Assembly: GCF_000355905.1 (NCBI RefSeq)
Contig: NZ_APLF01000005.1
Span: 1 to 64,000, forward strand
DNA from: Psychroflexus gondwanensis ACAM 44
Lineage (GTDB): Bacteria > Bacteroidota > Bacteroidia > Flavobacteriales > Flavobacteriaceae
Reading direction: 5' to 3'
Length of the DNA: 64,000 nucleotides
Positions 1 to 64,000 of this stretch are shown here, piece after piece (the first letter of the stretch is position 1; each line of letters opens with the position of its first letter). Made by a program: the position numbers and the translations under genes. Under the pieces are notes generated by a model. It saw nothing but the letters and a program-made list of their open reading frames with translations. It ran no database searches and was not told where the DNA came from.

Positions 1-198
1 AACGCCTAAGCTATAAGTAGTGCGGGAGCAGAGAAGCAATTCCCATTCCGCCACAGCCCGTAGCAAAAGCTTTTTGTTTTAATTTATGTTTTTTGTTTAA
101 AGTAAAATCCTAAAGATTTTGCGACCTCATAAAAATACGCAAACCTTTCGATTTAGCACCTTAGCCCGCATTACTTATAGGTTTTGTTGTAAGCAGGC
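1..198 (-). repeat. attC-like imperfect palindrome (cassette recombination site candidate)
   Basis: Bases 11-26 pair with 165-180 over 16 consecutive positions, 15 Watson-Crick and one G-U, enclosing about 138 bases. Outside this stem are unequal spacers (4-10 and 181-185). Beyond them lie AAC at 1-3 and GTT at 186-188, the latter inside GTTGTAAGC (186-194). The order core, asymmetric spacer, stem, large loop, stem, spacer, core is that of integron attC sites. The loop contains a smaller hairpin, AAAATC/GATTTT, near 105-122. The left core runs off the window, so the full site cannot be checked. It is longer than typical attC sites and matches the strict GTTRRRY consensus only in part. The structure is seen directly; a role in cassette recombination is inferred from the adjacent recombinase and from GTTGTAAGC recurring on the other side of the ORF. 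Confidence 0.55.
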
Positions 199-202
199 TT
201 TT

Positions 203-742
203 TTATTTTCTTTTTATTTTCAGTTCAATATCCAAGAAATACTCACTATCTTTTTTTATATCAAATTTTTCAGGATGGTTAATCAAGAATTGAGCTAGCC
301 TCTGTTCATTAAATGCACAATAATCTGCATTCATTATTAATACACCGTATATTTCAAGAATATTTCTTGCTTTCCGTTTTGGTTTCAAAAAATCAACGCA
401 TAATTCCAAAGTCGTAGAATCAAGCTTTAAGATACTAATTTTTGTTTTCCAGTTAAAATCATTTTCAGATTTTCCAAGTCCATAAAGCGCATCAAGTATT
501 TCTTGAACTCCGAATCCAGATTTATGATTTTTTTGATATAAAGGAGTTATAAGTTCTAACGTTTTTTTGTATTTCTTATTTATGTTAAGAATTACCGCAA
601 ACCTTTGTTGTGCGTATAAATCGGAAGGTTGTTTTCTTGCTCTTTCTTCTCTTAGTTTTAGTAAACTAACCCAATCTTCTTTTTCAAAAAGAACCTTATC
701 ATCTTCCCAGTCCTCTAATTCATATGTGTGTTCAAAATTCAT
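203..742 (-). CDS. Hypothetical protein, probable cassette-borne gene
   Basis: This 179-residue protein has no signal peptide or membrane segment. It opens with an acidic, tryptophan-containing stretch (two EDW repeats near residues 10 and 22). About residues 25-90 resemble one or two TPR-like helical hairpins (SLLKLREERARKQPSDLYA and the following helix). The C-terminus is basic. I do not recognise a family. The gene is flanked by inverted copies of GTTGTAAGC (186-194 and, on the minus strand, 853-845), so it has the size and layout of a one-gene cassette. It lies downstream of the recombinase gene on the same strand. No function can be assigned; a soluble, protein-binding role is only a guess from the TPR-like pattern. 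Confidence 0.65.
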   Translation of the reverse strand: MNFEHTYELEDWEDDKVLFEKEDWVSLLKLREERARKQPSDLYAQQRFAVILNINKKYKKTLELITPLYQKNHKSGFGVQEILDALYGLGKSENDFNWKTKISILKLDSTTLELCVDFLKPKRKARNILEIYGVLIMNADYCAFNEQRLAQFLINHPEKFDIKKDSEYFLDIELKIKRK

Positions 743-840
743 TAATCGAAATGCTCTTTTAGTAATTTATTTATTCTCAAATATACGTATCTGATTAATC
801 GTTTTTTGAATCAGTTTATTTATGCGTAGGGTTTTTCTCA

Positions 841-897
841 GCTTGCTTACAACATCCGTATAAACCCTATTCAAATCTTCATTATAGGGTATATATC
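841..897 (-). other. attI-like junction between recombinase gene and cassette
   Basis: On the minus strand, the recombinase stop codon is followed by a 7-bp perfect inverted repeat (ACCCTAT 864-870 with ATAGGGT 884-890). GTTGTAAGC (853-845) comes next. This nonamer is the inverse of the one at 186-194, so the ORF between them is bracketed by matching cores. In an integron this would be the first insertion point. The hairpin may equally be a weak transcription terminator for the recombinase gene. The repeat is seen directly; the attI role is inferred. Confidence 0.4.
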
Positions 898-900
898 TAT

Positions 901-2040
901 TTAGGACGTTGTTTTATTTTCATCTAAACTAACACTTTCATACATATTATCCAATGGACTTTTTATTGTTTTGTTATTAATCGCTAAAACTCGAGTATAA
1001 ATTTCTGTGGTTTTTGAGCTATTATGACCTAAAGCGGCCTGGATATGTCTTAAACTTGTCCCCCGTTCCATAAGGTGTGTGGCAAAACTATGACGTAAAG
1101 TGTGTGGGGTACTCCAAGGGTTTCCGTTGGTGTCTTTCACAGCTTTGCGATAAATACTTTGTATACTAGTACTGGAATACTGCCCGCCAGTTTGACCCTC
1201 GAACAACCAGTAAGCTGGCTTATAGATCTTGTAATACTCTCGAAGTAATTCTAACAGATGCTTGCTAAGTACGGTATGCCTGTCCTTCTTTCCTTTGGAG
1301 TCCTTAATAAAGATATAACCCTCTTCACTTCTTATGTCTACTACTCTTAGTCTAATCAATTCTCCAACACGTAAGCCTGCACCGTAAATAGTATGGAGGA
1401 TAGTTTTGTGCTTCAAATTACTAGGGCTGTTAATGATCTTTTTAACTTCGTTGATATGAAGGACGTTAGGTAAATCTTGACTCTTTTTAGGTCTAGTGAT
1501 GTTATAATATTCTCGTGGTAACCCTAAAGTATGCTCGTAGTAGCACTTAATAGCGTTAATAATAGTGTTTTGAGCAGATTCGCTTATCTTATATTTACTG
1601 ATCAATTCAAAAACATAGCCTTCTATTTGTTCCTTAGTCACTGATTTAAGAGATTGGTTTTCGAAATATTTAAAAAAAGGTTTTAGCGAGCTTTTATAAT
1701 TATCGACTGTGTTTTTACTAAATCCCTTTAAAACCATTTTTTGATGGGTTTTTTCAAGTTCTGCTTCACCCTGTCTGTTAAGGTCTATCTTGGGCATGCC
1801 CCTTGGTGCAGACTCTCCAACTTGAAGTAATTTACTGCCAAAGAGACTTTCAATTTTTTTAAGATTCTCTACTGTGTTAATCAGACTCCAAAGGTTCTGT
1901 TGAGGGTGATAATAGCTAGAGTCAAGTTTTTTAAAGCATTCCCGTTCAGCTTTCATAAGGAATGGAATATACACCTTTAACCGTTTGGCTTTTGGTAATG
2001 CGGTATAGATTAGAATGTTTTGATTTTTAGGGGCTTTCAT
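901..2040 (-). CDS. Tyrosine recombinase / site-specific integrase (XerC/D-like)
   Basis: This 379-residue recombinase catalyses DNA strand exchange through a tyrosine-DNA intermediate. A SAM-like core-binding domain occupies about residues 92-175 (FSKNTVDNY, with a helical bundle following). The catalytic domain is about 185-360. The active-site set is complete: R224 in GAGLRVGEL, a beta-hairpin lysine near 249-252, H313 and R316 in HTLRHSFATHL, H339 in ALGHNSS, and the nucleophile Y348 in TTEIYTRV. About 90 extra N-terminal residues resemble those of other Bacteroidota integrases. The extra domain that defines IntI between the second and third patches is not evident, so this looks XerD-like rather than a classical IntI. 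The cassette follows on the same strand, and an attC-like site lies beyond it. The enzyme appears intact and probably active. Confidence 0.9.
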   Translation of the reverse strand: MKAPKNQNILIYTALPKAKRLKVYIPFLMKAERECFKKLDSSYYHPQQNLWSLINTVENLKKIESLFGSKLLQVGESAPRGMPKIDLNRQGEAELEKTHQKMVLKGFSKNTVDNYKSSLKPFFKYFENQSLKSVTKEQIEGYVFELISKYKISESAQNTIINAIKCYYEHTLGLPREYYNITRPKKSQDLPNVLHINEVKKIINSPSNLKHKTILHTIYGAGLRVGELIRLRVVDIRSEEGYIFIKDSKGKKDRHTVLSKHLLELLREYYKIYKPAYWLFEGQTGGQYSSTSIQSIYRKAVKDTNGNPWSTPHTLRHSFATHLMERGTSLRHIQAALGHNSSKTTEIYTRVLAINNKTIKSPLDNMYESVSLDENKTTS

Positions 2041-2179
2041 TGTTTTTAGTCATATATAAATCATGTCAGGAGCTTCTAAATTAGTTAGAAATAAACTTAA
2101 AAGTCAAGTCTTTTAATAATTTAAAGGTATTTAACCGTTAAGAACGGATAGCCTATATTTAAGGATTGGTATAGGTGTT

Positions 2180-2539
2180 GTGAAAAATAAATGTAAAATA
2201 TGTAAGAAAACAATCATTGGGAGATCGGACAAGATCTTCTGCTCTACCTATTGTAAAAATTACTACCATAAGCATCTGCGATATGCAACCAAAAAGGCCG
2301 CAGTAGAAATTAATGGGTTTTTGAAACGCAATTATGCCATACTACTTGAGCTCGTAGGAAAGAATAAAACACAGAGAAAAGTGTATCGCAATCTACTTGC
2401 CAACAAAAACTTTCGCTTTAAATACCACACCCACCTTCAAACAAATTCTAAGGGTAAAACCTATCATTATATTTATGATCTAGCATGGATGCCATTTTCA
2501 GATGATGAAATCTTGATCATTAGAAAAAGGAATCCATAA
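2180..2539 (+). CDS. Small zinc-ribbon protein
   Basis: The 119-residue product starts at a GTG. The N-terminus carries a metal-binding pattern C-x2-C-x12-C-x3-C (C5, C8, C21, C25), followed by KNYYHKH. The remainder is basic and probably helical, then beta-rich, with a conserved-looking aromatic segment (KTYHYIYDLAWMPFSDDE). There is no signal peptide. The cysteine spacing suggests a zinc ribbon that could bind nucleic acid or stabilise the fold. Small proteins of this kind are frequent in accessory DNA of Flavobacteriia. It is divergent from the recombinase gene, with 139 bases between them, and belongs to the same accessory block. Function unknown. Confidence 0.7.
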   Translation: MKNKCKICKKTIIGRSDKIFCSTYCKNYYHKHLRYATKKAAVEINGFLKRNYAILLELVGKNKTQRKVYRNLLANKNFRFKYHTHLQTNSKGKTYHYIYDLAWMPFSDDEILIIRKRNP

Positions 2540-2629
2540 CTTTAGAAATGCATATTGGCTATAATCTAATTATAAAAAGGATGCCCTACAATTTAAAATG
2601 CTTTCCTCTTTACGGAAGCCTTTATATAC

Positions 2630-2806
2630 TTAAATAAATACCTTCTCTAATTTATGATCAGAAAGAGCCATTATTTGATATGCCGGTATTCCAGCGTAAT
2701 AAGTATTGGTAAAAAACTTCTTATTGGTCTCATCAGTTATTAAATCACCTATATTATAAGACTTTATTACTAAATTAAATTTATAATGTCGTAGGAATAA
2801 ATTGAA
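2630..2806 (-). pseudogene. Decayed 3' end of a tyrosine integrase
   Basis: Translation of the minus strand from 2806 down to the TAA at 2630-2632 ends in LITDETNKKFFTNTYYAGIP, AYQIMALSDHKLEKVFI. This matches the C-terminal catalytic region of Bacteroidota transposon integrases, whose usual form is HTxRRSFATNxYxxGxPxxxIMxITGHKTEKxFxKYI. The expected His and Arg of box II are gone (DETNKK). The GH of the family has become DH. A TAA occurs where the codon before the nucleophile would be, and the expected Y-I-K is found one frame over, directly after the stop. Nothing recognisable remains upstream of about 2780. It is a relic of an element unrelated to the intact recombinase nearby. The rest of the 2540-2869 interval shows nothing I can name. 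Confidence 0.6.
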
Positions 2807-2869
2807 TTATACGACAATATAAATTCAATTTGGTAGTAGATCGTGACGGGTGGTTGGGATAAACTCTCC

Positions 2870-4708
2870 TTAGGGCCTTAAATTTAAAACTCTATTCTTA
2901 GGATATTTTAAAGTGTAGCTATAGCTCAAAGTGGTTTTTTCGTTAGGCTGTAGTTGTACTTTCCAAGTTATATATCCAGTTTTAGAATCGTATTCTGCCT
3001 TGCTATAGTTTACATCTTCGACCTCTATGGACTCATTTCTAGAAATAGGCACACGTTCTTGAATAAGAATATTAACCACTGAATTTTTAGTGTTTTTTAC
3101 TTCAATTTCATAAGCTTTTTCGATAATTCTAGTGTTACCAAAGAAAGTCTGAGAAGTCTTTTTTCTAGGAAGTGTGCGTTCCAATACAATCTTTTCATCG
3201 GTACCTAAGGAGATGCTTAGGTTATCCTCTAAAAATCCAAGGTTTAAACTAGTAGTACCAAGATAGCTATTTGCAAAATATAAGTTGGCAGTCCCCTCTA
3301 TCAAGTCAAGGTCTTGCCAGTCTTTTAATTGAGCAATCAAAAATACAGAGGATGACAATTCTGGAGCAGAGTAGTATTCGTAGGTAGTTTTAAGCTCGTG
3401 TTCATTGAGTTGGAACTGTTTATAGTCGAAATTTGAAGCCAAGCTGATGGGTTGAGGAAGTTGAAACTCAACAGAAGTCTGTTGTTGTATAGCTTGAGCA
3501 ACCTCTTGGACAGCGTCAACTGATTCTTTTCTTTTTGAGTTTCCATAACCCATAATAACTACTTCGTCTAAACTCGCGGAATCTGTCTCAAGATTAATGT
3601 TAATATTACTGTTATAAACGGGAATACTGACGCTTTCAAAACCTAAATATCTATAAGTGATTGTTTGTGAGTTTCCAACATCGATAGAGTAGTTCCCATC
3701 AAAATCCGTTTGAGTGCCGTTATTCCCAATCATCACATTTACACCTGGCAGAGGTTGACCTTGTTGGTCAAATACCTTTCCCCGAACACTTTTTACACTA
3801 GGGTTATACCTTAAATTTTGATATTTATTAGATTGTCTTTTTTGTTGAACCGGAGAATTATAATCTAAATAATAAGGCTCTAATTCTGGTTTGACAGAGT
3901 TGCTATTTGGTTTTGCAGTGGATAGCTTTAAGTTGATGTTTTCCCAATCCTCCCCGCTGCTCTGGTAAACCTTTGCTTTATAGGTAAGAGTGATGTTTTC
4001 ATCAATATCTTCAGCTTTGAGGTCATAGGACGCATACCAGCCTGCATCAAAAATAAAGTAACTCAAAGCAATAGTTCTGTTTCCACTATTCTCAGCTTCT
4101 AGTTCAAGCGTTATCTTACCTCTGTTAATTCGGTTTTTACTTTCTAGTTTATTGATCTCATTAGTGAGTTTTGAAATGTCTTCGTTATGCGCTTTAAGAA
4201 GGAGTTGTTGGTCATAAATTGAATTGGAAATAGATTCAATCTGCGAGGAGTAATACTCTTTGTAGGCTTTTATTTTTTCAACGTTCAATTCATTTTCGCC
4301 GCCATCCAGGTTTTGATTATTTTCTAGAAGCGCTATGGACTTTTCTAAGGATTTTATTTTGTTGTCTGTATAAGCTTTCTTTTTTTCGAAGTCTTTAAGT
4401 TGATTCCTCAATTTATCTAAAGCTATGGAGGACTCCTTTTCATTTAAAAAGTCAGTTTCGAAAGAAATAAAATTCAAATTGATATTTTCAAGACCATTAA
4501 CGATGATACTGGATTCATCGATATTTGGCGATAAGTTGTCGAAGATTAACGTAGTAATACCTTCATTTAAGTTGACCTTTTTTTCTGAAGTCACTTGAGC
4601 GCCAGAATTATAGACAATCGCAGAAACGACCTTAGAATCTACAGTTTGGGTTTGTGAGTAAAGTTGAAAATTTAGAACGAAAACTAGGAGAATTAAAATA
4701 GACCTCAT
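2870..4708 (-). CDS. MuiA-like DUF4139 protein with inserted carboxypeptidase-regulatory-like domain
   Basis: The 612-residue protein begins with a signal peptide (MRSILILLVFVLNFQLYSQ). A DUF4140-like beta domain covers about residues 25-85. A coiled coil covers about 85-195. A DUF4139 beta domain begins near residue 200 (SYFIFDAGWYASYDL) and ends at the C-terminus (LQPNEKTTLSYSYTLKYPKN). Such proteins are annotated as mucoidy-inhibitor MuiA family. From about residue 302 (VRGKVFDQQGQPLPGVNVMI) the DUF4139 part is interrupted by a CarboxypepD_reg-like domain. That insert ends in a segment like the start of a SusC plug (SLDEVVIMGYG, about 380). It is probably periplasmic or surface-located. 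The biochemical function of the family is not established. It is divergent from pxpA and transcribed alone. Confidence 0.75.
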   Translation of the reverse strand: MRSILILLVFVLNFQLYSQTQTVDSKVVSAIVYNSGAQVTSEKKVNLNEGITTLIFDNLSPNIDESSIIVNGLENINLNFISFETDFLNEKESSIALDKLRNQLKDFEKKKAYTDNKIKSLEKSIALLENNQNLDGGENELNVEKIKAYKEYYSSQIESISNSIYDQQLLLKAHNEDISKLTNEINKLESKNRINRGKITLELEAENSGNRTIALSYFIFDAGWYASYDLKAEDIDENITLTYKAKVYQSSGEDWENINLKLSTAKPNSNSVKPELEPYYLDYNSPVQQKRQSNKYQNLRYNPSVKSVRGKVFDQQGQPLPGVNVMIGNNGTQTDFDGNYSIDVGNSQTITYRYLGFESVSIPVYNSNININLETDSASLDEVVIMGYGNSKRKESVDAVQEVAQAIQQQTSVEFQLPQPISLASNFDYKQFQLNEHELKTTYEYYSAPELSSSVFLIAQLKDWQDLDLIEGTANLYFANSYLGTTSLNLGFLEDNLSISLGTDEKIVLERTLPRKKTSQTFFGNTRIIEKAYEIEVKNTKNSVVNILIQERVPISRNESIEVEDVNYSKAEYDSKTGYITWKVQLQPNEKTTLSYSYTLKYPKNRVLNLRP

Positions 4709-4784
4709 ATAAATTGGTTTTATACTGGAAAAATACTTAAAATTGTTTTGAACTCAGCATAACTTTTATAAATTTCAAATAAAA

Positions 4785-5525
4785 TTGACAACTATAAATC
4801 TAAATTGTGACTTAGGCGAAGGAGGGAAGTACGATGCGCTATTAATGCCGTTTCTGTCTTCTTGCAATATTGCTTGTGGCGGACACTATGGAACTTTCGA
4901 GTCTGTAAGAACAGCTGTTGACCTTGCAAAACAGCATCATGTGCAAGTTGGGGCACATCCTTCTTATCCAGACCTAGACAATTTTGGTCGCCAGTCTATG
5001 TCACTTCCCTTCCAAGACCTTAAGGAGAGTCTACACCATCAAATCGATTTGGTAGAAGAAGCCTGTTTGTTATATGAGGTCAACTTACATCACGTAAAGC
5101 CTCATGGGGCTTTGTACAATGATATGCGGAAAAGTCCAGAACTAGCAAATTTAGTGTTAGAGGTTATTCAGGAACGAAATAATGATTTGGTAGTGTTTAG
5201 CCCGCCTAGAGTAAATTTTCAAAACGAAATTCCAGATTCGATTCATATTTGGATTGAAGGTTTTGCAGATCGAGCCTATCAAAACGATTTAAGTTTGGTT
5301 CCAAGAACTCAAAAAAATGCTGTTCTAAACGATCCAGATCTTATTTTCAAAACTGTTTTCAATATGATAAAACATCAAAAAGTGAAATCAATTTCGGGTG
5401 AAGAAATCGATCAGAAATTTGATACTATTTGCGTGCATAGCGATACTCCAAATGCCCATGAAATTTTGAAGATATTGACCACCCAATTATCTAAAAATGG
5501 AATCAAAATAGATAGAAAATCATGA
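4785..5525 (+). CDS. pxpA: 5-oxoprolinase subunit PxpA (LamB/YcsF family)
   Basis: PxpA acts with PxpBC to hydrolyse 5-oxoproline (pyroglutamate) to glutamate at the cost of ATP. The 246 residues match the family length. Characteristic motifs are NLNCDLGEG at the N-terminus, SCNIACGGHYGT, GAHPSYPD, HHVKPHGALYND and EGFADRAY. The start is a TTG at 4785; translation from it gives the conserved first residues directly, and no nearer ATG would. The gene overlaps pxpB by four bases (ATGA), so the two are translationally coupled. The pathway removes spontaneously formed oxoproline in the cytoplasm. Confidence 0.93.
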   Translation: MTTINLNCDLGEGGKYDALLMPFLSSCNIACGGHYGTFESVRTAVDLAKQHHVQVGAHPSYPDLDNFGRQSMSLPFQDLKESLHHQIDLVEEACLLYEVNLHHVKPHGALYNDMRKSPELANLVLEVIQERNNDLVVFSPPRVNFQNEIPDSIHIWIEGFADRAYQNDLSLVPRTQKNAVLNDPDLIFKTVFNMIKHQKVKSISGEEIDQKFDTICVHSDTPNAHEILKILTTQLSKNGIKIDRKS

Positions 5526-6229
5526 GTGAATCTGTGCGTATATTTCAGCTTAGTGAGCGTTCAATTTTGATTGAATTTAACCGAGATATTAATAAAAGTC
5601 TCCTATATTTCCTTTTGAATTTAAAAGAAAATATCTTTCTAAATAAAGGTGAACAAATACTTCAAGTTACAAATACATACAATTCATTATTAGTTATTTA
5701 CAAATCCACTATAAATAATTTATATAGTGAAAAAGACAATTTTTTAGAACTTATTTCCGACGTATCTACAACGGATATGCCTAAGACTCCTACCAGAAAA
5801 ATACCAGTATGTTACGAGTTGGATTTTGGTTTAGATTTAGAAGAAGTTTCTAAAAAAACTGGCCTATCAATTTCAGAAATTATCAAGCGTCATACTCGCC
5901 CAATTTACACCGTATATTTCATCGGATTTTTACCTGGTTTTCCTTATTTGGGAGGTATGGATTCTTCCTTGTTTTGCAGGCGAAAATCCAATCCTAGGTC
6001 TAAGATAAATTCGGGTTCAGTTGGGATTGCTGGATACCAAACTGGAATTTACCCTTCAAGCTCTCCGGGAGGTTGGCAAATTATCGGAAGAACACCACTA
6101 TCTTTATTTGATAGTCATAAAACAGATACCCCGTGTGTTTTAAGTCCAGGAGATTCGCTCCAATTTGAATCAATTTCTAAGGAAGAATTTGATGACCTTC
6201 AATCTCATCCTTCCGACATAAAACTATAA
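5522..6229 (+). CDS. pxpB: 5-oxoprolinase subunit PxpB (KipI-like)
   Basis: This is the carboxyltransferase subunit 1 (AHS1/KipI) part of the oxoprolinase, 235 residues. The family signature FIGFLPGFPYLGG is present near residue 140, followed by PRSKINSGSVGIAG and TGIYPSSSPGGWQIIGRTPL. The N-terminal third is divergent, as is usual. It overlaps pxpA by four bases and ends two bases before pxpC, so the three form one operon. KipI homologues were first described as kinase inhibitors in Bacillus, but the pxpABC order here argues for the metabolic role. Confidence 0.92.
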   Translation: MSESVRIFQLSERSILIEFNRDINKSLLYFLLNLKENIFLNKGEQILQVTNTYNSLLVIYKSTINNLYSEKDNFLELISDVSTTDMPKTPTRKIPVCYELDFGLDLEEVSKKTGLSISEIIKRHTRPIYTVYFIGFLPGFPYLGGMDSSLFCRRKSNPRSKINSGSVGIAGYQTGIYPSSSPGGWQIIGRTPLSLFDSHKTDTPCVLSPGDSLQFESISKEEFDDLQSHPSDIKL

Positions 6230-6231
6230 GA

Positions 6232-7092
6232 ATGAGCATTTATATTCACAAAGCAGGATTGTATTCTTCTCTACAAGATAAAGGAAGGTTCGCGGGGATG
6301 CCTTACGGGGTTCCGATTTCTGGAGCTATGGATCAAAATCTTTATCATTTTACAAACCATATACTGGAGAATCCCCCCAATTCTTCATCAATGGAGTTTT
6401 ATCAACAAGGCTTAGAACTTGAGTTCACTTCACCAACATTTATGTGTATAGGCGCTTTAGGAGGCGATTTTAAACTCAATGATAAAGCGGTAGAACCTTT
6501 CGAAATCTTAAAGATCAAAAAAGGAGACTATCTTAAGATTAAACAACTAACAAAGGGGAATTGGGGATATATTGCTGTGAAAGGCGGCTTTGAGTCTGAA
6601 GGGCCGTTTAACAGTCAAAGTTTTTATGAGCCCATAACGAAGCGGCAATTTGAAAATGATGATGTTTTAATTTACAGGGCTTTCGATGGAGTGAGTGGTG
6701 GGGAGTCACCAGTATTGGACATGAGTTATTACACTTCAACTGAACTGGAGGTGTCTGAAGGTCCTGAATTTTATAAGCTAAGTCAAACCTTAGACTACCA
6801 ATTAAAACATGCTGAGTTTTCTTTGTCTACATCTTTGAACCGCATGGCTTATCAAATCCAAGAGCGTTTGGCAAATGACTTGGAGGAAATTATCACGGGT
6901 CCTGTGCTGCCGGGAACTATTCAGTTTACGCCTGCTGGGAAAATGATAGTATTGATGAGAGATGCACAAGTGACAGGTGGTTACCCACGAATCCTTCAGT
7001 TTTCTGAAAAGTCCATAAATCAGTTGTCGCAAATGCGAGTCAAATCAAAATTCACTTTTAAGCTTACCGGAATAAATTCAGAAAAGATTTGA
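6232..7092 (+). CDS. pxpC: 5-oxoprolinase subunit PxpC (biotin-dependent carboxyltransferase family)
   Basis: This is subunit C (AHS2/KipA) of the oxoprolinase. The 286 residues begin with the typical AGLYSSLQDKGRFAGMPYGV and contain GAMDQNLYHFTNHIL, the usual subunit interface and active-site region, and RDAQVTGGYPRI toward the C-terminus. It is somewhat short for the family (300-330 residues). Its last 29 bases overlap the convergent aldehyde dehydrogenase gene. It is the third gene of pxpABC. Confidence 0.92.
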   Translation: MSIYIHKAGLYSSLQDKGRFAGMPYGVPISGAMDQNLYHFTNHILENPPNSSSMEFYQQGLELEFTSPTFMCIGALGGDFKLNDKAVEPFEILKIKKGDYLKIKQLTKGNWGYIAVKGGFESEGPFNSQSFYEPITKRQFENDDVLIYRAFDGVSGGESPVLDMSYYTSTELEVSEGPEFYKLSQTLDYQLKHAEFSLSTSLNRMAYQIQERLANDLEEIITGPVLPGTIQFTPAGKMIVLMRDAQVTGGYPRILQFSEKSINQLSQMRVKSKFTFKLTGINSEKI

Positions 7093-8446
7093 AAGAATCC
7101 AGTCGTTTGTAAGGGGGATATTTTATAGGGATATCCAGCCAATTTTTACGATGAACAATGGGTTTTTGGCGTGTAAAAGCATCAAATGACGCCCTGCCAT
7201 GGTAATTACCAACTCCACTAGCACCTACACCTCCAAATGGAAGTTTATCGTTTACAAAATGAACGATAGTGTCATTGATGACTCCTCCTCCAAAATCGAA
7301 GCTTTGATTTACTTGATCGGTGAAAGAACTTTTTTCGCTAAACACGTAAAGAGACAAAGGCTTGTCGAAGCTATTGATAGTTTCCTCCAAATCCTTAAAA
7401 TCGGTGAAGCTAAACAGCGGTAAAATAGGACCGAAAATTTCTTCTTTCATCAGTGGAGAGTCAAAATCTGGAGAATCCACTAGCGTAGGAGATATGAAAT
7501 TGGTTTCTGCATTAGAAATCCCGCCATAGATGACGTTTTGATCGTTTAGAAATCCATCTAATCTTTCAAAGTGAGAAGCATGGATAATTCTCGCATAGTC
7601 TGAAGACGCTTTAGAAGAATCTCCATAAAAGTCTTTAAGGGTTTCTATTAACTTCTGCTGAAATTTCTCTCTGATGTCTGAATGAATAAGCAGATAGTCT
7701 GGAGCGATGCAAGTTTGACCAGCATTCAAAAACTTTCCCCAACAAATTCGTTTGGCGGCAATATCTAGATTTGCAGAAGCATCTACAATGCAGGGATTTT
7801 TTCCACCCAATTCCAGAGTGTGTGGCGTCATATGTTTTGCGATCTGCTGCGAAACAATTCTTCCTACAGGGACACTTCCTGTAAAAAAGACATAATCCCA
7901 TTTTTGATCTAATAAAATTTGAGCTGTGTCTACAGCGCCTTGGATTACTTTAGCTTGGGAGTCTTCAAATACTTCACTGATTATTTTTTCTAAGACATCT
8001 GCGGTATATGGGGCATGTTCAGAAGGTTTTAAAACAACTGTATTTCCGCAAGCAATAGCTCCAATAACTGGTGTAATAGCTAACTGAAAGGGGTAATTCC
8101 AAGGGGCTATCACAAGAACTTTCCCCCAAGGCACGTAATAGATTTTATCACTAGAGGGGAAGTTTAGCCAAGCAGAGGAAATTGATTTGGGTTTGGACCA
8201 TTTTTTAATTTTTTTGATAAAGAGGTTTAATTCCTTGTAAGCCACAAAAAGTTCGGTAGTAAAAACTTCAAATTCTGGCTTTTGAAAATCTTTATAAAGC
8301 GCATCTACAATATCCTGTTCATGAGATTTAATACTAGCTTTTAGTTTTTCTAGAGTCTGTATTCTTTCAGAAATAGATTTCGATTTTTCAGATTTTAAAA
8401 ATTGATCCTGTTCGATCATCAAACTTTTGACTTGATCTTCCTTCAT
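7064..8446 (-). CDS. Aldehyde dehydrogenase (class 3 / fatty-aldehyde-like)
   Basis: This NAD(P)-dependent aldehyde dehydrogenase has 460 residues, close to class 3 enzymes, which are shorter than the ~490-residue class 1/2 group. Catalytic E212 lies in LELGGKNP and the nucleophile C246 in NAGQTCIAPDY. The cofactor-binding segment is FTGSVPVGRIV, and PWNYPFQLAI and EEIFGPILP are typical. The C-terminus ends in a basic, partly hydrophobic tail without a clear membrane segment. The substrate cannot be read from sequence; long-chain or aromatic aldehydes are likely for this class. It is transcribed toward pxpC and overlaps its end. Confidence 0.88.
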   Translation of the reverse strand: MKEDQVKSLMIEQDQFLKSEKSKSISERIQTLEKLKASIKSHEQDIVDALYKDFQKPEFEVFTTELFVAYKELNLFIKKIKKWSKPKSISSAWLNFPSSDKIYYVPWGKVLVIAPWNYPFQLAITPVIGAIACGNTVVLKPSEHAPYTADVLEKIISEVFEDSQAKVIQGAVDTAQILLDQKWDYVFFTGSVPVGRIVSQQIAKHMTPHTLELGGKNPCIVDASANLDIAAKRICWGKFLNAGQTCIAPDYLLIHSDIREKFQQKLIETLKDFYGDSSKASSDYARIIHASHFERLDGFLNDQNVIYGGISNAETNFISPTLVDSPDFDSPLMKEEIFGPILPLFSFTDFKDLEETINSFDKPLSLYVFSEKSSFTDQVNQSFDFGGGVINDTIVHFVNDKLPFGGVGASGVGNYHGRASFDAFTRQKPIVHRKNWLDIPIKYPPYKRLDSFKSFLNLFR

Positions 8447-8554
8447 AATTGCATTTTTTTAAATTTAAGCTTTAGTATGAAATAAAATTCAACCTTATAG
8501 AGTTATTTATGTTTTAAAGATGACGTTATTTGCACAATTAAACAAACGAATAAA

Positions 8555-10315
8555 ATGAACTTGACCATCAAGATAAACCTAATTTTTTTAGTTGTTTTTT
8601 TAATAAGTAATAAAGCAATTGCTCAAAGAGATACCATTAACACTGATAAGTTGATTATCGTAAAGCAATACTCACCTACGGTAAATGATGCCTTTAAAAT
8701 TAAGCAAAAGCCAAGCGAAAAGGATTCTATAAAACAGTTACGTCGAGACTTGTCCTATTCTTTTATCGACGTTCCTGTAGCTTCTACGTTTACACCTGCA
8801 AAAGGAACAGCCTCTGGCGTTCGCATGTCTCCGCCAGACAAGCTTTTTGAAAACTATTCAAGGTTTGGAGTAGGAAATTTCTCAACTATTCTAGCCGATT
8901 TTTATAGTAATTTCGATATCAATCGAGACCGTCATTTAGATATTGCCTTTAATCATTTATCCTCCCAAGGAGGTATTGATGCTGTTGTATTGGATGATGA
9001 TTTTTCAAATACCAACCTAAGATTAGATCTCACATCACAAGATCGATATTTCGATTGGAATACTGGTTTTGACGTGAATCACAGGGAAGTCAATTATTAC
9101 GGATTGGAATCAACGCTGGCAAATGCTCTATCTCAAGACCAACTTAAGGCTATAGATCCCAAACAAACCTATACAAAACTAGAAGCTTTTGGAGGAATTC
9201 GTTTTACAGACCTTGTTTTAAAAGAAGCAGATATAACCGTCTATAATTTTACAGATAATTTTAGCAGTTCAGAACAATTGCTAGATATTCAACCTTTAGT
9301 AGAAATTCCCTTAAGGACTCAAAATTTATCAATCAAAGGAGATTTTAAGTTTTTGAATGGCTCTTTTGAAGAGCGTTTGATAGGGGATGGAAGCTTGGAT
9401 TATCAACAATTCCAAGCAGGAATTAATCCTTTTATGAAGTTCAATATTCAGAATGTAAATTTGAAGTTAGGAGCTAAAGCTGTCTTTTTTAGTGATATGG
9501 AAAATAGCGAGAATAAAGTCTTTTTTTATCCAGATATAAAAGCTGAGTTTAGTCTTAACCAAGAAACTATCAAAGTATTTTTAGGAGTGGACGGTAGTCT
9601 AGAGCAAAATACCTACGAAAATTTATCTCAGCAGAATCCATTTTTATCTCCTACTCAATTCATAAGACCTAGCAATAATCAATACAATGCTTTCGCAGGG
9701 TTTACAACCAAATTATTGGAAAACTTGTCCTTATCTTCTCAAATCAATTATTCTAGCACAAACAACACTGCTTTTTTTATATCAAATCCAGATATTGATT
9801 ATGGCAATGGTCAATCTAAAAGAGGCTTTGATTATCGAAATTCCTTTAGTGTAGTATACAACGATTTAGAGACCTTTGGAATCTCTGCGGATTTAGCATA
9901 TCAAATTGATAGTGATTTCAATATAGGCTTCTTTGGAAAGTATTCAGATTTCTCAACAGGAAATGGAGAACCAGCCTGGAACCTTCCTGAAGTTGAATTA
10001 AGGGCTTATGCAGATTTTAATTTTACCAAAAATTGGAATTTCTCAGCAGCATTATTTTATATCGGAGAACGTAACGATGCTTTAGAAAATATTTCGATAG
10101 ATTCCAATTCATTTCCAATTTCAAGTGGTCGGATTAATAATACAGTAGATGGCTATTTAGATCTTAATGCGTCCTTGGAGTACAAGATCAATCCTAGACT
10201 TGCAGTATTTGTGAATGGAAATAACCTATTGAACAATTCTTACAACCGTTGGCAGAATTTTGAAGTCCAAGGTATACAAGTCCTAGGGGGACTAACTTAC
10301 CAATTCAACTGGTAA
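8555..10315 (+). CDS. Outer membrane beta-barrel protein, TonB-dependent-receptor-like
   Basis: The 586-residue protein has a clear signal peptide (cleavage after about residue 23, KAIA/Q). Alternating aromatic beta-strands run throughout, and the C-terminus QFNW fits an outer membrane assembly signal. The barrel resembles the C-terminal part of flavobacterial TonB-dependent receptors (YKINPRLAVFVNGNNLLNNS before the last strands). It is too short for a full receptor, and I see no plug domain or TonB box. It may be a receptor-derived channel or a structural barrel. It is followed after 92 bases by a PiT-like permease, which suggests but does not prove a shared uptake role. Confidence 0.7.
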   Translation: MNLTIKINLIFLVVFLISNKAIAQRDTINTDKLIIVKQYSPTVNDAFKIKQKPSEKDSIKQLRRDLSYSFIDVPVASTFTPAKGTASGVRMSPPDKLFENYSRFGVGNFSTILADFYSNFDINRDRHLDIAFNHLSSQGGIDAVVLDDDFSNTNLRLDLTSQDRYFDWNTGFDVNHREVNYYGLESTLANALSQDQLKAIDPKQTYTKLEAFGGIRFTDLVLKEADITVYNFTDNFSSSEQLLDIQPLVEIPLRTQNLSIKGDFKFLNGSFEERLIGDGSLDYQQFQAGINPFMKFNIQNVNLKLGAKAVFFSDMENSENKVFFYPDIKAEFSLNQETIKVFLGVDGSLEQNTYENLSQQNPFLSPTQFIRPSNNQYNAFAGFTTKLLENLSLSSQINYSSTNNTAFFISNPDIDYGNGQSKRGFDYRNSFSVVYNDLETFGISADLAYQIDSDFNIGFFGKYSDFSTGNGEPAWNLPEVELRAYADFNFTKNWNFSAALFYIGERNDALENISIDSNSFPISSGRINNTVDGYLDLNASLEYKINPRLAVFVNGNNLLNNSYNRWQNFEVQGIQVLGGLTYQFNW

Positions 10316-10368
10316 CTGTTTGCTTAATTTTCTTAACAAAAAGGAAACATTAGAATGCTTTATTTAAG

Positions 10369-10376
10369 TAGATTTG
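10369..10376 (+). promoter_or_regulatory. Candidate -7 promoter element TAGATTTG
   Basis: The octamer fits the Bacteroidota consensus TAnnTTTG and lies 31 bases before the PiT-like start codon. A good TTTG at the -33 position is not seen, so the permease gene may have its own weak promoter or be read from upstream. Confidence 0.4.
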
Positions 10377-10407
10377 CGAAAATTGATTTTACAACAAATC
10401 CTAGCTG

Positions 10408-11538
10408 ATGGCAAAGAAGTTTAAACGTTATGATCGCGATAGGCCTTATTTAAATATTCTTGATTTTCTTTCTGAAGAAAAAACGTTTTTAATTATAATT
10501 GTAGTAGGTATTATCGTTGCTGCAACGTCTACTACCAACGCCAATTTTGCTATGTGGGTTGGTTTCTTTTTTGCTGCTTATGCTGCTGTGGCAAACGATA
10601 GTATACAGTCTCTAGGAACCTTTATAGAAAGTAATAAAGCAAATAAATGGTGGATTCTTTGGCTATTTATTGGAGGTATTTTTTTGGTAACCGTCACTTT
10701 CAGTTTTATTTATTTTGATGGAGATGTGACTTACCAAAGATTGACCAATCCGGATGGTACTTCCGACTATCCACACCCCGAGAAATTCACTTTTTTTCAA
10801 GTTATAGCTCCTTTAGTCTTGTTGATTTTGACGAGACTTAAAATGCCAGTATCTACAACCTTTTTATTATTGAGTGTTTTCAGTGCCGATACCTCAGGTA
10901 TTACATCGGTCATTTTCAAAAGTTGGTCCGGTTATATTTTAGCATTTATAATTTCATTTTTGGTGTGGTATTTATCCTATAACACCATTAGAAAGTACTT
11001 TAAGAGCAGGAAACATAGTCAATATTGGATGGCGGTTCAATGGATTGTGAGTGGCACCTTGTGGGCGACTTGGGTGATGCAGGATGGCGCTAACATTGCC
11101 GTATTCCTACCAAGGTCACAAACTGTAGGTCAGTTTTCAATTTTTGCCTTAACCATATTCTTTGGTTTAGGTTTACTATTCTACTTACGAGGTGATAAAA
11201 TTCAAGGAGTAGTGAGCGAAAAAACTAGAGTTTCTGATATACGTGCAGCCACTTTAATAGATTTGTCTTACGTTATCCTTCTGGTTTACAAGCTCTTTAT
11301 TTCTACCGTACCTATGAGTACAACTTGGGTTTTTCTGGGTATTATCGGCGGTAGAGAAATTGCCATTAGCCTTTCTCGTAAGAAAAAAGGAAATAAACAC
11401 AAAAAGAAAGCGGCCCTTATGATAGGTAAAGATTTTGGTTATGCCATGATAGGACTCTTTGTTTCTATAATTCTGGCTGCCAGTGGAAATTCTGCCATAC
11501 GTGACGAAATTTATTCTTCAATTCAAAACTTATTTTAA
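10408..11538 (+). CDS. Multi-pass membrane protein, divergent PiT (phosphate transporter)-like
   Basis: The 376-residue protein has about ten hydrophobic segments. Two half-repeats carry degenerate PiT hallmarks. The first half has AAYAAVANDSIQSLGT and later MPVSTTFLLLS. The second half has VMQDGANIAVFLPR and later VPMSTTWVFLG. PiT transporters use a GxND-type motif in both halves to move phosphate or sulfate. Here the first copy retains AND and the second has GAN without the Asp. The first atypical loop (SNKANKW) and a lysine-rich loop near residue 325 (SRKKKGNKHKKK) are cytoplasmic by the positive-inside rule. The cargo is uncertain. It overlaps the next gene by one base (TAATG). Confidence 0.65.
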   Translation: MAKKFKRYDRDRPYLNILDFLSEEKTFLIIIVVGIIVAATSTTNANFAMWVGFFFAAYAAVANDSIQSLGTFIESNKANKWWILWLFIGGIFLVTVTFSFIYFDGDVTYQRLTNPDGTSDYPHPEKFTFFQVIAPLVLLILTRLKMPVSTTFLLLSVFSADTSGITSVIFKSWSGYILAFIISFLVWYLSYNTIRKYFKSRKHSQYWMAVQWIVSGTLWATWVMQDGANIAVFLPRSQTVGQFSIFALTIFFGLGLLFYLRGDKIQGVVSEKTRVSDIRAATLIDLSYVILLVYKLFISTVPMSTTWVFLGIIGGREIAISLSRKKKGNKHKKKAALMIGKDFGYAMIGLFVSIILAASGNSAIRDEIYSSIQNLF

Positions 11539-13178
11539 TGAAAATTTTTATTTCTATTCTTTCACTTGTATGTGTAATATTGTCTTCTTGTGAGTCTAAA
11601 GAAGAGGTTGATCTCCTGGTTATAAATGCTAAAGCGTATACCGTAGATGCAGATTTTTCTACTGCTGAAGCCTTTGCTGTTAAGGAGGGGAAAATAGTAG
11701 AAGTAGGGTCAACTTCAGATTTAAGTTCGAAATATACGGCTAAGGAAACTCTAGATGCGGAACAAAAAACGATCCTGCCAGGACTTATCGATGCCCACGC
11801 ACATTTGTATAATCTAGGCTTAAAACTAAGCCGTGTAGATCTAGATGGAACTGTGAGCTATAAGGATGTGATCTCAAGATTACAGGAGTTTAAAAAGAAA
11901 TTTCCTGAAACAGAATACATCATTGGTAGAGGATGGGATCAAAATGATTGGCCCATAAAAGAATTTCCTACAAAAGATACTTTAGACTTACTATTTCCAG
12001 ATATTCCGGTGGCACTTACCAGAATAGATGGACATGCGATGATTGTAAATCAAAAGGCTCTAGATAAAGCTAATATTGATGAATCCACTCCGGTTTTTGG
12101 AGGAGAAATAGTTCAAAATAATGGAAAGCTAACAGGAATCTTAATCGATAATCCTATGGCTAAAATTAGAGCTACATTTCCAAAATTGGATAAAGCGGCT
12201 CAAACTACTGCCCTAAAATCTGCTGAAGATATTGCTATTTCCTTAGGACTTACAAGCTTAGTCGATGCGGGTTTAAATTCTGATGTGATTCATTTGATAG
12301 AGGATTTGCAAAATGCGGGTGAGTTAAAAATGAGAATTTATGCCATGTTAAGCAATAATGAAGAAAATATAAGTGAATTTTTAAAGTCGGGTATTTTAAA
12401 AACAGACCGTTTGAATGTGAGTTCTGTAAAAGTATATGCAGATGGCGCTTTAGGCTCAAGAGGAGCCGTTTTAAAAGAACCCTATTCAGATAAGGAAGAT
12501 CATTTTGGAAGTATGATTATCGACCTAAATGACTTTAAAACCTTAGCAGTTAGATTATATAATTCTGAATTTCAAATGAATACTCACGCTATCGGCGATT
12601 CTGCTAATTACGTAGTGCTTAAAACCTATGATAGTTTATTGCAGAATGACGAAAACAGAAGGTGGAGAGTAGAACACGCGCAAGTGATGGACGATAAGGA
12701 TTTTAAATATTTTGATGGTGAGAACATTATCCCATCTGTTCAACCTACCCATGCTACGAGTGATATGTACTGGGCAGAAGATCGTCTAGGCAAACAAAGA
12801 ACTGGTTTTGCCTATGCTTATAAAACTCTTTTGGATCATGCGGGTAAAGTTGCTTTAGGAACGGATTTTCCTATCGAAAATGTAAACCCTTTCCTCACCT
12901 TTTATGCGGCTGTTGCTAGACAAGATTTAGAAAACTATCCTGAAGGAGGTTTTAATCCTGATGAAAAACTGTCTAGAGAAGAAACATTGAAAGGAATGAC
13001 GATTTGGGCTGCTTATGCCAATTTTGAAGATAAAGAAAAAGGAAGTTTAGAGCCAGGTAAATTTGCTGATTTTATCCTTTTAGATCAAGATCCAATGGAA
13101 GTGGAATTAAATAAAATTCCTACTACCAAAGTACTTTCCACTTATATAGGAGGCGAAAAGGTCTATAGTCTTAATTAA
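11538..13178 (+). CDS. Amidohydrolase family lipoprotein (YtcJ-like)
   Basis: The 546-residue protein carries a lipoprotein signal ending in LSSC, with the lipidated cysteine at C18, so it is probably anchored on the periplasmic side of a membrane. The mature part is a YtcJ-like metal-dependent amidohydrolase. GLIDAHAHLYNLG carries the first metal-binding HxH, and GRGWDQNDWP is typical of the subgroup. Later ligands lie in NTHAIGDSANY, RVEHAQVMD and LGTDFPIENVNP. The C-terminal composite domain ends in PGKFADFILLDQDP. Relatives hydrolyse N-substituted amides or cyclic amides; the real substrate is unknown. It is translationally coupled to the PiT-like gene and overlaps the convergent methyltransferase by eight bases. 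Confidence 0.85.
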   Translation: MKIFISILSLVCVILSSCESKEEVDLLVINAKAYTVDADFSTAEAFAVKEGKIVEVGSTSDLSSKYTAKETLDAEQKTILPGLIDAHAHLYNLGLKLSRVDLDGTVSYKDVISRLQEFKKKFPETEYIIGRGWDQNDWPIKEFPTKDTLDLLFPDIPVALTRIDGHAMIVNQKALDKANIDESTPVFGGEIVQNNGKLTGILIDNPMAKIRATFPKLDKAAQTTALKSAEDIAISLGLTSLVDAGLNSDVIHLIEDLQNAGELKMRIYAMLSNNEENISEFLKSGILKTDRLNVSSVKVYADGALGSRGAVLKEPYSDKEDHFGSMIIDLNDFKTLAVRLYNSEFQMNTHAIGDSANYVVLKTYDSLLQNDENRRWRVEHAQVMDDKDFKYFDGENIIPSVQPTHATSDMYWAEDRLGKQRTGFAYAYKTLLDHAGKVALGTDFPIENVNPFLTFYAAVARQDLENYPEGGFNPDEKLSREETLKGMTIWAAYANFEDKEKGSLEPGKFADFILLDQDPMEVELNKIPTTKVLSTYIGGEKVYSLN

Positions 13179-13878
13179 GTTTTAGCTTGGCTAGAAACCC
13201 ATAGTGATCATCTGAATAAATTAACTCACAGGTGAATCCTTCTTTTTCTGAAAGGTCTTTCAGTAACTCGAAGTCCAGATATAACCACGGGAATGGTCGA
13301 GAGGTTTTGTTTTTATAACTGGTCGAATACGTTATTTCCCCATAATATTTGCTATCATCCATAATTTCATTCTCGTGGAGGAAAATCAAGTCTGAAGAGT
13401 CCAGCAATACTTGGCCATCAGGTTTTAGAAGAGTTTTGATTTGATTAAAAAAAACAGGCAGGTTTTTAATCGTTTGAGCTATGCCTATGCCATTCATTAA
13501 TAGAAGTATCGTATCAAAAGTTTTATCTTTTAAAATAAAGAAATCGGTTTGCATAGCTTCAGGCAACCCTCTTTCTTTACAAATTCCAATGCATTTTTTA
13601 GAAATATCAATTGGTAATACGTCTAGACCTCTCTTTTTTAATTCTAAGCTATGACTTCCTGCACAGCAGCCAACATCCAGAGTTGTACCCATCGAGAGCT
13701 GGATTGCTTTCTGCTCAATTTCGGGCATTTCTTCATAAGTTCTAAATAAATATTCTACTGGAATTTTATCATCATAAAAGTCTTCAGCATGAACAATGAT
13801 TGGGGTTTGATCTTGTCTTTTGTAGTGACTTTCTACGGCTAAGCCAAATATATCTTTGGATATAGAGTTAGGATTCAA
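13171..13878 (-). CDS. Class I SAM-dependent methyltransferase
   Basis: The 235-residue protein has a methyltransferase core. Motif I is LDVGCCAGSHSLEL (about residues 67-80), with an extra cysteine in place of the more usual glycine or threonine. The acidic end of strand 2 is seen in VLPIDISKKCIGIC, and motif II in DTILLLMNGIGIAQ. After it comes the segment LKPDGQVLLDSSD. Proteins of this kind act on unknown small molecules or proteins. It stands alone between two rightward genes, with a convergent eight-base overlap with the amidohydrolase. Confidence 0.8.
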   Translation of the reverse strand: MNPNSISKDIFGLAVESHYKRQDQTPIIVHAEDFYDDKIPVEYLFRTYEEMPEIEQKAIQLSMGTTLDVGCCAGSHSLELKKRGLDVLPIDISKKCIGICKERGLPEAMQTDFFILKDKTFDTILLLMNGIGIAQTIKNLPVFFNQIKTLLKPDGQVLLDSSDLIFLHENEIMDDSKYYGEITYSTSYKNKTSRPFPWLYLDFELLKDLSEKEGFTCELIYSDDHYGFLAKLKLN

Positions 13879-13901
13879 GTGTATGATTTTATATTTGTAA
13901 T

Positions 13902-14396
13902 ATGGATGAGTTTTTAAAACAATTGCCAGAGATGGCCAAAGATAAGCATAAAGCCCATAAAGATTTTTTCAAAAGATTGAAAAAGAAACCACCAAAGCAC
14001 CTCGATCAAACTATGCAACAACTCCATGAGGAGACTTTTGAAGAAATAGATTGTCTTACTTGTGCTAACTGTTGTAAAACCACGGGCCCTTTATTTTTAA
14101 ATAAAGATATCGAGCGCATCTCCAAACACTTTAGAATGAAACCTTCAGTATTTATAGATACTTATTTAAGAGTTGATGAAGACAATGATTATGTCTTACA
14201 AAAAGTTCCATGTTCGTTTTTGGGTGAAGATAACTATTGTTCTATTTATGATGTTAGGCCAAAGGCATGCTCCGAGTTTCCTCATACGGATCGGAAAAAA
14301 TTTCAGCAAATTTCTAAACTGACTTTAAAAAATGTTGAAATTTGTCCCGCTGCCTTTAAGATTGTCAAAAAAATGACCAAGCAGATTAAAGTGTAA
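13902..14396 (+). CDS. YkgJ family cysteine-cluster protein
   Basis: The 164-residue protein carries the eight-cysteine pattern of the YkgJ / Zn- or Fe-chelating family: CLTCANCC near residue 50, then CSFLGEDNYCSIYDVRPKAC and a late cysteine (EICPA). The N-terminal 45 residues are basic and helical. The family is thought to bind a metal or an Fe-S cluster; its role is unknown. A TATATTTG element ends only four bases before the start codon, so the transcript may lack a leader. The 3' end overlaps the convergent decarboxylase gene by eleven bases. Confidence 0.85.
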   Translation: MDEFLKQLPEMAKDKHKAHKDFFKRLKKKPPKHLDQTMQQLHEETFEEIDCLTCANCCKTTGPLFLNKDIERISKHFRMKPSVFIDTYLRVDEDNDYVLQKVPCSFLGEDNYCSIYDVRPKACSEFPHTDRKKFQQISKLTLKNVEICPAAFKIVKKMTKQIKV

Positions 14397-15765
14397 CTAA
14401 GTCTTGATGTTTTTCGGCAACATAAGTTTCCATTATTTTGAAGAAATTCAAAATATCTTTGTCTCTATTATTGCTATTTATGGTGACAAGTCTCACAAAT
14501 GTTTTACCATCAAACTCACCGTAACCCACCATTAATTTCCCGTCTTGGTATAAAGAATTGCATAAATCTTTTGGATCTATGTTTTTATAATTGAAGCATA
14601 CAGAAATAGAATCTTCAAAAGAATACAATTCATAGTCGGAGTGATTCTTGACGTAAGTTCTAGCCGTTTCTGCCAAGTCAAATTGTTGATTCACCATTTG
14701 TTCTAAGCCTTTGGTTCCAACAGATTTCCATAAGGTCCAAAATTTTAGAGCATCGTTCCTTCGTCCACATTGTAAGGAGGTTTTCCCTAAATTATACTCA
14801 TCTCCATCCGTTTGGTATAGATAATCGGCCTCACAGGCAAAGGAATGCTTAAGGTTGTGTTTTTCTTTAGTAATCAAGATAGAACAGCTCAAAGGAACGT
14901 TCAACATCTTATGAGCATTAAAACTAAAGGAGTCTGCGTGTTCAACTCCGTTGACCAGGTGTTTATACTTTTCACTAAAAATTACTGAACCACAATAAGC
15001 CCCATCAACATGTAGCCATAGGTTTTTATAATTCTTTGTGACATGATGTATAGCTTCAATATCGTCGAAAGCTCCCAAAACAGTTGTCCCTGCAGTAGCA
15101 TTCACGAAAAATGGCTGAAATCCTTGCTTTAGATCTTCTTCAACTTGATTTTGAAGCGCTTTTGGCTTCATTTTTCCAAACTTATCGGTTTCTATTCTTC
15201 TTATTTGTGAGATTCCAATTCCGCCGAACATGGCGTTTTTGGTAATGGAATAGTGCGAAGTATCTGAAGTATAAATAATCATTTTTTCAGAAACACCTTC
15301 AAACTTTATATCTCTGTTATAAGCATCTCTGCCCATAAGCATGGCCATAAAATTACTCATGGATCCACCAGGAGGAAAGGTGCCATCTGCATTTTCGCCA
15401 AAATTTAATATTTTGCAAACTTTATCTATAATGGCCTTCTCAATACCAACTTGTGGTCCCGCAACTTTGTAAGTATACATGCTGTTGTTGAGCATTACGG
15501 CCAAGAGTTCTCCTAGAGTGCCTTTATAATTTCGACCACCAAATAATTGATTGAAAAACAATTTTGTAGAAGTTCTAGGAGTGCTTAAAACGACATCTTC
15601 TAGTAAGGATTCAAACTTCTCTCCATCAAGTCCTTCAGCATCTAAATCCAAATCCAAAGTTTCAAAAAGTTGTTCGGCTTCAATTGGTTTTACAACCCCT
15701 TCTTTTTGCTCGTGATCTATAAGTTTTTGTGAAATTTTTTGAAATACTTTGAGGTCTGCTTGCAT
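14386..15765 (-). CDS. Group II PLP-dependent decarboxylase (glutamate / cysteine-sulfinate decarboxylase-like)
   Basis: The 459-residue protein is a pyridoxal-phosphate amino acid decarboxylase. The cofactor lysine is K286 in FNAHKMLNVP. WLHVDGAYCGS provides the aspartate that contacts the PLP pyridine. TFPPGGSMSNFMA and SLQCGRRNDALKFWTLWKS closely follow the animal glutamate and cysteine-sulfinate decarboxylases, rather than aromatic amino acid decarboxylases. The gene is divergent from cysteine dioxygenase across 79 bases. The product of that enzyme, cysteine sulfinate, is the substrate of CSAD. I therefore favour cysteine sulfinate to hypotaurine, with aspartate or glutamate as alternatives. 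The substrate assignment is inferred from context. Confidence 0.85.
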   Translation of the reverse strand: MQADLKVFQKISQKLIDHEQKEGVVKPIEAEQLFETLDLDLDAEGLDGEKFESLLEDVVLSTPRTSTKLFFNQLFGGRNYKGTLGELLAVMLNNSMYTYKVAGPQVGIEKAIIDKVCKILNFGENADGTFPPGGSMSNFMAMLMGRDAYNRDIKFEGVSEKMIIYTSDTSHYSITKNAMFGGIGISQIRRIETDKFGKMKPKALQNQVEEDLKQGFQPFFVNATAGTTVLGAFDDIEAIHHVTKNYKNLWLHVDGAYCGSVIFSEKYKHLVNGVEHADSFSFNAHKMLNVPLSCSILITKEKHNLKHSFACEADYLYQTDGDEYNLGKTSLQCGRRNDALKFWTLWKSVGTKGLEQMVNQQFDLAETARTYVKNHSDYELYSFEDSISVCFNYKNIDPKDLCNSLYQDGKLMVGYGEFDGKTFVRLVTINSNNRDKDILNFFKIMETYVAEKHQDLVTL

Positions 15766-15844
15766 AAGCCTTTTTTGAAATTTATATTTACTAACATTGA
15801 ATATTTTTCAATATGTATAAAAATACTTAAAAAATTTAGACTCC

Positions 15845-16375
15845 TTGGAAAGCATCACATCTTTAAAGAAACTTTTAGAAATATTACCAACTTGTAGGGG
15901 ACAGGATTATTTTGAAATTGCACAACACCTGTCAATTCCAGAAGTGGATTTAACGCCTTATGCATTTTGGTCTCAAGAGACCTACACGAGGAACTGTGTT
16001 TCAAGAACTTCTAAATACGAGTTACTTCTATTATGCTGGGAAGAAGGGCAAGAAACTCCTGTTCATTGTCATAATGGAGAAGAGTGTTGGGTGTATTTGG
16101 CTGAAGGTAAGCTTAGGGAAAAACGATACGTCGAGGTAGATGAAGATTTGGAAAAAATAGCAGATGTGCAGATGACTCAAAGTCGATTATCCTACATGAA
16201 CGACGCTTTAGGGTATCACTCTTTGCATAACCTTAATAAAGGACGATCGATAAGTCTTCACCTTTATGTAGGACCTATAGACGAATGTTCTGTTTATATA
16301 ACAGAAAAAGATGAATTTGTATTTAAGGAACTAGACTATTATTCCAAAAACGGAGAAAAACTTTCACATAAATAA
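15845..16375 (+). CDS. Cysteine dioxygenase family protein
   Basis: This cupin enzyme oxidises the thiol of cysteine to cysteine sulfinate using Fe(II) and O2. The 176 residues include the iron ligands H74 and H76 in TPVHCHNGEECWVYLAEG and H125 in LGYHSLHNL. The length is close to that of known cysteine dioxygenases. The start is the TTG at 15845; it gives the family-like N-terminus (MESITSLKKLLE), and no suitable ATG lies nearby. A thiol dioxygenase for 3-mercaptopropionate or another thiol cannot be excluded. menB follows after eight bases, and the decarboxylase gene is divergent upstream. Confidence 0.88.
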   Translation: MESITSLKKLLEILPTCRGQDYFEIAQHLSIPEVDLTPYAFWSQETYTRNCVSRTSKYELLLLCWEEGQETPVHCHNGEECWVYLAEGKLREKRYVEVDEDLEKIADVQMTQSRLSYMNDALGYHSLHNLNKGRSISLHLYVGPIDECSVYITEKDEFVFKELDYYSKNGEKLSHK

Positions 16376-16383
16376 AAAATAAA

Positions 16384-17217
16384 ATGAATTGGACTACCGC
16401 TAAAGAGTACACAGATATTACTTATAAAAAATCTAATGGTGTTGCAAGGATAGCCTTTAACAGACCAGACGTGAGAAATGCTTTTCGTCCTAAAACGGTT
16501 AACGAACTTTTTGATGCGTTTTTGGATGCAAGGGAGGACACTAGCATAGGTGTAGTTCTATTTTCGGGTGAAGGCCCATCTTCTAAAGATGGTAAATATG
16601 CATTTTGCAGTGGTGGAGATCAAAATGCAAGAGGTCACCAAGGTTATGTAGATGATGACGGCACCCCAAGGCTCAATATTCTTGAAGTACAAAGATTAAT
16701 TCGCTTCATGCCTAAAGTGGTTATTGCCGTTGTGCCAGGTTGGGCTGTTGGTGGTGGGCACTCTCTACATGTCGTTTGTGACTTGACGTTGGCAAGTAAA
16801 GAGCATGCTATATTCAAACAAACCGATGCAGACGTGACGAGTTTTGATGGTGGATATGGTTCTGCTTATCTCGCTAAGATGGTAGGGCAAAAGAAAGCTA
16901 GAGAAATATTTTTCCTAGGCAGAAACTACAGTGCTCAAGACGCTTATGAAATGGGAATGGTGAATGCAGTGATTCCTCATGAAGACTTAGAGTCTACGGC
17001 TTATGATTGGGCTCAAGAAATACTTCAAAAATCTCCAACTTCTATCAAGATGTTGAAATTTGCTTTTAATGCTACAGATGACGGTATGGTAGGGCAACAA
17101 GTCTTTGCAGGAGAGGCTACTAGACTAGCCTACATGACTGATGAAGCAAAAGAAGGAAGGGATGCATTTTTAGAAAAAAGAAAACCAAACTTTAAAAATA
17201 TCAAATGGTTTTCATAA
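16384..17217 (+). CDS. menB: 1,4-dihydroxy-2-naphthoyl-CoA synthase
   Basis: MenB closes the second ring of the menaquinone precursor from o-succinylbenzoyl-CoA. The 277 residues belong to the crotonase fold. The oxyanion-hole region is CSGGDQNARGHQGY, and PGWAVGGGHSLHVVCDLTLASK is strongly conserved. Further on come DADVTSFDGGYGSAYLA and the C-terminal ERRKPNF-like end (EKRKPNFKNIKWFS) that distinguishes MenB from general enoyl-CoA hydratases. It sits eight bases after cysteine dioxygenase. Other men genes are not in the window. Menaquinone is the expected quinone of this group. Confidence 0.94.
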   Translation: MNWTTAKEYTDITYKKSNGVARIAFNRPDVRNAFRPKTVNELFDAFLDAREDTSIGVVLFSGEGPSSKDGKYAFCSGGDQNARGHQGYVDDDGTPRLNILEVQRLIRFMPKVVIAVVPGWAVGGGHSLHVVCDLTLASKEHAIFKQTDADVTSFDGGYGSAYLAKMVGQKKAREIFFLGRNYSAQDAYEMGMVNAVIPHEDLESTAYDWAQEILQKSPTSIKMLKFAFNATDDGMVGQQVFAGEATRLAYMTDEAKEGRDAFLEKRKPNFKNIKWFS

Positions 17218-17257
17218 ATTAGATTTTAATAACTGATAATCAATAACTCACACATCT

Positions 17258-17839
17258 ATGCCAATCCTAACCGAAGAAGAACTTCAAGCAATCGTTAATA
17301 AAGAAACGGAAGCGAAAGTCAAAATTGAAGAGAAGAATAAAACTATAATTGAGCTCGCCGAAGAAAAGAAAGATTTAAAATCACAAAAAAGGGGATTTTT
17401 AGCTTCTACTGTCATCTTGGCAATTCTTTTTTTAGTACTTCTTTTTACTGTTATTTTTCAACCGAATCTAATAAATACGAACAATGGCACTCAGCTTGAA
17501 GAAGGCGAACAGATTGTTGAAACCTCATCCATAGAGAATTATAACAATAGAATTACAGAGTTAGAATCTCAAGTATCTATGTCTACTAGTCCATTAAATC
17601 TAAATGAATTCTATGCAGTTCAATTAGGCGCTTTTAAGAAATTTAATATCAAACTATCGTCAGATGATTATAGTGTAGTTCATAATGCTAATTTCAGAGA
17701 TTTTAATTTATTTACCTTAGGAGTGTTTGAAACTGAAGCCGAAGCTGAAAAACTTCTAGAAATAGTAGCAAAACTTGATTTTAAAGATGCCTTTGTAGGT
17801 TACTATAAAAATGGAGAGCGAGTAAAATCCAATTATTGA
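17258..17839 (+). CDS. Single-pass membrane protein with C-terminal SPOR-like domain
   Basis: The 193-residue protein has a charged coiled-coil N-terminus (about 1-45) and one membrane segment (about 48-70). A second short coiled coil follows, near 92-110. The C-terminal domain (about 118-190) has the SPOR pattern, beginning YAVQLGAFKKF and repeating as FTLGVFETEAEAEKLL. SPOR domains bind glycan strands lacking stem peptides, often at the division site. The protein is probably anchored in the inner membrane with the SPOR part in the periplasm. It is followed four bases later by the PH-domain pair. The family-level call is inferred from pattern only. Confidence 0.7.
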   Translation: MPILTEEELQAIVNKETEAKVKIEEKNKTIIELAEEKKDLKSQKRGFLASTVILAILFLVLLFTVIFQPNLINTNNGTQLEEGEQIVETSSIENYNNRITELESQVSMSTSPLNLNEFYAVQLGAFKKFNIKLSSDDYSVVHNANFRDFNLFTLGVFETEAEAEKLLEIVAKLDFKDAFVGYYKNGERVKSNY

Positions 17840-17843
17840 ATAT

Positions 17844-18359
17844 ATGAATTTTGAAAATTTAGAAGTACATATTGACCAGTTACCCGATTTTAAATCTGTT
17901 GAGCTTAATTCAGTCCAAAAACGGTATAAAAAACTGATCTGGATAAATGAGGGGCTTGTCTTTATCTTGCTTTTTGCGTTACCAATTGTAGCTTTCTTTT
18001 TTGAACCCGTTCCTATATGGATTCCTATTGTGGTCTTAGCAATCTTAAGCTTTGTCTTAGCCTTGCGGGCTACTGAGATTGAAAAAGGTTTCCCCTTGAG
18101 GTTATTTGGAATAAGACAATACGATATTATTTACCAATCGGGTTTCTTTTATTTTACTGAGACTGTGATTCCTTATAATAGGATACAGCACGTGGAGATT
18201 AAGCAAGGTCCGCTTTCTAGGTTTTTCAATTTGTATTCCTTAAGACTGTATACCGCTGGTGCTTCATCGGGAGACTTAATTATTGATGGCTTGGATAAAG
18301 AGACAGCTCAAAAATTGAAGGCTAAGGTTCTTGCTAAAACCACCATCATAGATGAGTAA
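17844..18359 (+). CDS. Bacterial PH-domain membrane protein, YdbS-like
   Basis: The 171-residue protein has two adjacent membrane helices (about 35-75) followed by a bPH_2 domain. The domain shows YDIIYQSGFFYFTETVIPYNRIQHVEIKQG and LRLYTAGASSGD, typical of YdbS/YvdB. It overlaps the larger YdbT-like gene by eight bases, the standard pairing in many Gram-positive and Bacteroidota genomes. The molecular role is unknown; a membrane-associated complex with the next gene product is likely. Confidence 0.85.
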   Translation: MNFENLEVHIDQLPDFKSVELNSVQKRYKKLIWINEGLVFILLFALPIVAFFFEPVPIWIPIVVLAILSFVLALRATEIEKGFPLRLFGIRQYDIIYQSGFFYFTETVIPYNRIQHVEIKQGPLSRFFNLYSLRLYTAGASSGDLIIDGLDKETAQKLKAKVLAKTTIIDE

Positions 18360-19887
18360 TATAGATTTTTCAATTCCTAGATTACAGTCTTTCAATGGTA
18401 TTTTTCTTATCTTTTTTACAGACCTGATAAAACGAGTCCGTCAAAATATCTTCATTTTGGCAATTCCTTTTTTTAAGAAAAACTTATTACAAGACTACGG
18501 AACTTACATTATTATAGGATTGATTTTATTGGTTGTTCTTCAATTTGTCTTCTCATACCTATCCTATAGAAAGTTCAAATTTTCAATTCAAGAAGATGCC
18601 TTTCATTTAGATCAGGGAGTTATTAAATTAAGTCATGTCGAAATTCCTTTTGAGAGAATTCAAAACATAAATCTTCAACAGAATCTCTTGCAGCGATTTT
18701 TAAATGTAGTAGGTTTTGAAATTGAAACAGCAGGAGAAGGAACTGCCGAAATTAAAATCAAAGCTTTAGACAAAGATTTTGCTCAATCTTTAAAAGATAA
18801 ACTTATTAAAGAAAAAGAGCGTAGAGACGAAGATGAATTACAAATTTTGGATGATGAAAGTGCTTCGGATTCTAAACTAGATGAGCCTTCCGAAAGAAAC
18901 GAAGAGCCTTCATTGCTCTTTAAATTAAGTTTCAACACTCTACTAAAGGTGGGTATTAGTTCCAATCTTTTTAAAGGGGTTGGTTTATTGCTTGCTTTTT
19001 TAGCTTACGCTTATAACTTCGTCAGGGATTTCTTAACTCAAATCTACGATCTCAATCTTGAAGAAGATTTTAAAAATAGAATTCCTGAAACTCTAACATT
19101 CATTTCAATTTTAATTTTTGGTGTTATATTCATTGGTTTTTTTATTACGGTAATGACTACGGTTTTAAAATACTATAATTTAAAAATCACCAAAAACCAA
19201 GAAAATTTTGAGGTGGAGTACGGTCTTTTTAAAAGAATTAATAAAGTTATAAAAAAAGTAAAGACCCAAATTTTTGAGATAAGGACAAATCCTATTAAGA
19301 AGCTGTTCAAAATAAAGAGTATATATGTAAGCCAAGCGGCTTCCAATCAACTTTCTGAAAAGCAAAAAATAGGAATTGTTGGAGTCTCTAAGCTTAATTT
19401 GGATTTGCTATTTAGATCTTTGTTTAATGTGGATCTGTCGGAGCAAGTGTACAGTGTTTGTAAATCACAAGCCAGACTTTTTTTCAGATACTTTTACCAA
19501 AGGCTAGCTATTATAGTCATCCTTTCGCTAATGGCCTATGCTTTCTATTTTAATTGGGTAAGTGGAGTTGGTATTTTTCTCCTACTGCTTATATTTATTT
19601 TTCTATCTATTTTAAAAGTGAAAAAAAGCAGTATAGGAATAAATTCAACTTTTATAAATGTAAGAAGTGGTTCTATTGAAACGATTCACAAGCTTATCGA
19701 AATTCACAAATTACAATCGGTGAAACTCAGTAGAAACATTTTTCAGCAGTATAATGGCCATGCCGATTTAATATTGGAAACTGCTTCAGGCTCTCTTAAT
19801 GTAGAATATCTAAAGGTAGAGGAGGCAAGGAAAATTCTAAATTACTTAATTTATAAAGTAGAGTCTACCAACAAAGATTGGATTTAG
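18352..19887 (+). CDS. Bacterial PH-domain membrane protein, YdbT-like
   Basis: The 511-residue protein contains three bPH_2-type domains separated by membrane segments. The first (about 75-150) has HVEIPFERIQNINLQQNLLQ, the second (about 275-340) has KVKTQIFEIRTN, and the third lies at the C-terminus (ETIHKLIEIHKLQSVKLSRN). Paired hydrophobic helices lie near 45-65, 200-225, 245-270 and 385-420. An acidic linker occupies about 155-180. It overlaps YdbS by eight bases, and its 3' end overlaps the convergent PAS gene by four. Confidence 0.85.
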   Translation: MSNIDFSIPRLQSFNGIFLIFFTDLIKRVRQNIFILAIPFFKKNLLQDYGTYIIIGLILLVVLQFVFSYLSYRKFKFSIQEDAFHLDQGVIKLSHVEIPFERIQNINLQQNLLQRFLNVVGFEIETAGEGTAEIKIKALDKDFAQSLKDKLIKEKERRDEDELQILDDESASDSKLDEPSERNEEPSLLFKLSFNTLLKVGISSNLFKGVGLLLAFLAYAYNFVRDFLTQIYDLNLEEDFKNRIPETLTFISILIFGVIFIGFFITVMTTVLKYYNLKITKNQENFEVEYGLFKRINKVIKKVKTQIFEIRTNPIKKLFKIKSIYVSQAASNQLSEKQKIGIVGVSKLNLDLLFRSLFNVDLSEQVYSVCKSQARLFFRYFYQRLAIIVILSLMAYAFYFNWVSGVGIFLLLLIFIFLSILKVKKSSIGINSTFINVRSGSIETIHKLIEIHKLQSVKLSRNIFQQYNGHADLILETASGSLNVEYLKVEEARKILNYLIYKVESTNKDWI

Positions 19888-20366
19888 TTGAGCAAGGCTT
19901 CATTTTCAAGCGCTATGTAGTGTTCCACTTGATGGGCTGAGTTATGAACTGGGTAAATTTTTATCTCACACATATATTCACTTCCATCCTTTCTATAATT
20001 TACCATAGAAGTTTGGCAAAAAGATTCAGTAGCTAATTGAGTTCTGATTTGATCTAAGGCTACTCTAGATGTTTTTTCACCTTGTAAAATCTTAGGACTT
20101 TTATCTTTTACAAAAGCCAAACTGTAACCTGTCATATCTTTGAATCCTTCATTAACCCAAATGATGTTCTGGTTTTTATCTGTGATTATAATAGCCTTAT
20201 ATTCATTTTTAAAAAGGGTTTCCTCTATTTGAAAATCCCAGTTGAATTTCGTTTGAAATTTGACTAGCCTTTCAATATCTTTCTTCTTCTTTAGGGATTT
20301 TAAGAAATTAAAAACATATTCAGAATAAATATCCCACGATAACAACGGTCCTCTCTTCATTTTCAA
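19884..20366 (-). CDS. Single PAS-domain protein, LOV-like without the photoactive cysteine
   Basis: The 160-residue protein is an N-terminal helical region (about 1-48) plus one PAS domain (about 50-155). The PAS features are IIITDKNQNIIWVNEGFKDMTGYSLAFV, then KSPKILQGEKTS, NYRKDGSEYMCEIKIYPV and a final strand, HYIALENEA. LOV photoreceptors have NCRFLQ at the third position. Here the stretch is SPKILQ, with no cysteine to bond flavin. No output domain is attached, so it may sense by partner binding. It is transcribed alone. Confidence 0.75.
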   Translation of the reverse strand: MKMKRGPLLSWDIYSEYVFNFLKSLKKKKDIERLVKFQTKFNWDFQIEETLFKNEYKAIIITDKNQNIIWVNEGFKDMTGYSLAFVKDKSPKILQGEKTSRVALDQIRTQLATESFCQTSMVNYRKDGSEYMCEIKIYPVHNSAHQVEHYIALENEALLN

Positions 20367-20453
20367 AAAATTTTATAATTATTTGACTATCAACTTCCAA
20401 AGTTAGCTTTTAATAAAGTACAGCTATGTTCTATAATCGTTATTTAAAACATA

Positions 20454-20488
20454 AAATACCTTGACGATACTAGAAAGTCAAGGTATTT
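20454..20488 (-). terminator. Intrinsic terminator after the E1 dehydrogenase gene
   Basis: A perfect 12-bp stem (AAATACCTTGAC / GTCAAGGTATTT) with an 11-base loop lies 20 bases past the stop codon of the E1 gene on the minus strand. It is followed on that strand by a T-rich stretch. Confidence 0.75.
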
Positions 20489-20507
20489 GACATAAAACCT
20501 AAGTTTA

Positions 20508-22919
20508 CTATTTCAATTTTGGATAATCACTAGGCTTAAATTCGTTCATAATGGCATAGATTTTTTCAAAAACATCTTCAGTAGAGGGTTTTGAAAAATA
20601 ATCCCCATCGGTACCAAAAGCTGGCCTGTGGGCTTTAGCAGTAAGCGTTTGAGGCTTGCTGTCCAAAAATCTGTATCCATCTTGAACATCTATAATCTGT
20701 TGTAAGATATAAGCTGAAGCACCGCCTGGCACATCCTCATCTACAACCAATAGTCTATTGGTATTCTCTAAACTTTTAACGATATCATGGTTAAGATCAA
20801 AAGGAACAAGTGATTGACAATCAATTATTTCTACGTTAATGTCAACGTCTTCAAGTTCCTTAGCAGCTTGCTCTATGATTCTCAATGTAGAACCGTAAGA
20901 GACAACCGTAATATCTTCCCCCTTGCGAATAGTTTCTACCTCACCAACGGGAGTTTTAAATTCTCCAAAATTGTCAGGTTTCTTTTCTTTAAGTCTGTAA
21001 CCATTTAAGCACTCTACAATAAGTGCAGGTTCATCGCTATCCAACATGGTGTTATAAAATCCAGCGGCTTTAGTCATATTTCTAGGAACTAACACATTTA
21101 TACCACGAATGAGATTTAAAATCCCGCCCATAGGTGATCCAGAATGCCAGATGCCCTCTAGCCTATGTCCACGAGTTCTCACGATAAGTGGTGATTTTTG
21201 TTTCCCTTTACTTCTATAAGCCGTAGTCGCTAAATCATCACTCATGATTTGTAATGCATAAAGCAAATAGTCTAAATATTGAATTTCTGCAATAGGACGT
21301 AAGCCTCTTAGTGACATTCCAATACCTTGTCCTAAAATAGTGGCTTCTCTTATCCCGGTATCTGCAACTCTCAATTCTCCATATTTCTCTTGTAAGCCTT
21401 CGAGCCCTTGATTGACGTCTCCAATTTTTCCTGAATCTTCTCCGAAGATTAGTGTTTCTGGGCGTGTCTCAAAAATCTTATCAAAATTATCTCGTAAAAT
21501 AATTCTAGCATCAACTTCCTCTGCATCGTCTGCATATGTAGGCTCTACAGATTCAATTTGAGTAGCTCTACCTTTATATTCGCTCCATAAATGGCTGCTG
21601 TAGTCAGGTTGTGTCCGCTCAACGAAATCATCCATCCATTGGATCAATTGAGTCTTGGCACTAGACTCTTCGCCTCTCACATAGCGTAAAGCTTTTCTTG
21701 CAGAGGCAAGAACTACAGATTTTAATGGCTCATCATTATTTTTCAATTCTTCAACTAAAGTCATGACAGAGCTTTTATTCTCGGTAGAATTGGCAAGATC
21801 TGTCAACAAGCTGATAACGGTTTTATTCTCAGATTTTGCTGTTTTACCAAAGGCAGCCCAAGCGTCTTGTTTTCCTTTTCTAACGTCTTTCTTAACGGAT
21901 TTTTCCAAGTCGCTCAACTCTTCGTCCGTTGCGAACCCATTAGAAATCATCCATTCCCTCATTTTTAAATTACAATCGTGTTCTTTTTCCCATTGTAATC
22001 GATCTTCATCCTTATAACGTTCATGAGACCCTGAAGTCGAGTGACCTTGAGGTTGAGTGACTTCTACAACATGAATTAAAACGGGAACGTGCTGCTCTCT
22101 TGCTATTTTTTCAGCCTTTTGATAGGCTTCAATTAAAGCTGGATAATCCCAACCTTTAACAACGAGTATTTCATACCCATTGGTATCTTTTTCTTTTTGA
22201 AAACCTTTAAGGATTTCAGAAATATTTTCTTTGGTCGTTTGCTTTCTAGCATGTACGGAAATTCCATAATCATCATCCCATACGTTTATGACCATAGGAA
22301 CTTGCATCACACCAGCGGCATTGAAAGTTTCCCAAAATAGGCCTTCGCTTGTGCTTGCATTTCCAATAGTTCCCCAAGCGATCTCATTTCCGTCTATTGA
22401 AAACTGATCTGAATTTTGAATGCCGTTCACATGTCTGTAAATTTTGGAGGCTTGGGCCAGACCAAGTAGTCTTGGCATTTGGCCAGCAGTAGGGGAGATA
22501 TCGGCACTTGAATTTTTTTGCTCAGTAAGATTTTTCCAACTGCCGTCTTCGTTTAAACTGTGTGTCATAAAATGACCACCCATTTGGCGACCACCAGACA
22601 TAGGTTCTTCGTCAATATTTGTATTGGCATATAAACCTGCAAAAAACTGTTCTATTGATAATTGACCAATAGCCATCATAAAAGTTTGATCTCTATAGTA
22701 ACCTGAACGGAAATCACCGTTTTTGAAGCATTTTGCCCAAGCGAGTTGAGGAATTTCTTTACCGTCCCCAAATATTCCAAACTTAGCCTTACCTGTCAAT
22801 ACCTCACGTCTACCTAACAAACTACACTCACGACTAGTGACGGCCAATTTATAATCTTCTAAAACTTCTTTCTTGAAATCTTCAAAAGAAATATCTTCTT
22901 TTTGAATTTTATCTTGCAT
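20508..22919 (-). CDS. Fused alpha/beta E1 component of a branched-chain-type 2-oxoacid dehydrogenase
   Basis: The 803-residue protein joins both halves of the thiamine-diphosphate E1. The alpha-like part (about 1-450) contains TIGNASTSEGLFWETFNAAG and VWDDDYGIS. These occupy the position of the ThDP motif but read GNA and D where the textbook motif has GDG and N. The beta-like part (about 470-803) has FGEDSGKIGDVNQGLEGL, IGMSLRGLRPIAEIQYLDY and LVVDEDVPGGASAYI. E1 decarboxylates 2-oxoacids and passes the acyl group to E2 lipoate; branched-chain oxoacids are the most likely substrates. Fusions are usual in Bacteroidota. No E2 or E3 gene is in the window. An inverted repeat precedes its promoter. 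Confidence 0.88.
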   Translation of the reverse strand: MQDKIQKEDISFEDFKKEVLEDYKLAVTSRECSLLGRREVLTGKAKFGIFGDGKEIPQLAWAKCFKNGDFRSGYYRDQTFMMAIGQLSIEQFFAGLYANTNIDEEPMSGGRQMGGHFMTHSLNEDGSWKNLTEQKNSSADISPTAGQMPRLLGLAQASKIYRHVNGIQNSDQFSIDGNEIAWGTIGNASTSEGLFWETFNAAGVMQVPMVINVWDDDYGISVHARKQTTKENISEILKGFQKEKDTNGYEILVVKGWDYPALIEAYQKAEKIAREQHVPVLIHVVEVTQPQGHSTSGSHERYKDEDRLQWEKEHDCNLKMREWMISNGFATDEELSDLEKSVKKDVRKGKQDAWAAFGKTAKSENKTVISLLTDLANSTENKSSVMTLVEELKNNDEPLKSVVLASARKALRYVRGEESSAKTQLIQWMDDFVERTQPDYSSHLWSEYKGRATQIESVEPTYADDAEEVDARIILRDNFDKIFETRPETLIFGEDSGKIGDVNQGLEGLQEKYGELRVADTGIREATILGQGIGMSLRGLRPIAEIQYLDYLLYALQIMSDDLATTAYRSKGKQKSPLIVRTRGHRLEGIWHSGSPMGGILNLIRGINVLVPRNMTKAAGFYNTMLDSDEPALIVECLNGYRLKEKKPDNFGEFKTPVGEVETIRKGEDITVVSYGSTLRIIEQAAKELEDVDINVEIIDCQSLVPFDLNHDIVKSLENTNRLLVVDEDVPGGASAYILQQIIDVQDGYRFLDSKPQTLTAKAHRPAFGTDGDYFSKPSTEDVFEKIYAIMNEFKPSDYPKLK

Positions 22920-22941
22920 CGTATTATTTTTTTGACTCTTG

Positions 22942-23007
22942 CGAAGATACTAATTTTCAGTGATAAAAGCTATTCCGTTCTACATGCTCTATTCCGTTTT
23001 TCGGAAT
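22942..23007 (-). promoter_or_regulatory. Promoter with operator-like palindrome upstream of E1
   Basis: On the minus strand a near-consensus -7 element, TATCTTCG (22949-22942), lies 23-30 bases before the E1 start codon. Farther upstream is a perfect 6-bp dyad ATTCCG-TTTTT-CGGAAT (22991-23007). CTATTCCGTT occurs twice, at 22970-22979 and 22989-22998, so half-sites are spaced 19 bases apart. The location at and above -33 fits a regulator site. The regulator is not identified. Confidence 0.5.
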
Positions 23008-23129
23008 TTGAAACAAATATTTTAGTATTTATTCAAAATATAATCGATTTAATGTCAAAAAGGCAATAATACGTTAATAAATGCTTCGTATTGTAAAGGA
23101 AACTCCAAACACTAGCTATAGGTTAAAAT

Positions 23130-26100
23130 TTAGCTAATGACTTCCAGTTGACTATAACCTTGTGAGTTTCTATTGAGCACAATTTGAGTTTGGATACGTT
23201 CTTTTAGGGCACTTACATGACTTATGATACCTATAGTTTTATTACTTTCTGCTTGTAAGCGTTCTAAAGTGTCGAGAGTGAGATCCAAAGTTTCTGGATC
23301 TAGGGTACCAAAACCTTCGTCTATAAAAAGGCTATTGATTTCTACATTTTTGGAAGCTAAGTCAGACAGACCAAGCGCTAAGGCTAAACTCATCAAAAAT
23401 GTCTCTCCTCCAGATAAGGTTTTAACAGACCGTCTAAGTCCGCCCATATGATTATCGATCACGTACAATTGATTTTTATCCTCACCAGTGATAAATCTAT
23501 CGAGTTCATAGCGGTCATTAAGTTGTTTCAAACGTTTATTACCCAACAAAATAAGGCGTTGTAAGCTTAAGTCTTGAGCAAATTTATTGAACTCCGTTCC
23601 TGTGGCATCCCCTATAAGCCTGTTCAAAACCTCCCATTTTTTATTTGCTTTTTGGACTTCGGCGATCGAGTTTTGGATGGCTTTATATTCAGCTAAATTC
23701 TCTTTTTGATTGTTTAAAACTCGTTTAATGTCCTCGAGCTTTTCTCTTGTGGAATTTAAAGTTGCTTTGATGTCATCAATAGCGAATTCAGTCTTGTCTT
23801 TTTCTGTAAAGTGAATAAACTCTAAGTTTTTTAGTTGGTTCTCTAGTCCCCTGAGTTTTTCTTCTTTAACTTTTATGTTTTTGTCAATTTCACTTTTCCT
23901 ATGAAGTAATCTATTATAATCTGAAGATTTCATCCTGGAAGCATTGGCCTCAGAAATATTAGCAAAGCCTTTATTTTCAAGTATTGATTTTAAACTTTGT
24001 TGGAGTTGACTTAGATTTTTATCAAGTATAGTTTTATCACTAGTTTGCTTGTCCACAGAGAATGAAGCTGACTTTAATTCTGAATGTAATTGATTCCATG
24101 CTTTTGTATAACTCGACACCAATCTCCCCAAATCATCACCTTCATAGAGGCTTTTCATTTTATCTCTGATGCTTTTTCCTTCTTTTTCAATATCAACAAG
24201 CTCTTCTAGAATTGAGATTGAACTTTGCAAGGCTTTTAGTTCAACTTTTAGGTGTTTATAGGTTTTGTAGTTTTCAATAGATTGTCTGGTCTTTTGTTCC
24301 AGATCAGCATAACTTTCATCTTCCTTGAGTATACTTAACTTTTTGAATTTTAAATCGAATTCTTCTTGATTTAAAGTGTGTTTAGAGTGTAGTTCCTTAA
24401 TCTCCTTATCGAGATCTTCAATTTGTTTTAGAAGAGAGGAAAATTCAGCGTTTAAGTGTTGTAAATCTTTAGAGAGCTGTTTGGCTATTTCCTTAGCTCT
24501 AGCAATAGTCTTATCAAGATCTGAAATAACTTCAGGTAAATGTTCAGAATAAGGATGATCTATAGCGCCACAGACAACGCAAGGCTCACCCTTTTGAAGT
24601 TTTTGTCGAAGATCTTCCACTTCTAATCTTAAATTTTGATTGTCTTTTTTAGTCTGAAGAAGATCAACCTCTTTTTCAGCAGCTTTTAACTTACTTTCCT
24701 TTAGCTTGATTTGTTCAGGATACTCACTTTTCTTTTTATGGAATTCAGAACGTTTATTTTCCAATCTACGAAGTTGATCACCTAAATCTTTGAGGATTTT
24801 ACTTTCATGACTAGCCTCCTTAAGAGTATCTCTAAGATGTTCTTTTTCTTGGATGCGCTCCTCTAGATTTTCGACATCCTCTAATTCTTTTTCAAGATTT
24901 TGAATTTGCCCCGAGCTTACCTCTGATTTACGAGTCAATTCTCCAATAAAACTGTCTAATCCTTGTTTTTGAAACTCTAAATCTAAGTCTTCAAGTTCCT
25001 TGTTAAGAAGTTGCTTTTTGGCAGAAAAGTCATGTAATTTCGAACTCCTTCTGGTGTTAAGTTCAGTGTAAGTTTTTTGTAATTTTTCTAATTCCGATTC
25101 AGCAGCTTTAGGGTCTACTTTTGTTTTTAATAGATTTTCTATTTTTTGGTGAAGGCTGTTAATATTAGAATTGATTTTGGTAATTTCTTCTTGTTCTCTA
25201 ATTATCGAAGCTTTTAGGCGGTCTCCATCTTTTTGGAGACTGTTGAAGTCTTGCAGCTCGTCCTCAAACTCCAATGTTTTCTGATGTTGTTCCAATCGGT
25301 GTTGGTTTTCATTATAAAAGTTTTGTCTTTGGTCTAACAAAGTTTTAAAATCAGTTTTCGCTAAGTTTTCTTCGGAATTCAACTTCGCTTTTAATTTGAG
25401 TTGATCCAAATCCTTTTGGTATTCTGAAAGCTTTTTGTGTTCTATAGTCTCTTTTTCCCCTAGCTGCTTTAGATTCTGCTTAAAATCGCTTTCTGTTTCT
25501 TTTGAAATTAGCTTGTCTTGAAGGTTGTCTAAAAGGGTTTTTTGAGTGAGTATTTTAGATTTTAAGCTCATGTATTTTTCATACACTTTCTTGCCGATAC
25601 TCCTATAGATGGAAGTGTTTGTGATTTTTTCTAAAAGCTCACTTCGTTCTTTTTCATTGGACTGTAATAAAGTTGCAAAATCCCCCTGGGAGAGTAATAC
25701 GGATTTTACAAATTGATCGTAGGACAAACCAATTACTCGCTCTATCTCGGTAAGGACTTCTGTCTTTTTCTCGCTAAAAGAAGTTTTGGTATCGACATTC
25801 CAGAGGTCCATTTCATATTCTCTTAGCTTATCATTTCTATTGGTGGAGATAGACCAAGTTGCTTCGTAAGTCCCCAAATTACAAGAAAACTTAACTTTAG
25901 CGTAGGCTTCCTTTTGGTACTTTGTCAAAATACTGCCGTCTTGTTCGATTTTACTTTTAGTCACACTAGAGATTCTGGGCGTACGCCCGTATAATGCTAG
26001 ACATATGGCGTCCAGTAAGCTGCTTTTTCCACTCCCCGTAGGTCCTATGATTGCAAATAAACCTCCAGAATTTAAGGGCGATTCGTCAAAATGAACTTTA

Positions 26101-26153
26101 TGTTCACCTTTTAAGGAGTTGATGTTTTTAAAGGATAGACTTTCAATTTTCAT
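23130..26153 (-). CDS. sbcC: Exonuclease subunit SbcC (Rad50-like ATPase)
   Basis: SbcC and SbcD form the Mre11-Rad50-like nuclease that opens hairpins and blocked DNA ends. The 1007 residues have a Walker A (GPTGSGKSSLLDA, about 37-49). Long coiled coils run from about 170 to 850, interrupted by the zinc-hook CVVC near residue 524. The C-terminal lobe carries the ABC signature TLSGGETFLMSLALALG and a Walker B, SLFIDEGFGTLDPETL. It overlaps sbcD by four bases and is the last gene of a leftward operon. Confidence 0.95.
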   Translation of the reverse strand: MKIESLSFKNINSLKGEHKVHFDESPLNSGGLFAIIGPTGSGKSSLLDAICLALYGRTPRISSVTKSKIEQDGSILTKYQKEAYAKVKFSCNLGTYEATWSISTNRNDKLREYEMDLWNVDTKTSFSEKKTEVLTEIERVIGLSYDQFVKSVLLSQGDFATLLQSNEKERSELLEKITNTSIYRSIGKKVYEKYMSLKSKILTQKTLLDNLQDKLISKETESDFKQNLKQLGEKETIEHKKLSEYQKDLDQLKLKAKLNSEENLAKTDFKTLLDQRQNFYNENQHRLEQHQKTLEFEDELQDFNSLQKDGDRLKASIIREQEEITKINSNINSLHQKIENLLKTKVDPKAAESELEKLQKTYTELNTRRSSKLHDFSAKKQLLNKELEDLDLEFQKQGLDSFIGELTRKSEVSSGQIQNLEKELEDVENLEERIQEKEHLRDTLKEASHESKILKDLGDQLRRLENKRSEFHKKKSEYPEQIKLKESKLKAAEKEVDLLQTKKDNQNLRLEVEDLRQKLQKGEPCVVCGAIDHPYSEHLPEVISDLDKTIARAKEIAKQLSKDLQHLNAEFSSLLKQIEDLDKEIKELHSKHTLNQEEFDLKFKKLSILKEDESYADLEQKTRQSIENYKTYKHLKVELKALQSSISILEELVDIEKEGKSIRDKMKSLYEGDDLGRLVSSYTKAWNQLHSELKSASFSVDKQTSDKTILDKNLSQLQQSLKSILENKGFANISEANASRMKSSDYNRLLHRKSEIDKNIKVKEEKLRGLENQLKNLEFIHFTEKDKTEFAIDDIKATLNSTREKLEDIKRVLNNQKENLAEYKAIQNSIAEVQKANKKWEVLNRLIGDATGTEFNKFAQDLSLQRLILLGNKRLKQLNDRYELDRFITGEDKNQLYVIDNHMGGLRRSVKTLSGGETFLMSLALALGLSDLASKNVEINSLFIDEGFGTLDPETLDLTLDTLERLQAESNKTIGIISHVSALKERIQTQIVLNRNSQGYSQLEVIS

Positions 26154-27361
26154 TGTTCAGGACGGTTCAATTCATCTAAGATTTCTTCGAAGGCAGAGAT
26201 GAGTTCTTCTTTGCTAGTTTCGGTTTCATCAACACTTTCTAATTTTTTATGGAAGACTTCCAGTGGTGTAAAGTCTGAGATTTGTTCTTCTGTTGATGTA
26301 ATTCCACGAAGGCCTTCAGGCTTATATTTAAAACTTACTTTGTGCTTTACAATCTCACAAGCTTCAGCTTCAAAAGCTTCAATATACTCTTCTAATTCAA
26401 TAGTCTTGGATGGGGAAAAGTGCTCTTCTTCCATTTCAATTTCAATAAGCGTTTGTAAAGGGTGAGTATTTGTAATTTCAGAAAGTTTCTGTTTAATTTT
26501 TTCTAGACTGCCTTTCACCAAGATCAGATCCCTGAACTTTGGAATAGAAATACTTTCGGGTTCAAAAGATTTAGAAGTGTCTATAACCAAAATGCGTTTT
26601 TCATTTTTCCGTTCGCTAAAGGAAAGCGGAGTAGGGGAACCACTATAAAAGATTGGGGTTTCTGAGTTAAGACGTTGAGGCTTATGAATATGACCTAAGG
26701 CGATGTAGCTGTAATTGCTACCAAAATGAGAAGCATCTAAGCCCGCTAAATTTCCAATTTGAATTTCACGCTCACTGTCAGATAAACTCACACCTTTGGC
26801 AAACAAATGCCCCATGCCTATAAGGGGAACATCAGGGTATTTTTTCTTAGCTAAACTAGCTGTTTCTTGGAAATGATAGGCAATACTCTGTTGTACAGCT
26901 TTTTGTTTGCTGTCATGATTTTCTGCATCGAAACGTTCTTGTAAATCTCTATTTCTAAGATAAGGCAAGGCTGCAATAACAAGTTCTACATTTTCATCCT
27001 TATAAATTGGAATAAGACAGTCTTGCAAATTTTCTGGGCGTTGCCCAATGACGTGTATATCCAATTCATTTAAAATAGCTTTAGGGGCTTCCAAAACACT
27101 TGGTGAATCATGGTTTCCTCCAGTAATAATAATTTTAAGATCAAACTTTTTTAATTCGATGAGCGTCCTATAATATTGGGTTCTGGATTCACTTGATGGA
27201 TTCGAAAAGTCGAAGACATCGCCAGACACGAGCAAAATATCTATATCATTTTCAGGTAAAAACTTACACAACCAGTCGATAAAAAGATCAAAATCTTGAT
27301 ATAACTCTTTCTTATGTAGCTTTTTTCCAATATGCCAGTCTGCGGTATGAAGTATCCTCAT
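26150..27361 (-). CDS. sbcD: Exonuclease subunit SbcD (Mre11-like nuclease)
   Basis: This metallophosphoesterase, 403 residues, is the nuclease partner of SbcC. All metal-site blocks are present: HTADWHIGKKLH near the N-terminus, LVSGDVFDFSNPS, ITGGNHDSPS, MGHLFAKG and ALGHIHKPQ. The C-terminal cap is acidic. It overlaps sbcC by four bases and follows the DUF2490 gene by eight. Confidence 0.95.
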   Translation of the reverse strand: MRILHTADWHIGKKLHKKELYQDFDLFIDWLCKFLPENDIDILLVSGDVFDFSNPSSESRTQYYRTLIELKKFDLKIIITGGNHDSPSVLEAPKAILNELDIHVIGQRPENLQDCLIPIYKDENVELVIAALPYLRNRDLQERFDAENHDSKQKAVQQSIAYHFQETASLAKKKYPDVPLIGMGHLFAKGVSLSDSEREIQIGNLAGLDASHFGSNYSYIALGHIHKPQRLNSETPIFYSGSPTPLSFSERKNEKRILVIDTSKSFEPESISIPKFRDLILVKGSLEKIKQKLSEITNTHPLQTLIEIEMEEEHFSPSKTIELEEYIEAFEAEACEIVKHKVSFKYKPEGLRGITSTEEQISDFTPLEVFHKKLESVDETETSKEELISAFEEILDELNRPEQ

Positions 27362-27369
27362 AAATGTAA

Positions 27370-28050
27370 CTAAAGGGTTTTATAATATCCGAATTTAAGC
27401 CATATCCGATGTCTAAATCGATTTTCGACTAAATAATCATCGGTTCTATAATCCAGTCCGATTTCAAATTTATTTTTGTCATCAATATAAAATCCCAAAG
27501 CAGTTGTTAATCTATTTTCAAGATCATCCTCGCCACTTTGTATCATATAAATTAATTCATTAGAAACAGTAAGATAGTTTTCACCATTGTCTAGGCTTTC
27601 ACCTTGTAATGGAATTTGACCTTTAATTCTATAACGAGCCCTAAATAAGAGGGAAGCATTTTTAAAAAATGTTTGATCGATCCTCACCCGATGACCAATC
27701 CTAAAATTGGATTCTCGTTGTAAAATAGATACCTGTTGTATGGTTCTATGGGTGTTTTCGCCCTCTTCAATTCTATATTGGTAGCCGATATCTACTTTTA
27801 TAAAAGGAGTTATTCGCCTGCCTATAAAGGTTTGTAAATCTGTTAAAGTATGTTCGTACTCAAGCTCTTCATTTAAATTTTCAGTATCATAAAATCCATG
27901 TTGAGATTCAAACTTATGAGTTATTGAATAATTTTTTAAAAGTTTATAACTTAGAGAGGCTTCTGGAAAAAGCCCAAAAGTTGTTCGGTTTTCTTGAGCA
28001 TAAAATGAAGAAAAAAACAATAAGCCTATAATAGATATATAAATCCTCAT
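27370..28050 (-). CDS. DUF2490 family outer membrane protein
   Basis: The 226-residue protein has a signal peptide (MRIYISIIGLLFFSSFYAQ). It continues as amphipathic beta-strands with many charged residues, ending in RIWLKFGYYKTL, an aromatic C-terminus of the outer membrane type. The pattern fits DUF2490, small predicted barrels of Bacteroidota of unknown function (AGWFPEA-like start seen as FGLFPEASLSYKL). It lies one base after the preceding secreted protein gene and eight before sbcD, so it shares their transcript. Confidence 0.7.
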   Translation of the reverse strand: MRIYISIIGLLFFSSFYAQENRTTFGLFPEASLSYKLLKNYSITHKFESQHGFYDTENLNEELEYEHTLTDLQTFIGRRITPFIKVDIGYQYRIEEGENTHRTIQQVSILQRESNFRIGHRVRIDQTFFKNASLLFRARYRIKGQIPLQGESLDNGENYLTVSNELIYMIQSGEDDLENRLTTALGFYIDDKNKFEIGLDYRTDDYLVENRFRHRIWLKFGYYKTL

Positions 28051-28051
28051 A

Positions 28052-28624
28052 TTAATAATCTAAGTTGTCTGTTAATTTTAATTTTACAGACCGTTTTTCT
28101 ATTAATTTTCCATTGGCATCAAATAAACCTTCCCATAAGGTATTGTTTTTATCGGTTTTGCCATAATACTCAATTTCATAATTAATCACTAGATTTTCAA
28201 TCTCATCTTCATCGATCAAATCTTCAAGATCGTCAGCTTCACCTGTGTATTGAATCTGTATCTTTTTAAGGGAATAACGGGTATAATTCGATTTGAAATA
28301 ATCAAAGATTCCTTGATAAGCTTCTTCCCTGATCTCATTTTCTTTAATCTTAATCTCAATATTTTCAACGTTTCCCTTTAAGTCAAATTCAACACTGTGG
28401 AGATGTTTGTTTTGTTTCAATTTAGCCTCGTAGACCTCTTTTACTCCATCGGTCTGATAGTACCATTTGGTTCTTCGCTTTTGTTCAAAAGCATCTTTTA
28501 GCCATTCTTTGGCCTGTTTGGGGATTTCATCTTTTTTCACCCTTTTTTCTATTTCATTTTTTTCTTGTGCAACACCATAAGTGACACTAAAAATTATAAA
28601 TAGCAATCTCAAATAATACGTCAT
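28052..28624 (-). CDS. Secreted protein, possibly PepSY-like
   Basis: The 190-residue protein has an N-terminal signal peptide (cleavage probably after TYGVAQ). The mature protein is charged. Its first part (PKQAKEWLKDAFEQKRRTKW, then YEAKLKQNKHLHSVEFDLKG) is like the secreted PepSY-like proteins of Bacteroidota that pair a helix with a small sheet. A second copy of the fold may follow from about residue 100. No catalytic residues are evident. It is encoded between aroQ (12-base gap) and the DUF2490 gene (one-base gap). Confidence 0.6.
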   Translation of the reverse strand: MTYYLRLLFIIFSVTYGVAQEKNEIEKRVKKDEIPKQAKEWLKDAFEQKRRTKWYYQTDGVKEVYEAKLKQNKHLHSVEFDLKGNVENIEIKIKENEIREEAYQGIFDYFKSNYTRYSLKKIQIQYTGEADDLEDLIDEDEIENLVINYEIEYYGKTDKNNTLWEGLFDANGKLIEKRSVKLKLTDNLDY

Positions 28625-28636
28625 AGTTTCTCTTTA

Positions 28637-29053
28637 TTAATCTATAAAACTCCTTATAGCCAACTCATAGCTTCTTAACCCAAAACCAAGAATAACTCCA
28701 AAGGCATTAGGTGAAATATAAGATTGTTTCCTGTACTCTTCTCTTGCATGAGTGTTGGATATATGAACCTCGATCACAGGGGTTCCAATCGCTTTTACTG
28801 CATCTCCTATAGCAATGGAGGTATGAGTATATGCTGCTGCATTCAAAATAATACCATCTACATTATCGTCTGCTTCTTGTAATTCTGAAATTAATTCTCC
28901 TTCAATATTGGACTGGAAGTAAGATAATTCCAGCTCTTTAAATTGAAATTGGAGTTCGGTGAAGTAATCCTTAAAAGTAGACTTACCATAGATTTCTGGT
29001 TCTCGTTTTCCTAAAATATTGAGATTTGGACCGTTGATGATGTGTATTTTCAT
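28637..29053 (-). CDS. aroQ: 3-dehydroquinate dehydratase, type II
   Basis: AroQ converts 3-dehydroquinate to 3-dehydroshikimate in the shikimate pathway. Signature blocks are IINGPNLNILGKREPEIYG, with the catalytic loop Arg and Tyr, then SNIEGELISELQEA, IILNAAAYTHTSIAI and VIEVHISNTHAREEYR. The ATG at 29053 is chosen because it puts the conserved IINGPN at residues 4-9 and gives 138 residues. An in-frame ATG seven codons upstream (29074) would add residues unlike the family. It is the first gene of the operon that ends with sbcC. Confidence 0.92.
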   Translation of the reverse strand: MKIHIINGPNLNILGKREPEIYGKSTFKDYFTELQFQFKELELSYFQSNIEGELISELQEADDNVDGIILNAAAYTHTSIAIGDAVKAIGTPVIEVHISNTHAREEYRKQSYISPNAFGVILGFGLRSYELAIRSFID

Positions 29054-29103
29054 GAGCTTTAGCTTAGTCTTCAAATTTATTAAAATAATTCATGTCAAAA
29101 TAT

Positions 29104-29150
29104 TATATTTGATTAGGATTTTTTCCTTAAGTTTATGGAAATATTCCTAA
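29104..29150 (+). promoter_or_regulatory. Promoter and dyad operator of the XRE/S24 repressor gene
   Basis: A consensus -7 element, TATATTTG, is at 29104-29111. Directly downstream are TTAGGATTTTTTCC (29113-29126) and GGAAATATTCCTAA (29137-29150). They are inverted copies matching at 12 of 14 positions, with centres 24 bases apart. Both lie between the promoter and the start codon at 29167. This is the usual place for self-repression by a repressor of this class. Confidence 0.55.
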
Positions 29151-29166
29151 TTTAATCTTTTTTAAT

Positions 29167-29940
29167 ATGAAAACAGATTTACCTCTTGAAATTAAACGTT
29201 TTAAACAAATACGTGAAGAAAATAATTTTACCCAATCTGAATTTGCTGAGATTTTGAATATTAAAAATTCCACGTCAGATATAGAGAGAGGTAAAACCAA
29301 ACTCTCGGGTCAAGTGATCATGATGCTATTGAAGGTGTTAGAAGTAAACCCACTTTGGTTATACGGAGAAAGCTTCCAAAAGAAATTGGATGTTCATCAT
29401 ATCAATTCTATGCCAAAAATCATTTCTATGGATGAAACCAATTCTAGAGAAAATATGCTTTTGGTCAATCAAAAAGCAGCAGCTGGATATCCTCAAAATA
29501 TAGGAGATGCAGAATGGTATCATCAACTCCCTGCTTTTGAAATGCCAATCCCTCAATTTAGAAATGCAACCTATAGAGGGTTTCAGGTAGAAGGGGACAG
29601 TATGGAGCCCAATTTACATCCTGAAGATTGGGTTTTGGGAAAATCTGTGGAGAGCTTACAACAAGCCCTAAATCATAAAGTATATGTGTTTGTGCTTCAA
29701 GATTCGGTTTTGGTCAAGAAATTACACAAACATCCTAATTCTCATAAGATTTCTCTAATTTCTACAAACTCTTATTATCCTCCTTATGAGGTTGAAGCCT
29801 CAGAAATCCAAGAGATTTGGGAAGTAACCAGTAAACTTACCTTTTCCATCAATGAAAATTCAGAAAATAGTATGCTTAAAAAGTTAGAGCAATCTATGGA
29901 AGATCTCAAAACGCAACTCAATACACTAAAACCTAATTAA
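29167..29940 (+). CDS. XRE-type repressor with S24 (LexA/CI-like) peptidase domain
   Basis: The 257-residue protein has an N-terminal helix-turn-helix (about 8-62, EENNFTQSEFAEILNIKNST). A linker follows, then an S24 peptidase domain (about 120-225). The likely catalytic serine is in VEGDSMEPNLHPEDWVLG and the lysine in DSVLVKKLHKH, so self-cleavage chemistry is possible. Such CI/LexA-like regulators often respond to DNA damage, but housekeeping versions exist in Flavobacteriia. A dyad operator lies between its promoter and start. DUF2461 follows without a gap, and the aroQ operon is divergent. Confidence 0.82.
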   Translation: MKTDLPLEIKRFKQIREENNFTQSEFAEILNIKNSTSDIERGKTKLSGQVIMMLLKVLEVNPLWLYGESFQKKLDVHHINSMPKIISMDETNSRENMLLVNQKAAAGYPQNIGDAEWYHQLPAFEMPIPQFRNATYRGFQVEGDSMEPNLHPEDWVLGKSVESLQQALNHKVYVFVLQDSVLVKKLHKHPNSHKISLISTNSYYPPYEVEASEIQEIWEVTSKLTFSINENSENSMLKKLEQSMEDLKTQLNTLKPN

Positions 29941-30597
29941 ATGAATTTTGAACGTCTATTCGGTTTTTTGGAAATACTAAATGCCAACAATAGTAAAGAG
30001 TGGATGGATGAGCACAGAGGGCAGTATGAAACCGTAAAAGCAGACTACGTTAAATGGTTAGAAGATCTCGACCTTCAGTTGTCTAAGCTCGATGAAAATT
30101 ACTATTCCTCTTCAGGCAAAAAAGCCATCAATAGGATTAATAACAATCTATTATATCATCCTAATAAGCCTACTTATAAAGATCATTTTGGAGCGGGATT
30201 GGATAAGAGACCCAAAACAGGGGACTTTTACATTCATTTAGGTATTGAAGAATGCTTTGTAGCAGGTGGTTTTTATAAACCAAAATCCGAACTTTTAAAA
30301 AGCATACGAGAAGCCATCGATTATAATGGAGATGAGTTCAAAAAAATAATCAATACCAAGTCTTTTCAAAAGCATTTTGAGGGTCTGATGGAAGATGAGG
30401 ACCAGTTGAAAACTTCTCCAAAGGGATTTACACAAGACCATAAGCACATAGACTTACTTCGTCTAAAAAGCTTTGCAGCCATGAAGCCCTTCAATAGAAA
30501 AGAAATTTTGGCAGATGACTTTAAAGAAAAAGTAATAGAAGCTTACAAAGTTATGCTCCCCTTCAGGCGCTACTTAAACAAAGCGGTGACTGTGTAA
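29941..30597 (+). CDS. DUF2461 family protein
   Basis: The 218-residue protein matches the DUF2461 / TIGR02453 pattern. It starts FLEILNANNSKEWMDEHRGQY and has INRINNNLLYHPNKPTYKDHFGAG, then GDFYIHLG and the C-terminal segment HIDLLRLKSFAAMKPF. It has no signal peptide and is probably cytoplasmic. The function is unknown. It begins immediately after the stop codon of the repressor gene, so the two are co-transcribed. Confidence 0.85.
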   Translation: MNFERLFGFLEILNANNSKEWMDEHRGQYETVKADYVKWLEDLDLQLSKLDENYYSSSGKKAINRINNNLLYHPNKPTYKDHFGAGLDKRPKTGDFYIHLGIEECFVAGGFYKPKSELLKSIREAIDYNGDEFKKIINTKSFQKHFEGLMEDEDQLKTSPKGFTQDHKHIDLLRLKSFAAMKPFNRKEILADDFKEKVIEAYKVMLPFRRYLNKAVTV

Positions 30598-30608
30598 CAC
30601 GAAAAGCT

Positions 30609-32111
30609 TTGAAAACTTTCCAAATTAAAAATAAGGTTTTTGTTTACAGTGTGCTATTTTTCCTAGTCTTAGGAGGTTTGCTCATCACCATTCCTAATCG
30701 GTCTTATATAATCATCGATAGGTTATCCTCCTATGTTTTAGATGTATTCGGTCAATTATATCTTTTTGCAGGACTTTTTATTTTATGTTTTCTTATTGTA
30801 TTGGCCTTAAGTCCAATCGGTAAAATAAAGCTTGGAAATTCAAAACCAAAGTATTCAACAGTCTCTTGGATTGCGATGATGTATTCCACAGGAATGGGAG
30901 CTGGTATAGTCTTAAGAGCAGTCCAGGAGCCAGTCTATTTCTCTCAGCATCCTGGAGTCAACATAAAAGGCTCTGAGGAAACTCATGCGTTAATGATGAC
31001 TTTTTATCATTGGGGATTTACCGCATGGGCGTTTTATGGCCTATTTTCTTTGTTTATAGCATACCTTCTATTTGTTAAGAATAAGAATATTCAACTTAGT
31101 CACCTTATTCCTCATATTCAAAACAATAAAGTAAACAATTCCATAGACTTGATTACAGTTATTACAATAGTCTTTGGTGTGGTGAGTGCAGCAGCCCTTG
31201 GGGTTTCACAAATTGAAAGTGGCATTTCTTATGCGACAGAAACAGCTTTTAATTTTTCCCTCATTTTATGCATTTGTACCACTGTTTTTTTAGCTGCCAT
31301 CATTTCCTCCGTCAGGGGACTTTCCAAAGGAATTAAGAATCTTTCTTTAATCAATATCGGTCTCACTTTGGTTTTAATGTTTTACGTCTTTTTGTTTAGT
31401 GATCAGGCTTCCATCTTTCTTACTATGGTTGAGGCTATTAAAGATCTAGTTACCAATTTTTTCACCCTGAGTCTAGCTTTTTCACCCTACGATTTCAGTA
31501 AAGAGTTCCTATCCGACTGGACGTATTATTACTGGGCATTTTGGTTGGCTTGGGCTCCTTTTACTGGTATTTTTATCGCAAGGATTTCCAAAGGACGAAG
31601 CATAAGAGAACTCATCACTGGGGTCCTTCTCATCCCTAGTTTAGGGAGCTTTATTTGGTTTTCAGTTTTTGGGGATTCTGCTTTTCAGCTAATTAACCAA
31701 GGAGCAGTAGACATAAATGCATTTAATGATGTGTTTACTTCTATTTTTGTTTTCCTTCAACAGTATCCTTTAGGCAGTGTCAGCATTATTTTGGCTTTGG
31801 TTTTATTAGTTGGTTTTCTTATCACCTCAATAGATTCTGCGATTTACGTCTTAGGTATGTTTTCTAATCTGAAGAGTATTCATCCTTCTCGACTTCATAA
31901 GATCACTTGGGGGATAGGTTTGTTTGTTATTACTTTGGGATTTCTTGTTTTAGGCCAAACGGGTCGCGCAGAAAATACACTGGAAGCAGTTCAAAAAATT
32001 TTAGTTATTAGCTCGCTTTTCTTCTTATTCCTATGTTTTATTTTCATGCTATTTTTTATGATAGATGTGATAAATCAGTATAGAAATAATAAGCATAAAA
32101 ACGACACGTAG
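30609..32111 (+). CDS. BCCT family transporter
   Basis: The 500-residue protein has 12 membrane segments. The family signature lies in the eighth: DWTYYYWAFWLAWAPFTGIF, followed by ARISKGRSIRE. The glycine-rich motif of helix 3 is present as MYSTGMGAGIVLRA. BCCT carriers import betaine, choline, carnitine or similar quaternary amines, and some relatives accept taurine. It may serve osmotic adjustment, which would suit a marine habitat. The start is a TTG at 30609, eleven bases after DUF2461. The long regulatory tail of osmosensing BCCT members is lacking, so sodium-coupled uptake without tail control is likely. Confidence 0.88.
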   Translation: MKTFQIKNKVFVYSVLFFLVLGGLLITIPNRSYIIIDRLSSYVLDVFGQLYLFAGLFILCFLIVLALSPIGKIKLGNSKPKYSTVSWIAMMYSTGMGAGIVLRAVQEPVYFSQHPGVNIKGSEETHALMMTFYHWGFTAWAFYGLFSLFIAYLLFVKNKNIQLSHLIPHIQNNKVNNSIDLITVITIVFGVVSAAALGVSQIESGISYATETAFNFSLILCICTTVFLAAIISSVRGLSKGIKNLSLINIGLTLVLMFYVFLFSDQASIFLTMVEAIKDLVTNFFTLSLAFSPYDFSKEFLSDWTYYYWAFWLAWAPFTGIFIARISKGRSIRELITGVLLIPSLGSFIWFSVFGDSAFQLINQGAVDINAFNDVFTSIFVFLQQYPLGSVSIILALVLLVGFLITSIDSAIYVLGMFSNLKSIHPSRLHKITWGIGLFVITLGFLVLGQTGRAENTLEAVQKILVISSLFFLFLCFIFMLFFMIDVINQYRNNKHKNDT

Positions 32112-32119
32112 TGACTCAC

Positions 32120-33355
32120 CTAAAATTCAATCTTATCTAAGATATGCTGAGTAGCTCCAGCCTCAGAATTGACAGAATGACCACAAATCTGCCCACTCTT
32201 TTCTCTAAAAGTTGAATTGATTATCAGTTTTTCAAATATCTTTTCAAATTCAGTTTGGTTAGATACACTAAAAAGACCACCCAATCTTCTCAAAGAAACC
32301 GCTTCTGGAAAGTTTTTGAAGTTATCCCCTATGAGGATAGGAATTCCAAATGCAGCAGGCTCTAAGATATTATGTAAACCGCTGTTTCCCATTCCACCTC
32401 CTACGTATGCCACATCGGCATAGCTGTAGATTTTAGTCAGTAAGCCTATTGTATCAACAATTAAAACATCGAAGTCAGCTAAATTATTATGCTCCAATTC
32501 TGTGTAGCAGATCACCTTTTTGGTAAGGGCTTTTTTTAACTTCTGAATTTGTATGGGCTTAATTTGGTGAGGAGCAATTACCACCTTAATTTTGAAAGAA
32601 GCCTTATCAATAACGTCCAAAAATAAAGCTTCATCTTCTGGCCATGTACTTCCAAAGACGACGACAGGTTCATCTGAATCTGTAAACGATTCCATAAATT
32701 CAAGTTTATTATCCATACTTAACTGAGAGATGACTCGGTCGTAGCGTGTATCCCCAGATAAACTAGAATTATCAAAATGATGCCGTTTTAATAATTGAAG
32801 AGAGTCTTCGTTTTGTACAAAAATGTGATTGAATTTACCTAAAGCTTCTGCCATGAAGCGTCCCAAAGGTTTGAAGTAAAGTTGGTCTTCTCTAAATACA
32901 CCAGAAACCAAATATGTTTTAATGTCTCTTTTAGCTATTTCATCCAAGAAGTTTGGCCAGATTTCATATTTGATGAAAAAGGCAATTTCTGGTTGAAGGA
33001 TATCTAGAAAAGCCTTGGCATTTTTAGGGGTATCAATCGGTAAATAGGTGATAATATCCAATTTAGAATCCTTCTTTTTTACTTCATAACCAGAGGGTGA
33101 AAAAAAGCTAACAGCAATTTTATAGGTTGGATGCGATGTTTTTAATCGGTTTATAAGCGGTACTCCTTGCTCATATTCACCAAGCGAAGCAGCATGAAAC
33201 CATATAATCTTATCATTTTCAGAAACTTGGGCGGCTAGTTTTTGTTTCCATTGAGTTCTACCTTTCACAAATAATTTCAACTTTGGACTGATGAAACTGA
33301 AAGATGGCAAAATCATTTGAGTACAGTGGATGAGAATCTGATAAAATAATTTCAA
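32120..33355 (-). CDS. waaA: 3-deoxy-D-manno-octulosonic acid transferase
   Basis: WaaA/KdtA transfers Kdo from CMP-Kdo to the lipid A precursor at the inner membrane. The 411 residues include an N-terminal membrane anchor. The acceptor-site block is HAASLGEYEQGVPLINRL, with the catalytic Glu expected in GEYEQG. The second domain shows VVFGSTWPEDE and VGGGMGNSGLHNILEPAAFGIPILIG, typical of GT30. It stands alone, convergent with the BCCT gene. Confidence 0.93.
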   Translation of the reverse strand: MKLFYQILIHCTQMILPSFSFISPKLKLFVKGRTQWKQKLAAQVSENDKIIWFHAASLGEYEQGVPLINRLKTSHPTYKIAVSFFSPSGYEVKKKDSKLDIITYLPIDTPKNAKAFLDILQPEIAFFIKYEIWPNFLDEIAKRDIKTYLVSGVFREDQLYFKPLGRFMAEALGKFNHIFVQNEDSLQLLKRHHFDNSSLSGDTRYDRVISQLSMDNKLEFMESFTDSDEPVVVFGSTWPEDEALFLDVIDKASFKIKVVIAPHQIKPIQIQKLKKALTKKVICYTELEHNNLADFDVLIVDTIGLLTKIYSYADVAYVGGGMGNSGLHNILEPAAFGIPILIGDNFKNFPEAVSLRRLGGLFSVSNQTEFEKIFEKLIINSTFREKSGQICGHSVNSEAGATQHILDKIEF

Positions 33356-33416
33356 GTTTTATTTTTTTCAAAAATAAGCTTTTAGTCGAATTGGCTCTTT
33401 AAATACTTTATATTCT

Positions 33417-33424
33417 TATTTTTG
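33417..33424 (+). promoter_or_regulatory. Candidate -7 promoter element TATTTTTG
   Basis: A consensus TAnnTTTG element ends 17 bases before the DegT aminotransferase start. A partial -33 match (ATTG at 33390-33393) lies 23 bases upstream. Confidence 0.5.
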
Positions 33425-33441
33425 TAAAAGAAAAATAAACT

Positions 33442-34608
33442 ATGAATAAACTGCAGATGGTTGACCTTAAAGGTCAATACGAGAAAATAAAAGATGAAGT
33501 TGATAAGTCTATCATAGAGGTTGTAAACTCAACAGCTTATATTAATGGTCCAGCTGTCAAACAATTTCAAGAGAATCTAGAAAATTATATGGGCGTAAAG
33601 CACGTTATTCCTTGTGCTAATGGAACCGACGCCTTACAGATTTCTATGATGGGTCTCGGACTAAAGCCTGGGGATGAAGTGATAACTGTAGATTTCACCT
33701 TTGCTGCAACCGTCGAGGTCATTGCTCTTTTGAATCTAACCCCTGTTCTGATTGATGTAGATAAAGACACCTTTAATATCGATTTGGAAAAGCTTAAAAA
33801 AGCGATTACTCCCAAGACTAAAGCAATTGTTCCTGTTCATCTATTTGGCCATGTTGCACAAATGGAGGAAATTATGGAGATTGCCAAGGCTCATAATTTG
33901 TTTGTGATTGAAGATAACGCACAAGCTATTGGTGCTAATTATACCTTTAAAAACGCTACTCAACAGAAGGCTGGAACCATTGGTGATGTTGGTGCTACTT
34001 CTTTCTTTCCTTCCAAAAATTTAGGTGCTTATGGAGATGGAGGCGCTATTTTCACAAATAACGATGAGTTGGCCCATACGCTAAGAGGAGTAGTAAATCA
34101 TGGTATGTACGAGCGTTACCATCATGATGTCGTTGGAGTTAATTCTAGATTAGATAGCATACAGGCTGCCATTTTGGATATTAAACTCAAACACTTGGAT
34201 GATTTTAGCTCAAGCCGACAAGATGCGGCTCGTCAATATAATGAGGCTTTAAGCAAATCTGAACATATCGAAATTCCAAAGACTGAAACTCATAAAGCTT
34301 GTGATAATTCAAAAGGCATTTGTGATACTTGCGATTGTCATGTCTTTCACCAGTATACCATCAAGATTAAAAATGGCAAGCGTGATGAGCTAGTGAACCA
34401 CTTTAAAGAAAAAAATATTCCACACGGAGTCTATTATCCAATTCCACTTCACTTGCAAAAAGCTTATAAAGATGAGCGATACGACGAAAAAGAGTTTACA
34501 GTAACTAATAAGTTGGTAGACGAAGTTATCTCTTTACCAATGCATACAGAACTCGATAAGGAGCAAATTGATTATATCACTTCTGAAATTTTAAAAGTAG
34601 TGGGATAA
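33442..34608 (+). CDS. DegT/DnrJ/EryC1/StrS family aminotransferase
   Basis: This PLP-dependent sugar aminotransferase, 388 residues, probably makes an amino sugar for surface polysaccharide. PIIPVHLFGH-like features occur as VPVHLFGHVAQM. IEDNAQAIGA carries the PLP-contacting Asp, and the cofactor lysine is in FFPSKNLGAYGDGGAI. GVNSRLDSIQAAIL is standard. Between about residues 286 and 300 there is a cysteine-rich stretch, C-x6-C-x2-C-x-C-H (C287, C294, C297, C299, H300), that is not part of the basic fold. The substrate is unknown. No sugar-nucleotide genes adjoin it; WaaA is the divergent neighbour. Confidence 0.9.
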   Translation: MNKLQMVDLKGQYEKIKDEVDKSIIEVVNSTAYINGPAVKQFQENLENYMGVKHVIPCANGTDALQISMMGLGLKPGDEVITVDFTFAATVEVIALLNLTPVLIDVDKDTFNIDLEKLKKAITPKTKAIVPVHLFGHVAQMEEIMEIAKAHNLFVIEDNAQAIGANYTFKNATQQKAGTIGDVGATSFFPSKNLGAYGDGGAIFTNNDELAHTLRGVVNHGMYERYHHDVVGVNSRLDSIQAAILDIKLKHLDDFSSSRQDAARQYNEALSKSEHIEIPKTETHKACDNSKGICDTCDCHVFHQYTIKIKNGKRDELVNHFKEKNIPHGVYYPIPLHLQKAYKDERYDEKEFTVTNKLVDEVISLPMHTELDKEQIDYITSEILKVVG

Positions 34609-34634
34609 GCTTATCGATTCTTATAAGAAATTAA

Positions 34635-34662
34635 AAAGCCTCGAACATCGAGGCTTTTTTTA
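34635..34662. terminator. Bidirectional intrinsic terminator
   Basis: AAAGCCTCGA / TCGAGGCTTT form a perfect 10-bp stem with loop ACA. T-runs follow on both strands. It lies between the convergent DegT aminotransferase and clpS genes and overlaps the clpS stop codon. Confidence 0.85.
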
Positions 34663-34935
34663 TACTATTTCAGCGCTAATCCCTGCTTTCAGGATTTCGG
34701 TACATCGAGGTTTTAGATCTTCAAACTCTCCGGACTTTACGGCGCATTTTCCTTTATAATGTATGAGTAGGGTACATTGCTCTGCTTGTATAGCGTCGTG
34801 ATCACAGGTTTTGATGAGTGTTTCTATCACATGGTCAAAGGTATTTACCTCATCGTTGTAAACGATAATTTCATGTGAATCCGTAAGTTTTTCCTCAACG
34901 TCAACTTCTTCTAAAACTTCTTCCTTAACACTCAT
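34660..34935 (-). CDS. clpS: ATP-dependent Clp protease adaptor ClpS
   Basis: ClpS hands N-degron substrates to ClpAP. The 91 residues include the conserved YNDEVNTFDHVIETL block (substrate pocket) and CDHDAIQAEQCTLLIHYKGKCAVKSG, split here by a few family-variable residues. The first 20 residues are acidic and probably flexible. It is the last gene of the operon running from DUF1599. Confidence 0.92.
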   Translation of the reverse strand: MSVKEEVLEEVDVEEKLTDSHEIIVYNDEVNTFDHVIETLIKTCDHDAIQAEQCTLLIHYKGKCAVKSGEFEDLKPRCTEILKAGISAEIV

Positions 34936-34980
34936 TTTTCAAATTTTTTACAAATATATAGAGAATTCCCAAGGCGGGTT

Positions 34981-35805
34981 TTAATTTTTTGTGAATTTGG
35001 CAGCCACCCAGTTCTCTTTTATCTGATTCTTAACGAATGTCAACTCTTGTTTATTTGCTTCTTCTTTAATTAAATCAAGATCTTCTTTATAAAACCCACT
35101 AAAATAAATAACACCTTCAGATTTAAGGTGAGAAGAATATATTGACATGTCTTTTAATAAAATGTTCCTATTGATGTTTGCTAAAATGATATCGTACTCT
35201 TTCTCAATTTTTTCTGCTCCTCCTAAAAGAATATTTCCTTTACACGAGTTTCTTTCTAGGTTTTCTTCAGTATTTTCTATGCACCAAGTATCTATATCTA
35301 TATAATCTACAGATTGCGCTCCTCGTATATCTGCTAATATGCCCAACACTCCAGTGCCACATCCCATGTCTAAGACACGTTTGCCTTTGCAATCTTCTTC
35401 CAAGAGCATTTCAGAAATTTGATAAGTCGTTGCATGATGTCCAGTACCGAAAGACATTTTGGGCATTATAATAATATCAATTTCAGATTCTGTTTTAGGA
35501 TGAAAAGGAGCTCTTATCGTACATCGCGTATCTATATGAATCGAATGGAAGTTTTTTTCCCATTCTTCATTCCAATTCACTTGAGGAATTGATGTTTTAG
35601 TGTACGATATTTTAAATTCATCAGATTTTAAAATAAATAAATTTTCTACTAAATCATCTTCATCTTTAGATTCTTCGATATAAGCTAGAAGACCACTTTC
35701 GTGATCTTCAAAGCTTTCAAAAGGAAGCTCACCCAGCTCAGCAAGAATGATATCTCTACCTGGTTGGAGTGGGAGAACTTTAAAATTATATTCTATATAA
35801 GTCAT
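34981..35805 (-). CDS. prmA: Ribosomal protein L11 methyltransferase
   Basis: PrmA trimethylates ribosomal protein L11. The 274 residues have the N-terminal recognition domain, with NWNEEWEKNFHSIHID near residue 77. The SAM domain follows: PKMSFGTGHHATTYQ, motif I VLDMGCGTGVLGILA, and the acceptor motif ILANINRNIL. It begins one base after tpiA ends, within the same operon. Confidence 0.93.
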   Translation of the reverse strand: MTYIEYNFKVLPLQPGRDIILAELGELPFESFEDHESGLLAYIEESKDEDDLVENLFILKSDEFKISYTKTSIPQVNWNEEWEKNFHSIHIDTRCTIRAPFHPKTESEIDIIIMPKMSFGTGHHATTYQISEMLLEEDCKGKRVLDMGCGTGVLGILADIRGAQSVDYIDIDTWCIENTEENLERNSCKGNILLGGAEKIEKEYDIILANINRNILLKDMSIYSSHLKSEGVIYFSGFYKEDLDLIKEEANKQELTFVKNQIKENWVAAKFTKN

Positions 35806-35806
35806 A

Positions 35807-36559
35807 TTAGAAGGACATCACAATTTCAGCAAAACTATCTGCATCTAGAGAAGCACCACCTATAAGCCCACCGTCAACATCTTTTTTAGCAAAAATCTCT
35901 TTAGCATTATTTGGTTTAACGCTTCCTCCGTAAAGAATAGAGGTTTGATCGGTGATCTCTTGGCTGTATTGTTTAGCTAAAATCTTGCGGATGTGTTCAT
36001 GAATCTCTTGGGCTTGTTCTGGAGAAGCTGTTTCTCCTGTTCCAATGGCCCAAACTGGTTCGTAAGCAATCACTACACCTTTCATTTGTGAAGCCTCAAT
36101 ATGAAAAAGACCATTCTTCAATTGTTCTTCTACCACTTCAAAATGTTTGTCTGCTTTTCTTTTTTCTAGAACTTCACCGATACAGAACATCACTTTAAGG
36201 TCATGTTTCAGAGCGGCAGTAACTTTCTTTGCAAGTAAATTATCGGACTCTTCATAGATGGCTCTTCGCTCACTATGTCCAATGATAGCGTATTCAACAC
36301 CAACACTTTTCAACATGCTTGGAGAGATTTCTCCAGTATAAGCGCCTTTGTCGTTTTCATTGATGTTCTGAGATGAAATCTTTATAGAAGAATTTTCTAA
36401 GGTTTTGTGAGCTGCATACAAGTTGGTGTAAGGTGGGGCAACGATAACTTCTGCGTTAGATTTAGAAAAATCTTTTTGTTTTAAAGCATTTAAAAGGTGT
36501 TGTGATTCATCTAAATCACAATTCATTTTCCAGTTTCCTGCTACAATTTGAGTTCTCAT
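35807..36559 (-). CDS. tpiA: Triosephosphate isomerase
   Basis: TpiA interconverts dihydroxyacetone phosphate and glyceraldehyde 3-phosphate. The 250 residues show GNWKMN with the active-site Asn and Lys, the electrophile histidine in AIIGHSERR, the catalytic glutamate and lid in AYEPVWAIGTG, and the phosphate-binding ILYGGSVKP and GGASL. It lies between the ABC permease gene (10-base gap) and prmA. Confidence 0.96.
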   Translation of the reverse strand: MRTQIVAGNWKMNCDLDESQHLLNALKQKDFSKSNAEVIVAPPYTNLYAAHKTLENSSIKISSQNINENDKGAYTGEISPSMLKSVGVEYAIIGHSERRAIYEESDNLLAKKVTAALKHDLKVMFCIGEVLEKRKADKHFEVVEEQLKNGLFHIEASQMKGVVIAYEPVWAIGTGETASPEQAQEIHEHIRKILAKQYSQEITDQTSILYGGSVKPNNAKEIFAKKDVDGGLIGGASLDADSFAEIVMSF

Positions 36560-36569
36560 AAGTATATTT

Positions 36570-37640
36570 TTAAGTTATTCTTGGATCTAATAATTTATAT
36601 ATGATATCTACGAAGATATTAATAATGATAAAAATGATAGCTATAGTTAACACAGCTCCCATTATAATTGGCAAATCTAAGGTATTCAAAGCGTCTACAA
36701 TTTCTTTTCCCAATCCATTCCATCCAAAGATGTATTCTACAAAAACAGCTCCAGCAAGCATAGAAGCAAACCATCCAGAAATAGCAGTTATAACAGGGTT
36801 AAGGGCGTTTTTAAGACTATGTCCAACAATTATGGAATAGGTGTTTAAGCCCTTTGCCTTTGCAGTCCTAATATAGTCTTGTTGAAATACTTCTAGAAGT
36901 GAACTCCTCATTAGCTGAACTACAACAGCCAACGGACGAATGCCTAGCACCAAAGCGGGGAGAATTAAATTTTTGAAATGCAACCGCTTTTCTTCTCCAA
37001 AATCATCCAACTCATATAGATTTCCTGTCATGTTGAGACCTGTGTACTCTTGAAGCACAAAACCAAAAAGCCAAGCCGCAAGAATGGCGCTAAAAAAAGA
37101 AGGTAAACTCATTCCAAGAGTGCTTAAGACTTGTATGCCTTTATCGATCCAAGTATCCTTTTGAAGGGCAGAAATGATTCCTAAGAAAATACCAATTAGC
37201 AAAGCCACTATGATTGAGGATATAGCCAAAATCGCTGTATTGGGTAAAGTTTGCTTAATAATATCAACTACGTCTTGGTCTTGTCGTTGAAATGAAGTTC
37301 TTAGGTATGGATATTTAAGATACAAACCTCCTCTGGAGAGGTTTAGTAATTTTATCCCAGAATATTTATCATCTTCAAAGTAAGTGAAATCTGAGGCTTC
37401 TTGACTATGCCAAGACAATGGGGATAAATCGTTGAGATAGAGGAGGTATTGCTGACTTATAGGCTTATCGAACCCATATTTTTCTTTTTGTTTCTGAAGT
37501 TGTTCCTGGGTTTCATTTTGCCCTAACATCATTTGAGCAGGGTCTCCAGGTAAAACGCTAAATAAAAAAAAGATGACAGTGACTACACCAAAAACAGTTA
37601 TGAGAGCATAGCCTACCTTTTGAAAAATCAATTTTAGCAC
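36570..37640 (-). CDS. ABC transporter permease, DppB/OppB type
   Basis: The 356-residue protein is a binding-protein-dependent permease with six membrane helices. The DppB-like N-terminus (GYALITVFGVVTVIFFLFSVLPGDPAQMM) is followed by a periplasmic insertion of about 90 residues. The EAA-type coupling motif appears as DYIRTAKAKGLNTYSIIVGHSLKNALNPVI, shown here in two parts. Substrates of the family are peptides or nickel. No partner permease, ATPase or binding protein is encoded nearby. The gene sits between DoxX and tpiA inside a housekeeping operon. Confidence 0.88.
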   Translation of the reverse strand: MLKLIFQKVGYALITVFGVVTVIFFLFSVLPGDPAQMMLGQNETQEQLQKQKEKYGFDKPISQQYLLYLNDLSPLSWHSQEASDFTYFEDDKYSGIKLLNLSRGGLYLKYPYLRTSFQRQDQDVVDIIKQTLPNTAILAISSIIVALLIGIFLGIISALQKDTWIDKGIQVLSTLGMSLPSFFSAILAAWLFGFVLQEYTGLNMTGNLYELDDFGEEKRLHFKNLILPALVLGIRPLAVVVQLMRSSLLEVFQQDYIRTAKAKGLNTYSIIVGHSLKNALNPVITAISGWFASMLAGAVFVEYIFGWNGLGKEIVDALNTLDLPIIMGAVLTIAIIFIIINIFVDIIYKLLDPRIT

Positions 37641-37652
37641 GTTTTAGAAATT

Positions 37653-38741
37653 TTAAAAATCATCGGCATCGTTCCAATGTAGCTTGTCTACGATAGTCCC
37701 TTTTTCAATTTTCACTAAGCCTGGACTTGCCCTTATAATGGTTTTAATAGCGGTTTCATCAGCAAAATAGAAGTCAAAATCAAGAGCATATTCAGATTTT
37801 AATGTAGAAATAGCTGAAAGTCCAGAAGCAGTCAATCCAATGATTTTATAATTTTCTGCTTTAGCTTTTAATAATGCTGACTGAATTTTAGCCCAACCCT
37901 CAAGTTCAGTTTTTGAAAAATTATAAGCAACTATAATAAGTAGTTTATCTTCTTCCATTAATGATTCTGTAAAGTCTTCACCATCTCTCATCAATGAAAA
38001 GTCATTGATAGGAGGGGTATAACCTTCAGTTATTAGCTCTGTATTCACATTTATAAATTCTCCTGAGACATCGGGATAACTTCCGTTAGTCGTATACACT
38101 TTTGAAACACCATTTTCCTCAAACGTCCATTGGTATTTGTATACAGCCTCTTGTGCATCGTCAGGAAAGGACATCGCTTCAGGAATGTTGGTTCCTTTAG
38201 AATAGGCTCTAAAATCGATAGCAGGCAAGTGCATCAACACATGGTAAGCAAAATACAGACAAGCTACAGCAGTAGCAAATACAACCCATTTTAAAGAAGC
38301 TTTGTTGAATAATGGTTTTAGGTAGTTGTCATTTAAAAACAGAATTAAGATAAGAACAAGTAAGATGATGTCTTTTCCAAAGGATTGCCAAGGTGTTAAT
38401 GGAATGGCATCCCCAAAGCATCCACAATCGGTGACTTTATTGAAATAAGCTGAATAAAAAGTAAGGAAAGTGAAAAATAAAATCATGAGTAATAAACTCC
38501 ATTTCGTAAATTTTGGAGCATATCCTATAAGAAGAGTCACTCCTAAAAGCAACTCATAAATGACAATAAAAATGGCAATTACTAGTGCATAAGGTATTAG
38601 AAATTCAAGGTTTAAAACCCCTTCACCAAAATATTCTTGAAGCTTGTAAGAAAACCCAATCGGGTCATTCAGCTTTACAAATCCACTGAATATAAACAAA
38701 GCACCAACCAGAATCCTTGATAAACCTACTAGATATTTCAT
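37653..38741 (-). CDS. DoxX-like membrane protein with C-terminal thioredoxin-like domain (BT_3928 type)
   Basis: The 362-residue protein starts with a four-helix DoxX/MauE-like domain (about 1-140). This carries DCGCFGDAIPLTPWQSFGKD, a motif usual in the group. A fifth helix lies near 147-165. The C-terminal half (about 225-362) is a soluble thioredoxin-like fold (LLIIVAYNFSKTELEGWAKI), but it lacks a CxxC. A redox or quinone-linked role is suggested by the family name only. It begins one base after DUF1599 ends and shares its operon. Confidence 0.82.
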   Translation of the reverse strand: MKYLVGLSRILVGALFIFSGFVKLNDPIGFSYKLQEYFGEGVLNLEFLIPYALVIAIFIVIYELLLGVTLLIGYAPKFTKWSLLLMILFFTFLTFYSAYFNKVTDCGCFGDAIPLTPWQSFGKDIILLVLILILFLNDNYLKPLFNKASLKWVVFATAVACLYFAYHVLMHLPAIDFRAYSKGTNIPEAMSFPDDAQEAVYKYQWTFEENGVSKVYTTNGSYPDVSGEFINVNTELITEGYTPPINDFSLMRDGEDFTESLMEEDKLLIIVAYNFSKTELEGWAKIQSALLKAKAENYKIIGLTASGLSAISTLKSEYALDFDFYFADETAIKTIIRASPGLVKIEKGTIVDKLHWNDADDF

Positions 38742-39284
38742 TTAATTTTGTTTTGAGTTCAAATGAATTAAAGCAAATACGGAATAATTGATAATATCGA
38801 GATAATTTGCTTCTATACCTTCGCTTACCAAAGTTTGACCTTGATTATCTTCAATTTGCTTGATGCGCAATAATTTTTGAAGGATTAGATCCGTTAGTGA
38901 ACTGACTCTGAGTTTCCTCCAAGCCTCACCATAATCATGGTTTTTATCAATCATTAAATCTTTCGATTTTTTGACCTGTACGTTGTAATGAGTCAAAGCT
39001 TTTTCACTCGTTAAATCGGCTTTATCGGCAAAACCAAGTTCAATTTGAATCATGGCCATTAAGGAATAGTTGATAATTCCAATAAACTCTGAATCCTCAT
39101 TTTCTTCAATCTTTTGCTCCGTAGCTTCTTGTAAACTTCGTATTCTGCATGCTTTTATATAAATCTGATCGGTCAGTGATGAAAGTCTAAGAATTCTCCA
39201 AGCTGTTCCGTAATCTTTAGTTTTCTTTTCAAAGAGATCTCTGCAGGTCTCCATTACTTGATCAAATTGTTGGTTTGTGGTCAT
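38742..39284 (-). CDS. DUF1599 protein with two internal repeats
   Basis: The 180-residue cytoplasmic protein contains two copies of the DUF1599 unit. They are KTKDYGTAWRILRLSSLTDQ near residue 20 and KNHDYGEAWRKLRVSSLTDL near residue 118. Each is followed by a helical R-I-x-x-IxE segment and an IINYSLMALIQ-type helix. The function is unknown. It is the first gene of the leftward operon that continues to clpS. Confidence 0.88.
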   Translation of the reverse strand: MTTNQQFDQVMETCRDLFEKKTKDYGTAWRILRLSSLTDQIYIKACRIRSLQEATEQKIEENEDSEFIGIINYSLMAMIQIELGFADKADLTSEKALTHYNVQVKKSKDLMIDKNHDYGEAWRKLRVSSLTDLILQKLLRIKQIEDNQGQTLVSEGIEANYLDIINYSVFALIHLNSKQN

Positions 39285-39453
39285 AATTTCTAATCAAAAG
39301 GTAAATTTCGACTAATTTTAATAGACTACAAAAACAAAACTATAAATACTAGTAATTTAGCGTGGCATAGGAATTGAACCCCTAAGAGAAGAAGGATAAT
39401 TTCTATTGGGAATCAGTCTTTTCCGAATAAATCCGAATAAAAAAAGAAGACGA

Positions 39454-39469
39454 GTCAGTTGTGACTGAC
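39454..39469 (+). promoter_or_regulatory. Inverted repeat upstream of lon
   Basis: GTCAGT-TGTG-ACTGAC is a perfect 6-bp dyad, 20 bases before the lon start codon. TGACATTTTGACA overlaps its right arm. It could be an operator or a stress-promoter part. The gap between DUF1599 and lon (39285-39489) is otherwise AT-rich. It contains a direct repeat, CGAATAAATCCGAATAA, near 39424. Confidence 0.3.
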
Positions 39470-39489
39470 ATTTTGACAAAAAAATAATT

Positions 39490-41937
39490 ATGGCGAAATC
39501 AGGACTATTTAATTTAGATAATTTATCATCTCAGAACATAGACGAAGATGCTGAGCTTATACCCCTAATGACTTCTGAAGACGAAGAAGAAATAAATCGA
39601 GAGGAACTCCCCGATGATTTACCTATACTTCCTCTTAAGAATACAGTGTTATTTCCAGGAGTTGTAATCCCCATTACAGCTGGGAGAGATAAATCTATAA
39701 AGTTGATTAACGATGCAAATAACGGAAACAAAACTATTGGTGTCGTAGCACAAACCAATGATGATGAAGAGCACCCTTCCTATGCAGATATTCATAAAGT
39801 AGGAGTAGTGGCAAGAATCCTAAGGGTTTTAAAAATGCCAGATGGTAACACAACAGTCATCATACAAGGAAAAAAACGGTTTAAGATTACAGAACCCGTT
39901 AGTGATCAACCGTATTTAAGATGTAAAATTGAAGAATTCGAAGAACTTAAGCCGGAGTCTAACGACAACGAATTCGAAACTATTATAGATTCAGTAAAAG
40001 ACCTTTCTTTAAGAATTATAAAGGACAGCCCAAATATTCCTTCAGAGGCTTCCTTTGCAATCAAAAATATTGAGAGTTCTTCATTTCTAATCAATTTTGT
40101 TTCCTCCAATATGAATGTGGATGTTGAGGATAAACAAAAACTGTTGGAAACCAGTGATCTAAAAGAAAGAGCGCTTTCCACCTTGAAATATATGAATCTT
40201 GAGTTTCAAAAACTCGAGTTAAAGAATGACATACAGTCAAAGGTACAAAATGACATGAGTCAGCAACAGCGTGAATATTTTCTTCACCAACAGATGAAAA
40301 CTATTCAAGAAGAATTGGGTGGGGTTTCTTCTGAAGGGGAACTAGATGACATGCGCGAACGTGCTAAAACAAAAGTTTGGAAAGAAACAGTTGAGACCCA
40401 TTTCAATAAAGAATTGACTAAGCTCCAAAAAATGAATCCTCAAGTAGCTGAATATTCCATTCAGCGGAATTATCTAGATTTATTTCTGGATCTTCCTTGG
40501 GACCATTATAGCGACGATATTTTCGATTTGAAACGAGCCCAGAAAGTTCTGGATCGAGATCACTACGGATTAGACGATGTTAAGCGGAGAATTATAGAAT
40601 ACCTTGCTGTTCTGAAATTGCGAAAAGACATGAAATCCCCAATTCTCTGTCTTTATGGCCCTCCTGGTGTAGGAAAAACCTCTCTAGGTAAGTCTATCGC
40701 AGAAGCTTTGGGAAGAAAATATGCTAGAGTTTCTCTTGGGGGGTTAAGAGACGAAGCTGAAATACGCGGACATCGAAAAACCTATATTGGAGCAATGCCA
40801 GGTCGAATTATACAGAGTCTTAAAAAGGCTGGTACTGGTAATCCTGTTTTCGTTTTAGATGAAATCGACAAAATAGGAAATAGTCACCAAGGAGACCCTT
40901 CCTCTGCCTTGCTAGAAGTATTAGATCCTGAACAAAATAACGATTTTCATGATAACTTTTTGGAAGTTGGTTACGATTTATCCAAAGTCATGTTCGTTGC
41001 AACGTCCAACAATCTTGCAACAATTCACCCTGCTTTAAGAGATAGGATGGAAATTATAAACGTGAATGGATATACAGTGGAGGAAAAAATTGAAATTGCT
41101 AAACGCCATTTATTGCCTAAACAAATTTCCGAACATGGTATCAAAAGTGAAGATATCAAACTAGGAAAACAGCAACTTGAAAAAATAATAGACGGTTACA
41201 CCAGAGAATCGGGTGTGAGAAATCTTGAAAAACAGGTAGCTAAAGTGGTTAGGAACATTGCTAAAAACATTGCGATGGAAGAGGACTATGACGTTAAAGT
41301 CTCCAGTGAAGCTGTCGAAAAAATATTAGGACCTTCCCGTCCACGAAATTCTTATGAAAATAATGATGTCGCTGGAGTCGTCACAGGATTAGCCTGGACT
41401 AGTGTAGGTGGTGAAATCTTATTTATAGAGTCGATTTTATCTAAAGGGAAAGGAAACCTTAGCATCACAGGTAATTTGGGTAAAGTGATGAAAGAGTCTG
41501 CCACTATTGCCATGGAATACATAAAATCCAATGCTGAAAAATTTGATTTAAATTCAGATATTTTCACCAATTATAACGTCCATATTCACGTTCCTGAAGG
41601 CGCAACTCCAAAAGACGGACCTAGTGCTGGTATAACGATGTTAACTTCTTTAGTTTCACTATTTACTCAGCGTAAAATCAAAAAGAATTTAGCCATGACG
41701 GGAGAAATCACTTTAAGAGGTAAGGTGCTTCCTGTTGGTGGTATAAAAGAGAAGATTCTTGCAGCTAAGCGAGCTAAAATTAAAGAGATTATTTTATGTG
41801 AAGATAATCGCAAGGATATTGAGGAAATCAAAGAAGACTACCTCAAGGGACTCAAAATTAATTATGTAAGTGAGATGCACGAAGTTCTAGATTTAGCTCT
41901 TCTGAAGCAAAAGGTAAAGGACGCTAAAATTTTATAG
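39490..41937 (+). CDS. lon: ATP-dependent protease Lon
   Basis: Lon degrades misfolded and regulatory proteins. The 815 residues include an N-terminal substrate-binding domain ([21 protein letters not shown]). The AAA+ domain has Walker [12 protein letters not shown] near 395 and Walker [12 protein letters not shown] near 456. The protease domain has the catalytic serine in GPSAGITML near 713 and the catalytic lysine in [13 protein letters not shown] near 756. An acidic extension of about 40 residues precedes the LON domain. It has its own terminator. Confidence 0.96.
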
Positions 41938-41958
41938 TTTACACTAGCTTAAATTTTG

Positions 41959-41990
41959 AAAACCAGATGAATGAATCATCTGGTTTTTTT
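41959..41990 (+). terminator. Intrinsic terminator after lon
   Basis: AACCAGATGA / TCATCTGGTT form a perfect 10-bp stem with loop ATGAA, followed by seven T residues, 22 bases past the stop codon. Confidence 0.88.
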
Positions 41991-42056
41991 ATGGTTGATT
42001 TATTTCAAAATAAATTACATTGCAAAACGTTTCAATACTGAGCAGTATAGACTTTA

Positions 42057-43079
42057 ATGAGATTCAAACTACTTTTCTTACTATTTATTGGCAGTGTAAC
42101 TTGGTCTACTAAGGCCCAAATTGGTGGTCAAAACACCTACCAATTTTTAAACCTGCCTGTTTCTCCAAAAGTTTCAGCTCTTGGGGGAAAAAATATTACC
42201 TCCTATTCATTCGACCCTTCAAATGCAATGGCAAATCCAGCTTTAATCAATTTTGATATGCACAATCAAATGTCTGTGAACTACATGAACTATTTTGCAG
42301 ATGTCAATTATGGAACTGCCTCTTACGCTTATGATGTTGGTAGAAGAACCCAAATCATCCAAGCTGGAGTGACCTTTATTGATTACGGGAGTTTTGAAGG
42401 ATTCGATGAAGCTGGAAATTCTACCTCAGAATTTGGTGGGTCTGAAGCTGCATTATCCGTAGGATATTCTAGGCGAATTGGCAGGTCTGATTATTACGTG
42501 GGGGGGAATCTTAAACTCATCTCCTCTAGTTTAGAGCAATACTCGTCCTTTGCTGGAGCCGTAGACGTAGGGGTGAGTTACATTTATCCAGAATGGGATT
42601 TAATCATTTCTGGTGTTGTGAGGAATTTCGGAACTCAATTTAAAGCCTTTAACGATGTAAGGGAATCAATGCCCTTTGAAGTTGTTCTAGGAATTTCCCA
42701 AAAACTAAAAAAAGCACCAATCCGATGGCACGTTACTTTAGAAAACTTGCAACAATGGGATCTTGCATTTCGAAACACTGCGAGAGATATTGAGGATTTA
42801 ACTGGAAACGTAACTGCAGACGATCCTAGTTTTATCAATAACGCACTTAGACATACTATACTTGGTGCAGAACTATTTCCTGATGGAGGATTTAGCATTC
42901 AACTGGGCTATAATTTCAGAAGAGGTGAAGAGTTGAGAATACAAGATCAAAGAGCGTTTTCTGGACTTACAGGAGGAGTGAGCATTAAATTTAACAAATT
43001 GAGATTTAGCTATTCTTACGCACAGTTTAATAGAGCAGCAAGCTCAAGTTTTTTTGGATTGAATATAAATCTTCAATAA
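42057..43079 (+). CDS. porQ: Type IX secretion system protein PorQ
   Basis: PorQ is an outer membrane protein of the type IX secretion system and is thought to work with the C-terminal signal peptidase PorU/PorV group on the cell surface. The 340 residues have a signal peptide ending near TKAQ. The conserved start is GGQNTYQFLNLPVSPKVSAL, followed by SFDPSNAMANPALI. The body is a beta barrel of about 14 strands ending in FFGLNINLQ. It sits alone between lon and the convergent hut genes. Confidence 0.9.
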   Translation: MRFKLLFLLFIGSVTWSTKAQIGGQNTYQFLNLPVSPKVSALGGKNITSYSFDPSNAMANPALINFDMHNQMSVNYMNYFADVNYGTASYAYDVGRRTQIIQAGVTFIDYGSFEGFDEAGNSTSEFGGSEAALSVGYSRRIGRSDYYVGGNLKLISSSLEQYSSFAGAVDVGVSYIYPEWDLIISGVVRNFGTQFKAFNDVRESMPFEVVLGISQKLKKAPIRWHVTLENLQQWDLAFRNTARDIEDLTGNVTADDPSFINNALRHTILGAELFPDGGFSIQLGYNFRRGEELRIQDQRAFSGLTGGVSIKFNKLRFSYSYAQFNRAASSSFFGLNINLQ

Positions 43080-44072
43080 TTAATCTTCATCTCTTATAAA
43101 ATCAGAAATAAAATAACTTATAGCCTTTCCTATAGTTTTATCTTTTGAAGCATCCGCTTCACATATGTGAAAGTAATGAACTTGTTCTTTTTTGATGAGC
43201 CTAATGAAGGTTCTAATGTCTCTAATGCTAAATCCAGACGGTGTTTCTGCGCTAGAATTCATTCCGCCAATAGCATCACAATCCAATTCGAAACCAAACT
43301 CTCTATTTAAAAAATCGACTCCGCTTTTTAGCCTGATGCATTTATCGAGTGTGGTAAGGTGTAAGCCATCTTCGTATAGAAAATAATTGAGGCCCTTTTT
43401 GTGATCCATAAAGTCAAAAATTTCTTGTGACGTATAATTCTTATGCAGACCAAACACATGGTATTTATTTAAATAATTTTCCTCAAGGGCATACCTAAAA
43501 CCATTGCCACTATGCCTGTAATCTGGGGCTCTCAAATCGGTGTGGGCATCGATATTTAAAACATTTATAGGGTTTTCTAAAGCCTTAGAAGTTCCCTTTA
43601 TAATGCCATAGCAGTTATTGTGACCACCTCCAATTACAATAGGAGTTTTGCCCGACTCTATGATAGTTTTTACTACTGCAGTTACCACATTGTCTATTTT
43701 GCTAACAATGTCTCCTAATTGATTTCTATAATTTTCAGCTTTAGGATCTAAAGCTTCTGCTTCTTCATAAAAACCATCACAATTTATTTGGCCAAGGAGA
43801 ATAAGGTTGTTTGGACGATTGAATTTATTATTTTGAATATTCAATAAGGAAGATAAAACATGTTGAAATGTTTTTGAAGTTCCTGGTTTCCCAAAATTGG
43901 CCATAACTCCAAGATCTTCTGGTATTCCAAATAAAACATATTCAGCATCACATTCAGCAAGTTGATTAAGTTCTGAAACCGTTTCAACCCCTTCTCCAAA
44001 CTTGGTTTCGTTTTCTCTATGTTGAATGAGCTTAGAAATATCTGAGGTATTAAAAAAAGTAAAATTTTCCAT
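43080..44072 (-). CDS. hutG: Formimidoylglutamase (arginase family)
   Basis: HutG hydrolyses N-formimidoylglutamate to glutamate and formamide, the last step of histidine breakdown. The 330 residues belong to the ureohydrolase fold. Manganese-site blocks are IVIGGGHNNCYG, LNIDAHTDLRAPDYRHSGNG and ELDCDAIGGMNSSAETP. The first block has an Asn after the His, and the third is degenerate compared with arginase, as expected for this flavobacterial subgroup. It starts three bases after hutI ends, so both steps are co-expressed. The convergent porQ gene ends at the adjacent base. Confidence 0.85.
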   Translation of the reverse strand: MENFTFFNTSDISKLIQHRENETKFGEGVETVSELNQLAECDAEYVLFGIPEDLGVMANFGKPGTSKTFQHVLSSLLNIQNNKFNRPNNLILLGQINCDGFYEEAEALDPKAENYRNQLGDIVSKIDNVVTAVVKTIIESGKTPIVIGGGHNNCYGIIKGTSKALENPINVLNIDAHTDLRAPDYRHSGNGFRYALEENYLNKYHVFGLHKNYTSQEIFDFMDHKKGLNYFLYEDGLHLTTLDKCIRLKSGVDFLNREFGFELDCDAIGGMNSSAETPSGFSIRDIRTFIRLIKKEQVHYFHICEADASKDKTIGKAISYFISDFIRDED

Positions 44073-44075
44073 AGA

Positions 44076-45314
44076 TTAAGAAATAGGTTGTCCAGAAATC
44101 CAAACGCTTTCAATACAGTTAGAACCAAACGCGTAGGGAAGGGTACGATAAGATGGAATTTTTTTGGTAATGATAAAGTTAGCTAGTTTTCCTCGAGTAA
44201 TACTTCCTACTTTATCTTGTAAGCCCAAAGCAAAAGAAGCATTAAATGTGGCTGCATTTATAGCCTCTTCTGGGGTGAGTTTCATTTTAATACAAGCTAA
44301 GGCAACAATAAAATTCATATTTCCTGAGGGTGAACTCCCGGGATTAAAATCGGTAGCTAAGACTAAAGGTAGATTATTATCAATGATTTGTCTACCAGGA
44401 GTATAAGGGATTTCCAAAAAGAAAGAGCATCCTGGTAAAGCCACAGGAATGGTATCTCCCTCTTTTAAGGCCATAATATCATCTTCAGTTAATTCTTCTA
44501 GGTGATCTACTGTATGTGCGCCAAGCTCTGTAGCTAATTTTACTCCTCCAAAACTATTAAATTGGTTGACGTGTATTTTAGCTTTTAAGTTATATTTTTT
44601 GCCAGCTTTTATCAATCGTTCCGTATCCTTTAAATCAAAATAGCCTTTTTCACAGAAAACGTCAATATAATCAGCTAAACCTTCTTCAGCAACTCTGGGT
44701 AATATAGTATCAATAACCATGTCTACATAAGCATCTTTTTGATCTTTATACTCTTTAGGAACAGCATGAGCGGCAAGGAATGTTGCTTTAATTGGAAGTG
44801 TATAATTATCTTTTAAGGCTTTGATAACCTTCAACATTTTTAGCTCAGCATCCGCAGTTAGTCCGTATCCAGATTTGATCTCAACAGCACCAGTCCCTAA
44901 CTGCATGATTTCCTTTAGCCTTACTTCTGTTTCAACGTATAATTTTTCAAAACTAGTCGCTTGTAACTTTTTTGCAGAATTGAGAATTCCTCCACCTTTT
45001 TGAGCGATATCCTCATAAGATAAGCCTTCAATTCTATCTGCAAATTCGTCTTCTCTATGTCCAGAATAGACTAAATGCGTATGTGAATCTACCCAAGTGG
45101 GTAAAATAAACTTACCGCTACAATCTATAACTTTAGCCGCACTTGTTTCAGGAGCAGAACTCATAGATCCGTAATCTAAAATTTTATCTTTTTTTATGTG
45201 CAAAAATGCATTGTCTATTTTAGGGAGATTCAACATACTTTCACCTTTCAGAATTTTGCCTCCAGGTTCCCTTACTTGTAAAAGAGATTCGATATTTATA
45301 AATAAATGTTCCAT
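44076..45314 (-). CDS. hutI: Imidazolonepropionase
   Basis: HutI opens 4-imidazolone-5-propionate to N-formimidoylglutamate. The 412 residues carry the amidohydrolase metal site DSHTHLVYSGHREDEF, then GAVEIKSGYGL, the ligand histidines in FLAAHAVP and KIHVNQF, and ALATDFNPG-type residues (LVLATDFNPGSSPSG). It is upstream of hutG in a two-gene operon. hutH and hutU are not in the window. Confidence 0.93.
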   Translation of the reverse strand: MEHLFINIESLLQVREPGGKILKGESMLNLPKIDNAFLHIKKDKILDYGSMSSAPETSAAKVIDCSGKFILPTWVDSHTHLVYSGHREDEFADRIEGLSYEDIAQKGGGILNSAKKLQATSFEKLYVETEVRLKEIMQLGTGAVEIKSGYGLTADAELKMLKVIKALKDNYTLPIKATFLAAHAVPKEYKDQKDAYVDMVIDTILPRVAEEGLADYIDVFCEKGYFDLKDTERLIKAGKKYNLKAKIHVNQFNSFGGVKLATELGAHTVDHLEELTEDDIMALKEGDTIPVALPGCSFFLEIPYTPGRQIIDNNLPLVLATDFNPGSSPSGNMNFIVALACIKMKLTPEEAINAATFNASFALGLQDKVGSITRGKLANFIITKKIPSYRTLPYAFGSNCIESVWISGQPIS

Positions 45315-45409
45315 AGTTGTAAATATATAAAAAAGTGTTAATCCTAAAATTAAACTACTCTCAGTTTAAAGTTACGGGTAAACCGATTAAATTTGAGAAA
45401 AAAAAGAAA

Positions 45410-46552
45410 ATGCAAAAAGGCTTAAATACAATTTGTGTTCATAGTGGTGAAGTAGAAGATACCACCTATAAAGGAGCTGTTTCTCCACTCTATATGTCTA
45501 CAGCTTATGCTTATGAGGGTTTAGAAACTTCTATTTATCCCAGATATTTTAATAGTCCCAATCAATATTATTTAGCTAAAAAAATAGCTGAATTGGAGCA
45601 TGCTGAGTCTGCTCTTATATTTGGTAGTGGTATGGCAGCAATCACTACAGCTATGTTGAGTGTACTAGAATCTGGTGATCACGTTATCCTTCAAAATCAG
45701 ATTTATGGGGGAACTCGTAATTTTATTGTTGAAGAATGTCATCGTTATGGAATTACGTACGATTTCATCGACGTTAATAATTGGACACTCTTGGAGTCTA
45801 CTATAAAACCTGAAACTAAATTACTTTATATAGAAACTCCTTCAAATCCCTTATTGGAAATCACAGATATTAAATTAGTATCTAAATTTGCAAAGGAAAA
45901 AGGTATCTTGACAATGGCCGATAATACATTCGCCAGTCCTATTAATCAGAGACCACTCGATCTTGGAATTGATATCGTTATACACAGTGCCACAAAATAT
46001 CTTGGGGGCCATAGCGACATTACGGCTGGCGCTGTAGCATCTTCGGAAGCCATTATGAATAAAGTATTTTCTAAAGCCAAGAATTTTGGAGGAAGTCTCG
46101 CAGATCAAACTGTATGGTTACTTGAGCGAAGTATGAAAACGCTTAACCTAAGAGTTAAGCAGCAAACTCAAAATGCTATGGATATGGCAGTGTTTCTTGA
46201 GAATTCTGATTTTGTAGACAAAGTTTATTATCCAGGCTTAGAATCACATCCTGAGCACCAATTGGCTAAAGACCAAATGTTGGGCTTTGGGGGAATGCTA
46301 TCTTTCGAATTAAATGAAAAGCGCGATACTGTCAAATTCTTTGACTCTTTAAAAATGATTAAAAACGTCTTGAGCTTAGGAGGAGTGGAGAGTACGGTTT
46401 TGTCTCCAGAAAAAACATCTCACTCTTTGTTGACGGCAGAAGAACGGCATGCTCAAGGTATTAAATCTAACCTTATACGTTTTTCTGTAGGTATTGAAGA
46501 TACTCAAGATCTAAAGCAGGATCTATTAATGGCATTTTCTTCAGACCATTAG
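45410..46552 (+). CDS. Cys/Met metabolism PLP enzyme (cystathionine gamma-synthase / methionine gamma-lyase-like)
   Basis: This fold-type I trans-sulfuration enzyme has 380 residues from the chosen start. PLP-binding features are SALIFGSGMAAITTAM, YIETPSNPLLEITDI, and the lysine in SATKYLGGHSDITAGA. The C-terminal LSLGGVESTVLSPEKTSH is typical. The ATG at 45410 gives the family-like start MQKGLNTICVHSGE. An upstream in-frame start at 45335 would add a basic stretch without counterpart. The substrate (cystathionine, methionine or O-acyl-homoserine) cannot be fixed from sequence. It is divergent from hutI. Confidence 0.88.
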   Translation: MQKGLNTICVHSGEVEDTTYKGAVSPLYMSTAYAYEGLETSIYPRYFNSPNQYYLAKKIAELEHAESALIFGSGMAAITTAMLSVLESGDHVILQNQIYGGTRNFIVEECHRYGITYDFIDVNNWTLLESTIKPETKLLYIETPSNPLLEITDIKLVSKFAKEKGILTMADNTFASPINQRPLDLGIDIVIHSATKYLGGHSDITAGAVASSEAIMNKVFSKAKNFGGSLADQTVWLLERSMKTLNLRVKQQTQNAMDMAVFLENSDFVDKVYYPGLESHPEHQLAKDQMLGFGGMLSFELNEKRDTVKFFDSLKMIKNVLSLGGVESTVLSPEKTSHSLLTAEERHAQGIKSNLIRFSVGIEDTQDLKQDLLMAFSSDH

Positions 46553-46634
46553 AGAAAATTCTGACTATAGACTAAACTTATCTAGCTATAAGAATAGATG
46601 TTAAAACTTCCACGTTAAAATCTACCTTATGTTA

Positions 46635-46642
46635 TATTTTTG
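46635..46642 (+). promoter_or_regulatory. Candidate -7 promoter element TATTTTTG
   Basis: A perfect TAnnTTTG lies 34 bases before the peroxiredoxin start. No TTTG is evident at -33. Confidence 0.5.
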
Positions 46643-46676
46643 TACTGAAATTAATAACAAATAAAAACTGAACAAT

Positions 46677-47315
46677 ATGTCAATAGTAGGAAAAAAATTT
46701 CCAGATTTAAAAGTTAATGCCATCGATGAAATGGGCGATACTTTTGAAATTAATATTTTAGAAAAAGCAAAAAAAGAAAATAAAAAAATAGTGCTTTTCT
46801 GGTATCCTAAAGATTTTACGTACGTGTGTCCAACGGAATTACACGCATTTCAAGACGCTTTACCAGAATTTGAGAAAAAAAATACCATTGTAATAGGAGC
46901 ATCTTGTGATACTGCAGAGGTTCATTTTGCTTGGTTGAATACCCCTAAAGATGATGGAGGTATTGAAGGTGTTACATACCCAATTATTTCAGATTCTAAT
47001 AGAAATTTAAGCTCTAGATTAGGTATACTAGACATCACCAACGAAAGATATGACGATGAGGATGGACACCTTACAGTAGATGGAGATAATGTTACTTACA
47101 GAGCAACATATCTAATCGACGAAGATGGAATGGTATTTCACGAAGGTGTGAATTTCTTTCCTGTAGGGCGTAACGTCAATGAATTTATAAGAATGATTGA
47201 TGCGTATACTCACGTACAGAAACATGGAGAAGTTTGTCCTGCAAACTGGGAAGAAGGTAAAGAAAGCATGAAAGCAGATAGAAAAGGAGTTTCTTCTTAT
47301 TTATCTAGCAACTAA
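46677..47315 (+). CDS. Peroxiredoxin (2-Cys, AhpC/Prx1 type)
   Basis: This peroxidase reduces hydrogen peroxide and organic hydroperoxides. The 212 residues have the peroxidatic cysteine in FTYVCPTELHAF and the resolving cysteine in GEVCPANWEEG, both required for a typical 2-Cys cycle. The C-terminal tail (KGVSSYLSSN) is of the flexible, robust-type length. Thioredoxin is encoded 52 bases downstream and is the likely electron donor. Confidence 0.93.
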   Translation: MSIVGKKFPDLKVNAIDEMGDTFEINILEKAKKENKKIVLFWYPKDFTYVCPTELHAFQDALPEFEKKNTIVIGASCDTAEVHFAWLNTPKDDGGIEGVTYPIISDSNRNLSSRLGILDITNERYDDEDGHLTVDGDNVTYRATYLIDEDGMVFHEGVNFFPVGRNVNEFIRMIDAYTHVQKHGEVCPANWEEGKESMKADRKGVSSYLSSN

Positions 47316-47325
47316 AATAATTTTG

Positions 47326-47347
47326 GCTAGGCCTTACGAGGTCTAGC
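47326..47347 (+). other. Intercistronic hairpin between peroxiredoxin and thioredoxin genes
   Basis: GCTAGGCC pairs with GGTCTAGC (one G-U), with loop TTACGA. There is no T-run, so it is not a good terminator. It may protect the upstream message or lower downstream expression. Confidence 0.35.
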
Positions 47348-47367
47348 TTAACTTAAAATCATAAATT

Positions 47368-47682
47368 ATGTTTCAAGAATTAGATCAAGATAATTTAGCA
47401 GATTCTTTAAAAAATAACGACATAGTTGTTGTGCAATATTCAGCAACTTGGTGTGGGAATTGCAGATTGATGAAGCCAAAATTTAAGAAATTAGCAAGCG
47501 AAAATGAGGGAATTCCTTTTATCATAGTAGATGCAGAAAAATACCCTGAATCTAGAAAATTGGCGAATGTGGATAACTTGCCAACCTTTGCGACATTTAA
47601 AAATGGAGAATTTAAAAATCAAGTTCAAACGAATAAATTTGAATCTTTAAAAGAATTAGTAGATGAAGTTACCAGTAATTAA
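47368..47682 (+). CDS. Thioredoxin family protein
   Basis: The 104-residue protein is a single thioredoxin domain. The active site is WCGNC (near residue 30) instead of the standard WCGPC, and the cis-proline follows as NLPTFATF. CGNC proteins tend to differ in redox potential from the standard CGPC form. It lies between the peroxiredoxin and DUF6952 genes and overlaps the latter by 20 bases. Confidence 0.9.
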   Translation: MFQELDQDNLADSLKNNDIVVVQYSATWCGNCRLMKPKFKKLASENEGIPFIIVDAEKYPESRKLANVDNLPTFATFKNGEFKNQVQTNKFESLKELVDEVTSN

Positions 47683-47911
47683 ACATTTTCAGAAGAACAA
47701 TGATGCTCAGAAATTAGAGCACACTATTGAAGTTTTAGAATCTTTTTGTGAACACAGATCCGTTAAAGAAGAAGAAATGGATATTGTAGGTGAGATTATA
47801 ACTAATATCGCCGGTGCCATAGAAATGGATAAGATGGTTAAAGAAGGCATGTCAGAAAAAGATGCAGCCAATACTTTTGCACAAAGAGTTTTAGGTTCTA
47901 TAGATAAATAA
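47663..47911 (+). CDS. DUF6952 family protein
   Basis: The 82-residue helical protein starts LPVIKHFQKNNDAQKLEHTI and ends AANTFAQRVLGSIDK. It overlaps the thioredoxin gene by 20 bases in another frame, so the two are translationally coupled. The family is small, restricted to Bacteroidota as far as I know, and uncharacterised. Its fixed place after peroxiredoxin and thioredoxin suggests a role in that redox system. Confidence 0.8.
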   Translation: MKLPVIKHFQKNNDAQKLEHTIEVLESFCEHRSVKEEEMDIVGEIITNIAGAIEMDKMVKEGMSEKDAANTFAQRVLGSIDK

Positions 47912-47932
47912 AGTCCATCTCAATCTTAGATT

Positions 47933-47966
47933 AAAAAAAGAAACTAGATGTTCTGTTTCTTTTTTT
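47933..47966 (+). terminator. Intrinsic terminator after the redox set
   Basis: AAAAAAAGAAAC / GTTTCTTTTTTT form a 12-bp stem with a 10-base loop that runs directly into a T-tract. Confidence 0.75.
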
Positions 47967-48013
47967 ATTTGTGCCTATTTTAGTTCCCCGTAATCAATTA
48001 GGTTAGTAAATGA

Positions 48014-48388
48014 ATGTTTAGTAAGAAAATAATAGGTGAACGCCTAAAATCCCTTGTCTTTGCTTCTAAAGGTTTGTGGATATTGGTTTTAAAAGAAGAC
48101 AGTTTTAAGTACCAACTTTTAGGCTGCCTTTTAGCTATTTTAGCTGGCTTTTATTTTGAAATTAATAAAGCAGAATGGTTAGCTCAACTGGGTATTATGG
48201 CACTGGTTTTAGGTCTAGAAGGACTAAACACTGCTATAGAAGAGTTAGCCGATTTTGTCCAGCCTCATCAGGATAAAGCTATTGCAAAAGTGAAAGATCT
48301 TGCAGCAGGGGCAGTCTTGATTGCAGGTCTATTTGCATTGGTTATAGCTTTGGTGATTTATATTCCTTATTTAGTCGCACTATTTTGA
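48014..48388 (+). CDS. dgkA: Diacylglycerol kinase family protein
   Basis: This small membrane kinase, 124 residues with three membrane helices, phosphorylates diacylglycerol or undecaprenol. The signature is LEGLNTAIEELADFV followed by KAIAKVKDLAAGAVLI. The conserved Asn and Glu of the NTAIE block and the Asp in KDLAAG are present. In Bacteroidota it may act on undecaprenol rather than diacylglycerol. It stands just upstream of ftsK. Confidence 0.88.
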   Translation: MFSKKIIGERLKSLVFASKGLWILVLKEDSFKYQLLGCLLAILAGFYFEINKAEWLAQLGIMALVLGLEGLNTAIEELADFVQPHQDKAIAKVKDLAAGAVLIAGLFALVIALVIYIPYLVALF

Positions 48389-48411
48389 TTAGTTTAAGCG
48401 TTTAATATTTG

Positions 48412-48419
48412 TATTTTTG
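48412..48419 (+). promoter_or_regulatory. Candidate -7 promoter element TATTTTTG (ftsK operon)
   Basis: The octamer lies 20 bases before the ftsK start. A TTTG at 48384-48387 is 24 bases upstream, slightly farther than usual. Confidence 0.5.
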
Positions 48420-48439
48420 TCTCGTACGATAATAACTCT

Positions 48440-50848
48440 ATGACCAAAACTAAACGTCCTACCAAGTCCAAGACTAAACAAACTAAACCTAAGGCTAAAC
48501 TCAAGGTTTCTAAGCGAACCAAAATTATTTTCGGGAGCTTCCTTATTCTATTTGCCATAGGATTATTCATTTCTTTCGTTTCTTATTTCTTCAATTGGCA
48601 AGCAGATCAATCTTTAATGGCTGATGCCTTAGATAGAACTGAATCTTCTAATAATTGGCTCAATAAATTCGGAGCTTATATAAGTCATTCATTTATTTAC
48701 AAAGGCTTTGGTATAGCTGTCCTGAGTCTTCCCGTCATGCTCTTCGTTACCGGGATGTACTTATTCTTGAATCTAAAATTATTTAAATTGAGAACTTTGT
48801 GGTTTTGGGGAGCATATCTCATTCTATGGTTTTCACTCCTTTTAGGATTTTTCGCCTCTTCCAACCCAATTTTAGGAGGAGTAGTTGGCTTTGAACTGAA
48901 CGATTTTCTTCAAGATTATGTCGGTAAACTCGGAGTTACACTTATTTTGATTTTTATGTTAATCATTTATTTGGTTTCTAGATTGCACCTCACTCCAGAT
49001 GCTTTGTCAAAATCGTACACAAAGCAAAAGAAACAAGTGAAAGATGAGGTTTCTGAAGTGGAATTCCATCGTAAAACTGCTTCAAAAGATATGACTAAAG
49101 AGGTTGAAATTGCTACTCATAAAAATAATCAAGACTCTACAAAAGAGCTTAATGTAGATAAAGATGTAGAAATTGAAAACTCTTATAGTGAGAAAACTCC
49201 AAACGAGTCCAAAGAAGAAAAAGAGAAAATTGTTATAAAGTCTGAAGCTGAAGACGATGTTGAAATGGAAGTAGAAACCGCTGAAGATGAGGAGGAAACC
49301 GATCAATTGAGTCGAAAACTTGTTGAAGATTTTGGTGAATTTGATCCTACTTTGGAACTTGCAAACTATCAATTTCCTAGTATAGATTTGCTTAAGGATT
49401 ACAATTCTGGTCGTGGAATTACTATCGATCAAAAAGAATTGGAGCAAAACAAAAATAAGATTGTAGACACGCTTAAGAATTATAAAATTGAAATTGCTCA
49501 GATTAAAGCTACAGTAGGTCCTACGGTAACTTTATATGAGATTGTTCCCGAAGCGGGCATCCGAATTTCAAAAATTAAAAACCTTGAAGACGACATCGCC
49601 TTATCGCTCTCGGCCCTTGGTATAAGGATTATAGCTCCAATTCCAGGTCGAGGCACCATAGGAATAGAAGTTCCTAATCAAAATCCATCGGTTGTGCCTA
49701 TGCGATCTGTTGTAGCCTCCAATAAATTCCAAAATGCAGAAATGGAGCTACCAATTGCCATGGGTAAAACTATTTCCAATGAAACCTACACAGTAGATCT
49801 TGCTAAAATGCCTCACTTGCTTATGGCTGGTGCAACTGGGCAAGGTAAGTCGGTTGGATTAAATGTAATTTTAACTTCACTTCTTTATCAAAAACATCCT
49901 GCTGAGGTGAAATTTATTTTAGTGGATCCTAAGAAAGTAGAATTAACGCTTTTTAATAAAATTGAAAGACATTATTTAGCAAAACTTCCAGATACAGAAG
50001 AAGCTATTATAACCGATAATACAAAAGTGATCAACACTTTAAACTCGCTGTGCATTGAGATGGACAATCGATATGATCTCCTTAAAGATGCGATGGTGAG
50101 AAACATTAAAGAATACAATACAAAATTTAAGGCTAGAAAATTAAATCCAGAAAATGGACATAAATTCCTTCCTTATATCGTGTTAGTCGTCGATGAATTT
50201 GCAGATTTAATCATGACTGCTGGTAAAGAGGTAGAAACGCCAATCGCAAGATTGGCCCAATTGGCAAGAGCCATAGGAATACACTTAATTATCGCCACCC
50301 AAAGACCTTCTGTGAATGTTATTACTGGAATGATAAAAGCCAACTTCCCCGCCAGAATGGCATTTAGAGTTACATCTAAAATTGATTCAAGAACAATTTT
50401 AGATGCTGGAGGTGCAGATCAGCTTATAGGTAGAGGAGATATGTTGTTTACCCAAGGTAATGATTTGATACGTTTGCAGTGTGCTTTTGTGGACACCCCA
50501 GAGGTAGAGCGCATTACAGACTTTATTGGCTCACAAAAGGCTTATCCCGATGCTTATCTATTACCCGAGTATTCTGGAGAGGACTCTGGCATAAGTGTTG
50601 ATAATGATATCGAAGAAAGAGACAAGCTATTTAAAGACGCTGCAGAAGTTATTATTACGGCACAGCAGGGTTCAGCATCTCTTTTACAAAGAAAATTAAA
50701 ACTAGGTTATAACAGAGCTGGAAGAATTATTGATCAATTGGAGGCTGCAGGGATTGTAGGTCCTTTTGAAGGAAGTAAAGCCAGACAAGTTTTGGTTCCA
50801 GATTTTATAGCCTTAGAAGAATTACTTAAAAACGAACAAAAGTCATAA
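48440..50848 (+). CDS. ftsK: DNA translocase FtsK
   Basis: FtsK pumps chromosomal DNA through the septum and activates XerCD at dif. The 802 residues have a lysine-rich start, four or five membrane helices (about 28-185) and a charged linker (about 190-290). The motor follows, with Walker A GATGQGKSVGLNV near 467 and Walker B ILVVDEFADLIM-type residues (YIVLVVDEFADL). The C-terminal gamma winged helix (about 725-802) reads ASLLQRKLKLGYNRAGRI. It is first in an operon with lolA, lptFG and ribB. Confidence 0.96.
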   Translation: MTKTKRPTKSKTKQTKPKAKLKVSKRTKIIFGSFLILFAIGLFISFVSYFFNWQADQSLMADALDRTESSNNWLNKFGAYISHSFIYKGFGIAVLSLPVMLFVTGMYLFLNLKLFKLRTLWFWGAYLILWFSLLLGFFASSNPILGGVVGFELNDFLQDYVGKLGVTLILIFMLIIYLVSRLHLTPDALSKSYTKQKKQVKDEVSEVEFHRKTASKDMTKEVEIATHKNNQDSTKELNVDKDVEIENSYSEKTPNESKEEKEKIVIKSEAEDDVEMEVETAEDEEETDQLSRKLVEDFGEFDPTLELANYQFPSIDLLKDYNSGRGITIDQKELEQNKNKIVDTLKNYKIEIAQIKATVGPTVTLYEIVPEAGIRISKIKNLEDDIALSLSALGIRIIAPIPGRGTIGIEVPNQNPSVVPMRSVVASNKFQNAEMELPIAMGKTISNETYTVDLAKMPHLLMAGATGQGKSVGLNVILTSLLYQKHPAEVKFILVDPKKVELTLFNKIERHYLAKLPDTEEAIITDNTKVINTLNSLCIEMDNRYDLLKDAMVRNIKEYNTKFKARKLNPENGHKFLPYIVLVVDEFADLIMTAGKEVETPIARLAQLARAIGIHLIIATQRPSVNVITGMIKANFPARMAFRVTSKIDSRTILDAGGADQLIGRGDMLFTQGNDLIRLQCAFVDTPEVERITDFIGSQKAYPDAYLLPEYSGEDSGISVDNDIEERDKLFKDAAEVIITAQQGSASLLQRKLKLGYNRAGRIIDQLEAAGIVGPFEGSKARQVLVPDFIALEELLKNEQKS

Positions 50849-50851
50849 CCC

Positions 50852-51505
50852 ATGAAAAAAATTGCACTATCAACTTTTATTTTATTTACTCTTTTCTTGA
50901 GTCACAGTATAGTAGCCCAAGATGATCCTGAAGCCAAAAAGCTCGTGAAAGAGGTTCTTAATAAAGTAGAATCTTACGATAACTTAGTTATTGACTTTAG
51001 TTATACTTTAGAAAATCAAGAGCAGGATCTTAAACAAGAAACCAGAGGTGATGTAAGCATAAAAGGGGATAAGTATGTTTTAAATTTGATGGGAACTACT
51101 CAAATTTTCGATGGAAAAAAAATATATACCATTGTTCCAGAAGATGAAGAAGTGACAATTTCTTCCTATGATGAAATGGATACAGATCAAATTACCCCTT
51201 CCAAGATGTTGACCTTCTATGAAGAAGGATACCGTTTCAAAATGGATATTATCGAAGATGTAAAAGGAAGAAAAATTCAATATGTGGAATTGATTCCTAT
51301 GGATTCAAAAAATGAAATGAAGCAAATCCTTTTAGGAATAGATCGACAAACCAAGCATATTTTTAACTTAATTCAGATTCAGCCTGAGGATACAAAAATT
51401 GAGTTCCGAGTGACTAAGTTTAAAACTAATGAACCGCTTTCAGCTAATCACTTTCAATTCCAAAGATCAAAATATGCGGATTATTATATCAATGAATTAG
51501 ACTAA
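50852..51505 (+). CDS. lolA: Outer-membrane lipoprotein carrier protein LolA-like
   Basis: The 217-residue periplasmic protein has a signal peptide ending near IVAQ. It is a half-open beta barrel with LolA features such as DFSYTLENQEQ, KGDKYVLNLMGTTQIFDGKKIYTI and VTKFKTNEPLSANHFQF. LolA carries lipoproteins from the inner to the outer membrane. It starts three bases after ftsK. Confidence 0.88.
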   Translation: MKKIALSTFILFTLFLSHSIVAQDDPEAKKLVKEVLNKVESYDNLVIDFSYTLENQEQDLKQETRGDVSIKGDKYVLNLMGTTQIFDGKKIYTIVPEDEEVTISSYDEMDTDQITPSKMLTFYEEGYRFKMDIIEDVKGRKIQYVELIPMDSKNEMKQILLGIDRQTKHIFNLIQIQPEDTKIEFRVTKFKTNEPLSANHFQFQRSKYADYYINELD

Positions 51506-51515
51506 AAATTAAGTA

Positions 51516-53066
51516 TTGAAAATTTTAGACCGCTATATTCTAGTTTCTTTTGTAAAAACATTTTTATCTGTTTTTACAATTTTGATGCTTATTTTTATTC
51601 TTCAATCGGTTTGGAGGTTTATTGATGAATTTGCTGGTAAAGACATCGACTTAGAAATCATCTCGAAGTTTTTACTTTTTCTACTTCCCAACCTTATTCC
51701 CATGGTTCTCCCGTTAACCATTTTGCTTACGTCCATCATGACTTTTGGAAGTTTTGCAGAGCAATATGAATTTGCAGCGATGAAGTCGGCTGGCATTTCT
51801 CTTCAAAGAGCTATGCGAAGTCTAATTGTATTTATTCTGCTTCTAGGTGCAGTCACTTTTTATTTTGCAAATACTGTCATTCCCTATGCTGAAGGTAAGG
51901 TGTTGAACATGCGTAAAAATATTGCGCAAGTAAAACCATCCATGGCTATTATAGAAGGAGCCTTCAATGATATGGGAAATATCAACATTAAAGTGAATAA
52001 AAAAAGTGGTCCAGACGGTCGTAATCTTGACGATGTTATTATTCATAAAAAATCAGAGAACAGAGTTGGAAATTACACGGTGATAAAAGCAGATCATGGG
52101 GTATTGGAATCTGCAGAAACTTCCAGTCTTTTATCTTTAGTCTTGTACGATGGTAACTATTATGATGAAGTCCGTACAAGAACTTACCAGCAAAAGCTTA
52201 AGGCTCCCTTTGTAAAAAGTGCCTTCGATAAATACGTTTTGAACATAGATTTATCAGGTTTCAATGATGTGGATTTAGATGATGAGAGTTTGAAACACCC
52301 TTACAAAATGCTAAATACAAGTGAGTTAAAAATTCAGTTAGATTCTTTTTCAATTGATTATGTGGAAGGTCGACAACGCCTTAATAGATTAATAAACCAA
52401 AGGAGTGGTCTTCAAAGGACTTTAAATTCTGCAACCAAGCTTGATAGTTCTAGCAAAAGAAAGATCAACCAAACTAGTGCAGACGGAATAAGCAAAGATT
52501 CTATTTTAAGTACAGATCAAGAAAAAAATAGCCCATACAGTATATATGAAGATTTTTCCATAGATAGTTTATTCTGGGAATATCCTTACAGACAGAGATC
52601 TCAGATTTTTAATGTTGCTACAAATTCCGTCAACAGTATTACACCTCAGATTATTTCAAAAAAAAATCAATTTAAACAAAAGGAAATTCTTTTGAATAAG
52701 ATGGAAATGGCTATGCACAGTAAATATGCTTTGCCTTTTGCTTGCATTATTTTATTCTTCGTAGGAGCTCCATTGGGAGCCATTATAAGAAAAGGTGGGC
52801 TTGGATTACCTATGGTTGTTGCTATTATGGTGTTTTTGACCTATCATTTTATAGGGTTATTTGCAGGAAATAGTGCAGAAGGAGGAAGTTTGTCTCCATT
52901 CCTAGGATCTTGGTTATCTACCATTATTCTTTTTCCTTTGAGTATTTATTTAACCTATAGAGCAACAACTGATCAAGGATTTGTGAATTTAGATTTTATA
53001 GCTGTTCCTTTAGATAAGTTGGTAAAAAATATAAAATCAAAAGTTTTTAATATCAGAAAAAAATAA
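51516..53066 (+). CDS. LptF/LptG family permease
   Basis: The 516-residue protein is a YjgP/YjgQ permease. There are three N-terminal membrane helices (about 10-110) with MKILDRYILVSFVKTFLSV and PNLIPMVLPLTILL. A large periplasmic domain (about 120-410) follows, then three C-terminal helices from about 410 (FACIILFFVGAPLGAIIRKGG). LptF/G extract lipopolysaccharide with LptB. It starts with a TTG, ten bases after lolA. Only one such gene is here, so an LptF and LptG assignment cannot be separated. Confidence 0.92.
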   Translation: MKILDRYILVSFVKTFLSVFTILMLIFILQSVWRFIDEFAGKDIDLEIISKFLLFLLPNLIPMVLPLTILLTSIMTFGSFAEQYEFAAMKSAGISLQRAMRSLIVFILLLGAVTFYFANTVIPYAEGKVLNMRKNIAQVKPSMAIIEGAFNDMGNINIKVNKKSGPDGRNLDDVIIHKKSENRVGNYTVIKADHGVLESAETSSLLSLVLYDGNYYDEVRTRTYQQKLKAPFVKSAFDKYVLNIDLSGFNDVDLDDESLKHPYKMLNTSELKIQLDSFSIDYVEGRQRLNRLINQRSGLQRTLNSATKLDSSSKRKINQTSADGISKDSILSTDQEKNSPYSIYEDFSIDSLFWEYPYRQRSQIFNVATNSVNSITPQIISKKNQFKQKEILLNKMEMAMHSKYALPFACIILFFVGAPLGAIIRKGGLGLPMVVAIMVFLTYHFIGLFAGNSAEGGSLSPFLGSWLSTIILFPLSIYLTYRATTDQGFVNLDFIAVPLDKLVKNIKSKVFNIRKK

Positions 53067-53068
53067 AA

Positions 53069-54205
53069 ATGGAACATAGTAAAATAAGATTGGATTCTAT
53101 ACAAGAAGCCATAGATGATGTAAGAGCAGGAAAAATCATTATAGTGGTGGATGATGAAGATAGAGAAAATGAGGGCGATTTTTTGGCAGCGGCAGAGAAG
53201 GTAACTCCAGAGATGATCAATTTTATGGCGAAGTACGGAAGAGGTCTTATTTGCTCACCCTTATCTGAAGGACGTTGTAAAAAATTAAATCTCACCACAA
53301 TGGTCGGTAATAATACCGATCCTATGGAAACAGCATTTACAATTTCTGTAGACCTTAGAGGTCAGGGTGTGACTACAGGTATTTCTGCAGCAGATCGCTC
53401 TAAAACCATAAAAGCCTTATGCAACGATGAGACGCGACCACACGATTTAAACAGGCCAGGACATATCTTTCCACTCATAGCAAAGGAAGGAGGTGTTTTA
53501 CGAAGAACTGGGCATACCGAAGCCTCTATAGATTTTGCTAGACTTGCTGGTTTGAAACCTGCCGGGGTTATTTGTGAAATCATGAATGAAGATGGAAGTA
53601 TGGCTAGACTACCAGAATTAGTGGAAGTCGCGAAAGAACACGATCTAAAATTAGTTTCTATTGAGGATTTAGTAGCTTATAGAATGCAGCACGATTCTCT
53701 TATTGAAAAATCTGAGGATTTTGAACTGAATACAAGATTTGGTCAATTTAGATTAAGAGCTTATCATCAAACGACAAACGATCAGGTTCATTTAGCCTTG
53801 ACTAAAGGAACTTGGAAGATAGATGAGCCCGTTCTAGTGAGAATGAATTCAACTTTAGTCAACAATGATATTTTAGGAACACTTACCAATAATGCTGATC
53901 AAAAGCTAGACAGTATGTTTAAGCAATTGAATGCTGAAGGCAAAGGAGTTATCGTTTTTATAAACCAAGATATACAAGGATTTAATTTAATATCGAGGTT
54001 AAAGGCACTTAAACAAGATCAAAGTGAAGGGGATATTGCTAAAGCCCCTAGAGTTGTTATGGACGAAAAAGACTTTGGTATTGGAGCTCAAATTTTGCAC
54101 GATGTGGGGGTTCATAAAATCAAATTGATGTCCAACACAAAACATAAAAAAAGAGTGGGAATGATAGGTTATGGCCTTGAAATCATCGATTATATAAATT
54201 ACTAA
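53069..54205 (+). CDS. ribB: 3,4-dihydroxy-2-butanone-4-phosphate synthase with degenerate GTP-cyclohydrolase-II domain
   Basis: The 378 residues join two domains. The RibB domain (about 1-205) is complete, with [42 protein letters not shown] (metal and substrate site, split here) and [18 protein letters not shown]. The RibA-like domain (about 215-378) has the length of the family, but the three zinc cysteines normally in GxxxGSxxCDC are absent; the region reads [18 protein letters not shown] cyclohydrolase activity is therefore unlikely, and a separate RibA is expected elsewhere. It begins two bases after lptFG. Confidence 0.9.
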
Positions 54206-54219
54206 CCTTCCACATAAAC

Positions 54220-54254
54220 AAACAATTCCCTTTACCCATTAAAGGGAATTGTTT
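54220..54254. terminator. Bidirectional intrinsic terminator
   Basis: AAACAATTCCCTTT / AAAGGGAATTGTTT is a perfect 14-bp stem with loop ACCCATT. It lies 14 bases past the ribB stop, and its right arm overlaps the stop codon of the convergent gene. Confidence 0.85.
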
Positions 54255-54960
54255 ATTTAAATCTCTTCCAGCGTTCTTGGATATAATCTCCTTTAGAACT
54301 TTTACCGTTGTGGGTCCATATATTTTCTTTGACTACTTTTTCAAAGCTTAATGTATCACCAACCATTTTTTGATTTTTAGAGAAAAAATGGATAAATTCA
54401 TAATGCTTGTTATCCTTTAATTCCCATTGTCCACCACTAGATCCAAAGAATTGTCCAGTCCGGCTATTCAATGCTAATACTTGATAGTAATTATTGGTCA
54501 AAAGCTTCAAGGTCTTTCGAGGACCATCTTCAATAGTTATCCAATTAGAATCTCTAAATGCTTGATGGATTTTCCAACAAGTCACATTTTCATTATCGGC
54601 ATTATCAATCCTTGTCCATTTTTCAATAGTATTTGAATTTTTATCCTTTATGTTCAAAGAATCCCCTTTTATTTCATAATTATAATTAAAAAAACTTCCA
54701 GTAATTGCCGCGGATTCTGAATGGATTTCCAAGTTCTCTATGTAGTCATAATCATTCATAAAATAAGTTCCACCAGAGGCTGATATAAACTCCCCAGAAT
54801 CTTTTAAAATGGTCGAAGATGTAAAATAAGAATCACTATACAGTTTAATGGTTCTTTGTTGACTTTCAGAATTGGTTACTTTTTCCCATGCTCCGTTCAA
54901 ACTTTGAGCGAAGATTGAATTGGAAAATAAAACAAGGAATAGAATTAAAATAGCTTTCAT
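54253..54960 (-). CDS. Secreted protein with two lipocalin-like repeats
   Basis: The ATG at 54960 is chosen because it starts a clean signal peptide (MKAILILFLVLFSNSIFAQ). An in-frame start 12 codons upstream would only prefix it. The mature protein of about 217 residues shows an internal duplication. SLNGAWEKV, SASGGTYFM and KWTRI in the first half correspond to DSNWITIEDG, GSSGGQWEL and ERWKRF in the second. Each half looks like a small lipocalin-type barrel, as in DUF4488-like proteins. It is probably periplasmic, with an unknown ligand. It stands alone. Confidence 0.65.
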   Translation of the reverse strand: MKAILILFLVLFSNSIFAQSLNGAWEKVTNSESQQRTIKLYSDSYFTSSTILKDSGEFISASGGTYFMNDYDYIENLEIHSESAAITGSFFNYNYEIKGDSLNIKDKNSNTIEKWTRIDNADNENVTCWKIHQAFRDSNWITIEDGPRKTLKLLTNNYYQVLALNSRTGQFFGSSGGQWELKDNKHYEFIHFFSKNQKMVGDTLSFEKVVKENIWTHNGKSSKGDYIQERWKRFK

Positions 54961-54984
54961 ATTCTTACAAATTAGGATTAATAC

Positions 54985-55012
54985 AAAAAAGCCCACTGCA
55001 AAGTGGGCTTTG
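54985..55012 (-). terminator. Intrinsic terminator of the beta-oxidation operon
   Basis: On the minus strand AAAGCCCACT / AGTGGGCTTT pair perfectly over 10 bp around a 4-base loop. A T-tract follows, 20 bases past the acyl-CoA dehydrogenase stop. Confidence 0.85.
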
Positions 55013-55031
55013 TCATTAACTGAATTTCTGT

Positions 55032-56840
55032 TTAGACTGCATATTTGTTATCTTCTACAATCTTATCAGCAATAATATTTCTAAGTTCAACGATGTTTGG
55101 GTAGTTTTCATACTTCGTGAAACGCTTTAATCCCATGAGCATCATTTTTTGTTCATCACCTTCGGCAAAGGAAATAATACCTTCTTTAGCTTTTTCATTG
55201 ATTTTATCAACAGCTTTATAAAGTCTCAACTTAGCCATAGCGATTTGAACTTTTTGAGTTTCTTCACCATAACGCTTTGCGTTTTTTTCTACTCTCAATA
55301 TAGCTGATTCTGCCATATATGTTTCAATTAAAATGTCAGCAGAAGCTAATAAGAGCTGTTGATGTTGGTCTAATTCCTCACCATACTTTTGAGCTGCACT
55401 TCCAGCAACCATCAAAAACACCTTTTTCAATCTCTTAAGCATAGCTTTTTCTTCAGCAAGAAACTGAGTGTAGTCTGGAGTATCAAAAGATGGAATACCA
55501 GTTAATTCATCAGCCACAGCTTTTGCTGGTCCTAATAAATCTACATGTCCTTTCATTGCTTTTTTAACTAGCATACCTACAGAAAGCATTCTGTTAATCT
55601 CATTGGTACCTTCATAGATTCTTGAAATTCTCGCATCTCTCCAAGCAGATTCCATAGGGGCATCTGCAGAGAATCCCATACCTCCATAAATTTGAATACC
55701 TTCATCTGTACATTTTTGAATGTCTTCAGAAACTGCAACTTTAAGTATAGAACATTCGATAGCAAATTCTTCTACACCTTTTAGTTCGGCTTCTTGATGT
55801 GAGCTCCCATTTTCCTTTCTTAAGTTAATTCTGTCTTCAATATTTTTTGAAGCTCTGTAGCTTGCGGCTTCATCTGCGTAGATAGACATTGCCATTTCAG
55901 CTAATTTAGAACGAATAGCACCAAATTTTGAAATAGGAGTATCGAACTGTACCCTTTCGTTGGCATATTCTACTGCTGAAGTTAAGACTCTACGTTGAGC
56001 ATCTAAACATGCAGCAGCAAGTTTAATTCTTCCAACATTGAGCGAATTCATAGCGATTTTGAAACCACCGTCACGTTCGCCTAGTAGGTTTTCTGCTGGC
56101 ACTTTAGTCTCGTTAAAAAAGACTTGGCGAGTAGAAGAGGAGTGGATTCCCAACTTTTTCTCTTCATCACCCATGGAAATTCCATTCTCTAAATCTTTTT
56201 CTACAATAAATGCAGTGATATTTTTATCGTCCTCGATTCTAGCAAAAACAATAAATATATTGCAGAAGCCTGCATTAGAGATCCACATCTTCTGACCTGT
56301 AATCTTGTAATGTGAACCATCCTCAGATAAGACAGCTTTAGTTTTTCCTGAATTTGCATCTGAACCTGCTCCTGGTTCAGTTAGACAGTAAGCTCCAAAC
56401 CATTCTCCAGTAGCAAGTTTTGGAATATATTTTTTCTTTTGCTGCTCAGTACCATATAAGGTAATAGGTAAGGTTCCAATTCCTGTATGAGCACCAAAAG
56501 CCGTAGCAATAGAACCTGTAGCACCTGAAATGTAATCACATACCAACATCGTAGATACGAAATCCATTCCTAGCCCACCATATTCTTCAGGAACTGCAAC
56601 GCCAAGAAATCCAAGTTCTCCAGCTTTTCTCATGATTTCTTCCGTCAAGTCGTAATTCTTTTTCTCGAATTCTTCCTTTTTAGGCCATATCTCTCTATCT
56701 ACAAATTCCTTTACAGAATCTCTCATCATCTTTTGCTCATCAGAAAAATCTTCTGGAGTAAAAACGTCTTCAGCCTTAGTTTCTTTTACGATAAACTGAC
56801 CACCACGGATCATGTCATCAATTTTTTCTTTAGTTTCCAT
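55032..56840 (-). CDS. Acyl-CoA dehydrogenase
   Basis: This FAD enzyme makes the first double bond of fatty acyl-CoA. From the chosen start it has 602 residues, typical of the long flavobacterial form with an extra C-terminal domain. Motifs are YCLTEPGAGSDANS and ITGQKMWISNAGF (FAD and acyl contacts). The C-terminal IYGGMGFSADAPMESAWRDARISRIYEGTNEI, shown here only in part, carries the region of the catalytic Glu. The ATG at 56840 is preferred because the 22 upstream codons reach into the thiolase gene and are cysteine- and arginine-rich. It is the last gene of the operon. Confidence 0.92.
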   Translation of the reverse strand: METKEKIDDMIRGGQFIVKETKAEDVFTPEDFSDEQKMMRDSVKEFVDREIWPKKEEFEKKNYDLTEEIMRKAGELGFLGVAVPEEYGGLGMDFVSTMLVCDYISGATGSIATAFGAHTGIGTLPITLYGTEQQKKKYIPKLATGEWFGAYCLTEPGAGSDANSGKTKAVLSEDGSHYKITGQKMWISNAGFCNIFIVFARIEDDKNITAFIVEKDLENGISMGDEEKKLGIHSSSTRQVFFNETKVPAENLLGERDGGFKIAMNSLNVGRIKLAAACLDAQRRVLTSAVEYANERVQFDTPISKFGAIRSKLAEMAMSIYADEAASYRASKNIEDRINLRKENGSSHQEAELKGVEEFAIECSILKVAVSEDIQKCTDEGIQIYGGMGFSADAPMESAWRDARISRIYEGTNEINRMLSVGMLVKKAMKGHVDLLGPAKAVADELTGIPSFDTPDYTQFLAEEKAMLKRLKKVFLMVAGSAAQKYGEELDQHQQLLLASADILIETYMAESAILRVEKNAKRYGEETQKVQIAMAKLRLYKAVDKINEKAKEGIISFAEGDEQKMMLMGLKRFTKYENYPNIVELRNIIADKIVEDNKYAV

Positions 56841-56857
56841 TTCTCTTTTTTTAGATT

Positions 56858-58045
56858 TTAATATACTTCGTAAATTCCAGCAGCACCTTGGCCTGTTCCT
56901 ACACACATGGTTACCATAGAATATTTGTTTTTTAAATTTCTTTTTTTCATTTCATCAAAAATTTGCACAGATAATTTAGCTCCTGTACACCCTAAGGGAT
57001 GCCCCAAAGCAATGGCCCCTCCATTAACATTGAGAATATCTTTATTGATACCCAATTCTCTGATAACAGCTAGAGACTGGGAAGCAAAAGCTTCGTTGAG
57101 CTCTATCAGCTCCATGTCTTCCAATTTTAAACCGGCTTGTTTTAAAGCTTTAGGTATAGCTTTTACAGGACCTATTCCCATGATCCTAGGCTCAACACCA
57201 ACAGTGGCATAACTTACCATCCTAGCGACTGGTTCAAGATTTAATTCTTTAACCATGTCTTCGCTCATGACCATTACAAAAGCTGCACCATCACTCATTT
57301 GAGAAGAATTTCCAGCAGTAACACTTCCACCTTCTTCAAAAACAGGTCTCAATTTGTTTAAAACCTCTTCAGAAGTATCTGCTCTCGGACCCTGATCTTG
57401 ATCTACGGTGTAAGTTTTAGATTGTTTTTTTCCATTAGAATCTACAAAGATGTCTTCAACTTCTATAGGAACGATCTGGTCTTTAAAACGGTTCTCTTGT
57501 TGAGCTTTCACCGCTTTTTGATGAGAATGGTAAGCAAATTCATTTTGATCTTTTGCGTTAATCTTATATTTCTCTGCTACAGCTTCCGCGGTTAATCCCA
57601 TTCCCCAATAATAACTTTCATTTCCAGCTTTAGCCGTTTCATAATTGGGTACAGGTTTATAACCTCCCATAGGGATATAACTCATGCTTTCTGCACCACC
57701 TGCTATAATACAGTCTGCCATTCCACTTTGTATCTTGGCCGATGCCATGGCAATAGTTTCAATTCCAGAGGCACAATATCGATTTACAGTCACTCCAGGT
57801 ATTTCCTCAGTTTTTAAGCCCATAAGAGAAACCAACCTCCCCATGTTTAAGCCTTGTTCTGCTTCTGGCATAGCATTACCAACCATGACATCATCTATTC
57901 TAGATTTATCAAATTCAGGTAATTGCTTCATCATGTATTCTATGGTTTCTGCGGCCAAATCATCTGGTCTCTTAAAACGAAACACCCCTTTAGGAGCTTT
58001 TCCTACTGCAGTTCTATATCCTTTTACTATATATGCTGTTTTCAT
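56858..58045 (-). CDS. Acetyl-CoA C-acyltransferase (3-ketoacyl-CoA thiolase)
   Basis: This thiolase performs the last step of beta-oxidation. The 395 residues have the acyl-enzyme cysteine in TVNRYCASGIETIAMA near residue 90. The histidine is in NVNGGAIALGHPLGCTGAKL, and the second cysteine in VTMCVGTGQGAAGIYE. The family includes FadA- and FadI-type enzymes; I do not choose between them. It lies 114 bases after the fadN-like gene and 17 before the dehydrogenase. Confidence 0.94.
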   Translation of the reverse strand: MKTAYIVKGYRTAVGKAPKGVFRFKRPDDLAAETIEYMMKQLPEFDKSRIDDVMVGNAMPEAEQGLNMGRLVSLMGLKTEEIPGVTVNRYCASGIETIAMASAKIQSGMADCIIAGGAESMSYIPMGGYKPVPNYETAKAGNESYYWGMGLTAEAVAEKYKINAKDQNEFAYHSHQKAVKAQQENRFKDQIVPIEVEDIFVDSNGKKQSKTYTVDQDQGPRADTSEEVLNKLRPVFEEGGSVTAGNSSQMSDGAAFVMVMSEDMVKELNLEPVARMVSYATVGVEPRIMGIGPVKAIPKALKQAGLKLEDMELIELNEAFASQSLAVIRELGINKDILNVNGGAIALGHPLGCTGAKLSVQIFDEMKKRNLKNKYSMVTMCVGTGQGAAGIYEVY

Positions 58046-58059
58046 TTTCCTATCCCTAA

Positions 58060-58146
58060 CCCTTTCCGGAGGAAAGGGGATTTTAATGGGTATTTTTTTA
58101 GTTAATATTTTAAATTTAATCTTTCCAAGTCTTCCCTTTGGGAAGA
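58060..58146 (-). repeat. Pair of REP-like palindromes inside the beta-oxidation operon
   Basis: CCCTTTCC-GGA-GGAAAGGG (58060-58078) and TCTTCCC-TTT-GGGAAGA (58130-58146) are two short perfect dyads. Their flanks also look alike (CCCTAAC, TAGATGGG). They fill the only long gap in the operon. Such palindromes recall the dispersed repeats seen in many Bacteroidota genomes. Confidence 0.5.
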
Positions 58147-58159
58147 TTTAGATGGGCCT

Positions 58160-60565
58160 TTAGTTTCTCAAAGGTTTCCCTTTTTTAATCATATGTTGTA
58201 AACGCTCTAAGGTTTTTCTCTCGCCGCAAAGCGATAAAAAGGCTTCGCGTTCTAGATCCAAAAGATACTGCTCAGAAACATAGTTAGCTTCAGAAAGATC
58301 TCCTCCAGACATGACGTAAGCCAACTTATTTGCAATTTTTTGATCATGTTCACTGATATATTTACCAGCTTTCATTTGATCCGTTCCAACCAAGAAGGTC
58401 CCTAGTGCTTGTCTACCAAGAACTTTAATATCATTGGTTTGGACGGGTTGGCTGTATCCATTTTGAGCCATGAGTCTTGCCTGTTCTTTAGCGACAGCCA
58501 ATTGGCGGTCTCTACTTACGACAACTATATCTTTCCCTCTTTCAAGAATATTTAGATCATAGGCTTCATGCGCAGATTTGGCAACTTTAGCCATTCCTAT
58601 GGTCAAGAAATTTTCACGAAGTCTATTCAGTTCTACATCATCTTTCTGAAAAGTTAAAGCAGCTCTACGAGTCATTTCTTTGGAACCTCCACCGCCAGGA
58701 ATAACCCCTACGCCAAATTCAACTAATCCTATATAAGTTTCAGCGTGAGCTACAACTTTATCGGCGTGCATGGATAATTCACATCCGCCTCCAAGTGCCA
58801 TTTGATGGGGAGCTGCTACTGTTGGTATAAAGGAGTAGCGCATTCTCATCATTGTGTCTTGAAAATATTTAATGGCTGCATTTAATTCTTCATACTCTTG
58901 TTCTACAGCAAACATGAAGATCATTCCTATGTTTGCCCCAACTGAGAAATTATCACCGGTGTTTGAAATAACAACTCCGTCATATTCTTTCTCTGCAATA
59001 TCCATAGCGGCGTTTATACCATTAAGCACATCGCCACCTATAGAATTCATCTTACTTCGGAATTCAATGTTTAGAATTCCATCGCCTAGATCTTCAGCAA
59101 CTAAATCTTTATTACTGAAAACCTCATGGCTTTCTCTAATATTATCAAGGATGATAAAAGCATCTTGACCAGGTATTTTCTGATGAGATTTTTGATCTAT
59201 ATCATAAAAATAAGTTTTACCTGATTTAATATTATAAAATGAGTTTTGATTCGATTCTGAAAGCTTATGTATCCAATCAGCAACCTCAAAGCCTTCATCT
59301 TTCATCAATTGTATTCCTTTGTCTAAGCCAATAGCATCCCAGATTTGAAAAGGACCATGCTGCCAGCCAAATCCAGCTTTCATAGCATCGTCTATCTTAT
59401 ATAAGGTATCAGTGATTTCTGGAATTCTATTTTGAACGTAAGCGAATAAAGCTGCGAAATTTTTTCTGTAAAACTCACCTGCTTTGTCCTTACCCTCAAT
59501 TAAGACAGGAAACCTGTCTGCAACAGCATCAATCGATTTCGTTTTTTCTAAAGTGTCAAATTTTGCAGATTTTCTGTCTCTATATTCCAAGGTTTCCAAG
59601 TCCAAAGATTTAATATCGCTGGAACCATCATCATTTCTTATTTTTTTGTAGAAACCCTGACCTGTTTTGCTCCCCAACCACTTATGTTCCATCATTTTTT
59701 CGATGAAACTTGGTAGTTTAAATAAGTCATGTCGCTCATCTTTAGGAACGTTATCATACAATCCATTAGCAACATGAACCAAGGTGTCTAAGCCAACAAC
59801 ATCTACAGTTCTAAACGTTGCAGATTTTGGTCTTCCAATAACTGGTCCAGTGAGTTTATCGACCTCTTCAATTGTCATATCCATATCTTTTACCATATGA
59901 AAAAGACTCATAATACTGAAAATACCAACTCGATTACCAATAAATGCAGGAGTGTCTTTGGCAACGACTGTTGTTTTACCAAGAAACTTTTCACCATATT
60001 CATTCAAAAATTCTAGAACTTCTTTTGAAGTATCTGGTCCTGGAATGATCTCGAGTAATTTGAGGTACCTTGGTGGATTAAAAAAGTGAGTACCACAGAA
60101 GTGTTTCTTAAAATCGTCACTTCTACCTTCAGTCATAAACTTTATAGGAATTCCAGACGTGTTCGAAGAAATCAAAGTCCCAGGTGTTCTATGTTTTTCA
60201 AGGTTTTCAAAAACTTGTTGTTTAATGTCTAGTCTTTCAACAACAACCTCAATAATCCAATCAGCATCTTTAATTTTTGAAATATCGTCTTCTAGGTTAC
60301 CAGTTTCAATTCTCTTTGCAAAATCTTTATGGTAAATAGGAGAGGGGTTTGACTTGAGTGAAGTTTGCAAAGCATCATTCACAATTCTATTTCTAACACT
60401 CGGATCTTTTAAAGTTTTTCCTTGTTTTTCTTCCTTCTCAGTGAGTTCACGAGGAACAATGTCCAACAGGAGGACTTCTACTCCAATGTTCGCGAAATGG
60501 CAAGCTATACCGCTACCCATAATGCCGGAACCAATCACTGCGACTTTTTTGATTCTTCTTTTCAT
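58160..60565 (-). CDS. 3-hydroxyacyl-CoA dehydrogenase / enoyl-CoA hydratase (FadN-like)
   Basis: This multifunctional beta-oxidation enzyme, 801 residues, has its dehydrogenase first. The NAD site is KKVAVIGSGIMGSGIACHFAN (about 6-25), shown here in part. FNPPRYLKLLEIIPG and the catalytic His in GTHFFNPPRY follow. The C-terminal hydratase domain (about 495-680) carries NIEFRSKMNSIGGDVLNG, FSVGANIGMIF and ALGGGCELSMHADKVVAHAETYIG, with the Glu residues of crotonases. The order dehydrogenase-hydratase is that of Bacillus FadN, not E. coli FadB. It is followed by the thiolase and dehydrogenase genes and preceded by marR (14-base gap). Confidence 0.93.
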   Translation of the reverse strand: MKRRIKKVAVIGSGIMGSGIACHFANIGVEVLLLDIVPRELTEKEEKQGKTLKDPSVRNRIVNDALQTSLKSNPSPIYHKDFAKRIETGNLEDDISKIKDADWIIEVVVERLDIKQQVFENLEKHRTPGTLISSNTSGIPIKFMTEGRSDDFKKHFCGTHFFNPPRYLKLLEIIPGPDTSKEVLEFLNEYGEKFLGKTTVVAKDTPAFIGNRVGIFSIMSLFHMVKDMDMTIEEVDKLTGPVIGRPKSATFRTVDVVGLDTLVHVANGLYDNVPKDERHDLFKLPSFIEKMMEHKWLGSKTGQGFYKKIRNDDGSSDIKSLDLETLEYRDRKSAKFDTLEKTKSIDAVADRFPVLIEGKDKAGEFYRKNFAALFAYVQNRIPEITDTLYKIDDAMKAGFGWQHGPFQIWDAIGLDKGIQLMKDEGFEVADWIHKLSESNQNSFYNIKSGKTYFYDIDQKSHQKIPGQDAFIILDNIRESHEVFSNKDLVAEDLGDGILNIEFRSKMNSIGGDVLNGINAAMDIAEKEYDGVVISNTGDNFSVGANIGMIFMFAVEQEYEELNAAIKYFQDTMMRMRYSFIPTVAAPHQMALGGGCELSMHADKVVAHAETYIGLVEFGVGVIPGGGGSKEMTRRAALTFQKDDVELNRLRENFLTIGMAKVAKSAHEAYDLNILERGKDIVVVSRDRQLAVAKEQARLMAQNGYSQPVQTNDIKVLGRQALGTFLVGTDQMKAGKYISEHDQKIANKLAYVMSGGDLSEANYVSEQYLLDLEREAFLSLCGERKTLERLQHMIKKGKPLRN

Positions 60566-60579
60566 ATCCGTTTTTAAAT

Positions 60580-61029
60580 TTATGCTTGTTTATTATTGAT
60601 GAAAATCATTTTTTCTGAAATGAGTTCATTGATTTTATCAGTCACTTTTATAAATGTGTTTAAATCTTCTTCAGAAATATTATCCTTTATGGCTTCATTA
60701 AATGAGAGTACTACATATTTGGAAAATTCCCTCATCTCTACCCCAAATTCTGTAAGATATATAAGGACGCTTCTGCCATCGTTTGGATTTTTTTCCCTAG
60801 TAATCAATCCTTTTGTTTCCATAGTCTTTAAAGTTCTAGACAAACTAGTAGATTCAACACCCATTTTAGGCCCTAAAGCTGTCGATGGAGTGCCGTTATC
60901 AGGGTCTATACTTAATAAAGCAAAGCCTGTAGCCATGCTGCTTCCTTTTTTATTTGCTTCTTCATTATACATTTTAGTTACAGCAATCCAAGTTGACCTT
61001 AATATATAATCAATCGTTTTTTCTTTCAT
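60580..61029 (-). CDS. MarR family transcriptional regulator
   Basis: This winged-helix regulator, 149 residues, has a typical DNA-binding core, with LGPKMGVESTSLSRTLKTMETKGLITREKNPNDGRSVLIYL in pieces about residues 50-95. The wing is PNDGRSVL and the dimer helices lie at both ends. It is first in the beta-oxidation operon and probably represses it in the absence of an acyl-CoA ligand. A 28-bp palindrome sits next to its promoter and is the likely operator. Confidence 0.9.
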   Translation of the reverse strand: MKEKTIDYILRSTWIAVTKMYNEEANKKGSSMATGFALLSIDPDNGTPSTALGPKMGVESTSLSRTLKTMETKGLITREKNPNDGRSVLIYLTEFGVEMREFSKYVVLSFNEAIKDNISEEDLNTFIKVTDKINELISEKMIFINNKQA

Positions 61030-61045
61030 AATCTATTGTAGATAT

Positions 61046-61084
61046 CAAATATATATAAATTTATTATGCATGCATAGTAAATTT
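61046..61084 (-). promoter_or_regulatory. Promoter and 28-bp operator palindrome of the marR-beta-oxidation operon
   Basis: On the minus strand TATATTTG (61053-61046) is a consensus -7 element 16-24 bases from the marR start. Directly upstream is a palindrome, 61057-61084. Its core, TATGCATGCATA, is perfect, and its arms AAATTTAT / GTAAATTT differ at one pair. It covers the -33 region, so binding there would block transcription. Confidence 0.65.
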
Positions 61085-61198
61085 ATTATTTTCTGTGAAC
61101 TTTTTTACTAAATCATAATTTTTCTTTTGTCATAACCCTAAGGGAAAGAGCCCCTTACTCTTTTTATAATTTTTTCTTTAAAGAAACTGCTTCATTTA

Positions 61199-61231
61199 TT
61201 TGGTTAGAAGGGAAAAAAGGTTGTAGTTTTG
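61199..61231 (+). promoter_or_regulatory. rRNA operon promoter P1
   Basis: TTTG (61199-61202) and TAGTTTTG (61224-61231) are separated by 21 bases, matching the Bacteroidota -33 / -7 pattern. The next bases are CACCCCGCT. They recur, slightly changed, after P2. Confidence 0.65.
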
Positions 61232-61394
61232 CACCCCGCTAATTGAGGTATTGAGAGGGTCACACAGGGAGAGAGGAAGAGTTATTAAATTGAGGTGTAG
61301 TACTTGTGAGATTGGGATATAAGTTTTAGTTGTTTCCCTTTATTTTGGTTATGGACGTTCATTAAAATAAGATTTAATTTTTTTCGTAAAACCA

Positions 61395-61425
61395 CTTGTT
61401 AGATTAAAAATAAGTATTAGTTTTG
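61395..61425 (+). promoter_or_regulatory. rRNA operon promoter P2
   Basis: CTTG (61395-61398) and TAGTTTTG (61418-61425) are separated by 19 bases. TAGTTTTGCATCCGCT matches the P1 element plus its downstream bases. The leader from here to 16S is about 210 bases. Confidence 0.6.
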
Positions 61426-61505
61426 CATCCGCTTAGAGAAGCACACGAGTTTAAGGCCTTTGATACGGTTTAAACGACAAGAATTAAAAGTTCATTGACA
61501 TATTG

Positions 61506-61549
61506 AATTGACAGCACAAATAAGAGATTATTTGTAGAATTAGAAACAT
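61506..61549 (+). other. 16S leader arm of a long-range processing stem
   Basis: AATTGACA (61506-61513) and TAGAAACAT (61541-61549) are complementary to TGTCAATT (63253-63260) and ATGTTTCTA (63242-63250) beyond 16S, in nested order. Between the two leader segments is a perfect hairpin, ACAAATAA-GAGA-TTATTTGT (61516-61535). This would fold the precursor so that RNase III-type cleavage can release 16S. A copy of GTTCATTGACATATTGAA precedes it at 61491. Confidence 0.5.
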
Positions 61550-61636
61550 TAAGATTATACTTTAAGATTAGAGTTGATTCCTGAGAATAAGATGTAAGAG
61601 TCGAATTTGAGAAAAGCGTTAAGATATATAAGATTT

Positions 61637-63160
<1,524 letters not shown>

Positions 63161-63265
63161 TTTAGAGTATTGCATCTGATAAGATGTAATAGACGTTTTT
63201 TTAAAGGGAATCAAAAGACTTTAGTAGTAAAGTAGATTTTGATGTTTCTAGTTGTCAATTTAATA

Positions 63266-63342
63266 GGGGGATTAGCTCAGCTGGCTAGAGCGCCTGCCTT
63301 GCACGCAGGAGGTCATCGGTTCGACTCCGATATTCTCCACCA
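63266..63342 (+). tRNA. tRNA-Ala (TGC)
   Basis: The 77 bases fold as a cloverleaf. Acceptor GGGGGAT pairs with ATTCTCC, and a D arm with TTAGCTCAGC follows. The anticodon stem is CCTGC/GCAGG with loop CTTGCAC (anticodon TGC, 63300-63302), then the T arm TCGG-TTCGACT-CCGA, and an encoded CCA end. It is the only intact tRNA in this spacer; the usual tRNA-Ile is absent. Confidence 0.95.
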
Positions 63343-63362
63343 CAGTGGAAAGAAAATGATTT

Positions 63363-63405
63363 AGGTCATCGGTTCCCCCGAAGCATCGGGGCGATACTCT
63401 CCACT
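63363..63405 (+). pseudogene. tRNA-Ala 3'-half remnant split by a palindrome
   Basis: AGGTCATCGGTTC (63363-63375) repeats the variable-loop and T-arm sequence of the tRNA-Ala 20 bases upstream. CGATACTCTCCACT (63392-63405) repeats its 3' end with changes. Between them is CCCC-GAAGCATC-GGGG, whose pairing extends to CCCCGA/TCGGGG. There is no acceptor 5' strand or anticodon arm, so this cannot be a functional tRNA. Confidence 0.7.
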
Positions 63406-63481
63406 AAAGTTTCCTCGAAAGCGGAAATCTCTAAAGTACTAGTAATAGTTCTGAAGAGATGTCCACTTAAACTTGGATACG

Positions 63482-63560
63482 AAACGTTCATTGACATATT
63501 GAAGATATATAAGAATACGAGAGTATGAGAATTTTTACTTCTTTTAATTAAGGAGTAGGA
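63482..63560 (+). repeat. 79-bp direct repeat, copy A, in the 16S-23S spacer
   Basis: The copy begins AAACGTTCATTGACATATTG and ends TAAGGAGTAGGA. It matches copy B (63708-63786) at 78 of 79 positions; the difference is T versus A within GAGTATGAG. The period is 226 bases. The first 18 bases also occur before 16S near 61491. Confidence 0.9.
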
Positions 63561-63707
63561 AAAGTCGTATTGGTAAATTGCAAAAACAGGAATTAGCTAT
63601 GAAGACAACAGACATTACCTTATAATATAAAACAAGTAATATCTAATTGGTTTTAGATATTATAACGATTTCTAAGGACTTACTTTAAGGGTAAGTGTTT
63701 TAGAGGT

Positions 63708-63786
63708 AAACGTTCATTGACATATTGAAGATATATAAGAATACGAGAGTAAGAGAATTTTTACTTCTTTTAATTAAGGAGTAGGA
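63708..63786 (+). repeat. 79-bp direct repeat, copy B, next to 23S
   Basis: This is the second copy, ending about 38 bases before 23S. As the copy adjacent to 23S it is probably the original leader. It may hold an antitermination or processing signal, since its start is shared with the 16S leader. The 147 bases between the copies show nothing else recognisable. Confidence 0.9.
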
Positions 63787-63823
63787 GTACTTTAGAGTAA
63801 AATAAATAAATAATTATCGAATA

Positions 63824-64000
63824 GATAAGCTTATTAAGGGCGTATGGGGGATGCCTAGGCTCTCAGAGGCGACGAAGGACGTGACAAGCTGCGAAAAGCT
63901 GCGGGGATTAGCACATATGAATTGATCCGCAGATATCCGAATGGGGCAACCCACTATACTGAAGGTATAGTATTCCGCAAGGAAAGCGAACCCGGTGAAC
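63824..64000 (+). rRNA. 23S ribosomal RNA (5' part)
   Basis: The 5' end is recognised by GGGGGATGCCTAGGC, CAGAGGCGACGAAGGACGTG, CCGAATGGGGCAACCC and GCGAACCCGGTGAAC, all standard domain I sites. The gene continues past the window end. The start is estimated from the distance to GGATGCC in E. coli. Confidence 0.95.

Follow-up and report, generated by a model that had tools for sequence, protein, structure and literature searches.

A putative chromosomal integron of Bacteroidia whose recombinase lacks the IntI additional domain

A contig of Psychroflexus gondwanensis ACAM 44 opens with a long hairpin, a single open reading frame (ORF) and a tyrosine recombinase gene, which raises the question of whether these parts constitute a gene cassette system. 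An earlier note on this DNA had read them as an integron-like cassette. The stretch analysed here, called the window, comprises the 64,000 nucleotides at the start of contig C5 (G000:C5:1-64000) of an assembly of 3.31 Mb in 62 contigs. We conclude with high confidence that the start of the window represents that end of a chromosomal integron which lies next to its recombinase gene. We found no report of this integron type in Bacteroidia, and recombination is inferred rather than observed. Seen directly are a recombinase gene, an attI-like site and a one-ORF cassette with its attC site, along with many more sites and cassettes on other contigs.

Layout of the locus

When read on the minus strand, the parts follow in the order recombinase gene, attI-like repeat, GTT (853–851), ORF, R″ arm, stem, long loop, stem and a GTT at the contig end (Table 1). 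This order identifies position 1, where AAC opens the contig, as a recombination core, which is what the earlier note had supposed. The cassette, estimated there at about 850 bases with a single gene, indeed measures 850 nt from GTT to GTT and carries one ORF. The same note had described a nonamer of the hairpin site that recurs, as an inverted core, on the far side of the ORF. The nonamer GTTGTAAGC does occur at positions 186–194 (plus strand), with its reverse complement at 845–853, one base beyond position 852 where the cassette had been thought to end, but the two copies are not odd inverted cores. The first copy belongs to the R″ arm of the attC site and the second is the cassette start, and thus their complementarity is expected and reflects normal attC anatomy.

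Table 1 Features at the start of the window
Feature	Position	Strand	Basis or remark
Integron-type tyrosine recombinase, 379 aa	901..2040	-	Pfam PF00589 (5e-36) and PF13495
attI-like site, abutting the GTT of cassette 1	854..897	-	Inverted repeat ACCCTAT 864-870 / ATAGGGT 884-890
Gene cassette 1, 850 nt, GTT at 853 to GTT at 3-1	4..853	-	Start GTTGTAAGCAaGCT versus R″ GTTGTAAGCAgGCT
Cassette ORF, 179 aa, orphan	203..742	-	
attC-like recombination site (window plus strand is the bottom strand)	1..199	-	R1 match, 183 bits, E 2.1e-40
R″ arm of AAC and 11 further nt, which pairs with the cassette start except for a fixed mismatch at base 8 after GTT	186..199	-	Arm length and mismatch from 160 cassettes
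L″ half of stem	165..180	-	Aligned sites, covariation
L′ half of stem, with G20·T171 wobble found in 48/48 aligned sites	11..26	-	Aligned sites, covariation
R′ core GTT at the contig end; the following cassette is absent from the contig	1..3	-	

The exact cut position within the GTT of cassette 1 is inferred by analogy with classical integrons, and the R1 score of the attC-like site is that of a member of the model's own training set. No tRNA was detected in the first 20 kb of the window, and a promoter and terminator scan of positions 1–2200 gave counts below those in shuffled sequences. A small ORF with a Cys-rich, zinc-ribbon-like start and no Pfam or NCBIfam match adjoins the recombinase gene (2180–2539), and positions 4785–7092 hold three successive ORFs that we take to resemble the 5-oxoprolinase subunits pxpA, pxpB and pxpC.

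A conserved hairpin with a preferred strand

The stem that the earlier note had drawn between positions 11–26 and 165–180 is present as 16 contiguous pairs, comprising 15 Watson–Crick pairs and one G·T pair (20 with 171). In alignment A1, which contains 48 sites including that of the window, 15 stem pairs are formed in 99.0% of cells, covariation reaches 0.535 compared with 0.154 for shuffled controls, and changes have occurred on both sides at 10 of the 15 pairs. Thus, the stem is supported above chance. In alignment A5, 19 pairs are formed in 94.9% of cells, with covariation of 0.541 compared with 0.172 when shuffled.

Specific positions in the bottom strand hold near-constant G·U pairs (48 of 48 and 44 of 48 sites in A1, and 42 of 50 at one position in A5, where a second near-constant wobble was seen by eye only). 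These conserved wobbles, G·T in the bottom strand, would be A·C mismatches in the top strand. With DNA folding parameters, the bottom strand is the more stable of the two in 128 of 144 short sites and in 81 of 91 long sites, compared with 45.5% of 705 controls.

Classical attC sites carry extrahelical bases in the stem. No regular extrahelical or bulged base was seen in the main stem of the sites described here, and the 14-pair run of the A1 stem, which holds the wobbles, has no bulge column. Short sites fold likewise, some with a bulge, and long sites have a conserved inner sequence. Stable hairpins in A+T-rich intergenic DNA, together with this inner sequence, could also indicate repeated structured elements, such as RNA genes, terminators or REP-like repeats, that lie between genes without any cassette mobility. 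Nevertheless, Rfam yields nothing above gathering scores in window positions 1–2200 and no match at E ≤ 0.1 in four array loci, and the relation between the hairpins and the cassettes, described below, bears on this possibility as well.

Related sites form dense arrays

The earlier note had specified beforehand that an absence of further copies in the same genome would refute its reading. A BLASTN search of the genome with the window site reveals no other copy that stands out (next best E value of 0.0475). The sites are too diverged for BLASTN, and covariance models were needed. A model built from 48 sites (R1) finds at least 30 sites in this genome at E ≤ 1e-3, the window site included, and a second model built from 50 short sites (R2) finds at least 15 more, giving at least 45 candidate sites. 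In each of these two scans, 150 candidates were scored out of more than 2,700, and the weakest matches may be false. Copies in one orientation and at ORF-sized spacing, which the note had proposed to look for, are found in this genome and in its relatives.

Nineteen of the 45 candidate sites in this genome reside on six contigs of 3–11 kb, and two are on C29. Contig ends truncate sites at C5:1, C2:183053, C29:1 and C30:1, and the arrays probably broke the assembly.

Among other genomes of the family, DNA similar to the site (E ≤ 1e-3) is present in at least 51 of 149, often several times each, as judged by BLASTN with five candidates scored per genome. Iterative profiles uncovered 66 sites in 16 of 17 fetched loci, which had been chosen for BLASTN matches, with a single orientation within each locus. 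R1 and R2 revealed dense arrays, and R1 sites are present in 50 of 247 genomes of the phylum under strict filters. Sites fall mainly into length classes of 120–130 nt (147 sites) and 180–192 nt (97), and 15 are shorter than 120 nt. No DNA match was found in plasmids or phages, each searched with one long site.

The site set comprises the window site and 302 of 335 rows. The 33 omitted rows are antisense echoes of listed sites, partial or contig-end-cut matches and weak rows, and they include four of L083, one of L104 and L155:8306 (opposite orientation, 71.9 bits). R2 matches on the opposite strand are located at L155:7328, L155:8306 and L159:1393.

Cassettes begin and end at GTT

In integrons, a cassette carries along the bases that follow GTT, and in the circular form these bases pair with the R″ arm. 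For each site, we compared the bases that precede AAC with those that follow the GTT of the site before it. When first applied to profile sites, the comparison gave agreement for 13 of 20 cassettes shorter than 2 kb and for 0 of 19 longer gaps, in which covariance models later found missed sites. With covariance sites, and with repeats of the same places removed, arm and start are identical at six of six bases in 150 of 198 distinct consecutive pairs, compared with 0.98% for random pairing. A control in which each arm was compared with its own downstream neighbour gave identity in only 7 of 191 cases. In the genome of the window, 13 of 17 pairs agree at seven or more of nine bases.

The agreement spans 11 bases after GTT, with one fixed exception at base 8. 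Among 160 cassettes selected because arm and start share at least five of the first six bases, 159 have A at base 8 of the start, and in 143 the arm copy has G there, yielding a bottom-strand G·T wobble in 142. The window cassette conforms to this pattern (Table 1). In the same 160 cassettes, the core consists of GTT, then G or A, then T, G or C, followed by variable bases. Thus, GTTRRRY is not met, as the earlier note had pointed out for the window site.

Also informative are the 33 pairs of near-identical sites within one genome, 22 of which come from G080, whose arrays all reside in one 4.27-Mb contig. The G080 pairs represent shared cassettes. One cassette (404 nt to AAC) is present in six copies within a single 40-kb array region (L070:5525-10931 and L071:5413-18163), one of them being the first cassette at the attI-like site. 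All 15 comparisons of these copies show 100% identity from GTT to GTT among different neighbours, and identity extends only 0–11 bases past the first GTT and 0–5 bases past the second. The six copies represent a recent burst of copying. Five other G080 pairs likewise have both ends at GTT (97–100% identical), one is a block in which identity continues past the inner GTT, and another touches the end of the fetched stretch. A 582-nt cassette is common to two G014 arrays at 99.3% identity, and the other 10 near-identical pairs have the site alone in common. Between genomes, only four cassette bodies match; three of these are the same place from two collections, and the fourth match has 78% identity between two Aequorivita.

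The arm and start identity, together with the duplicated cassettes, places the cassette boundaries at GTT and supports the integron-like reading that the earlier note had advanced. The alternative of immobile structured repeats offers no reason for an arm to match the opening bases of the cassette it belongs to, at a distance of hundreds of bases, rather than those of the next cassette. Likewise, cassettes that are identical from GTT to GTT and lie among different neighbours are already hard to reconcile with it, and we consider this alternative scarcely credible.

A tyrosine recombinase without the IntI domain

The window recombinase comprises a possibly HARP-like N-terminal domain (about residues 9–75), a core-binding domain and a catalytic domain with R224, K249, H313, R316, H339 and Y348. 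These six residues, whose catalytic roles we assume, are invariant in 22 homologues, and their letters were confirmed in the window protein. The R-K-H-R-H-Y signature of tyrosine recombinases is therefore met (22 homologues, Pfam PF00589).

The additional domain of IntI near patch III is absent, as suspected in the earlier note, and the alignment with IntI4 is split at that domain. In agreement with this, the spacing from K to H (HxxR) is short, at 61–65 residues in 99 of 101 non-canonical enzymes (75 of clade A, 18 of clade B and 6 without the HARP-like domain; the other two were not measurable). Canonical IntI proteins have a median spacing of 103 (range 35–107, 12 of 13). XerA and integron-integrase models match below their cut-offs (TIGR02249, 187.9 versus 265 bits). 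A tree leaves unresolved whether the non-canonical enzymes form a sister group to IntI or are ancestral to it, and the XerC/D branches of this tree are long. Relatives at E ≤ 1e-60 are present in 78 of 247 genomes of the phylum, not all of them linked to arrays.

An AlphaFold model of the recombinase (pLDDT 82, pTM 0.50) places the catalytic core nearest to the folds of XerA (Z 22.3), archaeal Xer (21.2) and IntI4 (19.7), and also to XerH. The first 80 residues form an extra domain (pLDDT 81 when modelled alone). Its list of similar folds begins with T4 UvsW (Z 6.2), includes XPB (about 5) and ends with SMARCAL1 HARP (4.0, last of 50); all values are below Z 8, and the unrelated proteins CASTOR1 and eIF1 score alike. 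HARP (PF07443) is the only Pfam family matched, albeit weakly, by more than two of 44 members of the domain (8 at E ≤ 10, best 0.0063), and the window's own domain has no match to this profile. A search of PDB sequences with a profile of the domain returned no HARP, UvsW or XPB among 11 matches at E ≤ 10. The likeness to HARP is suggestive only.

SOS control of integron recombinases is common, although not universal. A candidate signal, the motif CTAA-N5-TTAG at window positions 2080–2092, lies 48 nt before the recombinase start and is not conserved in relatives. The accessible part of one report gives this motif as that of LexA in Bacteroidetes (PMC8565304). It precedes only one of 78 clade A genes, which is that of the window, none of 22 clade B genes and 3 of 472 control ORFs. 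Thus, the occurrence in the window is probably coincidence, and SOS control was rejected.

An attI-like site and a one-way array

A first GTT that fits the arm and start pattern was identified in 40 loci, and in 32 of them it lies 13–149 nt past the recombinase stop, with ties given to the GTT nearest the gene. Similar inverted repeats, judged by eye, precede this GTT. In seven locus pairs selected for at least 80% identity over the 60 bases before GTT (one pair being two loci of one genome), identity falls to 32–45% after it. In so far as sequence can tell, the expectation of an attI beside the recombinase gene is met.

Arrays extend to one side of the gene. Among GTDB loci found by the recombinase alone and holding at least 800 nt downstream, R1 sites are present downstream in 31 of 54 and R2 sites in 11 more. 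Across all 77 GTDB loci used (three of 80 had no ORF above the cut), there are 71 R1 sites in 264 kb downstream compared with 6 in 650 kb upstream. A wider set of 93 loci adds 16 from outside the GTDB set, namely the window and 15 chosen partly near known sites. Here R1 sites are found in 45 of 70 loci and R2 sites in 13 more, with the R2 scan limited to the 25 loci that lack an R1 match, and 145 sites lie downstream compared with 6 upstream. In the remaining 12 of 70 loci, neither R1 nor R2 detects a downstream site at the chosen cut-offs; all of these loci hold less than 3.4 kb there, and two (L132 and L178) have weak matches cut by a contig end. L155 is an exception, with upstream sites in the opposite orientation, and because rows such as L155:8306 were left out, the count of zero opposite-orientation sites in the 93-locus set holds only after this omission. 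Both the site set and the 93-locus set hold repeats of the same places, and 88 distinct recombinases are represented among 92 loci compared.

Integron recombinase genes are usually, but not universally, divergent from their arrays. The gene is codirectional with the array in the window and in the HARP-type loci with downstream sites. Relatives without the HARP-like domain, from another class of the phylum, have R2 arrays nearby and show the classical divergent arrangement (G192, G246, G184 and G318), and L100 is divergent as well. The recombinases without this domain near divergent arrays at L240–L243 and L256, in another class of the phylum, are about 280 aa long. Two further observations concern other recombinases. 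A second recombinase of the window's genome, of clade B, is encoded at the very start of a contig (G000:C10:45-1172; L228, L260), and therefore this genome may hold a second array or an array end. Three genomes encode another tyrosine-recombinase family (258–286 aa) close to attC-like sites, at distances of up to about 2 kb (G000:C2:179783-180790, L257:11447-12656 and L091:12112-15045).

Arrays of this kind could instead be decayed cassette clusters (CALIN) that were built by a canonical IntI encoded elsewhere, with the neighbouring Xer-like recombinase being unrelated. Four fetched arrays (L244, L246, L247 and L248) indeed have no recombinase match at E ≤ 1e-15 in their stretch, and canonical IntI exceeds the cut-off in 70 of 247 genomes of the phylum. 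However, at E ≤ 1e-60 it is present in no genome of the same family, and only in G183 among those of the same class. Furthermore, none of seven canonical-IntI loci (8.7–17 kb each, from other taxa) has an R2 site at E ≤ 1e-3. The fairest comparison is provided by G246 because both kinds of enzyme are present in this one genome: R2 sites lie within 5–11 kb of the recombinase without the additional domain and none at the canonical IntI. The break in identity at the attI-like site, directly beside the HARP-type gene, also argues against an unrelated recombinase, and we regard the decayed-cluster explanation as improbable.

The closeness of the catalytic core to XerA and archaeal Xer rather than to IntI4 would also fit a system of the Xer/dif or transposon type that mobilises its own recombinase gene and has the hairpins as its ends. 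Like dif, the attI-like site is an inverted repeat. Such a system does not account for a recombinase located at one end of the array and outside the repeated units, for cassettes that carry varied other genes or for the many attC-like sites per attI-like site, and we give it almost no credence.

Cassette contents

The longest ORF is in the sense orientation in 133 of 146 cassettes (a few of which were drawn twice) and antisense in 7, and no ORF of 50 aa is present in 6. The median ORF occupies 93% of the cassette body. A set of 119 of the 138 ORFs of at least 60 aa, taken together with the window ORF, matches 103 Pfam families, of which 12 are found in two to four members and the others in one, and cassette ORFs match 23 PADLOC families. 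Mixed cargo of this kind is usual for integrons. The window ORF has no Pfam, NCBIfam or PADLOC match (best PHROG E value of 0.048), no homologue in a search of 348 other genomes of the family (E ≤ 1e-5) and none at 1e-3 in plasmids.

Discussion

We favour the view that the window starts at the recombinase end of a chromosomal integron. Sedentary chromosomal integrons with canonical IntI, such as those of Vibrio, Treponema and Salinibacter, share with it a recombinase, an attI and a one-way array, usually one ORF per cassette, a GTT core, an R″ arm complementary to the cassette start, a more stable bottom-strand hairpin and diverse cargo. The system described here differs in several respects. 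Its recombinase has no IntI additional domain and carries a possibly HARP-like N-terminal domain, and in the HARP types the gene is codirectional with the array. The R arms measure 14 nt and contain a fixed wobble, no regular extrahelical base was seen in the stems, and the core departs from GTTRRRY. The Treponema attC has one protruding G, according to the part of PMC3607928 available to us.

Archaeal XerA and XerH have the same catalytic fold as the window recombinase (Z 19–22). They likewise have no additional domain, and they act on double-stranded sites of the dif type; we know of no example beside a cassette array. The branched-DNA-binding domains of HARP, UvsW and XPB proteins have a weak fold likeness and a weak sequence likeness to the N-terminal domain, and to our knowledge they belong to helicases or translocases rather than to recombinases.

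By most sequence tests the system is integron-like. It departs from expectation in lacking the additional domain and the GTTRRRY core and in a gene orientation that is not the usual one, and SOS control is not supported. Under a strict IntI definition, the system is not a member.

If the analogy holds, the bottom strand of the cassette, which is the plus strand of the window, would extrude as a hairpin in which R′/R″ and L′/L″ form two recombinase boxes. The recombinase would cut at G^TT and join attC to the double-stranded attI beside its own gene. Alternatively, recombination between two attC sites could excise a cassette circle that carries the start bases along. The choice of strand would probably rest on the conserved G·T wobbles, whose recognition is inferred, together with the unequal spacers. 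The HARP-like domain may help to grip the folded branch in place of the IntI additional domain, a role that is also probable only by inference. Bottom-strand recombination at G^TT is inferred from folding energies and junctions only.

A broader hypothesis is that the system constitutes a second solution to structure-based DNA recombination, wherein the IntI domain was never had or was lost, the hairpin is read through G·T wobbles (a single one in the R box and at most two in the L stem) and a HARP-like branched-DNA domain, attC sites range from about 45 to 190 nt and the whole has spread through Bacteroidota. We consider the arguments for and against this hypothesis to be evenly balanced.

Other classes of the phylum frequently carry canonical IntI, with the 70 of 247 genomes noted above, and thus the mere presence of integrons in the phylum is not a new finding. 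In the portions that could be consulted, one review lists Bacteroidota among integron-bearing phyla (PMC8618304) and another places intI in the Bacteroidetes/Chlorobi group (PMC2426708). On the same partial basis, the IntI additional domain and a classical attC model serve both to define integrons and to search for them (PMC9668308, PMC9024848), and the paper on archaeal integrons treats the additional domain as a defining trait (PMC9668308). The passages seen of the IntegronFinder 2.0 survey give one complete integron in Bacteroidetes, in Salinibacter, beside those of Chlorobi and Ignavibacteriae (PMC9024848). IntegronFinder 2.0 found no integron in a Tenacibaculum genome, according to an extract of PMC10013915, and Bacteroidetes are absent from the main text of a paper on taxon-specific attC models (PMC8352920), as far as its accessible text goes. 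Among the matches listed in open papers on integrons and attC, which were available in part and did not extend to preprints or most subscription papers, there was no report of such arrays in Bacteroidia. Prior notice of the system cannot be excluded.

The missing IntI domain and these partially available survey passages suggest that standard integron searches are not built to see the system, an inference made without running a finder. The presence of arrays beside domain-less recombinases in many Bacteroidota suggests that the group swaps genes by an overlooked route. If active, the system would represent a large unseen route of gene exchange, and it would provide a test of which enzyme and hairpin features the reaction really needs.
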